From positions 9,381,060 through 9,445,059 of the forward strand of contig OZ038434.1 of assembly GCA_964036275.1 (NCBI GenBank): a stretch of 64,000 nt of DNA. The letters run 5' to 3'. The notes beneath the pieces are model-generated. The model saw only the letters and a list, made by a program, of their open reading frames with translations, made no database searches and was not told the DNA's origin. Position numbers and translations under genes: made by a program. Origin of the DNA: Litoditis marina. Its lineage: Eukaryota; Nematoda; Chromadorea; Rhabditida; Rhabditidae. This document shows positions 1 through 64,000 of the stretch, in pieces (the stretch's first letter is position 1; the number at the start of each line of letters is the position of its first letter).

Positions 1-510
1 GACGTATTCTGGAATTCTGAAAGCCGGATGACGTCATTTTTGAAAAGTGCAAAGTTGACGTCACATATATTTTCAAATAATGATAATATCTTAGAAAGGG
101 TCAATTAACGGTGAAAATCAATCTAAGAGTGACGTATTCTGGGATTCTGGAGACCAGATGACGTCATTTTTGAAAAGTGCAAAGTTGACGTCACATATAT
201 TTTTAAATGTGAAAATATCTCAAAAATGGTATATTAACGATGAAACTTCATCTAAATATGACATATTCTGGAATTCAGGAGGCCAGGTCTCAGATGACGT
301 GAACTTTTAAAAAAAATTGACGTGAAATATGTTTTCGAATGCTGAAAGTTTCTTAAAAATGGTCGATTTACGGTGAAACTTAATTCAAACATGATGTTTT
401 CTCGGATTCTGAAGGGCAGATAAAGTAAGTTTCCAGAACCGCAATGTTGACGTCATTTTTTTCGAATGGTGGTAATACTTGACAAGTGGTTCATTAAGAA
501 AACAATTTTA
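1..510. repeat. ~130-bp tandem repeat carrying TGACGTCA palindromes
   Basis: Four successive units begin near 1, 131, 260 and 392, each opening with a form of GACGTATTCTGGAATTCTG. The first two units each contain two perfect TGACGTCA palindromes (29-36, 56-63, 159-166, 186-193). The third has degraded versions and the fourth keeps one (448-455). The array runs off the left edge of the window, so its full length is unknown. Divergence grows to the right, as expected of an ageing minisatellite edge. Confidence 0.85.
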
Positions 511-572
511 TCTGCACGGTACAGATCAAAACAGCTCTCTACATACCTACGGCATGTTTACAAAAAGAGAAC

Positions 573-1088
573 AATTCATGAAAAAGTGGGGGCCCAACGA
601 CTGTGAGATTTGTCTTCTTCTGTGCGCCCCTTAGACAGCTACACTCAAATGAAGCAGCTACTGCTACAAAAACCGAAAAATACTCATGTATAACTGTTAA
701 TTACAAACATACAAAAGTCGTAAAATATCTTTTCAAACCTGTAAACCAGAATCTACAAATCACAGCTGCGAACGAAAGAACAACTGTTGAATAATATGCG
801 AAGTGTTATATAATCTAGAGTTGAAGTAATGACCACAAATGCATACCATTGAGTAAAAACCAGGATCTCTATGGTTGACTACGTTGAGTTGACATCTGTG
901 ATTCGTAGATTCTAGTTTACAGGTTTGAAAAGATATTTTACGACTTTTGTATGTTTGTAATTAACAGTTATACATGAGTATTTTTCGGTTTTTGTAGCAG
1001 TAGCTGCTTCATTTGAGTGTAGCTGTCTAAGGGGCGCACAGAAGAAGACAAATCTCACAGTCGTTGGGCCCCCACTTTTTCATGAATT
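573..1088. repeat. Long inverted repeat (193-bp arms, 130-bp loop)
   Basis: The arm at 573-765 is the reverse complement of 896-1088. I see only two mismatches, both near the inner end. The outer ends read AATTCATGAAAAAGTGGGGG and its complement. The short open frame inside the left arm (603-794) is a by-product of the repeat. A transcript through it would fold into a long double-stranded hairpin. It may be a foldback transposon; I see no clear target-site duplication. Confidence 0.9.
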
Positions 1089-4000
1089 AGTAGATAAGTT
1101 TGCATTATACGACTTGACAAATACATAGTCACGTAAAACGGGTAAAACGCATTCAATCTCGAAAACGTGTAATTGTATCCCTACTAACTAACTAAATTAT
1201 TAAATTAACTGTGCAGTTGGTAGTGTTTTTAACGTTTCTGTACATTTTTCGGTAGTTTATTCATTTATAGTATGAAATAAATTGGTTTTACTCCCGACTA
1301 ACTAGTTTGGTATAAGACGTCAAAACTTGAAAACAAAACTGTCACCTCAAACCCAACCCTTCAGATGATTCTGTAGTTTGTATACCCACTTTGCAGTGAA
1401 GAATTAATTGGTTTGTAGTTTGCTTGTTCACAAAACTATTCAGCGAGTCATAAATCTTTGTAAATCTTGTACATATTTTCTAGTATCCTCATTGGCGTGA
1501 TTACAATGTTTTTTTTATCAATATGATTGAATAAAATTAAAGCAGTCTAGAAAGGGTAGAGAAATGGGAATATTGAGTTATACTTACTCATCTTATTACC
1601 CCTCTAAAACCCCCTTTTCCTCTCAAATGGGTTTTCTCCCCCTCTCGCTCTGCTATTGTTATCACATAGGCTAAGTGGTCGAGTAGTCATCTATCTATAA
1701 TATTTGAGCATCAATCTATCGATTGATTTCTGCCGGCAATTAGTGGCGACCCGCCGCTCTCTCCCCATAAATTGCCCCCCAATGCCATCACAGCCCAGCT
1801 GCATAATTCTCCCTTTCCTATATTTTCTGTTACTAATATGAATTAACACATATCTAACTTTTGACGTTATTGACACGTGTACTGCCCGGTTTTTTGTTTC
1901 AAACTAAGTTGGCCCATCTGCATGACTCTCTTTTCCTATACATACTTTTACGAAAACAAATGCTTCTATTTCACGTTTTCAGCGTAAAATTGCTGCATTT
2001 TTTATCGTCAACTAGGATATCCCGCTGCATTATTTTCCCTTTCTTTTACCTTCCTTTACTGAAAGAAACAAACAAATATTATTGTTTTACGTTTTAGAAC
2101 CACATTAAGGCGATGAACGTGAAAGTGCTCCAGTTTTCACGTAGAATGTTGAAGTTCAAGTTTGTTGCCTGATCAGATAAGTGTATTTTGCTGGCCATTC
2201 TCTTTTGCATATTGGTAAATAAAGAATTTCATTGATGGAAACAAGTACCAGCTATAAAAACTGAGTAGGAAAACTTGTTCACTTCATATCTCCCTTCTCT
2301 CTGAGTTTCGGTCTCTCATGGAAATATACGTATGGGGTTTTTTCTCTCGTTCAAATGTAGTTTGATCGCCGTGCGCTCTAGTCGAAGAGTTCCCAATTTC
2401 CGCTGTGTAGCATGTGTAATGTGTAGCTTGTGCACCCCTAAAACGTGCAAACTATTTGAGCGTGAAGCAGATTCAGACTTCTAGCACGATACAGTTTCAT
2501 TGTTCAAATTTAAGTTTTCCGTATCCTGGCGCCAAGTCAAAGTACTAGAAACGTATGAATGATCCAAGATCACGCTGAGGTTCATCGCTCACACGTCTAT
2601 TTCATAACATGAGCAATCTTTTGGTAACCATCTATTATCACATTAGTTCCCACATCTGTTTTTCTCGCCTTCTTTTGAAATCGGTCGATAATTTGTGATG
2701 AATAGGCAGTACGCAGCCGAGTTGTTTCCAATCTATCAATGGCTCTACCCCCTCTCATTTGAATAACACAACTCTCACTTTGTACGCACACACAGTTAGC
2801 ATACTTTCGATTGTATTGATTTTATGAATATAATAGAATTTCAAGTCTCTCAGAAGGTGGGATCCTCAGTCGTACCCCTGTTCCTCGGCAAGTTCGAAGT
2901 GTGGCTTGTAGCTTATAGTTTCATCAGCGAGTAATTATCTTACTAATACGTCAAAAGTGGTTCAGGATCAAGCTACAAACGAAAAAAACGCAAATTGAAC
3001 TGTTTTGGCCAACCGTTCCGCGAGCACCCTGAAGGATAGCGTTTTACCGAGAGAAAAACAAACATGTTCGTTTTTCTAAATAAACACAATTTTGAAAATA
3101 CAGTAGGTCTGTGTTTACTCTGACTTAATTAGCACACCCCCTTGCAGTATGAGTAATTAGCGCTCTCATGGCACGTTGAATCAGTTGGAGGACAACATTT
3201 TGGAAATACGAAACCGAAAATCTATTCTGTGAACTTTTATTTTCTCTCTTGGTAACCATTCGAATACGATAAACGTTTTTCGAAACTTATCGGCTTATTG
3301 TAAACGCATTAACCTCAAAATAAGCATTAAATTATAAGAAAAACTAGGAGATTGAAATTATTATACAAAACCACGTTGCTTGTATTAACAAGCTCAACTA
3401 ACTGTTGATATCGGGCTACTTTTTTTAGTAATTTATAAAAGAAAAAGTCCAAAAGAGAGAGAAATGAAAAGAGGGAAGAGAGTGAGAGATAAATTAAGTC
3501 GCCCTGTGCACTTTCCTAGATTGCCTATTACAAACATATTCCTGCTTAGAATATGTAATGAGATAGATAAAAACTGTTTTATCTTTTTTAAGCTCTAGAG
3601 CCTGCCAAATTTTGCATAAAGATATTGGAACGTGGAATACGTCATTAGCATACTTACAATTAAGTTACGTGGTTTCACGCGACAAGTCAGTTTGTTTCGT
3701 TCACTTTCACATGTTGTTCTTCATTGCAAGTTCTCCGATTTTTGTCTGCTTCTCTATTTTCTTCTTTGTTAATCAGAACAACTAATTCATTTCAGATACT
3801 ATGTTTCTTCTTGTGAATTTAGAGGACCATCGATCCCAAATGGGGGAAATAATAGCTTCATTGGTGTGTTGATCGATCAATAATTTCATAGTCGTTGTTT
3901 ATAACTATTCATAAATTGATACTTAGGAAAACTATTCATACGTATTACGAAGGATATATCACTCCAAATCGACATTATTGTGAAATTTGTAAACTCAAGT

Positions 4001-4113
4001 ATCTACTAGAGTGGAGCAAGAATTCTGGTGTTATTTCAATTACTCATTTGGATGAATAATTATTTGTTAGGTGGTGTGTGATTGCATTAGCGCGTAAACA
4101 AAAACATGGTAAT
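1089..4113. other. Intergenic spacer, no gene recognised
   Basis: AT-rich sequence with no open frame that shows protein character or consistent splice phasing. A TGTAGTTTG/CAAACTACA-type motif lies near 1372-1425. The right part presumably contains the promoter of the homeobox gene that follows, but no specific element can be named. Confidence 0.5.
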
Positions 4114-7100
4114 ATGAATGCCAAGAACTTTCAGTTTTTTTTCACTTGGCAGCATAAAACTCTCGTAATTCAGGTGAACACCTACAGTGTCCCGATCTCG
4201 ATAGTGGACAAGGTGGAGAAGTTGTGTCCCAAATGCTCCCGCGGCGAGAAGTTGTCATCCGAAACCCCATCCACAGTCGGCGATCCCATTCAGGTTGGGA
4301 TTACGTGTTTCACGTCTTTATCAGCTAGCTATTTGGAATTTCTTGCTCGTACTAACTGTTCCCAAGTGACATTTGGCATGGTGCTAACGTATTTGCAATG
4401 CTCTGCACATTTTGGAAAATCTATGTTTTCCCTGAAAACTTCATATGTTTCATTCTCAAAAATTTTTGCCCACACGTCCGAAGGCGACTCATCATTTGTT
4501 TCTTGCAGTTTTCCTGCTCTCCCTCCCCGGTTCCCTCCAAATCGCTGGAGGAAGAGAGTCAGTCCGCGCAACCGACTTCCACATCTGGAGTGGGACGCCG
4601 AACCGCAGCCAAACAATCGGCTATCGTCAAAGCTCTCGAGGTCAAAGTGAGTCAACACATTTTTAATCCATGACTGGTTAACTGTGCTTTCACTTTCAGG
4701 ATTTGCTTCAGGATATTTTTTTGCTTCATGGATAAAAGAGAATAAACGTGGTCAATGTTCATCTCGTGAATCGAGTATACAAGAGTAACCAGCTAAACAC
4801 CATAATTCCAGCCGGTTGTCTCAAAGCCTGATCCAGAATTTCGTGGCTTCAACATGGTGGAAGCGCCCAGTAGCAGTGATGTGCACGGGGTAAGAGTTTC
4901 GTTCGTTCTATTTGTATGGGTGTAGTTCAGGGTTGTTGATCCATTTTGAATTTCCAAGTGCCGCAAAAAATGTTTTCGAATCTTTCATGAGTGATAATGG
5001 GGGAAATGTCGTTTTCCGACTACGAAACTTTAAACTTCAGAGTTTGGCAAATTTCGTGTACAATTTCGTGTGGTGGAAACATTTCAAACAAAGTTTTCAT
5101 GAAACATGTTTTCCAGACACAAAAATAGTTATCATAATTTCAGAACCTGACTTCTTATCCGGTTGATATGGATATCGCGGTTATGGATAGGCCCCCGATG
5201 GAAATAGCTGGTGATAACGAGGACATGCAGGAGGATAATGGGACTTTCGACGCAGACAGCTGCACGAGTGCTACGGTGAGACCCTCGAATATTATAGAAT
5301 ATAGAAAATAGAATATTATAGAATTTTTATCATGAAGCGAAACGGTTTAAACATCTAAACTATTCTTTTTTGGTCTTCTCTGATGAACTATTAGAAGACT
5401 TGTTGATGCAAATGTTTTACTTTAATACTTTTGATACCGTTTGAGGGAAGATTACAAGTGTGTATTGGACCAAATCACGTTTTTTGTTCTGATGTGGGCT
5501 ACATGTTTCACTTGACAAAATTGACTAGCAGTTGGCTCTGACTCAGACAGAGCCTGGGGTAGTTAGAGGGGAACAAAAGGGGACGTGGCTCATCGGTTCA
5601 GGCTTGGCTCGCAATTTAAATGCCGCGCGCCACTTTTCAAATTTTCAATGCGGCAAAACTGCGGTTTAGAGTTGATAAAATCGAATTTTGAGTTTAAAAA
5701 TAAGAATCAGTGAGAAAATTGGATATAAATTCATATATTTTCTCATATTTTGCTAGAAGATGAAGAAGTTCCGTTTTTAGAATATGGGACTTAGTACTTA
5801 GTCCGCAGTTCGTTACCGCAAGACTTGGTACCAGATTTTCCACGGCTAAGTCCCTCGAGATTTGTCATAGGGAAAACTGTAGTTTGGCGCCTTTTCGATA
5901 TGTATTTTTTTATGTAGTTTGAACCTGGCCTATTTCAGCAAACTACAGAATTTATAATGTGTTACTAGATCACTGTAGTTCAAAGTTGATCTCAACCTAT
6001 ATTTTATATTTGCAGCCGCCGGTCAACTACGAGTCCCTGCACCCGTCGCTGCTCGCCTGCCTCCTCTCAGCCACTCCAAATATGTTTGGCCAGAATGACG
6101 CCAACGGTGATGCCACCACCTCGTCGCACCATGGTGAAAACACCCCGTCTCAGGTAAATTATAGCCATATGTGTTTAAGGATGACGAACAAGATGCGTTT
6201 TTCCTCAAATTCTGGCTAATTCAAGAAAATCAATCTTTCAAGGTCCATTTAGTTTTTGTTGTATGGTTTCGAAATGAAGTTACTTGACGGGCCTTTGAAT
6301 GCTGTTCAAACCTGCATGCTCGCAACTATTCTTCGCTCCGCTTGTCGTTTCTTAGTATTTATTTTAAACATGTACACCCACGCCTGCAGTATTCTTGAGA
6401 ATGGGGTACTTCTGTTCCAAGATCTGCGCGTTGGAGCTGTACACTAGTGTTCCATTATAAAGATTGTTCACTATAACATTTTTTATAATTTTACAAAAAA
6501 CAAAAGTTGAGAAAAATTAACCGCATACTGTAGATCTCAACGTAGAAATAACAAGGACTATAACCAGGTTTGCAGAGTATGACAAAAAACTAGCTTAGGG
6601 ATTGTAGCTTTAACACTTCATCTTCAAGTAGCGGGCTTTCATTTGAAAAAGTTGTTTTCTAGAACGTTGTTCATAATTCAAATCAGTGCACTAATCACGT
6701 CAATGATTAGGTATTCCAGGCTGCCACCAGCCGAGAAAAGGATACCTCCTCGGAGCCGAAGTCGCGATCGCTAGGACATGTTGGTACGTTCGTCATTTGA
6801 AGAAGAATGTTGTGTGAGAGTCTCGGATTTTTGATGTACATTTGTCATTCGTCAAGTCGGTAGTCAGAATTCAAACAAGGATTGAGTGAATCGAAACATA
6901 TGTACGTTGTACAACTTCTGAGATCAACTTCCATTACAAAGACATGTCTGCAGTTCATTATGTTTGAAGCTAGTGTTTCATGATGAAATATTGTATTATT
7001 CCAGTTTCTGTCACCGGGAAGGTTCGTCGCGGTCGTGTCGTCTACTCACAGAGTGATTTGGTGAGAAATTCAGCCAAGTGCAAAGTACTTAAGTAACTTA

Positions 7101-7656
7101 TTCACTAGCCTCTAAGTGGAAACCATAGAGCTACTGAACTCTACTTTCACCAAACTTATGTAATTCCGTACTTGTATAATTTCGTTAAAATAACATGCAA
7201 ATAAACTTGATTATATAGAAAAATGGCGTTGTGAAAACTATTTTGAACATAAAGTTTTTGTTATAAAACATGGTGTTTGTTCACTTTGTTTTTTCTTCAG
7301 AAAATTCTGGAGACTTACTACAACGAGGATCCGAATGCTTGCGCGAACCCATCTAAAAAGAAGATGTTGATGTCGTTGCTCGGAGTCGATGCAGTTAGAG
7401 TATGTTTTGTATGTACTCTTCATTTTCGCAGTTTCTTTTCTCTCTCACACACTCCCCCTCTCTCTCTTTCTTTCTACCTCTCTCTCTACCTTCTTTTCTC
7501 TACTCTCCCTTTCTCAGTATCTTCAGAGTAGAACTTACGGAAAAATCTTTTCACCAATCAACAGTAATAATTTGGTTCTCTTTACAGCTGAAGGTGTGGT
7601 TCCAAAATCGTCGCCGGAAGGATAAAATCAACTGGCTAAACAGCATGGCCGTCTGA
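4114..7656 (+). CDS. Divergent homeobox transcription factor
   Basis: Predicted nuclear DNA-binding regulator. Exons: 4174-4293, 4509-4646, 4812-4889, 5144-5275, 6016-6153, 6720-6783, 7005-7060, 7301-7399, 7588-7656 (TGA). Phases match at every junction, giving 297 codons plus the start region. The last three exons encode a C-terminal homeodomain: RRGRVVYSQSDL, then ILETYY as helix 1, then recognition helix LKVWFQNRRRKDK with W48, F49, Q50, N51 and R53 equivalents. About two extra residues lie between helices 1 and 2. The N-terminal exon has a CPKC motif (LCPKCSRGEKLSS), followed by acidic and Ser/Pro-rich exons. The protein ends 9 residues after the homeodomain. Start is uncertain: in-frame ATG 4114 continues without splicing into the 4174 exon, but TAATTCAG before 4174 looks like a real acceptor, so an upstream first exon is equally possible. 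AATAAA occurs at 8207-8212. The exact ceh family member was not recognised. Confidence 0.85.
5530..5870 (+). repeat. Dispersed repeat, copy 1 (in intron)
   Basis: About 340 bp within intron 4 of the homeobox gene. The same sequence occurs in reverse orientation at 9296-9638. Shared stretches include GGGGTAGTTAGAGGGGAACA, AACTGCGGTTTAGAGTTGAT, TTCTAGAATATGGGACTT-like sequence, and GATTTTCCACGGCTAAGTCC. The GC-richer ends and noncoding interior suggest a transposable-element relic. Confidence 0.8.
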
Positions 7657-9843
7657 TATAGTCATTTTCATTCAAACGTCTTCTTCCTGTATCTCCGCGT
7701 CTTTACAACTAGTATCTCTTGTCGTTATGTAATAATTCACCTGATGGGTGAAAATTCTATCCCATTTATGAATCTGAACGTAGTTCCAAATAATAAGATG
7801 TTTGTGACACAGATGTTTGTGAAGCTTTTTGCACATTATACCTCAATTTCAGTTCACGAATATGTCTCTGCCTCACAATTTATGATTTCTGTTCGACAGT
7901 TGCGATTTTTCGAATCGTATTTCAGTTTTATTCGTTTACCTGTACTGATGTAATAGAATTTGCTCAGCTTTAGATCTATTGCTATTGGTTGCTTATTGTT
8001 GACACAAGAGATGAATTTTCAGACATTTTATCAAGGTGAAAAGAACATTTAGCAAAAAAAACCAACAAAGAAACAAATATGCCCTCTTGACATGATTGAT
8101 GTTCACTTGGAAACAAAAACGGACGGCCAGTTTTGAAGAGAAACACTACCTATACATGTATACATATATACAACTATACTAGAAGTAAAGATATACAATC
8201 ACATAAAATAAAAGAAAGATGCGCGACGCTGTGCGCGAGGGAGAGAGAGAGAGCCATAGAGCCTCTGGCCTGAACGACTCGAAAGAGATTATTTTGTGTT
8301 GGAATCCTTACAAAACTACAAACTATAACAATTTACCGTGAAATTTGTTGCGACCCAAAATGCCGGATTCGTTTAGGCCTAAACCTGGCTGAAGAATAGG
8401 CTTGTATTTTGTTATCCTAGCTGGCGTCATTCGTTGAATTATCGGGAGCAACAAGCCGCATAGTTAAATGTTTTGCACAGAACAAATGTAGAAAGAAGTC
8501 GGGTATTTTAGATTGCAAGCAGTTTTCAGAGTCCAAGTCTGCTAATGCATTTGTTTGCCGTGCGTGCTGTTGCCCATGGCGCCAAAATGTCCCGCAAATG
8601 GCGAGAATCGATTGATTGGCCCGCCAGCAGCCCGCCCGCCCGCATTGATTGCGCCAATTCACTGCCAAAAGGCGCCCGCCTTTTGTTCACATAAAATTTT
8701 CTCTTTTTATTTATTCGTCTACTTACAGTGTATGCTGTAAATGTTTTGTTTCTTCACGTAAGACCTCGTAATTCAAATTCATGAGAGATGACACTGTACA
8801 CTGTAGGAGAGATACATATGAATGATTGAAACTATGGAAATCTTCGTTTTTGATAACACATTTTTCCTTTTCTCACAATTCAGAGAATGAATTTCATCTC
8901 ATTCAATTTATCATTTCTTCATCTTTATCTGGTTTGTTTTTTCCTTGCGAATGCGACGAAATTCCTTCATTATGTTTTGAAACATGTGCCTTCATACGTC
9001 TATTTTTCAGATGTATGTAATTTTAAATTTGAAACACGATGCGGACATTTCGAATGTTGTGCAGTTACTGGTTAGTTTTGAAGTCAATAGAATGCATATA
9101 TAATCTTTTCCACACGTTCACTGACTTGTATAAAGTTAAAGAATTGAAGTCATATTTTTCAACATGTGTGCCGTTTTTTTTGTATGATAACCATAACTGA
9201 GCTACAGCGATAGCTATTCAGAAAAGTGCAGACTAAAACGGTACGTACATGACGTCATATTCTGCCGTGTTCGTATTTTGACCTCGCTTCGTCAGACTAT
9301 GACAAATCTCGGGGACTTAGCCGTGGAAAATCTGGTACAAAGTCTGGCGGTAACGAACTCCGGACCATGTACCCTCCCAAGTCCCATATTCTAAAAACTA
9401 AACTTCTTCATCTTCCAGCAAAAGTCGAGAAATTATATGCATTTATATATATTTTTCTCTCTATTTCTCATTTTTCAAATCAAAGTCAATTTTATCAACT
9501 CTAAACCGCAGTTTTGCGTTATTGAAAGCTCAAAAAGTGGCGCGCGACTCTGATTTGTCAAGGCAGGCCTGAACCGCTAAGCCACGCCCCCTTATGTTCC
9601 CCTCTAACTACCCCAGGTTCTGTCTGAACAGTCGTGATTCGAAAGCACTGCTGTGCATATGTCGATCAAACTACAACTCGGCTGAGATCAGAAGATCACC
9701 TCTAGTGATAATTTTCACAACGAAAACCACAAAATAATTATAGCAACTTATTAAACGTTAATTTTCAGTCAAGTTTGTTCGGCTGGAAAGTTGGCACGAA
9801 CTATATTCCCTATTGAATTCTTGTACTTTCCATCGTTTTTTAG
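7657..9843. other. Intergenic spacer between homeobox and zinc-finger genes
   Basis: It starts with the 3' UTR of the homeobox gene (AATAAA 8207-8212). A GC-rich patch at 8560-8690 has CCGCCCGCCCGC runs and a short palindrome (AAAAGGCG..CGCCTTTT). Repeat copy 2 occupies 9296-9638. The first exon of the zinc-finger gene may also lie here but was not identified. A TGACGTCA palindrome is at 9249-9256. Confidence 0.5.
9296..9638 (-). repeat. Dispersed repeat, copy 2 (inverted relative to 5530-5870)
   Basis: Reverse-complement relative of the intronic copy at 5530-5870. It starts at GACAAATCTCGGGGACTTAG and ends at CTAACTACCCCAGGTTCTGT. The two copies flank the second half of the homeobox gene in inverted orientation. 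Confidence 0.8.
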
Positions 9844-12437
9844 TTCCGCAACGGGTACAAGACCGTGAATGTGAGTGAGAGGCTGGAAGACGTTTGTCCC
9901 AGCTGCGACAAACCCTCCCTCAGTTCCATGCTGCCCGGGGTCATCAGAACCGTGAGTCGGAGTTCATATCAGTTCCTCAAAAACATTTTCGCCAATATTC
10001 TCCATGACCTACTGTCAATGAACCTCGGCATTTTGTTGTATTCTTGGTTTTTATGTTTGATCCAAACACCAGGTGGCAAGATGTTTTATTCGCCAATAGT
10101 TTGATGAATAGTCATCGTCAACGGAAATGTGGGAGGGTACTGTATATCTCACTTTTTGCTGTGTACGCACACATGTCTTCGATATTCAAAACTTTCCGGT
10201 TATGTACTCTAATAGCGAAGTGAGTAGCGCCCTGCTACGGAACTTTTGCTTGTAGGTTCGGTTCCGGCAAGAGACAGAAATTTATATATTTGGCACTCAC
10301 TATAAGCAAACTAGAAAAGCCAGAGAGCATAGGCGTCAATGAGACCGCATAGAGCCGGAGACATTCTGCAGCTCTCTGACCCGCACACTCTACAAGTGTA
10401 GGCCGCTACAAAAGTAGCCAGGTACTCTCTGAAGTCCATCCTCACTGCCACTTTAACAGTGTGCAAACAAAGCACTTTTTACAATGTTGAGGGTTTTCGA
10501 GAAATAGATATGTTTGTCTTGGTTTATCCACCTTATATACATCACATATCATTATTTCAATTTGAATGATTTCAATGTTGTTTGTAGTTCGATCCACAAA
10601 CAGTATGAATTGGTTTGGAATTCCGCCTCAATCGCAGTACAGTATCAGACTACAAACACAGCCGCACCAGACTGAATGACTTGTCTAAAATGTTGGGCAA
10701 CTCAGTTCGGACTGACAACTGGTTAAATAGTTTTAAATCAAGTTAGCTGGCTTTTTCATTCGTATTCGGTTCACGGTAATGTTGTTTCGTTTTTTTTGGT
10801 TAGTGTATTTATTTTATAGCAATTGAATGTATCATTTTTTGTAGATCTCTTCGCGTAGCACTTTCAACAGCAATTTGGCTCAGTTGCGGACGAAAAAGCA
10901 AGGTTCGCCGATGAAACATACTGAACCTGACATACCGTCTACTACAACACATCAGGTTAGTTGTCTACTAGATTTCTCAAATTTTGGTAATTTCACCATT
11001 ACAAACTTCGAGATGTTAGATAAACATGCAATAAACTGCCACCGACTGTCTTTACAGTGTATTATTCATAGCTGGACCCGGTTGGTATGAAAATCCTCCT
11101 CGGAGCCTGGACAAAGTTTCTCATGCTGGAACATTGTTTTTTTCTAGAAAATGTTCATTTGAAGTTTGAACCTCGAAGAAACCGGATTATTTACAGGGCA
11201 TCTCCAGCTCACTGCTTCCAATTTTCCGGTCAACGGCGGCAGCTTCTTCCGAAAAGAATATCAATAAGAGGGCGTTCAAGTTCGTGAGGGTGAGTTCCAC
11301 AACAGATACAGCAAAAACGTTGATGAATCGGAAATATTGAGGTGTTGCCTTTCCAAATTTGTAATGATTCTGAGTTAGAATAGAATAGAATAATTCATTG
11401 AAAGCGTGAATGAGTTCAAAAGTGTGAATGCAAAATAAATGCAAAATGATTCGAAAGTCCCGTCCGAAATGGTTGTTGCGAAAGAATGCAAAACTCTTGA
11501 ATCCCTCCCACATTGATATTGATATCAAGTTGTAGTGTGAGCCCCTCTCTTTCGCAGATAGCGCCTTTGATTCCTTCCCTGTATTACCAAAGTTTGAGGA
11601 TTGGGAGTGGAAAATGTGAAAATTTCGGGAATGGAACTTTGAACCCTTTACCACTTTTTTGAATTTGTCTTTTTTGCATGTTTTTATACTATACTTCATG
11701 AAAAGTTTTTCAGGCTCCGATTGCCCCGACCATAAGTAGTTCTTCCGTTGGTTCTTCCGAAAGAGATCCCACCAGCGCTGTTCGCGAGATAGACTCAGTC
11801 CGACCGCTCAATGTGAAGAGCGATCCCGATCATGGGAATGATGTGAGTTCCTCCACTAGATTTTTCAATTGGAGTTGTTGCTCAACGCTGTGGCTCATAG
11901 GATCGTTTTTCCTAACAATACAAGTGTGAATCTGAGAATTGAAACCTCACTAACCAGGTTGCCTAATTTTTCAACGGGGACTTGGTACTGTAACCATAGT
12001 TTCGAGCTCGGTTGGCTGAAGTGTTTTCTCTGAGAGCACTGCACGAACCGTCGAAGCTATGTGAAACACACTGTTTAGGGTTTCATTTTTTAGACATTAT
12101 TCTGATAGTTCAGTACTATGGGAAGTGAACAAATCACCACTGTCTGTCGCTAGTTAGGAAGTTTTCACATTTCATGGAAAGGTGATACAAGTGTGAAACT
12201 GGAAGGAACTTAATAAGTTTTACGCATCATTCTGTTTCATGTGGCCCACACGTCATCCAGTGAATATTATTTAGGTTGTATTCTATTAATGGCTGGCTCT
12301 ATTTCAGGACGGCTGTCACGACGATGTGGATGAGGACATAATGCACGATGACCTGGAGACGGAGAACGGACGTCTGTTGAATCTCCAGGAGGCCCTGGAG
12401 GTGGTTAGGCAACAACCGGTATGTACCAGTGTTATAC

Positions 12438-12475
<38 letters not shown>

Positions 12476-14807
12476 TTAGGGGGTGAAACTACCAACTGGG
12501 GTGGGCAAACTACAAACACAGCAGAACTCCTCTGAACGTCCTCTGAACGTCACCGGGAATCGTACTCATCTACATCCTGGCCCTACACTTCTTGCTGAAA
12601 AAAAAAACATATGCTTCACCATATTTCAGAAATCAACCCAATTTTGTTCTGTTCCACGATTTCTCCTCAAGCAAAAATTTTCTCTGTTGTCAACAGCATT
12701 TGAAAAATACGGTTTTTTTCAATGTTTGTTAAACTTGGAAACTTCAGGAGGGGAGTAACAAGGCCCACAACATAGACGTACTCGCCGCTGATGTTGGTGT
12801 TCGCAAGAGAAGAAAGACTAGCGAAGACGCAGATACCGTGCGCTGTCAGGTGAGCCGATTTCTGAGTCACGTCTCACGTCAAAAGTTCAGGAGTTTTTCT
12901 GTTTCAATAGGAATTGCTGTTTTCAAACGACTTCTAGATCTTGTCTTTTTTACACGAAGGCATGATTTCTACCAGGAATAAAGAAAGTTAGTACATATGA
13001 GACGTGTTCTAGGCACTTCTAGGCTCATTTTGATTCCAGAGATTGGGAAAAAATTGTGCATTTGAATATGAACCGGGACATCTTTCATTTCAGTTTTGTA
13101 TGAAGTGTATATCTCGAACTGGAAAGATTTCCAATCAATTGGCACATCTGACACGTCATGCTAAACTACACGCTTCGAAGAAACAGTACAGGTTCGTCAG
13201 TAGATGTTCAGCTCTCAATTATTATTCAAAACGGTTGAGTGGGTGGTCCTGACAGTTAGGTTTAGTTTGGTAGTAACTCAAATAGTAATAATTGGTTTCG
13301 CTCTAGGATTACTAAAAATGACTAATTTGGGTATTTTAGTTTTTAATTCTTACCAACAGCTTGTACTGCGTTTTCATTTCAGTTGTGGATTGTGTGGTGC
13401 GCAGTATTCTCGCAGATACCTGACCGCAGCTCATATGAAGGAAATGCATCAAGAAGAGGGAGAAGTCATGAATCATGCGTAAGTTCGTTATTTCTTGAAG
13501 ATGCATCATCGTGGAGTTTTATGGTACTTTTGATGGTCCATTGTAACCTATTAGTCATTTGTAGTTTGATCCCTCAGGATTCACAGTTACGTAACACTAC
13601 AAAAGGTGGCGGTAATATGGAGGTAATCAGAATGCTTGTGAACGAACCCTAAGATTTGTGACGTTCCTTAAGGCTGCGTTCACACTTCGCGCCTCCAACT
13701 CGAGCCGCTGCATCTGGATGCAGCGGCCAAAAATAGCAAAGGCTGCATTTCGGTCAAAAGCCGCTGCATCCGGATCTGAAAGCTGAAAGCCGCTGCTTCT
13801 TGCTGTCGAGAAGTATGAACCTACTTGGAATCAAACCCCATCTTTGTTGTTATTTTCGGTTCAGTCCGTGAAACTATTTTTAATCATTGATAGTTTGCTT
13901 TGAGTGAACGTAGGTGATGACGTCGAAAACGACGTCAAATTCTGACTATATTGAGTGAACGTAGGTGATGACGTCGAAAACGACGTCAATTTCTGACTAT
14001 ATTGAGTGAACTTTGTTATGCCTCCATTCTCTGTTCTCTGGTGAAATTTATGAGGCTAAAATAAGCTAAATCTAGGGAATTATAGGTAATCAATAGGCTA
14101 CGAGCCTATTTTAGCTAATTTCAGTCTAGAAAAGTTGAAACACCTAGAATGAAACAGCTCACTGATGATATTGTTCCAAACACCTGACAGAACCTTATTA
14201 AAAATGCACAATGGGAACAGAACAACAAATAAACTCAAGTTACAAAGAAAATGCAAGCACGGAAGTGGCCGCTGCCTTTGATTGCAAGCAAAGGCAGCGG
14301 CTTCTTGAGTTGGATGCAAAAATATCCCAAACCGGCGGCAAAAGTGAGCGGCCGCTGCAAAATAAGTATGAACCTCCTAAATGCACCTGGGTGCACGAGC
14401 CGCCGCACCTGGATGCGGTGGCTCAATCGATAATCATGTTTTTAGCAGGCGAGCCCCCAGGTTGCGAGGCCGCTGCATCTGGGTGCACGTAGTGTGAACG
14501 CAGCCTTACTCCTACTAGCTGTGAATAGACTTGCTGTTTCAGATCAAAAACTCCACATTTTAACCTTTGAAACTCGATGTTCCCAGAAAGCGAAAACTTG
14601 ACATGGAATTTAGCTAACCACCGTGATAGTGAGGTTTTGTTAAAAATTTTAAAAATCAATTGTGTTTGTTGCAGGGTGGAAATGAAGGAGGAGTACACTG
14701 CCCTGCTCGAGGCCTGTTTCCCTGGTGCCCTCGCTGCTCGTCACGGAATGCACAGCGAAGGCTATGAGTTCGATGAGACCGCACTGTTTGAGAGAGAAGA
14801 TGAGTAA
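9844..14807 (+). CDS. C2H2 zinc-finger protein, two fingers
   Basis: Predicted nuclear DNA-binding protein. Exons: 9844-9951, 10845-10955, 11197-11289, 11714-11842, 12308-12418, 12748-12849, 13094-13191, 13383-13478, 14675-14807 (TAA). They give 981 nt in one consistent frame; the first six are all multiples of three. Exon 1 carries CPSC (ERLEDVCPSCDK), like the CPKC motif of the upstream homeobox gene. The middle is Ser-rich and acidic, with a basic RKRRK cluster in exon 6 that could be a nuclear signal. Finger 1 is CMKC-x12-HLTRH and finger 2 is CGLC-x12-HMKEMH, each split by introns. The acidic tail ends FEREDE. The frame is closed by TAG just upstream of 9844, so the initiating exon is elsewhere and unresolved. 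Introns hold a SINE-like repeat, a TAA microsatellite and an 836-bp MITE. I do not recognise the specific family member. Confidence 0.82.
10108..10320 (+). repeat. tRNA-derived SINE-like repeat, copy 1
   Basis: About 210 bp shared with 19175-19385. It contains an A-box-like TAGCGAAGTGAGTAGCGC and a B-box-like GGTTCGGTTCC, spaced as in a tRNA gene. There is no matching acceptor stem, so it is not a functional tRNA. It lies in intron 1 of the zinc-finger gene, same strand. Confidence 0.75.
12438..12475. repeat. (TAA)n microsatellite
   Basis: About twelve uninterrupted TAA units immediately after the 5' splice site at 12419 of the zinc-finger gene. The Ile-rich or Asn-rich short frames on both strands here are products of this repeat. 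Confidence 0.95.
13671..14506. mobile_element. 836-bp MITE with 16-bp terminal inverted repeats and TA duplication
   Basis: Left end AGGCTGCGTTCACACT (13671-13686) is exactly inverted at the right end (14491-14506). The element is bordered by TA on both sides (13669-13670 and 14507-14508), as in Tc1/mariner-type insertion. The interior has no transposase frame. It has many GCCGCTGCA-type subrepeats and a tandem duplication around 13905-14000 containing GATGACGTCGAAAACGACGT. It sits in the last intron of the zinc-finger gene. Confidence 0.88.
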
Positions 14808-17051
14808 TCGATACGTATTGAAACAATGAGGAAAAATGATTATTCATGATTCTTTGCATCGATGCCAGAGAATACGGATGATAGATGTTTATTAATATCG
14901 AAACTTTCTTCATTTTGTTTCCATCTCGGCGGTCATCAGTTAGGTATGAATAATGAGTTCTCGTTAGTTATTTCATTTATTCTGAAAATATTGGTAGCTG
15001 AAATATAAATGTTGGTAAACAAGGTTTTTTGAAAAGTAAATTTTGACGCTCAACTATTCAGTCCGAAAATTTACCGGTATGTCATTTCATCAAGTTTTGG
15101 TTTATGACGAACAGTTGTGTTTTTCTTATTGTTTAGAAATTTTCGTGGGTAGTGTTGATCGTTAGAACTAGCAAGGTTCATTATGTTACATTAATTAAAA
15201 ATTCCGTTTACGTTTACGTTCGTATCCTGTGTTCAGGTATAGTTGGTATATTCAGGTATAGTAACTAGTAAATTACTCTGACGCTATGTTCTTCGGGTTA
15301 TAGTTGACAGTTGTTTTGTTCTTGTGAATCAGATTAAGAAGTGTTGTTATTGGTCGTATTTGTCAGAAATTTAGTTAAAAATGAATGTTGTGTTTTCCTT
15401 CTTTCTTTTTCTTCTCAAGAAAACTGGAAATTATATGAAAAGTATGCTAATAATAGGTTCATTTCAAGAGCTGCCGCAATTCTCCTAAGTAATTGTGTCG
15501 TAACATCTATGACGTTAATTTAGTTATTAAAGTAGTTTGTAAAATAACAATCACGTATTCAAAAACCTCAGTCGAACTAAAAGTCCGTCCACCTCTGGTT
15601 CTATTGGTCAGTTCGTGAGGAGAAAGGGAACGTATGCAAATATTCGGGTCTTCCAATTCCGCTCCATACAACTGGTTACCAGAAACCAACACCACATTCA
15701 AGCTGATCCTGTTCAAATGGAACGCTTTCGAACAGCCTTTTTCTATCCCCCATTCAAAAAATGCATGTTTTCTGTGGGAATCGTTATTTTATTCATATGA
15801 ATAGGGGATAGTAGTCGTCGATAGTTTAAGTTACTCTGAGTTCCTAACCTTTTGGTTACCTTTTTATTTTCTCATTTGAATGTTTTGCCTGTTTTCACCG
15901 TCGGATAGGGTTGAAGAATGTAGTTTTATTAATATAATATAAGAAGTTAGCTAAAGGTTTTTCTCAGTTGTAGTAGCTGTCCCAAGGCGACCTGGAGATC
16001 CAAATTCGACACGTGAAACTCGAAAAGTCTCAAAAAAGTTTGACCTGAACTCTGTTATAAGTACTTTTCGCATTGGTGCGAAATTGGGACGCGGTGGATT
16101 AGAACTAGATCTGGCAATCTCACCTTTTGTGTGAAGTTTTAGAAATTAATCCGTTCACGAAGACTTATTCTCACTATGGCTCATTCAGAACCCAGAACAG
16201 AACTGAATCTTCAACTTATGATTATAAGGACCAAGCTTTTCTGTTGTAGTGTAGTTGTGTAGTTTGAAAACGATAAGTACTTTAAATGTTCATAATTTTG
16301 CAAAAAGTGTGTATGTTTTCAACCTGTGTTTCCGGTGAGTGTGTATAAAATGTTCTGTAATAATGAAAAATGAGCATTGTTAAGAGGTTTTTGTTTGGTA
16401 TGAGGTTGTAATGACATAAATAGTGGCAACTTATATGAGAACCCCACTTACCTGTAACGCCACAAAAACAACACTGCAGACGCAAGAACTGTTTTTCAGT
16501 CATGTTTACCCACAATCTCATATTCCTACTTTTTCATTGGCACATTAGTTGTATAATGCGTTTCGCTAGTTGTCTAGTGACCTCTTGACTATTCAGCCTC
16601 ACACACGCCCTACTCATAACAACACGCATCGTTTCCTCTTTCCAACTTTCTACCCCTGCAGTTATATACCATCCACTGAAACACCGCGGTGTACGTCTTT
16701 CAGTAAAAATTTTGTTTTTTCAACGATAACACTGTCTGAGGTTGGGTTCAATTTTCCGAAGGCATACTGTACTGTGTGTTACAAGCGTCTCTCTTCACAC
16801 GTTTTCTGTAGTCAGGGTTGTAAAAGAACCTTAGTTATAATTTGTAAATATTGATATAATGTTTTTTTTTTATTTCTCAAAAACATTCCTCACTGGATTT
16901 TGCCTTTAACTCTCTCGGTAATTTTGAAGTGAGCGAATTTTTTCTGTCCATTTGAGAAACAAATTGGAAATGTACTAAAACGATTTTTTTAGTATTCGGA
17001 AATAGCGAGAAGTAAATTATCCCGAGACAATATACCATTTTCAAGATTGAA
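14808..17051. other. Intergenic spacer
   Basis: 3' flank of the zinc-finger gene and 5' flank of the MAM-domain gene. Short open frames occur on both strands, but none shows splice-phased coding character. No RNA gene or transposon was recognised. Confidence 0.5.
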
Positions 17052-20000
17052 ATGATTTCGATTTTCCCATATATATTGATAGTTTGCTTCATTCTACAAA
17101 TAACAGGTGGGTACTATTAACAAATATATAATACAACTGAAATATAAAAAGCTGATTCGTAATAAGTGGGACTCACAGCGGTGGATTTTTTCCTCTTCGT
17201 TTCGAATAATAGTTCGTTTGCAAGGAAGTAATCATAACCAGGAAGATACTGTTTAAAACGAAAACATATCCCGAGGCGGAAGTTGAAATCACAAATTTCA
17301 GCGCTAAAACGAAGATTGTTTTCCAGATTCATGTACCCCATTCTCGAAAGAGATGCTGGGCGGCACCCTTCCCATGATAGGAGTCCCCTCCTCCCCAGAA
17401 GGCTTTATGGCCAAGGCCAGGGGACAGAGCACACATTTGGGGAATGCGGCGAATCTAGGTAGGCTTCTGGTGCGCTAGTGGTATAACCAATATCTGGTAA
17501 GACTGTTTTTCTTAAAGCTTTGAGTTTCAAGTCTTATTCGTCACATCACAATGTTATATTGTGGTGGCCATTCCGTTGAAGGCATAATCAGGTAGAAACT
17601 TTGTATAGTAAAATTTAAGCTAAAAACCGGAATTCGGAAATTTTGTATTTGTAGTTTTCCGCCCGTAATCCGACCGTTCGTATCCACACCTGTATATTTG
17701 TGAAAAAAAAAGAGAAAACGTGTTCAATTGTACGAATTTGTTTGAATCCTAACGCCGACAAAAACATATGCACGAGTAACCTAGTTACCTAAAACACAAC
17801 AGATATCTAAATTTAAGAAAAAAATGGGGAAAAACTTGAAATGAGAAATGAGTTCAGGCCTATCTACCAATCCCCCGGTGCGATCGGTTGAGGAACTGAC
17901 GTGTTTCGATTTCGATCAGAATTGCAAATGGAGGAATATGGAAGGACTGTTCATTGATGAACTAGATTGGTTCCAGGTATTGAAAATAGCAAAATCATTT
18001 TTTTATTTTGAAATTGCAAAGAAACTGTACTTCTCCATGTTAGTTGGAGTTCTTGAAAAAATGTGATGAAATAAAGAGAAAGTGAACATGGAAACAATAA
18101 ACATTTTTGCGAAAACCCACAAAAGCATCACTAACTTCTCTTTGATATAAGTATAACTTTTTTAGGGATCGGGTGTTTTGGATCAGGGTCGTCTACAAGT
18201 CGCCACTGGTACCAGTGTTTATCCAGGTAACATTTTATTCGTTTTTGAATCGAATTTAACAGTTTTTTTGCTTTCGCCAAAATTCAGTAATTAAACTAGA
18301 TTTCCTACTGTTTTTTTGAACCGTTTGTCATAGGAACGAGAGAAGTACACAGATTCAATAGTCTCACAGAAAAACACGAATATGAACGTGTTTCAAGCCG
18401 TCCTTTAAATAGGATACCATTATTGGGAACTTCGAATACGATTCAATCAATTTCCTCATTTTTGAAGCATAAGATCTCGAAGAGTCCTGAGACAAGTATA
18501 TGTTCTGGTTATTTGCCTTTTCATGAACTTTCAGACGGAATGTACGCCATCGTGGCTACAGATACCCTGCAACTGGCCACCACCAAGGCTGTCTTGGTCA
18601 GCGATACGGTCGAGTGTCAGAGAGGAGCCGGCGTACTACGATTTATGTGAGTGAAGTTGATAGGATGAGTTCACCCAGGTGATATTTCAGTTGTTCTCGA
18701 ATCGAAGTCACTTTTTTCTCCAGCGCAAGCCACTACGGCGTATGTTGCCATCATCCCACTGTAGTTGTAGTTTGATCCCGTTTATTTTCGGCTGTAGAAT
18801 AGATTCGTGAATGACAGCTTATATATAGATCAAACTACAATCTACAACTAAAGGTTTGGCGACATTTTGTACTCGATTGACTGTTTTCACATCTTAGGTG
18901 TGAAGGCACTATAAAGCACTATACTTGAACTTAACTTTGACTTGCAGGTACTGGACATCGCCAGAAGTTCATCTGAAAGTGTGTACGAAGTCCTCCTCTC
19001 AAACTTATCCAGACTTCAGTTACTGTAGTCCTATTGTGGATGGCAGAGATCCCGGCCCAGCCGTAGTTTCCATTCCTGATCAAAGTACAAACTCTTTTCA
19101 GGTATAAGTTGGATCTCACAGTGAATTTACAACTTTGTTCCAGTAAAGTAGGATTTTGATCTCAGCACATGATCTATAGTCGTCGCCAACGGTAAGGCGG
19201 GAGGGTACTGTATATCTCACTTTCCGCTGTGTACGGACAGATTTCTTCGATGCCAAAGCTTGCCGATGATGTGCTCTAATAGCGCAGTGGCTAGCGCCCT
19301 GCTACCAAAGTTTTGCTCGCAGGTTCGATTCCGGCGATGGACAGAAATGTATAAATTTGACACTCACTATATAACTCATTATATATGGAATTGTTTGTTG
19401 TATTGGTGCCACTTTTCCGTTTCGAAGTTAAACTTTATAAAGTTCATCGCTGCATTTCAGTTATACATAATTGCGGACAATTTCGTGTTCCAAGCCGTCA
19501 ACCTCCAAGGAGGATTCGCTATTATTGACAACCTCGAATACGATGCCGAGATGTGCGCCAGTTCAATGTTTGTGAGTAGATCTACTGTTACTCGTCTGAA
19601 AAACTCAAAATGCGTAAACACGAAATGAATAGTAAAAAACAAATTAGTAATAGATTGCCGAATCCAGGATTATGACTTATTGTATCTTCCTCTTATTTAA
19701 TGCGTGTGAAGTCATAGCTGAAACGTAAATTTGAAGCCGACGGGTTTCAACCGGTTCACGTTCTGAGTATGAATTCTGTGAACAGATTCATACTGTTGAA
19801 ATTTGTTAGAATCACATCATAATTGGTTTCAGCAGAACGAGATCGAGACCTTCTCTGGTTCTGCTGCCACCCCGTCCTCACTCTATCCTACCCTGGGAGT
19901 TCGCCCGATGGGACCCGATGAGCCCACTGAGAAACCGTTCATGTTCCTATCACCCAAGGTAAACAATGGGGTTGTTCAAGTCAAACTTGGAACTCGAAAA

Positions 20001-23000
20001 TTTGATTGTCGCCTAAACTCGATAGTTCGACGGCTCAAAATTTTTAATTTTCCGAAACTCGATAACTCGAAAACTCGGAGTTTAGAACTAATTCATGCAT
20101 TATTTACTTATTATCCAAAACTTGTCATGAACAGACTCTCAAGTTGAAGGGAATACAGAATACACACAGTTTTTCTATTCAATAGAAGATCATACTTTGT
20201 TTTTTCATTGATACATCAGTCACTATCATCAAACTCAACAGAACATTTATAAAATAAACATTTAGAGAACAGGACAGCTCTCTATAACAAATAAACTTGC
20301 GTATAACTAAGAAAACAAAAAAAAAGGTTTTGTTTAGGCCATAGGGCGGCGGCGTAGTGACCATTTACTGGAGGATTACCTAAATTTACAGATAACGCGT
20401 CGTGGTCCGCTCCCTGACACCGTGCGGGCATCTCCATCCGATCCGCAACCGGCCACCACCCGCCAGCACATGGAGGGCGTCAATTCAGTGAAGACATCCC
20501 CGGATGAGGCTGTTCGAAGACTCGAGTCCCAGCTGGCCGAAATGAGAGCCCACTCGAGCGTTCTGAAAGAGGTAGCTGTTACTATATGCAAAACATTTTG
20601 AGAAAACAAAACATTGGTTTTTCAGCTTTATAATACACAATCAGAATATTTAAATTGAGACTGGGTGACTACAATCGGGTCAGGCGGTGACTCAATAGTT
20701 TGAACCATGACCTTTTTCGACGTACCTCTACGACGTTCTATTTTAAAAAAATTTCCAGGGCAGTTACCACTCGCCCGCGACCAGCCATCAAAATGCACTA
20801 ACTAACCCGGAACATGGCGGAAGACAAACGTCATTTTTCCATCGAAATAAAGCCAACAACGACCTACTGAACGCAGATGTTGACGGGGTGCTGGCAGCTT
20901 GCGAAGCGTTGACCTGCTCGTTCAATCTGTCCCAACCATGTGTACAGTGAGTTCTTTTGTTTGAGTATCAGTAGTTCACACAATCTGTCACAACCAGTCG
21001 ATATTTTGACCTAACAAAGTGAATAATTTATGAAACGGAGGAATAATTTAGAGAATTCGGAGTACATAGTACTTTTTTGGGCTCACGTTTTAGATTTCCA
21101 TCACCAAAAATAAATGTGACATACGTATCAAAAGTAATAGCTTTACTCTAAAGGTTGAATACTAAAGTAGAGCGGATAACTTAAAAAGTAGAGCGAAAAG
21201 TTATTGTTTCAGATTTGCCGAATCATCATCGTGGATGGTGTCCTCCAAACCGGTTGGTAACCCGTTGACCGGTATTCGGGGTGACGCGTCAGAACTACCG
21301 TTCCGGAGAGGTACATTTTGATGGGCATGATTCACGAACAATCTTGCTATTTTGAACGAAACTAAGAAGAAACTGCCCAATTCTGCTTATTCTCACGAAG
21401 AACTATAAAAATATATAAATATAATTCTGCATTGCAGTTTGCGGAACTCCACAAAACACAACCAATTACAACTAATAGCTTTGATGTTTTTGTTAAATGA
21501 ATGAATAAAAACCTATCTTCAGTTTAAATTTGACCATAGTTTTCTTTTAGTTCAAACTTTACTTCATTTCTCCCAGACGGCTCGTTCTCCTACGTGGCTG
21601 GTCCCCGTCCGTTCGCCCGCTTCACAACGGCGCCCTTCTATTTGGATCGAGACGCACTTTTCGTATTCTCTTACCACAAGGTTTTTTTACCACACTCATT
21701 CAGAGAAGGAGAAAATCCGAATTGTATTTCGATCCTTGAACACAACACAACTTCCAAGTGATACACTAAGAATAATAGTCAAAATATGTTTCCCAAACCT
21801 TTCTCACGCCAACACGCAACCCTCTAGTTGAAATAACAAATGATATCGAAACAATTTGCGTTTCAACTTTTGGCAGTCGAAGTACGATGGTTTAAACGTG
21901 CAGGTCTATTTCAAATTCTTGCTCAACGGCTACCGTTCTCGGTAAACGTGAATTTTCCTATCATTAGTAACATATTGAACATGTGAAATTTATCATGAAA
22001 GGTTCTCGGTTTTCTACCTCTCACCGTTTGAATACAAAATCCACCAATAGTAACATTTGGAAAAAATAAAAAGACCGATGTTCTTATTTGCCATCTCAAT
22101 TGTTCATTCTTCGCTCACAGGTCGACAGGAGTTCCAATTTCCGGTTGTACGCCAAGAGAAACGACAGCTCCGAGGAGACCATAATGTTCGAGGTAAGCAA
22201 AAATTAACCCTTCCAATGGCTCCCTTGTATATTGTAACGCTCACTCGAGAACTAATGGTGACTTTCGAAGTTTCGACATTCCATTGGGAACCACAATTGG
22301 AAACCACAGTTTTAAATAACTAGCCGAATGCAAGTGAAAATTGACCAGCTTGAATCGAGTTATTGCATGAGGGCTAATATTTTGTTTGTGGAAATGCTCA
22401 ACTTATGTCTTCGCGGTGAACATCTTGAAAAGCGCATCAGGAGGTATCATACACTGTATGACGTCATCGGCCTCATTTCATGAAAGATAACTATGATTTG
22501 TCCTTACAGGCTCCTCGGGTAAACAAAGATTCGCGAAGATGGTTCAGAGAGGGACGCGACCTACCAAAGGGTCAATATGACTATGTAAGTTTATGTGGTC
22601 CACTTCAAAGAAGGACGGGGAAGCAATAAGTTTCATGTAGTATGTCAATAATCAAAGTTTAAAATTGAGAAGCTACTGCGAACTAATCGGGGCCATTTTC
22701 TTAATGGTAGTGTATAATGTGTTTCAACGCTTGATAGTGCAACCTTGTAAGCAGACTTGAGTGGCTGGCTTCTTGACATCGTTCTTGGTTTTGGGACGAA
22801 TCATTTCATCAATTCACTATTTGTGAACGACTCTTTGCTACCTCCAAGGTGAGTTGCACTCGATCGTTTTTGTGGAAACGACCACAGATGTATCTCAATG
22901 TAACACATTTCAGCTGGTCTTCGAAGTTCGCGATCTCGACTCGAACAACTACATAGGCGTGGACGAATGGATGATTGTTGACCAGGCTCGAAGGGCATTC

Positions 23001-23009
23001 TGTTTATGA
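17052..23009 (+). CDS. Secreted protein with two MAM-like domains
   Basis: Predicted extracellular adhesion or matrix protein, 569 aa. Exons: 17052-17106, 17327-17458, 17858-17976, 18166-18226, 18535-18646, 18948-19101, 19461-19571, 19833-19958, 20392-20571, 20759-20946, 21213-21310, 21577-21680, 21877-21903, 22121-22192, 22510-22584, 22914-23009 (TGA). The first exon encodes a signal peptide (MISIFPYILIVCFILQIT). MAM-like domain 1 (about 78-248) begins CFDFDQNCKW. MAM-like domain 2 (about 403-569) begins TCSFNLSQPC and ends NNYIGVDEWMIVD, typical of a MAM C-terminus. Between them is a Pro/Ser-rich linker with a short charged, possibly coiled stretch (RRLESQLAEMRAH). No transmembrane helix is seen after the signal. 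The 27-nt exon 13 is the least certain: its donor (GTCTAT) is weak, and an open frame continues to about 21945 but with the wrong phase. No gene name was recognised. Confidence 0.85.
18760..18855. repeat. Hairpin of the TGTAGTTTGATC family
   Basis: TGTAGTTTGATC near 18766 is inverted as GATCAAACTACA near 18829, with about 50 bp between. Both lie in an intron of the MAM gene. It is a clear example of a motif found many times in this window. Confidence 0.7.
19175..19385 (+). repeat. tRNA-derived SINE-like repeat, copy 2
   Basis: Homologous to 10108-10320. It keeps AGCGCAGTGGCTAGCGC (A-box-like) and GGTTCGATTCC (perfect B-box core), but flanking sequence does not form an acceptor stem. Shared blocks include GGGAGGGTACTGTATATCTC. 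It sits in an intron of the MAM gene, same strand as the gene. Confidence 0.78.
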
Positions 23010-24054
23010 CCTCACGAACTTCTGCAACTTATTCATTGTGATAGATTCGTAATATAAACATTCCAGTTTTTTGGAGGCGTAAATGTTTCCTATTCAGTAT
23101 GAATTGATGACCAGATTAAATGGTATAGTTTGATCAGATAGCACAGCAGATTTTTGAATTCAGCCCGAATATCACAGAGATTGAACTACAAACTCAGCGA
23201 AGCAGATCGACCTAGGCCGTACTTTTCTGCTTTCGAGAAAACCCTTTCAAAATCGAGGACATAATATATATGATAAGCCCCTGCATGGTCGCGAAACAAC
23301 AGTTACTTCTTCAGTTCCTGATGTGTTTGAAGTTTATTTGCGAACGTTGCGCTATACGACCAGACTACACCATAAACTTTGTCAAAATGTTGAAAAGCAG
23401 AATAGTTATCGAAAAAGATCTTACACTTGCAATTCAACCATGGTGCTTTGAAAAACCACAGAATGTAAAAGTACCATTTCTCTATTTGCATTTCAGGGGC
23501 TCAACAGATGTTCACCAAGTTTAGATGTGACTAGTTGAGTATTGTGCAATATGTTCTTCACTATTCCGCAGGTTTCTGAGGCCTGAGTAATGTCAATTAG
23601 TGTTCGAGTGACCTGGATTGAATCCGTTGAAAGAGACACATTATGAGGGTTACGCAACAACATGCGAGTTACTTTGTAAAGTGAAAACAGTGACTAAGTA
23701 AGAAACAAACAAGAAATGCAATAAGTTTTCTCTCAAATTTAAACGAAAATATGTATAGTTCATACAAATTCACATCCGCAGTGTAAATGTAATTCAATAT
23801 CATTTGGGACTGATATGTAGAAAGAAAATTGACAATATAAGTGTAACTACGTTTTGGTCTTATTTTCTTTATTGTGAAAGGTGGAAGAAAATGTTTGTTT
23901 GTTTGTTTCTCTCTCATGTTCTGTTCTGTTTTGTTCTGTTCTGTTGTTTCTGTTTGTTTCTATCTCTTGATTTGTGGCTGGTACTATTCTTGAGAGGCGA
24001 TTAAAAAAACACAGGTATGAACATTTGTTCGGTCAGTATCATATCAGTCCATTA
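23010..24054. other. Intergenic spacer between convergent genes
   Basis: 3' flanks of the MAM gene (+) and the Ser/Arg-rich gene (-). A TAGTTTGATC / GAACTACAAAC pair occurs at 23118-23195, and a TTTGTTC/TGTTCTG-rich stretch at 23895-23960. No gene is recognised. Confidence 0.5.
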
Positions 24055-25260
24055 CTATGCCATTTTGCGGGATTTTGTGGTGCTGTTCATCTTCAAATAC
24101 TGTCCGTTGGGCTTATGCCAACGACCAGTCTTATCGAGGAAGCAGCCTGCAAGATAGTTGTTTGAGACTAAATCAAAAGAAACAAAAATTAAACAATACA
24201 TGTAACTAACAAACGCATATTTTGTAAACGTAAAGTAATGAGAACACAGACATGGTATTGACGAATGGCGATTGTAGCAGTATTACACGAATAGATACGC
24301 ATTTGGGCTTCCTCTGAACTTCTGATTCTGCTTTCAAGCAGCTCAATTCGCATTCTTTTCCATTGTTCTAATGTTTATACCGCTTACTATTTTGTGCCAA
24401 TCAAATACGACAGACAGTTTCCAACAAACAAATCTCATCTTTAACAATAATAGCAAACAATTGATTAATTGAGCTTTCTCGTTCTCATTTCGCTTTCTGC
24501 TTTCTCAACCTTTTTCAAGCATTCTCAATTTTCTCATAAACCCGGAAAAACAGGAAATAACTCACCAGCTGGAGCAATGGATCTTCTTTGACGGGGAGAT
24601 CGGCTACGGCGGACGGAACCGCTTCTACTGCGACGAGCTGAGTTTCTCGTACTGCGACGCGGGCTTCGGTTACTGCTCCGGCTCACCGAGCGCTTCAATG
24701 ACCCATTGACAGGACGAGACGAACTGCGTCCGTTGGAGGCAAGCTTCTTGGCGGGGGCCGGCGCGTGAGAACTGAAATTTAAGATGTACGATAAAATTAT
24801 GAAAATGTTTGACTGTCCATGACGATGAAGTGGTATTCGACATTTGAGTAGTCGAACAGTTTCATGTTATAATTTACAATCTACCATTGTGATAAAGCAG
24901 TCTACTGAATCAATAGAAAAACATCTGTAAGGTAATCCATGAACGCCATTCCGGATAGATTCGATGTGAAGTGGTGAATCGTACAATCCATTAGCTCTAG
25001 CTACAACTAACTACAGCTCCCTATCTACACCTAACCCGATATACACTGCTACACAACAATCATTTTTCTTAGTTGGTGAGGTCTTTCCAGTGCTCAAACT
25101 AAAACCCAAATCACGAGTAGAGAACAACTGAAGTAGGTATCCGAAGAAGTGTATACATCTTGTTGCTGCTCGACTTGACGGTACTCCTGGAGAGAGGCAG
25201 ATCCTTGAAAGAGACCCGACGGGTGGAGCGAGAGACGGCAGAATTGGAGCGACCGGACAT
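24055..25260 (-). CDS. Small highly basic Ser/Arg-rich protein (possible sperm chromatin-type)
   Basis: Three minus-strand exons with perfect phase: 25157-25260 (ATG at 25260), 24566-24771 and 24055-24146 (TAG), giving 133 aa. The N-terminus is MSGRSNSAVSRSTRRVSFKD. The central exon is a long run of SR, RS and RR pairs with Lys and Pro (for example RRSRSGSVRRSRSPRQRR). The C-terminal exon is different in character: FLDKTGRWHKPNGQYLKM. No RNA-recognition motif or zinc finger is present, so it is not a classical SR splicing factor. Composition suggests a DNA- or RNA-binding basic protein. Nematode sperm chromatin proteins (spch family) are one candidate, offered only from composition and length. 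The open frames on the plus strand here are shadows. Confidence 0.7.
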
Positions 25261-25656
25261 CAATAGAGGTTAGTAGAATGAATTCCTGATGCCCGTCCGT
25301 CTTTCATACGGGCAAATTCCACGTTTTCCGATCATTTTCCGTACTATGTGAACATGTTTGTTGCCCTTTTGTGTCTATCAGACTGCGAGGCGTGCAATTT
25401 TGTAAATTTTTCTCGATAATTAACAAGAAAAGAAGCGGCAAAGAACTGGAATTATCGGAAAACTACTCCGTTTACTCGTTTTACATGTATATCGTGTTAT
25501 GTCGGCTTTTAATTTCTGCTCTTGAACCAAAATTTGTGGTGAAAGTTTTCTTTAACTTTTCCACACACATTCAGAGATAAACCAACTTGAGAATAGTCTA
25601 CCGCGGCGGTTGACTATTTTGCAGCAAATGAGAGAGTGGTAATTCAAGCTTGGCAT

Positions 25657-26124
25657 TAGGGTTGTTAATCGAGTTCAAAATTTCGAGTTTTCGAGTTTTC
25701 GAGTTTTGGGAAATTTCGAGTTTTCGAGTTTTCGAGTTTTCGAGTTTTGGCAAATTTCGAGTTTTCGAGTTTCGAGTTCGACTCAACTCGAAAATTTTCG
25801 AGTTTTTTCGAGTCGAGTCGAGTTTTGAGTGTTTTTGGACCCAAAAGAGACATTTTTCGAGTCCGAAATTTTGATTTTCGAGTTTTCGCGTTCAAAATTT
25901 CGAGTTTTCGAGTTTTCGAGTTTTGGGAAATTTCGAGTTTTCGAGTTTTCGAATTTTGGAAAATTTCGAGTTTTCGAGTTTTCGAGTTTTCGCGTTTTTG
26001 GAAAATTTCGAGTTTTCGAGTTTTGAGAAATTTCGAGTTTTCGAGTTTCGAGGTCGACTCAACTCGAAAATTTTCGAGTTTTTTCGAGTCGAGTCGAGTT
26101 TCGAGTTCGACTTTAACAACCCTA
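25657..26124. mobile_element. Foldback element built of CGAGTTTTCGAG repeats, TA-flanked
   Basis: Ends are TAGGGTTGTTAA (25657-25668) and its exact inverse TTAACAACCCTA (26113-26124), including TA at each border. The interior is dozens of short palindromic CGAGTTTTCGAG / CGAAAACTCG units with a few unique stretches. Long open frames on both strands (up to about 157 codons of KTRKLE or FRVFEF repeats) come from the repeat and are not genes. Confidence 0.85.
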
Positions 26125-29100
26125 CTTGACAGCTTCACTTTCAGTTTCGAGCAAATTCACTCTTTCACCAAGTAGAATAGAGTCTACTTTGATTATCCGG
26201 GAATCCTGGTATGAACAAGAAAAATTATATGAAATCGTCATTCCCATCACAAATTTACAGAACTTTACAAATTTACAGAAATAATCACAAATTTGAAGGG
26301 GATAAAAATTTTACGAAAATGTCATTCAAAACTGATTGAAAGATTAAAATCCTGCTGCCGTCATATAGTCAAATCCATAGACACGTGAGACGTTTGAAAA
26401 AGCTCGAGTACCTGAATATTGAATACAGGTCGATTCCTCAAGCCATTGATAATTCCAGCGAAAAAAACGTTCAACGTTCGAGAAGCCTATAGGGCTCAGG
26501 TTTATCTGAGTCTCTGAACTTGGTGTACAATTCTGTCTTCCATTTAGATGGCCTATGTGTGATGTTTTTCCACGTTTACGTGGTTTCTTCCGTTTTATTC
26601 CGTTTTTCTATACATGGTTTGTGTTGTCCTTGTAACCCGTATTTGTTTCATTTCGCGCCAGGCACACGTTATCTAATAGGGACACCCCATCGCACATGGA
26701 AACACACCGTTACGACGCACAAAAAACGTAGTTATGTTGCCGCTAAGTTACGAAAAACCTTGACACCTGGAATTTATGACCGTTTACAAGTTGGCCGTGA
26801 TTCAAATGCACAGCTGCTGGCTCAAGCGGAATATGAGTGACTGTACCTCTGCCTGTGATAGTTCAGGCCATTTTCATGTGAAACTTCACAGCATGAATCT
26901 GAAACGTCTATTCTTGTTTTCCTTACGTTGGAACTCACACATAAGTTGTTGATTCATTCTATTTGCTTCTACGAACAAAAATTCCACGGAAAACCTATTC
27001 AATACAGTTTTCAATTCACAACATCAATTCTAATGAAAGGTTAACTTCTTACTGTAAGAGTCCGTCTAGAAATGCAAAAGCCTCATTTTCCGGCCTCATT
27101 TTCACAGCTGATGAAAGAACGGAGTAGAACATGACAATGGACTCGAGTGCAGTTTATTATTGAACCGCAGCTCCATTATGGCATATTTATTGAATGCATC
27201 GTACCAAAACGGCAAACACATCAGATTGAATCGAAATTAGCAATCTGGATGCTCTCCCTGAAGCGGTGCTCATGTATAAAAAGGTGAAAATATTCGTGTC
27301 ATGACGATCTCGAACGTAGCTGACCAACTCGGGATGTGTAGGAAATATCCACTAAACTCACTAGATTGGGTTAGCTGACGAGTCCGTGCTATTCGTTTAC
27401 ACACAGAAAACATTTACAGAAACAGTGTGAATTTGATCTCGTTTATCTCCTGTTTCCGAATCTAGTCTGACCACAAAAGGTGCTTCTATTACGAAAATGA
27501 ATTCTTAATTATTGTTTGTGTATCAGTTTTATTGATTATTGGTGTGGTGGCGAGCACGGTAGTAATACTTAATCACTCGCAAGAGTATTCTTTGTTTTTT
27601 CTCGTCCGATCTTTGAGTTCTGGCGGGTCGCGTGCGTCCGTACTACGGAGAGACGTTGTCTTTCAAAACAGAGGCGATTAAATCCGCGTTCGCACGCGCG
27701 AGACATCACACAAACGGAGAGGGTGCCGACGGGGTGACGGGTGATCGCGCAATCTTTTCCACGATTTCAAGGTCTGACCCACAAAGCGGACGCTCTCACC
27801 CAGATTCGAGCGCGAGCGAACACGGCTGACCTAGACCCTATTCGAGTCGTGTTAGCTACAAATTGATACGAGTTTGACAGTTGGAACGGGAGGACACGAA
27901 ACCTGCTCCACATTCAGAGTACAGGGTTTAGAACATCGATCAGTAGTGCGATCCGTTATCTGTTGGCGGAGTATTCGTTTCAAACCATTCATTGGAATGT
28001 TATGGAGATGTCACCAGTCAATATTTTTATCGAATGTTGACAGTGAAATTGTTTAGTACTTTTTTGATTGAGCACATACCCCTAACTATAACACCATAAA
28101 ATAGTGTGTAATGAAGTTTTATGTTCAAACGAATATAAGTTGACGTACATCTCTGAATAGTTTTTCAACTCCGTTCATATGTCTTGTAAAGGAACTCGAG
28201 GAACCTCCGAATCCGTCATCGTCACCGTTGATGGGTGTGAAGTGTTTACCAAGAAAATATATAGAAATGAAATTTTGTCCGGCGAATATTCGGTAGTGCC
28301 TAGAAGTTTTCGTTTCATTATATTTGCCAATATCACACTGATCCGCTCATTCTCTTCCATGTTTGTAGAATTAATTTCCACGCTGGATTCCGATAATCCG
28401 CACACGTCGATAAATGTTGCGTATCACATGATTTCTGATGTGTGCATAAATCACTGTGAAATATGTTCGATGGCGGAGCGACGGCGGTTCGGTGGCTGTC
28501 ACGACGAGCCCACTTTTTGTCCTTCCTCCTTTCAACCTGGGAAAAGTGTTCAAAGGGGGCCACTTTCACCGCGTTGACCCGTTTCGCGGATCGTACCGCC
28601 CACATCCATGGTTCGACCTTGAAATGCGCACTCCTGCAAATCCAAGTATCCCCCAGCCATAATCACATTTTGCCCTCATTTTCACAATGTTCCCTGAACA
28701 TTGTTTGTGTGTACCTCACCGTTCTACTCTTCGAAGAGTGTAGAGAATATGTTATTTTGTGTTTTTAAGCAGATCATATCTTGGTTACTTATGTGCTTCA
28801 ATTTTTACATGCTGTTGCTGAACATTTATTTTTCTGGAGTGTATTATTTTTCTCCATTTTCACTATTAATAAGGTGAAAACAATGTAGAACTGATTTTAA
28901 ATCTATGCATCACATGATTGAAGTTTCATAGTTCAACCCAATTATTCAATTTTTGAGCAAGTATCGATGAGCAAACTTCAGCTTTGCTTTAGGATTTTAT
29001 GTTTTTATTTGACAATAATATACATCACGATCGATGATCTTTTCCATTATTTTGTAGCTCGTTGTATCATTTGTCAACACTAGACATGTGTAAAACTACA

Positions 29101-29209
29101 ATTTCTGTATACTTTGTTTGCGATTACGTTTCAACCCAGCCGTGCTGTGTATGCTGATCAAACTACAGCTCAAATTTGATCAATCATTATATCACAACAT
29201 GTTTAGGTA
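26125..29209. other. Intergenic spacer with CpG-richer patches
   Basis: No gene is firmly supported. A 106-codon plus-strand frame (26520-26840) has no recognised motif. The stretches at 27590-27840 and 28455-28665 are clearly richer in CG than the surroundings. The latter has an open frame ending DPFRGSYRPHPWFDLEMRTP-like residues and stopping at 28662, which could be an unrecognised exon. These patches may be upstream exons or promoter of the nuclear receptor gene. Confidence 0.4.
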
Positions 29210-30769
29210 ATGGTGGGTCCGTTTGGGGTAATCCACAGTGGGGTCATCTCCTCTACCGTACCCGACCCACCTATTCTACAACCCACTCCGATTCGACCAG
29301 TTCCGTCGGCAGATGGGGGTCTGGCGTTGTACCAGGTACACACTCACACGTAACTAAAAACACGTCACGTGTTGTCACACGTTCATCTCACGTGACACGT
29401 GAACTCTTATTCGACAACAGTGTTTGTTCTTCACATTGAATCTTTCAAATCACGGAATGAATATTAATCACACGTAATTTGATAATCGAAACCTGTGCAA
29501 AACATGGCGGTAAAAATGATACTGAACATCATTTTCCATATCTGTAGAAGTTGTTTACAGTTCTACCTATCCAACTTGGGTCCCTCGCTGAAACGGGCCA
29601 CCATATCGGATGTACCGGCGGTGGTCGGTTCCCCGCAGTGGTCCACCCCGGGAGTACGACGGACCAGCTCGAGGTTGAAACCAAAACACTAATCTATTAC
29701 ACTCTCTACTATTTTCTTCGTTTCTCTCAAAAATATCGTTTCATCGTAACCTCTTCACTTATTTGTAATTATATTTCACTCATCGATATTCTAAAAGTTC
29801 ATCGACACACTAAACTTTCCACGCTGGGTAAAAGACACGAAACCACAAAAACAAATGTTTGTGTTTTCAGTCCTCCTGAAGCGCCTCACAGCACAACCTC
29901 CCTGGTAGCTGAGAAAGATTTTCGAAGGACTACGTCCGAAGTTATCAAGGTAGCACTGAGAGATATGTTACTCTGGATACTATATTGGAATGTCACAGTC
30001 TCATGTTTCTAACGCCTGATGTCGTTTGTTAGGCCTTTTTCTGCTCATCTCACCTTTTTTTCTTTTTCTTCATTTCCTTTAAAATAAACAATGTCTATAT
30101 GTTCTAATTTTAGACACTCCGTCCGTCCTCCTCCTCAAGTTCAACAATAATCACTTCAGCCCCTTCCCGTACTGCCGTATGTTTTTACTTTCTATATTTT
30201 TATTGCTATTCATTTCGGATTTACGTTTTTCTCGATCCTAACTTGATGCACTCCGGTCATTTGGCTCACGCCTGTTAGTTCTTTTGTGCTAAGTTTTTGT
30301 GTGTGCACGAATATCATCATAACAACAATCCACCTGTATGGTTTTTTATTACTGTTTCAACTTTATTTCTGTGAGATTTTTTCGACTCATGTCTATGACT
30401 TTATTATCTTTAGGGTACAGTGATGAATAACTAAATATAACTTTTACAGTCACCACGACAAATTTCTTCTCTCTGCGCCATTTGTAACGATCGGGCCTCC
30501 GGCTTACATTATGGAATCTACACATGTGAAGGGTGAGTGAATTATATGATTTCGTTTTTGTATGAATTGTTTGCGTATCAGTACAATTCATTATTTCTCA
30601 TTACCATTGCCGTAGTACCGCCTTCTGCCTTCAACCGTCATACGTTTCGCCATCGATGTTGATCCGCCTTGAAGATGTGTTTCCTCCTCTCCCGTGTTTT
30701 ACTCTTTCTCATCATGTGTTCTCACTTCTCTCTCTAACTTTCTCTCTCTCTCCCTCTCTCTCTCTTTCC

Positions 30770-30803
<34 letters not shown>

Positions 30804-33800
30804 AAACCTTTATCTTTAAATCTCTCTGTGAACTCGCACGCGCCGACCTTGTCGCACGCATTTCCACCATATATCTGACCCACATTTCACTCTCATTTGA
30901 GCACTTTTGAACCGATTATCCTGCGCGACAAGGGCGCGCGTCTAAATTATGATGCAACCGCAAACTTTGAAAAGAATCACGCTTCACTTACTCACGCGCC
31001 TAATTCTCGGCTCTTCTTGACCACAACTGTGGCTTAAATTTGATTTTCGGCAAACAGGTTCGAATTTGTTTCTTTTCTTTAAAATTGAAATTAAAAACCA
31101 ACTTATTTTCGAACGTAATCAAAAATTTATTAGTTTTCGAATATGGTGAACTACAACTCTCACGTGTTTGTTGTCACATACATAGTATCTCTGAGAAGCA
31201 TAAAAATGGATAATTAGTCAACAGATAACCGTTGTGATATGAGCATCACGGAGATACGAAATTTGTTAGTCAAAGTTTGTCTCTGTGTAAGAAAAATTTG
31301 TTCCCATCTAATGTGAACATATACAAAAAAATGTAATGTTGTTCTTTTGAGGGCGTTATGAATACGCTAAGGTACGAGGTTGACAATTCACAGTGCTATA
31401 GTACTATTTGCTGCAGATATTTTCTTGTAATTGACTAATAACTTTATACATTTGTATATGAAAAAAAACTAATAACGAAGCTCAAAAGCTTCGATTTTGT
31501 TCTTATCAGAAATAGGAAAAAACTGGTTTTGATGACTTGCCCGTCTGTCTTTTTTCGTTCGTCAAATATATTTTTTTTCTCGAGAGAGTTACTGAAATTT
31601 TCCTAGAAATTTACTCAGGAGAGAAAAATTTAATGCATCGCCGTTTCTGATGAAATTCCTCGGACTTTCCTATCTGCCCTTCCCGGCTTGACCATAACTA
31701 AAATTCGTGAACTTTTTTCGTTTGATTCCGTTGAGATGTTATCGTAACTTCGAGAATATGTAGTGTACGCAGAGCAAACTACAACCAACTACAAGAGATT
31801 GTTCCTGAGTATTGTTTCGATCGTGACTACAAACTACAAACCAAGTATTCGTTCGGCCGGACTATGTCGGAACCTTTTCTAAACAGGTCTTCTCTTTTGC
31901 TATGTCTTTAGTTACATTCTCGTGAGACGTAGTGTTATCACGGCAGTGCACGCAAGCAAATAACAACAAACTACAAGTTCATATTTTCGCGTGTTCGTTC
32001 GTTTGGCCGTGGCTACAAAGTACTAGAGATTCTTACCGAGTCTCGGTTCGGCCGCGACTCTGTCGGAACCTCGGTTCCCGTCCGTCCCATCCCCCCTCCG
32101 CGTCCTTCTACGAAATGTGGGACGTGCGCCGACCTTTGTGTCAGTCAGGCCCCGCACTCACCGCATTCAAACACGAATGCAGCATGCTCTACAAACTCCC
32201 ACATTTTATCGCCCATTTGGACAACAATTAGTGAAAATTATCATGAAAATTGTATCAACAACTGAATCATGTAGTGTAGAACAATATCACACAAATTCCA
32301 CTTTCCCAATCGAATAATCACATCCCGGTGCCCATTTTGAGTGAACTAGTTAAAAAACATGTCGACCAGAATTCTTAAGAAATTTCAACTCGTAGACGCT
32401 GAATATCATGAAAATTTCAATTTAGATCACAATTTTGAAGCAACCATTTTACCAAACCTTATAATGCTCCTTTTGCTCCGTCATTTTACATTTTCTACGC
32501 ACACTGGGTTGAACTAAAAAGGCCTGTTCACCAGTGTAGAATAAACCACGTGAAAGGTGAAAAACGAATTGTGCCAAACGTCCACCAACTCACAATATTA
32601 GCTAAATTTGAGTGATGAAGGTTTCACCGTTTGTGTCATAATTCTCTTGAATGAAATCTATTTTGGCATCTCTCTGTTTCGCTAACGAAAATGATGGAAA
32701 ACTTAGTGTAAGAACGAAATGAATCCATTATCAAGTTTTTTTTCCACGAAATTTTTTTTTCATTTTCATAACAAACTTCTTTCCCGTCAAACGATAATGT
32801 TTTTTATTGGATGAAGCGCTTACTTTTTGTATAAAACACACTCATTCTGGTGTCTGATTCTGTGTACAATTTCTGAAACTGTTGTGCTCTTATACTTTCC
32901 GAAGTTTTTTTTCTGAAATGTCCTCCAACCGTAGGACCGAACCGTCAAGAGTGCAACAAACGACAAGGTCATCACTCTTCAGGTCGCTTTTTCGTTATTT
33001 TGATGTTGCTATTTTGATAGAATTCGATAAAAAATCTCAAACAGAAAAAAAAACTATACCGGACGTAAATGACGAAATATCATCAGAAAGCGCAGTTTTT
33101 GTCTTCTGTAGTGTTGGACCGTGATCATTGTACCGGATACGCCGAGGAACATTTGAATTTGCAAACTATTTTACATTATATATTAGAGATTTTTTTTACC
33201 AGAACTTTGCACTGAGTTTACGTGTCATGCTTGAATTGTAATGCTGCTTGCAGGACCCACTTACAAGGTACAACTAAGTTCCTCTAATAAAACAAACAAG
33301 TTCTCTGGTTGTATCCAACATCTCCCTAAATCATCATTTATGAGGCGTCTCTTGAGAAACTACCAGCTCTCCCCCAAGTTGCCGAATCTGTCGTGTTAGG
33401 TAGAAATTTTATGAGACGACTGGTTTGATTAGAAAACATATAATTATAATTGGTGCGTGGTTGACTAGGTAACAAGCGCATATCAATAATGAGTTTCATA
33501 TCCCCTTGGGTGCTTTATTTCAATACTTCATCCAAATTGAAGGACTGCGTTTATTCGAATCAAGTTTTATGTAGTAGTGATATGTAAATCATCGTGAGGT
33601 AGTTTCTCATAAGTTCAGCTGCGAGTTGTACCTTGAATTGTTAGGTTTAGTGTTAGGCTACACTCCAAAATAGTGTTTGCCTAATTATTTGAATGAGGAT
33701 GAAGGAGGAAAATATTCATGAGCGCCACAAAAATGTGAGAAAAAGTGGTCAGTGAGTTAGTAAAAGGTGAAGCAATGTTCATAAGCTAACACGTTCTCAT

Positions 33801-36800
33801 TTGCCACATTCTTGGTTGACTTGACCTACACGTTTCACGGGACTAGCAGAATACTAATCTATATCTATACTCTAGTCTATTTCACCTCACCATGTTACCG
33901 TAATCTGTTCCCACCCGAATAAGTACCTAGAATGACCTCCCGAGCTGACCTTGTGATTGAAATTCACAAACGCCGCCCGCCAAGTCCAGATGTCTTACTC
34001 AACACCTATTTCTCAACAAAAACGACCTCCCCACCAGGCTGCGCCCTCTCGAGAACACGTGCTATTTCGTCGCATCTGCAGCCACAGGGTCATTGCTGCA
34101 GCTGGACATCATGGAAAACTAAGGTCATTCGAGACTCAGACTGATTTCAATCCAATCATTCCGAGCACCATTTTGGGACTAGTTTGAATTTTCAGATTTT
34201 TCCAGACTTTTTTGTTTCTGTTTCGACTCGTAAGGTTTTTGGTGATCTACTTGTGAATCTCGGCCACCGAAGTTCCAAACGGAAGTCTTGTCTTGGCTGA
34301 CGCATTAATGAACTCTGAGCTGTAGATTCATCTAAATTACAGAAAACCATGCTAAAAACATCAGAGATCAAACTACAAACATCAAAGATTCACATACATC
34401 AGAAAACTTGGCGGTTATAACCAATTCTAATAGCCGTTTTTATTTAATCTGTCAACTTTTTATTCGGCTGAGCTTTTTTGTTGACAAATCTTTGCTTATT
34501 TTCTCTTTCTCCTAATCCTATGATCGCCTTTATCTTCATCCTTGACTTTGTCTTGGTCTTTCAGTCAAGTAGCTCATTGAACGTCTTTTCATTCCATATC
34601 TGATACCAAGTTTCTTCTATAACAAATCTGACATGACAATATGAAGGCATGTCAACAATGAATTAACAAAGATCTATTTCGGAGAATATAATATACCTTC
34701 AAATGAAGCGGTGCTTTGTGTTCACTCTCTATATTGCATTCAAATGACCCCATAAATATAGACTGTGTTCAATGACAAACAAAGCTCGTTGAATGTAATG
34801 ATTAGCAATAACCGCAATGTACCGCGACCGTTTTGAATTCATTCATTCCCAATATACACGCACAACCTATTTACAAGTCATATAGATTTTATAAATCTAC
34901 TTTTATCAGGTTTTTCTGATCCAGCCTGGTGAGTAACAACGCTAGGAACTTATTCCTCCATTGAAGTTGAACCGAAGTTGGGATAACTATTCCAAGCATA
35001 CTTCAGTAATCATATTAGTGCACTAATACTACCCTACCTTCGGCACCAACGTTTTTTCTCTTACTTCGTCCGCGATTCAATTTACGTCTTAATTTCCCAT
35101 TAATCCTTGTTGATACACTTTCTCTATTAACTACTTCCTAATCACATCGTAGAATTTTCAAAGATCGAAGACCATATTCGTGTGTGTTAATGCAGTTTCT
35201 GATTTTGTGAGGGATCAGATGATGTCTGTTATTCCGAGGATTAGTTGCTCATTTTAGGTGTAAAGGCTTCTTCAAGCGGACCGTCCAGAACAAACGAGTT
35301 TACACCTGCGTTGGAGGAAATTCCGACTGCCCCATCACGAAAACTCACCGGAATAGGTTGGTTTTACAGTTTTCACAAAAGTTTAAAACGTCAGTTGCAT
35401 GTAAAGGAAAAATGCATGTTTAGGTGTCGAACAACTGCGCCGAGCAGTACAATTGATCTACTCTCATATTTTTTGATATTGATGTTCAGTTCTGCCTTTC
35501 TCTCTGAGTTGTTTTAGTTCGTGTGTCAGATCATTGTTCTGATCATTTCGTGTAGTTCTGAAGCGTTGGCTCTTGAAGTGATTTCTCAGTCTAATTTGAA
35601 CCAAATTACTCACACGAGTATGAAAATGTCATCAGAATAATAGCTGTATATGTAAATCAGATCGTCAACGTTCATGCGTTGCCTAGTTTTTAGTTGGTGA
35701 TCAAGAAAACACTTTCCTGATCTCTTTCATGGAATAAACTTTTTGCTAATTCTTTTTTTAATCCTTTTTTTTCAAGGTGTCAATTCTGTCGATTCGAGAA
35801 GTGTCTGCAACAGGGAATGGTTCTCGAAGGTGAGTGAAGCTCACAAATTATGTTTGTAGTCCGAAATAAGGTTTTCACTAAGTTGAACTTTTCTCTGATA
35901 TTCTGATGCCTCTGCTTGTGTTGTGTCAATACATGCAATTACCTTGATTTTTCTCAGTACGAGCTGCGACTATACTACTTTTTTGTTCCTGTTATGATTC
36001 AAAGAAGATCGCTTGCACTTAACCCCCCCCTCTAAGCTTCATATAGAACAACAATCCTCTTTCACTTCCTTAATTGCTCATATTTCGGTTCCTAATAAGT
36101 CACTCATCAAATTGGTGGGCGAATCTCCCTGACAACCATAATGACTAATTGTTTGTTATCTGTTTTGTATTTTGAATACAAGTTTTTATAGCCATCACGT
36201 TTTAATGACCAAAGCTATAGTCGACTTAAGTTTCATCGTCGCCTTACAAAACGCGGCAAGATACTGTATACGAACTTTTTGATGTGTTTCCACACTCTCA
36301 TGACATCCGAGTTGGTAAAGTGGTTAAGGTTGCCGTCTACCAATTGCGAGGGATGGGTTCGAGTCCTTTTCTGATAGGGTGTTTCAAATCTCTATAGTTT
36401 GTCTCCCCCTATAACTGCTCCACATTATTTATCATTATTGGTAGTTGGTAGTTTAGGCAGTAGCAAATCTCATGATTGAGATAATCTGCTGTTCACGAAA
36501 GTACTATAGAATGTGGTTACTCAATCGTTCCACGTCTTAGCATGGGCTTCTTAGAAATTCTATGAAACTTACTATGTTTTCAAGTTTGATCTTCAACGTT
36601 AACGATTGATAGTGTGCTGAACACAATGCTAGTCCAATGTTCAGGTACAACTTGAGAAACTCATGCTGAACAAAGCGTAGTTACAAATGTGCGAAAATGC
36701 CTAGTGTTTATTCACCTTTCACGTGATGGTTACATGTACTTCTAGTATAATTTGTTCATTTAGCTGTCCGTGAAGACAGAATGCCCGGCGGAAGAAACGG

Positions 36801-39696
36801 AAGTGCGATATACAATCTCTACAAGGTTGGTAGCTCCCACTATTATGATTTACAAAACTTTTGTTTGTTAGTTGTTAACTTTGTCTCCGTCTGACACGGA
36901 TTGCAGAATACATATCATGGCCCAGTGATATAGAGAGAGACATATAAAAGAGAGGAAGTCGGATTTGGCCCTAGATGGATTTACGTACGACCTCTTATCT
37001 CACCAATTCAGATGAAGTACCGGAAAATGCGACAACTGGAGGAGTCTGAGTCGGACTCTTCACGTCCCGCCACCGCCGTTGAGGAGACCTCATCGAAGCG
37101 ACTATGTGACCGCGAGCCACGACCGACCTGCAGGAATCTCATTCAGGTATGCTGAAACCCAACTAGTCATTTTTGTCAAATAGTACACTCGTCAAATCAA
37201 ACTGACCGAAACACTGGGTTTCCAAGAGTATTGATCATAATGCATACTACATCAGTTCAAATATTTTTCATTCACACTGTTTGGAGTATGTGTATAGTTA
37301 TGCTAGCCAGTAAGGGAACTAAAGAAACGAACAGACTTTTTTCCTTTCCTTAACAGTTGAAAAATTAAAATGTTCCGTTCTTTGAGTATTTCTATGAAGG
37401 TTTCGGTGGTTTCAGGATTTGATAGAGATCGACCAAATTGACAAGCTGATCAATCTGCGTGGTCTTCGAGTTTCACCACTGAGAGATGAAGAGTTGGCTC
37501 CCGCCTGTCAGAGACTCAGTAGAATAGGTGAGTAGGTTCAGATTCAGCTTTTTGCAGAAGTATTTATTCAGTGAATCGCAATCTGCGTCTGCTCTTCTAC
37601 ACGCTCTTTTCTTTCTCGCACCTCTCTCCGGGGTACTGATTTTGTTGATTGGTGTGGGTGTGGGGCCAGACAAGCACGAAATGAGATCTGACGGTTTATA
37701 CATTCTCAATATGTTATATTGAAAGCTATTTTCGGGAAAAAAAACGAAAACTTCATAATATTTGTAAACTATCAATTTTGAGCTAACTTTTCTATGATTT
37801 CAGGAGACGAGATCGTAGAACAGCTGGTAGAGTGGACGAAACTACTGCCATTCTACCCCGAACTCCCCGTCGAAGTACACACTCATCTATTGACCCAGCG
37901 ATGGGCTGAACTTGTGAGTTTCTCTCCGAAAAACCTCGTATAAACAATTACTTCTCTGCCGTTTGCTTTTGCATTCAGCCTCACATGTCTCGTTCACCTC
38001 ACGGCAGGCAACTTTCAAGAATACCATTACGCATTCCAACATTCACGTGTTATTTGTTTCAGGTTTTGCTTTCCGCCTGCTTCTATGCCACTTCAACCAT
38101 GACGTCATCAAGTGAGGAATCAGCCGTGACTACAACGACGATAGACGGAGAAGATGAGGTACAGAAAACACTTTTCTCGTCAGCTGCAAAATGTCAGAAA
38201 CTTCTGTACGCGTGAAACGTACATATCTCCAGAATTATTACATTCGCCCAGATACACTCCGATTCTAATCTGGTCCTTCATGAATTTTAATGTCAGTACG
38301 AAACATTTGAGAATTGTACGAGCTACTTTCTGTTGTACTGCGATCATTCAAAATATTATGAACACCACCGCCACACTACCAAAACCATTTTTCCCAAATC
38401 CAGATTTCTTCGGTGGATTTTGTGGTAAACCTGCGTATCTTGCAAACTCGCCTGTCCGCGGTCATGGGAAAACCGATTCCATTCGAACATGTCGTAAAGT
38501 AAGTCCTACGTTTTCGAACAGTCACGTTATTTTACTTCCGTAGATTCTGAGAACATACATATTCTAATTTCTGATGTCTCATGTTTGGTTTTTGTAACAT
38601 AATTCACACGTTTCCAGGGAGTAGTTTCGGAAACTAAATTTTAACTACGGACGCTCTGTTTTGATTTTCTACTTTTGTCACATTTTGTACTTTTCATCAT
38701 CTTTTTTTCTTTTTCCAGAGAAGCAGGTCCGTTGGTAGAGAAGTTCACCGCCCTCCTCAACGCCTTCTCGAAGATGAATATCAGCCCCGAGGCATATGTT
38801 TGTATAAAGGCAATCACACTGCTGCACTACAACACCAATCCCGGTATGCATTGTTGATACATAGAACAAAATTAGAATCGGATGTTTTCAAGTGAACTAA
38901 ACAGTAACTCAAAAACTGAGCTTCTAGCTTCTACTCGAGAGGTGTAGTGAATATAAACGTACTAGGGTAAAAAATCCAAACGTTGCTTCCTAGCAGAATC
39001 AGGTTTCTAACAAATGAAAACCTTGTTCAATGGAGGTGATCATAACAGAGTTGTAGTTCGAGCTCTATAGTTTGCGGAGACTGCAACAACTACAAACATG
39101 CGCTGGAAGTAACATCGATCAAATAAACATCTTTACTTCAATCTGTAATTTCTAAAAGTTTCTTCATTAGTTCTGTATTCACTTTTCTACTGTTACAGAA
39201 GCCCTGGAAAACAACAACCTGGTCAAAGAGGCTCACGTGCGCAAAGTGACTCTGATTCAGGATCAGTTTGTGAAGGCGTTGCAGATCCATCTAACACAGA
39301 GTGAACGATCGGCGCGGCTCAGCGATATTCTCCAGTGGTCAGTTTTTTAATGAAAAACGAATGGACATAACACAAACGCCATTATTTAGATTTTGTCTTT
39401 CATTTGTTTTGCATTAATAACAAAACCTATATGATTTTTCAATGGTTCAACTGTGCAATCGGAACAAAAAAATCAATGGTTTTCTTCAATCCCACGTCAA
39501 CTTTACAAGACCAATCAATTTTACACAGTATTTGATGATTCGAAGTTTCATAAAAGTTTATATGTTTAGGTTGCCCCAACTGCACGCTGCCTCCTCCGTA
39601 CTTCTTCACTCTAAGATGTTCTACGTCCCCTTCCTTATCTGCAAGAATCCGCGACGTTTTGCGGGACAGGATTCAGAGGACACTGACACCGAATAA
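29210..39696 (+). CDS. nhr-91: Nuclear hormone receptor, NR6A/GCNF type
   Basis: Predicted nuclear transcription factor, 538 aa from ATG 29210. Sixteen exons in phase: 29210-29335, 29561-29673, 29871-29949, 30114-30176, 30450-30532, 35258-35356, 35777-35829, 36764-36825, 37012-37146, 37416-37527, 37804-37913, 38063-38158, 38404-38498, 38719-38843, 39199-39337, 39570-39696 (TAA). The Pro/Ser-rich N-terminus is followed by a two-finger DNA-binding domain (about 136-203): [20 protein letters not shown], then [17 protein letters not shown], then [14 protein letters not shown]. The P-box is EGCKG. The extension [13 protein letters not shown] closely matches the GCNF extension, which supports NR6A rather than NR5. 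The ligand-binding-domain region (about 272-525) is less conserved and has an acidic Ser/Thr insert in exon 12. A 4.7-kb intron splits the DNA-binding domain. The nhr-91 name rests on recalled C. elegans orthology to GCNF, not a search. Additional 5' exons are possible. Confidence 0.88.
30721..30803. repeat. (CT)n microsatellite
   Basis: Pyrimidine tract of CT dinucleotides with occasional CC and TTT interruptions, in the long intron of the nuclear receptor gene. Confidence 0.95.
31930..32235. other. CG-rich island inside the 4.7-kb receptor intron
   Basis: Unlike the AT-rich intron around it, this stretch is rich in CG and pyrimidines (GGTTCGGCCGCGACTC, CCGTCCGTCCCATCCCCC) and holds an open frame on the plus strand to 32231. 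It could be an internal promoter or alternative first exon giving a shorter receptor product, or an old insertion. Nothing is recognised in it. Confidence 0.35.
36300..36395 (+). repeat. tRNA-derived repeat (SINE-like)
   Basis: Contains an A-box-like TGGTAAAGTGGTTAAGG and a perfect B-box GGGTTCGAGTCC about 35 nt later, as in a Ser/Leu-like tRNA. Acceptor-stem pairing is lacking, so it is read as a tRNA-derived repeat or relic, not a functional tRNA. It lies in a receptor-gene intron and differs in sequence from the 10108/19175 family. Confidence 0.55.
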
Positions 39697-40109
39697 TCAT
39701 TTCATATTATTGATCAACAGATCTTGAACCTCTGAGTACGTGTTCTTAACATATTCTGTTTTGATCCCATCCAGCATCCGACCTTGAATCCCGGCGGATG
39801 TCAGGGTAAGAAAAATAGCGTGTGTTCGAAAGAGCGCAGGTTGGAATCTGCCAGTAGGAATGTTTATGAATACGATTTCTGAGTTCTACATATGCCTACT
39901 TACTAACTCATTTATATTATCAAGTATTGGAGAGACCGAAAAATCTGTTTGCATGCATCAACCTCTATGAAGTCACTAAGATCAAACCATCCGAATAGCA
40001 CGCGATTGATCTCATGCGTACATTTTGAATGCGAATAGATTTTTCTGGCGGTTAGTATTACTTGAATTACCTAATTTTCAATCCGGTCATACCCTCGTGG
40101 TTAAATTAG

Positions 40110-40199
40110 AAGTCACGGGAGGGAGGAAAGCGTGAGAAGTTAACGTTAACGGCGATTGTGAATCGCGTCGTTAACTTCTTAGTTTTCTTCTGTGACTTT
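40110..40199. ncRNA. 90-nt imperfect hairpin, pre-miRNA-like (candidate)
   Basis: Outer arms AAGTCAC / GTGACTT, then a partly paired purine/pyrimidine stretch, then an 11-bp perfect stem AGAAGTTAACG / CGTTAACTTCT (40135-40145 with 40169-40179), then GCGATT-gtg-AATCGC at the tip. Length and layout resemble a miRNA precursor. The purine-rich middle and the asymmetric TTAACG bulge weaken the case. No known miRNA is recognised, and strand cannot be decided. Confidence 0.3.
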
Positions 40200-43100
40200 T
40201 CAATATACTTCCAGTAGACATAGGCTATGCTCACATTCTTTATAACGCTACGGCACATCGTATTATTCATATTTCGTTCCTCCTTATCTCTCTTTCTCTC
40301 TTACTCTCATTCTTTTTTCTCTCGCCGCAATCTCATTTCATGTTAATTTGCTGCTAAATCTGGCCGTCAACGCATCATTTCACCTCGTTTGAATGAAAAG
40401 GACATTCATTTGGTCCCAGCACGAAAGGAAGCAAAATGATCTGATTATGACTAGATTTATTTCCCAGAACCTTTCTAACCACAACTTGATCCCAACTTTT
40501 GTAACGAAATTCTTCACCGCACAACAGAAACCAACTTGATCAAGTTTGAGCGAGAGATCAATTAGCAGCTCGCACACAATGATTTTCAAGATTCATAGTT
40601 GTTTCCAAATAGCAAAAAGGCGTGAAGCCGAGAGAAAGCTAGTGTGAGAACTAATTCAGTTAGCTGAAACTGCAGACAAAGCTAGACTGGCTAATCGTGA
40701 ACACGTAGTTGTTTTGTGCGCTCTTATTCAGATGAAAAACTACAGAAAAGTAGGAAACACATACAAAACTGCATATGCGACCTAATGTGTTTTGCAATTT
40801 TCACGCAATAGTGAGTGTTATAGTTGTAAGAAAAAGCAACTCATCTATCTATTGATCCTGATCATCTATATCAATCTACATGCTGGAATCAGTATTCTCT
40901 AGTTCTAAAGAATGTGAGCATATCTTCTATTCGTATTTGTACCCATTTCGTTATTTCTTATTTATCCCTCTTGTTTCTCCCCTCTAGGCAACGGGCATCT
41001 ATTGTCTTTCAAATTATTGCCGAGCAACCTTTTGCTCGGTATAGCATCTTATTCCCTTTTATTGCTTCGTGAACAATACCTGATGACATGTAGCTCTCCT
41101 TAAAATTTTCACTGTTTTCTAAGAAAAATAGTTCTTCAATTCTTCAACCATTTCTTTGGTTCTATTTTGAATTCATTTTGATTAACTACATTCATAACCG
41201 TTACCGTACTGCCATTTTCAAAATGACGCCAGAGTATTCAAAACCTAGTTTGGAGATGGACTTGAAATCATGTATGAACCTTGTTTTTGCTTGAAATCAG
41301 CTGTTCTTTTTCAAGTTGAAAAAGTCCAACTACCAGAATTCAGGTTTTTGAACGTTTGATAGAGGTTCATTTGAAGAAGTCTATTGGGTATTATCTGAAA
41401 ACACTTAGATTTCCCGAAATGGCGTCATTCTGATTAGGAGCGCTAATTAAATTATATAAAACATAATCTCGAACCTCATCATTATACGACTCAATAGTCC
41501 TTCGAAGTGCAATAATTCAATACTTTATACATTATTTATGTTTTGATTGTGTTTTTTTAGTGTTCACGTTTTGCTGTAGGATTGTTGTTTTGAATACTAT
41601 TTGAATTAGGCCCGAGTTCAAATTGTTTTATTTCTACATATTATGAACAAAAACCGGTTTCTCTTGCTGAATTGATCAATGAACCTGCTTGATTATTTTT
41701 TGTCAAATATCAATCTTTGCCTTTCTCACGTTTGAGAACAACACGGATCTAGTAGTTGAAATTCTCACTCACGTGGAATCAGAACAACAACGTTTGAAAA
41801 TGTGGAGAACCATACACAAGAAAATATTTCTGAGACATAGAAAATTTTGCCGGAGGAATCACAAACCATCTGAAATGAAGTGCGTGTTCTTCGAAATATT
41901 TGCACGCGATAGGTGACTACTCTGCTAACTACTATTTAACATTCCATGCAGCTGACATATTCATCTGTAAAAGTGATAAGCAGAGTATTATGAATGCTAA
42001 GTGCCTGTTGTTCAACAGAAAACAAGCGGATTGATATAAAAAGTTGAGAACGCACCAAAGTGTGCACAAAATCAAATAACAAAGATTCACAAAACAATGT
42101 TTCTAGAATAGCCTAATGCTTTGCTGTTCAAGGTTCACAAATGTGTATTCCGTTTTCTACAAATTACGACATTTATTTAATAGTGAACCACATGAAATGT
42201 AGAAGAACATTAGCAACTGAGCATTTTTGTCGCATGCTTAGGAATCGCTGTATTAGAGTTCACATAAATATGTATTGGACGTGAATTCACATCCCGGTTG
42301 TAGCCATTCATGTCAATTGGGTCAGTTTGACTACAACTTATCGCCCATAACTATCACATGACTTTGTGACTCGTTCGTCGACATTTCATCGAAGGTCTTT
42401 CGACTTGTAATGAATACGATATGAGTTCGCGTGATCACTAATAGTGGGACACTCTTTGGTGACGTTCGTACTCCTCTCTAAAGCGAGCAGCAAGGAATGC
42501 TTACATTTGGATGAGTTTCGCGACCATCAACTCTGTTCGTTTCATGCAAAGCTGTCTTATTCACGTTTTACGTGATTCACTCGTATTTCTAATGCATAGA
42601 GAAGAACTTTTTGAATTGGATTGAAATATGGATGAGACGCATTCGTTTGGAACTCACTGTCGGTAAATTGTAAAAGATACATTAGTTCGGTGGATGTGCG
42701 CAATAATGCTCATTTTCCATGAAAACTGTTCATTTCGGTCTCTGCCAGTTCATTCGAATGAAAAATCAACTTTTGCAAGCGTGACCATAAAACCTGTAGT
42801 TTTGAATTGCAAACATGTACCTAGTCCGCACTTTCACTGCGCTTACGCAATAGTGCCTAAACAGTTTACCAATTTACCAGCATTACAGTAACATAATTTA
42901 TAGCCGAGGTTTTTGGCAGCTGTGTAATTAGATTAACTATAGCTCAGAGGGAAAATTGACGGTATGAATCATGTCTGAGTATGGAACTCTAGACGAATCA
43001 AGTTACATGTGCTGATGTTCCTACTCAATTTACTACTAGTATAATTTTCGCACGTGTCTTGCTGTTGAGTAATCACATTCAACAATTAGATTGATTTCAA

Positions 43101-43409
43101 TACCTACTAAAGTATGTTTAAATGACCGTTTGCTAGACCATCAAACATTTTTTAAGAACTGTTCTTGTTCTTCCATAATGTTTTCAGAACCGCCAAGACT
43201 TATGTGAACTGAAAATAGATACGTTCATTGAACTCAAAAGCTTGTATTTTTGAACACAGGTGTACTCGATAATTTCGCTAGACATTTAATTTTCCCAGGT
43301 CAAATTTATGCAAAATCTTGCGTGTAGGCGACCACCCACGTAAGCGTCTGCTAAGTAAATGTGCGGCCCAATTTTCTGAGTATATAAGGGCTAAGTTTCC
43401 TGAAACATC

Positions 43410-43466
43410 ATGAATTCCGCGTTATTCTTGGTTCTCGTAATTCAAAGTGTTTACTTAAGGGTCTGA
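43410..43466 (+). CDS. Possible first exon of a small secreted protein (weak)
   Basis: ATG at 43410 opens an 18-codon frame with signal-peptide character (MNSALFLVLVIQSVYL), preceded at 43381 by TATATAAGGG, a good TATA-like element about 30 bp upstream. The frame stops at TGA unless spliced. No convincing donor or second exon was found. The open frame at 43510-43758 is nearby but its phase does not connect clearly. Confidence 0.2.
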   Translation: MNSALFLVLVIQSVYLRV

Positions 43467-45597
43467 TATAACAAATATCACGTACGCATTAGGCCATGCC
43501 ATTAACGTTATGCTTCTAAGATCTCGTTACTCAGTGGCGGGTAGCTTGCTGAGCGGAACACTGCAAACAGCTTCTGCGCTTCTGCCACAAACGCTTCCTA
43601 GTAACTTTGAAGACAAAAACGGTACTTTTAAAACCTCCCACATTCACTTTTCACTAAACGATGTTTTAATCAAATTGTACAGTTGCTCATTGGATTTAGC
43701 CGAACGTTCACGCCTCTGGGTTATAACCGCAGATTCAACAAGTAATGGTAAAACGTGAAGAAACAGCATCAATTGAGCATATTAACCCTCAATGACATGT
43801 CCTTAATGTTTTACGTCACTATACACTTCACGAAAATGGATTTTGTTAACACATCATGTACATTTTTTCTGCAAAAGTATTTCAGTAAAAGGTTTAATCA
43901 CCATTGAGTTTTTAATGTTGATAACAGAATATAATTCCACATGAAGATCCTCTCAAGCCGTTCCCACAAATGGTGTGAACTGAGTTTGATTGTTTATTGT
44001 TTTCGTCTGCTGCATTTGACATAAATAACTACTCACTCATACCACTCAACTACGTCCTAAGAAAACAATCAATTTTTGAGTCGTAGGTATTTAATAAAGC
44101 AATCAAGCATTTGAGAAATAGCAATGTGATGCTCAATTTCAAATATTTGGCCAGCCCCATCGCACGTGACTGGAATTGTCTACTATTGGTATGAGTGTTT
44201 CACTTCCATTGACATCGACATAAATTAGCAGTTAAATAAGTGAATAACTTCGAAATAGTTGTTTTTCTTCCATTTCTTTTTGTATGGGACACCGAAACAT
44301 TAATTTGTGTCAGCCAAATGGTAACAGCATAGCCCGTTACCGGCTGGTCGCCGCCACATATCTGGTTGACGTCTGAATTCCCAATATTTGAATTTCCTGT
44401 TAAAGAGATAAAAAAAAATTCGGTTCCATTAACAGTCAGAAATAGAGTTGGGTGCCTTCAGCGCAGCAACATCACCATGTTACTCTCCTGGTAAGTACAC
44501 AACTATTTCTCCCATGGAACGAACGAATCTTGTAGTTTGATGCTGAATTGCTTTTTACAGTTCTTGAGAAATTCGTCATTTCGAAAGGTGAACGTTCGTT
44601 TCGTTCGATGTAGTACATGCCCCGACTATCAGGCCAAGCGGAAATGTATATAGTTTGATGCTCAAATTGTTTAATGATGTCATCTTCCTAACAAATCTCT
44701 ATGATTCACTTTCCTTCCTTAGAGAGACACATCGTCTAACCACTGATTGCGTGAGCGCACTCTGAAATGCTCATTTATTCTGATTCCTGATTACATGGGA
44801 TGTACTAAATGAAACGAATCAAATTGAGAATGTGCGTTTCCAGGAATTAATCAACCTCCTCATACAACATTTAGTTGGAGCGGAACACTACGCATACACG
44901 TTTGTAGGTCACAACATACTCAAATAGAGCATAACATACTAGCAGTAACACTTCTATTCTCGTGAAACTTAGAAAATATAGCAACTGTGCAATCTATAAG
45001 TACAGATTTCTCAGAAGGTAAGTTAGAACACCCTCGCATCTTATTCATATCCTGCGTCTCTTGTTTCGTGTACTATTTCGCGCAACTCGTATCCAGACGA
45101 CAGGATCTGAGAAGACAAATATAGCCTTTGTATGGAGAAGACGCAAGTTGTGAGAAAGAGTACGTTAGGATGTTGATGAGTACGGCCTCTCATCTATGAT
45201 TTATTCCAGGCTTTTCACGTCTCTGTACTTTCAACTAGTAGTGTAGCTACAAATATTATGACTTGTAGACCGAGTACAACTTTTTTGTTACATCGTTCAC
45301 GAGTATCTTAAAACGAATACACTTACAACACTACATCCCAAAAAGTGCATATTTCAATCTACGTTTGAAGTGTTTTCTCTGCCATTAAATCGTCCTAACC
45401 TTCGAAATAAATATATATAGTCTTCCCTCCAATTCTCATTCTCAATCAGTTGACTCAACTGACTGTTTTTCTCGGAAAGCGATCTGTCTGGGATGTTCTG
45501 GGTAAGTTCCATACTTCATCAACGCAAAATATTGAATATCGAGCCTGCAATCAAGTGAACGAACCCGAACTTGATGCAAATAACATAAGTTTTATCG

Positions 45598-45811
45598 TCA
45601 AATTGCCTGAAAATCTCCTTTTCTCAAACTGTTTTTTGATCTGTTCACTGTAGGTCTGTAATACCAACTGTAGTCATTGCGAAAACATATGTTTTTTATT
45701 CGTGAAATTGCCTGAAAATCTTCTTTACTCAAATTGTTTTTTGATCTGTTTACTGTAGGTCTGCAGTACCGACTGTAGTGAAAATTGTGAAAACATATGT
45801 TTTTCACTTGA
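45598..45811. repeat. ~107-bp tandem duplication
   Basis: Two adjacent copies of a unit beginning AAATTGCCTGAAAATCT and including TTTTTTGATCTGTT and GAAAACATATGTTTTT, followed by a degenerate partial third copy to about 45880. The unit includes CTGTAGGTCTG. Noncoding, 5' of the globin gene. Confidence 0.85.
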
Positions 45812-46407
45812 AATTACTCGAAATTAACGGTTTTTCTCAACTTGTTTTCTGGTCACCCAGTTCTCTATTGAATGCGGGTCTGTAATACATACTCTCTTCC
45901 ACTCGTAATGACGCGTACCTTCCATGGTGGCTGCATGAATTCTTTATCATTATTAATGACCCAACGACAAATATCTTTTATGTACCACTAACTCCAAGCA
46001 CTCTCGTAGCTCTAAAGCGAAAAACTTATACTTCAATAATAAAGAAATATCTAGGTGAATTCAGTTATATGATAAAGAAAAATGGCCAAAGTAGTACGTT
46101 TGCCGCTAGCCCAATGAAATTCTCGATAATGTGGACAATTATGCAGCCAACGTTCAATAAAACATAACTCATTCCAACTTTATAGTTTTTGAGTAAATTA
46201 ACCGATGTTTAATACTCAAGTGATGGTTGTATATTCTCGTTTTTCTCAATCACTTACTTTTCACCGGTCGGTACGAAGTATAACTCTTCTCATAACTGAT
46301 ACTTTAATCTCTGCTCAATCTGTTTGAAGTATTTTTCTTCGTTTCATTATTTTGTCGATATGAGAACAATTTTTTCACAATTACGATTCATTTACAGACG
46401 TTCCCGA

Positions 46408-49400
46408 ATGTTGCAAGATACAAACCAATACTTCGAGAACGCCTTCCACAGAGTGCGACAGGTGAGTATGAATAGTAAACCTTTCATTTTTCGGTTGAAA
46501 TGATTTTCAAAAATGTTTTTCATAACCTGCTGTTATAAAGTTGAATAACCCTTTGCGTGATTTTTACTAAATTGATTGATCCGCTGCAAAGGTCCTATTG
46601 AGAGTGATAAAGACATATAGTACCCCGAGGAGATAGTTCATGGGGTGCTCTTGAGTAAGGTTCCCTCGTTAGTTTTTACGGAGTATTGGGTTTGTTTTTA
46701 TAGAGTTCAGTAATGCGAGCCAAAAATAGCTTGAATATCATGCCCTAAAGTATGAGGAAACAATTATTCTTTTACACCACAACAAATACATTATTTTTAG
46801 CATTCAACGAACAAAAACATGAGGAGCTGGTAAACGTCTGCCTTTTGAATTTGAAACCAAATTACAATAGGGCTTTTTTGCCCCATTCACGTCTTTGCAA
46901 TTAGAAGATATCATTTTTGATAACTGCGAGAGGCTCACAATTTTCTCAAAACCTGAATAATCTACGGCTTAACCTTTTTGCATTTTCGAAAAGTTGTGTG
47001 AAATGCGCACTTTTTCCTAGAGCCATAACTTTTTTTTACTCAGGTCAGTCTCAAGTAGGCGAAGAGGCAGCAGTGAAAAACTCGCATATCGTCGTTTCAG
47101 TTTCTTTATTTCATATCAAGAACGAGATGTCTGCGTGTCATGGTCAAAGTATGTGCACACATTTCAACTAACGCAGAAACCATGTTAATTCGAATATAAA
47201 TCATAAAGTAATGCTTGCAGACTACTATGTGCCAAAAGCCCAATATTTTCACTCGTAGAAACGAGGTTTTCATATGAAAATTCCATGGTAAAACTCTACT
47301 CGTGACCTGTCTCTGAGCCCTAAATGACAATTCGCCAACTGCGTCACTTCTCCGTAAGCCATGAGCTTCTCCGTCTCCTGCCACCTAATTTATATTCTAG
47401 ACGATTAAGTCTGTCATTGCTTCTAATTAACATGCTCGCCTAATTCAACCAACAACTAAATCGGAAATCACTTCTGAGCCATAATGTAAAACGGAGATTT
47501 TCGTCGTGTCTCGAGAGAACTGACGCAGTATCCGTGACATTTATAGAAACAACAAATTTAAATCTCTGCGCACATTTTAATCTTTTCGGTAGAACCATAA
47601 GACATCTACGAACATTGAAAATAGGTTGGTAGTTCTCAGTTAACACTTCTGGCGAATCTGTGAAATTGTATTTCTCAGATAACCGTATATAGTGAGCTTC
47701 ATTCAGCAGGTAACACGTGGGATGATTTCAGGTGGAAAACGAAGAATAATATATTTCTGGAATTGAGCAGATGTAATTGAGCAAAACTTGAATGACATAG
47801 TTCCAATGTCAATCTATGGTGTTTCATGATGATAACGATGATGCTTGTGACAAACAATACTCAAAATATTAATATCGAAATGCGTAACAATGAATAGTAA
47901 TTTGATGAAAAATAGTAAAATCGAAAGAGTTAGTGATGTGAATACTGTGTTTCAGTGTGGCTCTCCCAGTATATCGCCCACCCCTTCAACACACTCTTTG
48001 CGGCTGGAGGCACCACGACCCTTGCGAAGGTTGGCGAACATTTCTTGGAGGGGTGTGTGAATGAAGAGAAACAAAGAACTAGAATGTCATATAAACAAAA
48101 CTTTCTCTTACCATAAGAATTCGGTTCCAATATTTCCATTTCGGCTTTTTTGATGGAACACTGAAGTGTTAACCAAAGCTCTATCACATCGTTCATGTGT
48201 GAAAGTTCAGGGTTGTTCTCAATTTGCGAACGGCTGGAACTATTTGGAACTCTGGTTACAAGTTCTCCACCCTTGGTTAAAAAATAATGTTCTATTTTCC
48301 TTATTTATTGATAATTCACATATTATCAAAACGCACAAATGTTTACCAGCTCAAATTTGTATCAACTCATTCCGTTTTGCAGATGTCGGTCGGCGAGTCC
48401 CGCTCCGGCAAAAACCCAAATGTTGTCCATCGAGCGACAAATTCTAGTGCGGTTAGTTTTCTGACGAGAGCATCTAGCCATCTTCTTTTATTGAAAGTCA
48501 CAATCGTTTAAAGAGGTTATTCATTCATCACGTTAGTTTCAAGTTCTTGTTATCAGAGCTATGTTATTATCTGGTCATCTTGTTTCTCAACATCTAGAAG
48601 CACGTGAGACACATCTTAAAAAGGTTAAATTTGTATAGGGTCATTCAATCTTCTGTTATTCACACGTTTTCAATGGTTTTCCGAGTTGATTCACTCGATC
48701 AAATACTAGTTCAGGTAGTTTTCGAAATATTCGTAGGCTAGATGATATTTTTAATCGAGTAATCTTTCAGGAAGTCGTGGAACAAAGTATCTAGGTCTAC
48801 GTTTGGAACGTCGTGGATGACTGCTCTGACAGGTATGACACATGTTTCTGGTTTGGGACTCTCACAGTATCCATACAATCCTAATCGGACAAAAGTAAGA
48901 GACAAAAAATACAATTTAGCACAAGTGCATGTTGTTCGCAAACGTTTATAAATGACCCGACAATCAACTGTATTTTACGGCGAATTGTATCTTGTATGAA
49001 AATAAAACTTCATTTTGAAATGGTTGAACCGCAGTTGAATTTTCCATTGGCACGTAGGAAAGTTCCTTCGTGGATCATGAGAACTACATAAAATTGAACA
49101 GGACTAAATACTTTTTATACAATGTATAATACCCGAATGTAGAATCATTGAACTGTTTTCAGACAGAGTGGGCAAGAATGTGTTTGGCGGAGATTATACA
49201 AGCATTCAACGCCATACTAGACACTTCATGGACCTCATTCAAGTAAGTTGACCCTCGTGAAATATGAACTTTTTCATGACACTTTCTTTTCTTCGACTTG
49301 CATGTGGGTTTCAAAGGAAAGATATAATTCTAAGTGAAACCTGTTTTCCAGTCCTGTGTGGAAAACCTGAACGATCTCGAGAGCGCCCTGAAACCCTGGC

Positions 49401-50240
49401 TGGACACATTGGGACAGGGACATAGAGGATTCAAAATAAAGTGAGTTCACACGTTCTACACACAAATGTGACACGTTAATACAACATTGTCATATTATCT
49501 TTTAACTACACTTCGGTTTTTTAGTTCTAGAATAATTACCAGTAACACCGAGCGCATTCTAAATTTTTACTCACAGCAAATAATTAGTATGTGTTTGCAG
49601 TTTGTGTACCCCCCATGGAGATATAGGCTCACAATCAATTTACCGCATTACTACCAATGAAACTATTGCAGAGCCCGTCATTGGGAGGCTTTTGGCGAAT
49701 CTTTGGCGTCCACTATTACAGAATGGATTGGCCCCGGCCGATCACATAAGGAAACAGTAAAGGGATGGATGGTGAGTTCACTCTTGATGTGATTAACTCG
49801 GCGAGTCAATGGGCACTACATATATTTCATTGTGAACAACGTTGTTTGCTTCATATAATCATATCGGAGTAGATCAACTCTCTCCGATCTCCACCACTGT
49901 GTTCTGGCAAATTGAATGAGGTCAAGTTTTTTTCTGTTCGATTTCGCCGTATGCGTTTCGAAGGGAGCGTAGTGCCGTTATAGATCAAAAATGTACACAA
50001 GGAAGTGAACGATTTTTTAAAAGCAATACAGTTACACGCGGAACTTGCAAGTTAGGATGGCGAACACAGTGTCACAGAGCATTTATGGAAAACACTTATG
50101 GAAAGCATACGTTAGCACTCCCTGTAATATTCCAGATCCTCTCGTCATTCCTCGCTGATAGACTAGCAGCCGCATCGCGTGCCGCTCACTCGCCAATGCT
50201 TACACCACGGGTTCAACTCATGACATTCAATCAACATTGA
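46408..50240 (+). CDS. Globin with N- and C-terminal extensions
   Basis: Heme protein of the nematode globin family, 210 aa. Exons: 46398-46461 (ATG 46408), 47956-48029, 48383-48451, 48771-48832, 49163-49242, 49352-49440, 49672-49771, 50136-50240 (TGA). All junction phases agree. Residues 1-65 form a Ser/Pro-rich extension. The fold starts at LSIERQILVRKSW (A-helix Trp69). Next come a CD1-like Phe94 in KNVFGG, the distal-His region RHTRHFMDLIQ (His107 by spacing), and the proximal His137 in LGQGH. Helices G/H continue through ITEWIGPGRSHKETVKGWM and FLADRLAAASRAAH. The CD-D region is short compared with myoglobin. The TTTACAG site 10 nt before the ATG would suit SL1 trans-splicing. Whether it binds oxygen or acts as a sensor cannot be told. 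Confidence 0.85.
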
Positions 50241-50882
50241 CACGACGTTTCATTTTATCATTTTGACACGCATTCGCATTTCTATCATGTTTCTGGGCTA
50301 GTTACTCATCAAAATATTTGTTCATATTACACAATGGGAAATAGCAATTTTTGAAATGAGATATTGCAATTTTTTTCAAACAATGAAAGTCTCGTTTCAG
50401 GAGAGAACATTTTGATTTTCGGTTGCTATTGAAAACACAGGAATATGTGGGTGAGTAGCAACTGTAGTACGGAAGAAAAGTCAGAAACAGTGTCACGTAA
50501 ACAGTGTTAACCAACTGAAAATATTATACCGACTGTAGAATAGTGTAAAGACAACACAGTGTGAGAACGAACGAAACATTAAAACAAGCAGTTATACAGT
50601 CATACGTTTTCGATTACAGTTTCCGTTTGAGGTTTGAACATAGGCAAACCAGAACTCATTTCTGAGTTCAAACAAAAGTAACAAACTTTTCAACGGAAAA
50701 CTGCCCACAGAAAAATGATTGTGCAGGTATTTACACCACCTAATAGTTGTAATCTTATGTTAAAAGACTGATATCATTGCTAACTTAGCTGATTTCGAAC
50801 CTTAAAGAAATATATGAGTTCAAAGTACAGAGTTGAAGTTCTGAGTTGAAGTTGTAGTTTTTTGGTGGGTAATCGTAATGGT

Positions 50883-53736
50883 CTACTGGACCCCAACCGC
50901 TTCAGGTTTGCAGAACAACGCCTTTTTCACTTGTGTATTGGACACCAACATGGAGAACGGAATGACAAAGTCGGGTAGAAATATGAGAATGTTGAACCAA
51001 GACATCAGAACTGTTGATAAAGAAATTGGAACCACGCCAAGAACTTCACTAAAAACGGCGAGCATCTGTAAAAATTCGGTTCACAATACAATACAAAACA
51101 ATACAAGCTCTAATTTCTCGCGTGTTCCTAGCGTTGTTTGAAACTTTTGTTGGCATGACGTTCCAATATCAAAAGTTTTTTAATGTGAACTCCGTGATGG
51201 TATTATTCTATTATAGTTTAATGAAGGAATGAGGCACGGTTTATATATGATTTGCTAATCCAGCTTTAGGTAAAAACGGTTTGTTTGTCTTTATCCGTTT
51301 TTAAGTTGCATCTGGTTGCTTTCCGGTCGAGATTGGCCAGTATTGGCGGTTATTGAGGTATACTCCAACGAAGGTTTGGTCTACATCTAAATAGTCGGTC
51401 ATTCTCAAAGTAGTCATTCATTATGTCACCATACTATATATTATGTAGTCCCGCTGAACGAACGCTGAACACTTTTAACAGTTCACGAATTCCGAGACTT
51501 ACAGTACGAAAGTAGAAGAAAACTATTCATGTCAAAATATTATCAAAAAGTTTTCTCGGCAAGTAATTTTGGAGAGTTATTGTTTTATCAAGCATTCAGT
51601 CAAAAACCTTATCAAGTCGATAGCAGTTTACCAAATCAGTTGTCGTGATCAAAGCCCCCTGTATGGCCAAGTTTCTCTCGGCCTTCGAATAATTCGAGTT
51701 GGTCGATTTGGCCTGGCGACGGAGGCTCACAAATATAACTATGTACAACCCCATGGATGTAACAGGAGACACAATCAGACATCGATCGAGAATCTGCAAT
51801 TCATTATTGTTGCGTGTGTGTAAATGCTGGTCAACAATATTGATAGTTTACTGTTGAAATCAAAACCACACTGCAACAAATAGATCGTTCAGTTCTGATC
51901 TAGTTTCTATGTCTCAGATTTATTTTTCTGTATATGTTTTCAAGAAGCAGGTATTGATATTAGTTCTTTTTCCGAATCTCTTGTTCGCAAAACCAGTTAA
52001 GTCGCGTCATTAATAAAACTGAACACTTCTCGGGACCAATTATGACTTCTACGAAGAATGAAATCACTCTAATAAGGTGCTGTCGATTGCATCACCGGAG
52101 TGAACAGTCTTTGTACCCGTACAGGTGAAAGAAATGATTGATGTAATGTTTGCGCTCGATAGAAAACTAGAACTCAGTCAAATCTAATGTACTCTTGAGC
52201 TAAGCACAGCCTGTAGATTGCTCACATTTCGGCTACTAGCAGTAAACGGAAAAGCCACTTAAAAAGCTAACAAGCCTAAAAATATATATACTTTTGTCTC
52301 CCACGCTCACGAATACTGATGTGTTCTACATGTTTCACGAGCTGATAATTTGAACTCTGTGTGAAATTTTATTAATGAGGTGAACATGCATTTCATCAGC
52401 GGCTTCACTGAAAAACGGCGTAGTTCTACCACCAAAGTTTTACCACGTGTAATATGGGAAGTGCTCACTTCATACAAGTCGTAATTGACTGCTATGCCCA
52501 CATAGTCCAGTCCGTGCACATATTTAGTTTTGAGATCGCAGAAGAAGTGAACGGCGATCGTGAATCCAACTGACAGCGAGACCACCACAACGAGCAGAAC
52601 TACGAAGGCTTTCCTGTGAATGAATACTGGACTGGCTGAAGTCAAAATTTACAAACCTCCACAAGAACATTTCCCGTCGCCGCTGTCACCACTAGATGGT
52701 TCAATTGCGGAGAATTGCTGAGGTTGTTTTGTATTTTCAGAAACTGTCTTGCTATTTCTTGCAATCCAGGAGAACACAGTTTTACGATTTTCGTCAGAGC
52801 AAACCGCAAACCAAGTCAGAGCAAACCGCATTAAAAGTACGGGGGTGAAACACAGAACACTGACATATCTTTTTCGAACATACCCTTCGAAAAAGCTGCG
52901 TTCTAAGCGTCGGTCTACAATAACTGCATATCGATTGAAAGAAATCGTGGTCACCAATAAGATTGACAGATATTGAAAGAAAATTCTGTATAGCTGTTTA
53001 GCAGCTGCTCTCCAATGTTATAAGGAGAGGCTATCAGGGAAGGCAATGTATTGAAGCAGAAGTATATCGACTGACGAAAGAGTATTGCAAACGACAGAAA
53101 CTTCACAAGTGGAAAGAAGGTGCTTTGCAATGAACAAACAACCAAAGTATGGATTTACCAGTGGTTTTTGTTGATAAAAGACTCGCAGTTTACCTATAAG
53201 TTTATTTTAGTAAGTAGTGAACTGAATCACTGCGATTTTCATACTCTGATTGTGATTCAGTTTCGATAGTGAGAATAACATATGATGACGAATTCACCGT
53301 AAAGTTCCGTTTACTCGAAATCAGAGTTACGATGAGAATAATATTACAAATGGATGCAAAAATTATGAGAACGCTCTCTACGATCGAGGACAGAGGTATG
53401 GGGTAGTCGACATCCTTGTCGAACATTGTTTCAATTTCGCAGAAAGGGTTCACTTCGACATCACACAACGCCTGGAACACTCAGGGTGTGTCATATTCAT
53501 GGTTTTCGTATATATCATATTGAACAGTAATTATGTACTGAGGTCGAACGACGCAAATGAATTCCCCTTCCCTATAGATTAAAAACAACTAAATCGTCCG
53601 CAAGTCACCGGCAGTAAACAATTTTTCGAATACAATAAACCGAAAACGGTTCATTTTCGTTTACAACAAGTATAGTGTATACCTGGGTCGTATTTTCGGT
53701 ATTGATTGAACTGGGCAAGACTGACGTGTTATCCAT
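50883..53736 (-). pseudogene. Serpentine (7TM) chemoreceptor copy A, frameshifted
   Basis: Tandem paralogue of 54770-59385. Minus-strand exons: 53683-53736 (ATG; MDNTSVLP.., two N-glycosylation sites), 53298-53471 (TM1, IPLSSIVESVLIIF), about 52884-53120 (TM3, ending NRYAVIVDRRLE), 52469-52613 (TM4, FVVLLVVVVSLSVGFTIAV), 51632-51793 (TM5 and start of TM6), 50883-51065 (TM6-TM7, FLPDFVIPFSMLV; stop at 50883). Exon lengths equal those of copy B, except for a 9-codon shorter cytoplasmic loop and a shorter C-terminus. In the TM3 exon, the stretch between CACCAATA and GCAGCTGC (plus strand) is 41 nt against 42 in copy B. This shifts the frame and meets a stop before NRYAVIVD. The acceptor before the TM3 exon is also degraded, and no TM2 exon was found. 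The nematode receptor class (srx/srv/srsx-like) was not determined. Confidence 0.75.
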
Positions 53737-54008
53737 CATCCAAAACAACAAATATTTTCCGAACTTAGAAGAGCTGACGTTTGGTCACTGATAGTGAAAC
53801 ACTACTGACTATTGCGTCCTCGGTAACACCACACCCCTTCTAATAAATTGCCGTAAAAATGTTTAAACCTACTCAATTAACACTGAACACTGAACTTGAG
53901 ATTCATTTCATGTGGCAGCCTCACAAAAACTCAGCAAATTGTGCAGTAATTACAGTTTTTCACTCAGAATGCGAATAATTGAGAACAAGTTTATCCATAC
54001 CGAGTATG

Positions 54009-54520
54009 CAAAATGCATTCGGAGATAATAAACATTCAGGACCACTCTAGACACTTTATGAACCACATTTAAGTAGCTTCTTACTCGAAAAACGTTTACG
54101 TAACAGAGGACATACGCTTTTTTCATCGTTTCTAGTCATTAGTGGAAAAGCTGAGCGATCTCGAAAGTGTTCGAAAACCTTGGCAGGACAGATAAGTTTG
54201 TTTTGCTCAGAACTATAACCTTTCACACTTACTCCATTTCACTATTCGGCGAGAACAAAGAGTTGGAACCGCATTCGACCTTGTTTTTGGTAATGAATAT
54301 TGGTTACGTTCACTACTTTGAATATATCCATTTTAACCACACATTGAAAAGTATTCGCCTATGTTTCGATGGAGATACAAGTTACATTTTTCTTCGGCAA
54401 CAACTTCAATGAAAGTTCTCAGAGCCCGCCAATGAGAAGCTTTTGGCAAAATCTTGGCGTCCACTAATACAGAATGAGTTGGCCCCGGTCGATCACGTAA
54501 GGAAACAGGGATGGATGATG
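54009..54520 (+). pseudogene. Globin pseudogene fragment (copies of exons 5-7)
   Basis: Three blocks match the globin in order and spacing. Block 54009-54073 matches exon 49163-49242 (CACTCTAGACACTTTATGAA against CATACTAGACACTTCATGGA). Block 54135-54185 matches exon 49352-49440 (AGCGATCTCGAAAGTG against AACGATCTCGAGAGCG). Block 54423-54520 matches exon 49672-49771 (TTGGCCCCGGTCGATCACGT). The first block has TAA where the globin has CAA, and the third has substitutions, a deletion and a lost donor. The 5' globin exons are absent, which marks one boundary of the duplication. Confidence 0.85.
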
Positions 54521-54769
54521 AGTTCATTATCTATATAACTCTCGGTTGAATCATCTCATTTAACAATACAGTCTCGTTAAAATATACAAACACAACATAG
54601 TATGACAAAAGGGAACAGTAGAACAAACAATAAACAATTCTATACTAAAATGAACTTAGACCGAAACTTGATTGTGTGGTTTTCAAAAACACTCAGCTTT
54701 GGCTCTGATGTGGAGATCTCAGGTTGATATCGAACCGCGAAGAACTAGTTGAGTTTTCAAGTTCACAGT

Positions 54770-57700
54770 TCAAGTTGTGGTCTTTCTTTGGGTAATCGTA
54801 ATGGTCGTCTTGACCCCAACCGATTCAGGTTTGCAGAACAACGCCTTTTTCACTTGTTGGTTGAACACCAACATAGAAAACGGAATGACAAAGTCAGGTA
54901 GAAATACGAAAACGTTGAACCAGGTCGCCAGAACTATCAAAAGTTTCAGAGGAATTGGGACCGAGCGAAGAACTTCACCAAGAACAGCAATCATCTGTGA
55001 GGACGTGGTTAAAAGTTTCAAGGACATGTGGTCGACTGGTTGTGGGCGCGCTAGCACTCAAAACACCATGGTTCGATCCCACTATAGCTGTATCTTCATG
55101 GCGGACCGCATGAGCTGGTAATAAAGCTAACCCATGCCTAGTTTCTCTCTACGGACCCACCTCTCAACGGATACTACAATGTGATCAACGTTGTAATTGT
55201 ATGAACAAAGTAACACACGGCTGAAAGTTGCCGTGAAAGATCATTATTATATTATTCTACACTTTATAACGCTTTCTTATTTTGCTCATCCAATACGGCG
55301 AATCCGAATACCCATTTCACATAGTCTGTAGTTTAATGCCATTTCTTTTAGCTCATAGAGAGCAAACTACATCGAGGATTCGGTCAGCAGGTCAGCACCT
55401 ATTTAGTTGCACTTAGAGGTTTTCATCATTATGTCAATTCACGCTGAACAAGCAACAACAACATCAATGTTCGTAGTTCAGGCGTTTTCAGGTAAGTTCA
55501 CGTTTCACATGAGTTACAGTTAAACGATCATCAATGCAATTTTTTACTCCAGAGATCAATGCAATTTTTTACTCCAACTTGAAAGCTCTTGGTGCGAGTA
55601 ATCAGCCGTTTGCAACAATATTTTGTCATGCTCCCGGGGGCAGTTTCGGGCTTCCGGGAGTGCAAAATTGGTTGAGTTTTGGCACCGAGGCCAGAAACGC
55701 TCCAGGGAGCATGATACATACGGCCACAGGAGAGTTTATGTATCTTCCAAGACTTCCTACTACTCTATTTAGAACTGATAGCAACATACCAAGTTAGTTG
55801 TTGTGATAAAAGCACCCTGTAGGGCCAAGTTCCTCTCGGCCTTCGAATAGTTCGATTTGGTCGTGCTGTTTCCAGATTTGTTGTACTGATATTTGGCCTG
55901 ACGACGGAGGCTCACAAATATTACCGCGTACAAAACCATGGATGAAACAGGAAAAATAATCATGCACCGATCGATTATCTGTAATCACTAGTTGTTGTAT
56001 GAACACGAAAAAATGTACAGCATCGTGCGCAGCGCGGAGCGCTGCGCAGATTAGTTTTTGTTCAAAGGTCTGCAGACATTACAAAACAGATTATTACAAT
56101 TTTCTTCAAAGTACGTCGACCATTTTCTTAGATTTTTGCATGAATCACTGAAGGGCCACACGTCTACAAGATACCAAGTTCACTTTCCAAGTAGTTATTT
56201 ATTGAGAGGAGTTAGAGGGCCCAACGTCTCGCAAAAATGGCTTCCGTGCGGGGCGGCGGCGGCGGCGGCGCCGGCGACAAAAGTGTCCGCCTCCTCAAAT
56301 CTCGGCATAGTTTCGCACAAAATTAACTTATTTCCAAAAATTTTACATTATTGAAAAGCTCTAAAAAAGTTGAGATATACGTATTTTCCAGGTATGTCTG
56401 AAATTTGAATATTACGTGTGAGAGAGCCGAAAATGGTCTCGCGAAATATCATGGATAGACCGGTTTCGTGAAAATAAAAATGAAAGAAGAGTTTAACGTG
56501 TAGTAGGAAAACGTTTTTCAATGAAGAACTCATGACAGGCGGGTACAGCTTGGTTTTCACTCCTATTCACATGTCTGATTGGCGGATTGGATAAACGCTT
56601 TATTAACGCACGGCGAACGAAGGTTCGATTCCTGCCTGGAGCACAAAAGTTGCTCTCACTTGAACGAGGTTACAACTACGCCAATCGTTCTAAACTACGG
56701 CGCCGTTAAAAACTCCAATAGAACCTCATAACATTCCTTGTTTAGCTTATTGTTCAAAAATATATTTTTTTCAAAAATGACCGTTACTTCGTAACGATAG
56801 AAAAAGAGTTCAGTTAGTATAAAAAACGAGTGTAAAGAAAGTAAAGATTAGTTTTGGAGAAACATGTACGAGAAATATAAAAGAAGTCCAATAAAAATAT
56901 GTTGAGGAAAAGTCTAATCTCGCTCGGTTTAAAAATTCAAAAAAAGGATACCGAGTTTTTTGCTACCGGAAGCTTATACTCCGTTGTTTTCAAGAGAAGC
57001 GAGATTAGCATTTTCCTCAACATATGTTTATTGGACTTCTTTTATATTTCTCGTACATGTTTCTCCAAAACTAATCTTTACTTTCTTTACACTCGTTTTT
57101 TTATACTATTATTGTTGCTTTTTCTGCTCAAATCGAAACAACATTTTCCGAAGTTGACAGATAGTATCAGAATGTACTGCAAGTTTATGATTCAGCACAT
57201 TAAGCACGTGCAACCTTTCGGGCAAGGAGGTATGTTTCCGAGAAGCAGCTATTGGGAAAGTTTTTTTTCTATTCCTGAATCTTTTATTTGCAATGCCAGG
57301 TAACTTTGCGATGTTTGTTGCAGTCTGCGAACAAACAATCCACAAACACGAACATTTCTTAGAACCAATTATGAATTCTACGAAGAATTAACCTTCTCAA
57401 TTTGATTATTATCCAGGTGATTACAATTTTATCACCGGAGTGAACAGTCATTGCACCCGTACGGAGAAATAATTAGTAGAATGTTCGAATCTACTAGCAG
57501 AATCTAACACCTTGAGACGAATTCACTCGAGAACCGGGTACTTCCCGAATCGAACCGCGAACCTGTCACTGCAGAACCGAACCGAACCGAACGGACCTAC
57601 CGAACCGACATTCTAAACTGACCGGTTCTCCAGTGGGAGATTGGAACAAGACCGACCTTAGTCAGGATTTAAACAAACAAGTCGTACACAAGGAAAAATG

Positions 57701-59385
57701 AGTGGATCCCCACTCATTTAACCTTATAATATACTATCTGTTTTGGTCGGTTCGGTTCGGTTCACCAGTGACCGGTTTGCGGCTTGGTTCGGAAAGGACC
57801 CGGTTCTTCAGTGAATTGGCCATACCTTGGAGGCATACTCGAACTCGTTAGGAGTACCGTAGAGTTTTGCGAAACATGAAAACTGGAGATAGCAACTTTT
57901 AGATTGTTCGATATTTTGATATACGAGGTACTAGCAATGTATGGAGAATCGAGTAGAACATGAACAAACAGCCACAGTTGTGATGTTCGTAGTCTACGCT
58001 CAAGCTGGTGATGTGTTCTATACCTACGTGAATATTCACTAGACTGGATGCAAAACTGAAAAATAGTGCCGTTTTTGCAATGTTTCATCATGTGTGGTCT
58101 AAAACTGCTCACATTGTACAACACGAGATCGTCTGCATGATCCACGTAGCCCAGTCCATGCACATATTTCCTCTCCAATCCGCAGAAAAAATGAACGGCG
58201 ATTGTAAAACCAACTGCAGTAAAGACCAGCACGACAAGCAGAATTACGAAAGGTTTCCTGAAGTAACTAATTTGTTGAACAACCTTCTGATACAACAACC
58301 CAAACAACCGCAGTATGACATTAATAATCAACAAAAGTTTGTTTTTATCCTCTTTCCACGCCAATCAATCGTACTTTGGTGGTCTGAAAAAACGTTTCCG
58401 AAGTCGAAAACAGCTTTAGGATTATGGTGCTGACCACTCAAAACGCACTGGTTTCCGAAAAAAAGATAACATTCAGATACGGTAATGAATTTTTGAACAT
58501 ACCCTTTGAAGAATATAAGTTCAAGGCGTCGGTCTACAATAACTGCATATCGGTTCAAAGCAATTGTGACCACCAATAGCATTGACAGATAACCGAAGAA
58601 GAAGTTACTGTAGCCGGTCAGCAGCTGCTCTCCAATGTTATAAGGAGAACTTAATAGGAAGGGAAATGTTTTGAACCAAAAATCAATCATCTGACGAAAG
58701 AGTATAGCGAACGACAGAAACTTCACGAGTTGGAAGAAGGTACTCTGAAAAAATACATGTCCAGTGAAAAATACAATTTGGTACATGGTACCATAAGTGA
58801 AGGTTGTTGAGCGAAAGTTTGCGGTGGACATACAAGTTGGATATATTGAACAGCACAAGCCAGAGCAAAATTGTATAATGTATATAACCTTCACATATTT
58901 TTAAAAAGATTCCGACCACGGTTGGTGCGAGTCAGAATCAAGAGATTACAAACTTACCGAAAATATTCGTTTTCTTGAGATCAGAATAACGATGAGAGTA
59001 ATGTTGCAAATGGATACAAGAATCATGAGAACGCTCTCCACGATAGATGATAGTGGAATGGGATAATCGATATTCTTGTCGAACATTATCTCCACCTTGC
59101 AGAAGGGGTTCACTTCGTCATCACACAACGCCTGGAATACTTGAGTTGAACTCAACTTTGTTTATGGAACCTCAAACCCTGAATTCAGGTGATATGACGT
59201 GTTTCTCCAAAACATACAATCATAATAACTTCACTGTGAATTTTAATTTTGCAGATGCAGAGAAGGTTTCCAAAAACGGTTCAGTAAATGCAGAAGTGGA
59301 AACTGTTAGTTTTTGCATCGATTAACCATACCTGAGTTGTATTCTCCGCGTCAGTGGAAGTGGGCGCAACTGAAGAGTTCTCCAT
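54770..59385 (-). CDS. Serpentine (7TM) chemoreceptor copy B
   Basis: Predicted chemosensory G-protein-coupled receptor in the plasma membrane. Minus-strand exons: 59332-59385 (ATG; MENSSVAPTSTDAENTTQ), 58958-59131 (TM1, IPLSSIVESVLMILVSICN), 58503-58744 (TM3, LLVVTIALNRYAVIVDRRLE), 58113-58257 (TM4, FVILLVVLVFTAVGFTIAVH), 55790-55978 (TM5 VSSMVLYAVIFVSLRRQ, then TM6 start), 54770-54994 (TM6 end, TM7 FLPDFVIPFSMLVFN, stop TGA). Phases agree. TM2 should lie at about 58750-58930, where hydrophobic frames exist (for example TILLWLVLFNIS), but no splice choice joins the frame cleanly, so this part is unresolved and may hide a defect. A 2.1-kb intron between TM4 and TM5 has collected several foldback repeats. 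N-terminal NSS and NTT are likely glycosylated. The exact sr class is not assigned. Confidence 0.72.
55020..55095 (+). repeat. tRNA-like repeat relic
   Basis: GACTGGTTGTGGGCGCGCTAG followed by GGTTCGATCCC gives tRNA A- and B-box-like blocks at about the right spacing. No acceptor stem is seen. It lies in the last intron of receptor copy B. Confidence 0.4.
55535..55580. repeat. Short direct duplication
   Basis: ATCAATGCAATTTTTTACTC occurs twice in immediate succession in an intron of receptor copy B. Confidence 0.85.
55626..55713. repeat. Short GC-rich foldback
   Basis: TCATGCTCCCGGGGGCAGTTTC is inverted, with a few mismatches, as GAAACGCTCCAGGGAGCATGA. The whole is about 88 bp. It lies in the intron between the TM6 halves of receptor copy B. 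Confidence 0.7.
56575..56650 (+). repeat. tRNA-like repeat relic
   Basis: GATTGGCGGATTGGATAAACG and GGTTCGATTCC are arranged like tRNA A and B boxes. The flanks do not pair. It lies in the 2.1-kb intron of receptor copy B. A GC-rich GGCGGCGGCGGCGGCGGCG run lies upstream at about 56252-56275. Confidence 0.45.
56815..57108. repeat. Inverted repeat, ~110-bp arms, ~73-bp loop
   Basis: The arm at 56815-56924 (TAGTATAAAAAACGAGTGTA start) is nearly perfectly inverted at 56998-57108 (ending TACACTCGTTTTTTTATACT). The 134-codon plus-strand frame across it is not a gene. It is in the large intron of receptor copy B. Confidence 0.9.
57519..57822. repeat. Foldback element with (ACCGA)n interior
   Basis: The left arm 57519-57597 (CACTCGAGAACCGGGTAC, then GAACCGAACCGAACCGAACG) is inverted with mismatches at 57744-57822. 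Arms are about 75 bp and the loop about 145 bp. It lies in the large intron of receptor copy B and accounts for the long minus-strand frame that seems to extend exon 58113-58257. Confidence 0.85.
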
Positions 59386-61289
59386 GACTCGAAAACTTCT
59401 GATTTGGTCGAAATGTCGGATGCAGACGTTCGACCACCAGTTTGAGAAACACACTTTCTAATGAAATGCCGTAAAATGAATTAGACGCAATTTAGCTGGT
59501 TATCTGAGAACGCTCAGTTTGAAAATTATTACCGTCAACGATTTGCAAAGTTTTTTATTGCAGGTAGTTATTTGTCTATTGTGAACAAACTATTTAAAAA
59601 AGGCAGAAAGTAATGCTAGCTTGGGTACCTCCGGGATACCTAAACATAACGTAGCGTACGCCCAAACTAAAATATTTGCATCTCCTCGAACTCAATTGAA
59701 TTTATAAGGTTTTTTTAATCAGAATTCCTTTTTTCAATATATTCAACTATGATAGAAGTCCGCCGAGCTGGCATGAGCGCCTTAGATTGCAGGCTCTCTC
59801 ATACCAATAAGGGGAAAATTGAAGTATCGCCCCCCACTTTAGTTGAGTCCCCCCCGTAGCACTTCAACCCCCCACCCAAGCTAAAACCTGAAAATCTAGG
59901 AGAGGGGGGGGGGTCAAAATTCAACTTCGACATTTACTATTTACCCCCCACCTGGGTCGGCGGGGGTAGAACTTCAATGGTGGGGGGTCAAACTTCAACG
60001 AGTGGGGGGCTGAACTTCAATACCGGAAATGTTTACTTTTTACCCCCCACCCTCAAACTTTTGTATTGCAAGTGATAAATTGAATTATCACCCCCCGGTG
60101 GGGGGGGGGGTCAAACTACAATTCCCCAAACGCAATACCAATTCAGAAAGGTGGGGGGTAAAAAGTCAATGTTCCCCCAATAAGTTCTAGAAAGTGGTTA
60201 TTTCAGTTTTTTTTTTTTGAATATTTCGGATCCGAAGCTATATCACTAGGCGGATGAACATTTGAACAAATCCAGGAAAACTGGTGGGATAGCAAGCAGC
60301 GGCATCGAAAAGCCGGGTTTACTATCCACTACCCATCTCGTAAAATAATTTTGATCAGGCTTGAGTCTGTTCTGTTGGAAAATTTCCAAACCAATTGATT
60401 CTGCCCCTCATGCCAACTCCCAGCCAATTGGAAAGCAACTTTTGTGGCGGTCTCGACGAGAGAGTACGCAGATCCGAATGACGCAGACTGTCTCAGCCTG
60501 TCTGCGGCCTCTTCACTATTTCTTGCTTACGTAGCTGCCAGAGTTCAGTGAATTGAAGCTATGTTTCTTAGCCATTCAGAAGCACTGCCGTCTATTCTTT
60601 TCGATTAGCAAGCTAGAAATATTGAGTTTAGAGGTCAATGAGGCCCCAGATAGGCTAAGACAGTCTGCGTCTCTCAGAACTGCGCACTCTCTCGGCGAGG
60701 AAGCTACAAAAATTGTTTTCTTAATTGCAGTGAACCGTATTAACACTGAAGTTTTCTGTAATTGGCTTCTATCGACGGGTAGAACGAACTATACATGAGA
60801 AAATTTGATAGGGTTTATACGCTCAAACACGTTATAATAACTAGAAAATCTGACTGATTGTTTTCCTCTTAAAATTCAGAGCTCATAACAGAGGCAGCTG
60901 AAATGAGACCCCACAAATACACGAAGTAAACAACATTTTTGCACAGAATGTTGTCAGGCAACGTTTACATCAACTCTGAAAATAGTGTGCACCCCCCTGG
61001 CCGAGAATGTGCTGAAAATGTGTGTTACAAGCCTTGGTTATAGATCTCCACTTTGTTCCAGAAAAAAATTGAAGAGAAGAAGCAGCGTGCAGAAACGAAA
61101 AACATTTTCCTAACGAGAACTGTGAACCTGTTTTCTCGAGAAAACAGACGGAGACGTGGTTTTGGAAGCGTTTTCGTCTGGTTCAGTACACGTAATTCAA
61201 ACGTTTGACGCAGAACGGAGCCGATTTCCAATCATTTCATTACTTCTTCCCGTGGTGTACGGCAGTGTTCTCACTAATCAACAGACAAA
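59386..61289. other. Intergenic spacer
   Basis: Divergent 5' flanks of receptor copy B (-) and the phosphatase-like gene (+). It holds the MITE at 59812-60176. No gene is recognised. Confidence 0.5.
59812..60176. mobile_element. 365-bp hAT-like MITE with 8-bp target duplication
   Basis: The 8-bp direct repeat CCAATAAG flanks the element (59804-59811 and 60177-60184). Termini are GGGAAAATTGA and, inverted, GGGAACATTGA. A further similarity, CCCCCCAC, lies inside both ends. The interior is made of alternating G- and C-runs with CTTCAA/TTGAAG motifs and has no coding capacity. An 8-bp duplication is typical of the hAT superfamily. Confidence 0.85.
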
Positions 61290-64000
61290 ATGCTGAAAGG
61301 TATGCTCTATGCTGTTTTTGGTAGACATTTGGAGTAGACCTCTAAGTGTTTCTGTAACTTTAAGTCTAGCTCATCTCTGTTTTAGAGGTGTGTTTGGCTG
61401 CGTTTATATATTCAGCTTTTTGCGCTCTCACCTCTCAATCTTGCCAGTATCAAAACGGTCGAGACAATGAAAAATGTCATTCCAAGATCAATCCGCTCTA
61501 GGAATTCAACTAGATTCTGTTTATCACTAGAATGCTCAGAGAATTCAGACTTGAGCTGAAACAATCCTATATACTTTCTAACTTGTCATTTTTTCATTTC
61601 AGCAAAACGTAAGAAGGGACAGAAGGGTTCCAATGTGTCAATCCGTACATAAGCATCTCGTGACGAGGATTCACAGAACCCGTGGGTTTCTAGTTTTGAA
61701 CTACGGAAAAGATTCGTTCAACGGAAGAATTGAATACAGTCTATCCAAGACTGTATTTTGCTGGAATAGTTACCTAATTATTGCTTTCTGTTTTTCAGTA
61801 ATGTTATTGTTGGGTTCAGTTTTGAGTTCTCTGAACTTCCATTGAATCCCATCGTGAAAAGCAACCACTCTACAGAATCTAGATTAGTCCATGCATTGTA
61901 GTCATGTACTGAACTTACAGGAAACTGCAATGTTCAAATTTCGATTGATTCACTTTTTTGTTTTGCAGATCTTCTGTTGCTCATGTGAATGGCAGAAAAG
62001 GGTATGTTACTAGTCATTGTCCAATAGACTGCAAGACAGCATGAGCCGATTCTGAATATTATTGGTACGAAAAGTTATTGGCTTGGAGAAACAACTCTTT
62101 TCCTGATTCCCGCTGCTGTGAGAAAAGTTCGATAGCACTTGGGTCGATTTCAACTCAGCTGAGAATTACTTTGGTTCAATGAAGAGTAGATATAAGACGC
62201 TCCAATCTAAATGGTTTCGGAAATCAGGAAATCCTAGTGATTTCATGAAATTTTTAGGATGAGACTTTTAACCATCATAGAGTTATCACTTTTTTAAAAT
62301 TATTTCTGATTGGACATCGGCTAGTCCCCATTTATTTGAAGTTTAAACTAAAAACCAAACGATCGAATCGCTGTGTCCCGATTCAGGAAATTGAAAAAAA
62401 GTGTGTCACAAAAAATAGCAGTTTTCACAAATCTCTCAAAAAATTGTGTCACAATTTTTCACACTTCAATTTTTTGGGCACAATTTTTCACACTTCAATT
62501 TTTTGGGCCCAATTTTTCACACTACAATTTTTTGGGCACATTTTTTCACTTTTCCAAATATTGTACATGTTCCAGCAAGAGAGGTTATTACTGAACCACT
62601 CGCGCGATACTAATGTTTCCTTCCATACCCCCCTGACTGCGCCGTATCTAGTATTGGCGATTAGAGCAATGAGACGCAGAGAAACGAGCGCGCATTGAGG
62701 GCATCGCCCAATTAGAGAAAGAGACGCAGAGAAAGAACAGGCGAGACAGATCCGCAGGATTTGAAACCATAACAAGATACGGATCATTGAGAGCTGTGTC
62801 AAAGAGTATCACAGCATTATCGCGCGAGAGACATACAAAGTGCAAAGTACCTCTCTTTAGAGAAACAAATGTGTCACAATTTTTCACACTTCCATTTTTT
62901 GGGCACAATTTTTCACACTTCAATTTTTTGGGCCCAATTTTTCACACTACAATTTTTTGGGCACATTTTTTCACACTGTTTTCAACTGCGAAAACGTGTG
63001 TTATAATGTTCTGAAAGGAAAATAATTGTGGCAGAGGATTTCGAAACATACAAATATTCGGTAGTTTTATCTGCGCTCCAAATGAGAGCGACACAAGAAT
63101 TAGAAGAATTGGACATTTCAGAAAAAATATCGGACAAGTCTGATGATGCACAATATTTTGAGGTTTTCCAACAAATTATCTAAAATGGAAACCATTTAGA
63201 TTGGAGCGTCTTATATACTGTGGAATTGAATATTAGGAGTCTTAAAATTTGTTATCTAGTTTTAATGTTCGTCTTTTCCAGAGCGAAGGAGGAGAAGAAA
63301 CTGGTGAGCTTGAATTCACAGTTGCTGGCGGAGTGATCGGAGCAGATTGGGATAGGGCGTTATTCCTGGCAGAACCGCAATAACGAAACCATTCTTTATT
63401 TGACATCTGAAAAGCCATCACATTCATTTCAAAATCATTTTTGATATTGTACAATTGAATCCGAATAGATGAACACTTTTCTTAACGAAAGGCTCAGGTA
63501 GATACCTAATATTTGAAACACTATAATTTGCGACTTATTAAATGTTCAAATTCACTTCAACTAAATGTTATGATTTGAGGTCTACCACTTCGTGAAGAAA
63601 ACGCTGGAGAAGGGACCGCTGGGTCTGCGAAAAGAATTCATGGACATGAAAAGGTAACTGGGAGGAGGCGCTTCTCCAATCGCGAACATGTATGTGTTGC
63701 TGATTCTCGCTGTTTTTGTAGTTTGATTCCACTGCTTTCTAGTCGAACCTCTTGGAACATCAAACTACAAGTCAGATACTTATAGCTCACTTTCTCTACG
63801 ATCCCATGATAACTGGAACCTTTCTACATGCTCTTCTGGTTTTTTTGTTATAACATTCTTTGGCAAAACGTATCCCGAAAAATGTTATGTTAAATATACA
63901 ACCTACTTACAATATGTATTGACTATATAAATTTTTCATTGCAAATTTTATTTAATTTCAGAGGAAACAACCGCTAGAAGATGAAGGTTTTCGTCGAAAT
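61290..64000 (+). CDS. Tyrosine-phosphatase-like gene, 5' part, with in-frame stop
   Basis: Exons: 61290-61299 (ATG), 61603-61636, 61969-62001, 63282-63303, 63580-63653, 63962 onward. The start is a Lys/Gly-rich leader (MLKAKRKKGQKGSN), then AKEEKKL. Then comes VYHFVKKTLEKGPLGLRKEF-MDMKR, which matches the region just before the catalytic domain of nematode cytoplasmic protein tyrosine phosphatases. The last exon continues in the homologous frame as RGNNR, stop (TAG 63975-63977), KMKVFVE. A homologous peptide on both sides of the stop suggests a pseudogene or an allele-specific nonsense change. Moving the acceptor 2 nt to CAGAG opens another frame but loses the homology. The second donor (GT|GTCAAT) is weak, so the N-terminus is tentative. 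The catalytic HCSAGVGR region lies beyond the window. Confidence 0.6.
62190..63216. mobile_element. ~1-kb DNA transposon-like element, 29-bp perfect TIRs
   Basis: The 29-bp end at 62190-62218 (ATATAAGACGCTCCAATCTA, ending GGTTTC) is perfectly inverted at 63188-63216. The AT-rich borders suggest TA-type insertion. The interior has two arrays of a ~33-bp unit (CACTTCAATTTTTTGGGCAC / CAATTTTTCA) at 62448-62549 and 62877-62972, and no transposase frame. It lies in intron 3 of the phosphatase-like gene. Confidence 0.85.
63715..63772. repeat. Hairpin of the TGTAGTTTGATC family
   Basis: TGTAGTTTGATTCC and ATCAAACTACA are in inverted orientation about 30 bp apart, in an intron of the phosphatase-like gene. 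Confidence 0.65.

Follow-up and report, generated by a model that had tools for sequence, protein, structure and literature searches.

Two copies of one unit, each consisting of globin exons on the forward strand followed by a convergent receptor on the reverse strand, lie at 49163–53858 and 54000–59476 of the window, the 64,000-nucleotide stretch of the Litoditis marina genome that was analyzed. From the sequence, we judge it about 90% probable that they arose by a partial tandem duplication, after which the second globin fragment drifted, the receptor of unit 1 (receptor A) died late and that of unit 2 (receptor B) remained the working copy. A preliminary description had proposed a single duplicated unit with reciprocal decay. 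Nine collinear blocks bear out the former, and the decay proves reciprocal in its location but not in its timing: the globin relic appears to have decayed throughout, and receptor A broke only late.

Collinearity of the two units

Self-comparison revealed nine direct blocks with order and strand conserved between the units (73–82% identity, E-values 2e-59 to 3e-5): 49188–49245/54020–54075, 49345–49409/54129–54193, 49655–49780/54407–54526, 50833–51069/54756–54998, 51619–51812/55777–55997, 52021–52133/57350–57472, 52459–52616/58103–58260, 52871–53130/58490–58750 and 53284–53481/58944–59141. Collinear similarity outside the receptor exons, which the preliminary description had proposed to seek by dot plot, is present in three globin exons, a 28-nt upstream block and a block in receptor intron 4. 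The limits first given for the region were exact: globin exon 4 begins at 49163, and the start codon (ATG) of receptor B has its first base at 59385. The 28-nt block extends the match further: its copy upstream of receptor A (53831–53858) is the last recognizable piece of unit 1, its copy upstream of receptor B (59449–59476) marks the right end of recognizable unit 2, and their similarity was equaled in 0 of 200 shuffles. Spacer sequence at 54588–54629 also matches 50546–50590 weakly and in order (1/200 shuffles as good). No third unit was found elsewhere in the genome by searches that score the best candidates only.

The A/B pair is the left edge of a receptor array that has at least 12 related members and extends to the right beyond the window, in agreement with the cluster membership first suggested. 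A tandem, unequal-exchange-like duplication at this edge of the head-to-tail array would have copied a stretch that begins within the convergent globin gene, most likely in its intron 3, and ends a short way upstream of the edge receptor. The resulting junction, joining the upstream flank of receptor A to a point before the second copy of globin exon 4, would be expected at 53859–53999. A base-exact junction was sought and not found; 53740–54025 gave no match to globin intron 3 (79/200 shuffles as good), and its best match to the upstream flank of receptor B was the 28-nt block. A separate origin of the globin fragment, as a retrocopy or transposed piece that came to lie beside a duplicated receptor by chance, had been named at the outset as the contrary reading. 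It is extremely improbable, being contradicted by the collinearity of the relic with the receptor copy and by the ordered spacer match, and a retrocopy is ruled out because the exons are still separated and in order.

The block in intron 4 (52021–52133 in A, 57350–57472 in B) is apparently non-coding. Its two copies align with a score of 88, against a maximum of 34 in 200 shuffles, and a genome-wide DNA search picked up no further copy. Inspection of the frames and the alignment brought out no shared coding frame. A structured RNA was also rejected, as the fold z-scores disagree (−2.55/−1.15 on the forward and −1.33/−0.94 on the reverse strand). Within the window, no RNA family matched at gathering scores. 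Among nine other long open reading frames in the window, two gave Pfam matches below the cut-off and seven gave none at E 10. It is highly improbable that this block and the facing 3′ ends (in each unit the last receptor exon, together with globin exon 6 or its relic) are kept in both units by function, for instance as a regulatory or antisense 3′-end element shared by the convergent pair, which would make the relic not wholly inert.

The intact globin and its relic

The globin of unit 1 is an intact seven-exon, GLB-28-like gene on the forward strand. Exon 1 (coding part 47894–48029, start codon and left limit uncertain) is in frame with the other exons and ends in APRPLRR, thereby contributing to a PLRR|CRSASP motif common to six Caenorhabditis GLB-28-like proteins. 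Exon 3 (48771–48832) is in frame and matches two of these six proteins weakly by tblastn; exons 2 (48383–48451), 4 (49163–49242, the left end of the recognizable unit), 5 (49352–49440), 6 (49672–49771) and 7 (50136–50240, with the stop codon and without a counterpart in unit 2) are placed by both tblastn and frame. The product scores 31.7 bits against Pfam PF00042 (cut-off 22 bits) and matches all six Caenorhabditis proteins, one of them named CBN-GLB-28 by its source, collinearly including the N-terminal motif, with 52–64% identity over the compared part. Two histidines of the 144-residue query, His38 and His71, are invariant in this alignment, and His38 aligns to a histidine of neuroglobin; we take the two to be the distal and proximal haem positions.

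The second copy retains only exons 4–6, at 54000–54075, 54136–54195 (3′ part lost) and 54423–54517, as established by self-comparison and reading of the exons. In exon 6′ two conserved tryptophan codons have become stops and 5 nt are deleted. These stops and indels, together with the missing exons, support the view that it is a relic, and the reported absence of the 5′ exons also holds, with no trace of exons 1–3 in 53501–54040 (33/200 shuffles as good). The duplicated piece had been described as a globin 3′ end, which does not fit what is left: no counterpart of exon 7 was detected in 54500–54800 (163/200 shuffles as good). Exon 7 must have been lost after the duplication, since unit 2 has retained the blocks on either side of it; the deletion would have removed approximately 0.86 kb. 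A genome search with the globin returned seven matches, six of which are exons 2–7 of the intact gene, and no other relic was found by searches scoring the best candidates only.

Polarized replacements fall almost entirely on the relic (19 relic-derived, one globin-derived, five unresolved). Simple counts, as opposed to a codon-model fit, give a branch dN/dS of about 0.75 for the relic and 0.04 for the intact globin with dS divided evenly, a split that is only rough, as the level of synonymous divergence changes along the unit. The relic thus looks close to neutral since its birth. Codon-position counts alone do not differ between relic and receptors (p=0.62). The second globin would have been born without promoter and 5′ exons, and would for that reason never have been a gene and have drifted. 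Alternatively, the whole globin could have been duplicated with the receptor, the second globin being complete and perhaps active until exons 1–3 and exon 7 were deleted separately. The loss of exon 7 shows that deletions do occur here, and the pairwise dN/dS of relic and globin (0.39, bootstrap 0.18–0.81, alignable codons only) is somewhat below that of one fully neutral branch, so that a complete second globin may have had a short functional phase. However, this history requires an extra deletion of exons 1–3 ending within the 141 bp between the upstream block of receptor A and exon 4′; taken with the lack of any trace of those exons and the 19 of 20 polarized changes on the relic, it is unlikely, and partial duplication remains the preferred account.

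Fates of the two receptors

Receptor B (54770–59385, reverse strand) is an intact 342-residue 7TM gene of six exons (59332–59385, 58958–59131, 58503–58744, 58113–58257, 55790–55978 and 54770–54994), with GT–AG at every intron, matching phases and one open reading frame; calling it largely intact was thus correct and an understatement. Its intron 4 also carries a palindromic MITE-like element (56815–57108), an insertion much younger than the duplication. Receptor A (50883–53736, reverse strand; exons 53683–53736, 53298–53471, 52884–53124, 52469–52613, 51632–51793 and 50883–51065) is a pseudogene, its two lesions both lying at exon 3. Unit 1 does combine an intact globin with a frameshifted receptor, as first described, and the loss of the AG acceptor before exon 3 joins the one-base frameshift as a second defect. 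The acceptor is present in B and at 17 of 17 paralogous loci; the frameshift occurs in neither B nor any of the 17 examined, and both lesions are therefore derived in A.

Neither A nor B exceeded the cut-off of any chemoreceptor profile, including Srv (PF10323) and Srx (PF10328), and their only Pfam matches, to 7tm_1, fall below it (E 0.0024 for B, 0.015 for A). Four paralogues, joined from exon matches, were tried: one matches Srv (24.1, cut-off 21), another matches 7tm_1 (42.6, cut-off 30.5) and Srx (28.2, cut-off 23.8), and two match no profile. In other species, searches requiring shared exact words gave no homologue of B at E 0.001 among 3154 candidates, and none for the A+B alignment at E 10 among 7997 candidates scored. 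A single PDB match (E 0.71) was not credible.

A and B are sisters (support 100/99) with dS 0.565 and dN/dS 0.304 (bootstrap 0.21–0.43). More replacements are derived in A (47) than in B (18; 23 unresolved, p=0.0004), and by the same simple counts the branch dN/dS is about 0.44 for A and 0.17 for B. As far as such data reach, receptor A stayed under constraint for the greater part of its history and died late, given this branch ratio and the lack of any internal stop apart from the exon 3 break. In simulated neutral drift, 0 of 400 runs were stop-free at 0.28 changes per site, and 6.75% of copies were at 0.1. A simple two-phase estimate assigns decay to a fraction of about 0.33 of the history of A, equivalent to 0.09 changes per site. 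Both receptors would have been retained for a time with A evolving faster, A losing the acceptor and the frame in roughly the last third, and B continuing as the working copy. That A is still a gene, its break reflecting an assembly error or being avoided by an alternative splice form, would suit the A–B dN/dS and the otherwise stop-free sequence, but is very unlikely in view of two derived lesions at one exon. In addition, splicing to the next AG would open a frame that contains a stop, and leaving exon 3 out would put exon 4 out of phase.

Synonymous divergence varies along the unit, which could reflect gene conversion homogenizing the facing 3′ ends, from globin exon 6 to receptor exons 6–5. 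Such conversion would add to partial duplication as the main account, and dates from different exons would then differ. In a scan for low synonymous divergence, the best interval extends from globin exon 6 into receptor exon 6 (0.039 synonymous differences within it, 0.427 outside), and receptor exons 5–6 differ less than exons 1–4 (0.273 versus 0.469, p=0.004, for a split chosen post hoc). Yet the interval is marginal once the search is allowed for (41/1000 codon shuffles as good), a scan of replacement changes shows nothing (128/300 shuffles as good), and the spacer between globin exon 6 and receptor exon 6 matches in short pieces only. Conversion is therefore a tentative suggestion, less probable than its absence.

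Relation to known systems

Under the partial duplication account, a single event would have produced a globin fragment that was probably nonfunctional from the outset and a receptor that died late; the near-neutral fragment could serve as a local clock for reading the time of death of receptor A. The locus illustrates, in good resolution, how a growing receptor cluster can pull in part of a neighboring gene. Since nematodes offer well-documented cases of both partial duplication and receptor pseudogenes, it represents a clean further example of ordinary gene birth and death and leaves the understanding of nematode chemoreceptor turnover unchanged.

In the portion of the Caenorhabditis elegans study drawn on here (PMC2728529), duplicates have a median span of 1.4 kb. 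Its partial and chimeric duplicates resemble this locus in local order and in a duplication that ends within a gene and leaves a partial second copy. The present unit differs in being longer (about 5 kb) and, with dS 0.57, older than the low-divergence pairs of that paper's title, and the member copied only in part is a globin, a bystander next to a receptor. The clustered 7TM genes, duplicates and a pseudogene with multiple defects are shared with the nematode serpentine chemoreceptor clusters as covered in an extract of PMC2576165; the difference is that A and B reach no chemoreceptor profile cut-off. The intact gene is like the GLB-28-like globins of Caenorhabditis in its 52–64% identity and N-terminal PLRRCRSASP motif, but here a headless and tailless second copy of exons 4–6 follows.

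Extent of the duplicated unit

The preliminary description had proposed a tandem segmental duplication of a globin 3′ end plus a convergent serpentine receptor, and the duplicated unit is borne out by self-comparison of the window, which revealed nine direct blocks with order and strand kept between unit 1 (49163-53858; globin exons 4-7 and receptor A) and unit 2 (54000-59476; globin relic and receptor B). Three of the nine are globin exons and five are receptor exons, and the remaining one lies within receptor intron 4; receptor exon 1, which is short, is alignable between A and B as well. Both receptors also have a 28-nt block in their upstream flank, at 53831-53858 for A and 59449-59476 for B, and none of 200 shuffles matches as well. 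The intron 4 block (52021-52133 in A, 57350-57472 in B) is 73% identical overall, rising to 83-86% in a 48-nt and a 42-nt core, and looks neither coding nor clearly structured; a genome search matched these two positions only. It can be aligned between A and B, and the remaining receptor introns cannot. Best matches in six other introns (receptor 1, 2, 3 and 5; globin 4 and 5) were equalled by 7 to 190 of 200 shuffles, as expected at the age of these copies.

The intact globin and its relic

The seven exons of the unit 1 globin (+ strand, from about 47894) form a single open frame that runs from the APRPLRRCRSASP motif at the N terminus through to the stop codon at 50240. Six Caenorhabditis proteins used as tblastn queries recovered these exons, weakly in the case of exons 1 and 3, and the globin domain has a score of 31.7 bits, above the cut-off of 22. 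This copy is intact, the start codon in exon 1 being the sole uncertain point. All six matches among 5.8 billion proteins are from Caenorhabditis, namely C. angaria (64%), C. bovis, C. auriculariae, C. tropicalis, C. brenneri and C. remanei; the reading of the window as nematode DNA depends on these matches. The gene is putatively GLB-28, an assignment based on these nearest matches, one of which carries the name CBN-GLB-28. In PMC2576238, Y15E3A.2 is paired with the number 28, and its C. elegans–C. briggsae dN/dS of 0.1876 is the highest among the table values covered.

Unit 2 retains remnants of globin exons 4, 5 and 6 only. The last aligned codon of both exon 4 and exon 5 is a stop, exon 5 is without its 3′ part, exon 6 has stops at two conserved tryptophan codons, and the relic contains frame-breaking indels. 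Searches for exons 1-3 upstream of the relic (33 of 200 shuffles as good) and for exon 7 in the spacer that separates the relic from receptor B (163 of 200) found no trace of them. From the coordinates, globin exon 6 and the receptor are separated by 1,111 bp in unit 1, including exon 7, and by 252 bp in unit 2. Since the duplication copied the sequences on either side of exon 7 (exon 6 and the receptor), this exon must have belonged to the original unit and been lost later by deletion. When the six Caenorhabditis sequences served as outgroups, 19 of the 25 replacement differences (in 71 codons) were assigned to the relic and one to the intact globin, with five ambiguous. Assuming an even split of synonymous change, branch dN/dS is near 0.75 for the relic and near 0.04 for the intact globin; compared pairwise, the two copies give 0.39, with bootstrap values spread widely from 0.18 to 0.81.

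The two receptors and their array

Receptor B (54770..59385, minus strand) is intact, with 342 aa in six exons, GT-AG introns and agreeing phases. Its match to 7tm_1 is weak (E 0.0024, below the cut-off), and a word-based search of 5.8 billion proteins, limited accordingly, found no homologues. Of four paralogues assembled by joining exon matches, one exceeded the Srv cut-off and one those of 7tm_1 and Srx, and two had no match; the label "serpentine receptor" is therefore fair, with no exact family assigned. Intron 4 of receptor B also holds a palindromic MITE-like element (56815-57108; 115-nt arms, 93% complementary). All 40 copies scored, this one included, from 915 first-look genome candidates are 97-100% identical to a 126-nt query, and the insertion thus looks far younger than the duplication. 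A second inverted repeat in this intron (57520-57817) has GAACCG-rich 71-nt arms that are 85% complementary.

Receptor A (50883..53736, minus strand) is alignable with B over all six exons at 72% identity. Its exon 3 has two lesions, a lost AG acceptor and one missing base. The acceptor is AG in receptor B and in 17/17 paralogous loci examined, and in each of the 17 a stretch of 80 exon-3 codons is free of stops and frameshifts; 19 loci had been set aside for this check, of which L032, which represents the L014 gene again, and L031, whose match stops short of the exon start, were dropped. The next AG in receptor A opens a frame containing a stop, and together these observations indicate that receptor A is most likely a pseudogene whose lesions are later than the duplication. 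At 54773-54808 the B frame continues 12 codons past the position of A's stop, where the corresponding A DNA is still similar. Part of receptor A intron 5 (51069-51154) has 76-80% matches on contigs C4 and C3, perhaps as a dispersed repeat.

A genome search with B revealed at least 12 minus-strand relatives at 9.432-9.506 Mb of C16, the contig carrying the window at 9,381,060-9,445,059, as well as further relatives on C16, C3 and C4. A and B are the two leftmost members of this array, with the globin next to its left end; exon-3 identity to B is 42-51% for the other ten members. In a tree of 19 rows built from exon 3, A and B are sisters (support 100/99). Elsewhere on C16, two receptor relatives, L026 (4.79 Mb) and L031 (4.73 Mb), are separated by about 60 kb, and their matched sequences are nearly identical, so that they may be a recent duplicate pair. 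Within the window, a cluster of short repeats at 59818-60172 has G or C runs with ACTTCAA tails in both orientations.

Timing of decay

Receptors A and B differ by a synonymous divergence of 0.565 with dN/dS 0.304 over 317 codons, and 47 derived replacements fall on A and 18 on B (p = 0.0004; 23 sites ambiguous). When the shared coding region was simulated as drifting neutrally over half of this synonymous divergence, the mean number of stops was 6.1 and 0/400 runs stayed stop-free; with 0.1 changes per site, 6.75% of runs did. The C-terminal stop is the only stop of receptor A in the shared coding region. Under a simple model where A is constrained like B and then neutral, the neutral phase takes about one third of A's history, or 0.09 changes per site. 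Decay of the globin fragment spans the whole interval and receptor death is late; "reciprocal decay", as previously proposed, therefore holds as a map of the locus but is wrong as a single process.

Synonymous differences reach their minimum at the facing 3′ ends, with values of 0.195 for globin exon 6, 0.232 for receptor exon 6 and 0.320 for receptor exon 5; to either side they range from 0.396 to 0.730. Of 1000 codon shuffles, 41 equalled the best low-divergence interval; a scan of replacement changes found no similar interval (128 of 300 shuffles as good). This unevenness is at most suggestive of gene conversion.

No paper on a nematode globin pseudogene was found in the literature collection searched, and a looser search on receptor clusters with gene fragments gave nothing relevant among the titles listed; this globin/receptor pair may be undescribed. 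The kind of event is well known: partial or chimeric copies are reported to make up about half of young duplicate pairs in C. elegans (PMC2728529), and chemoreceptor families are described as clustered, the 19 largest holding about 400 pseudogenes (PMC2576165).
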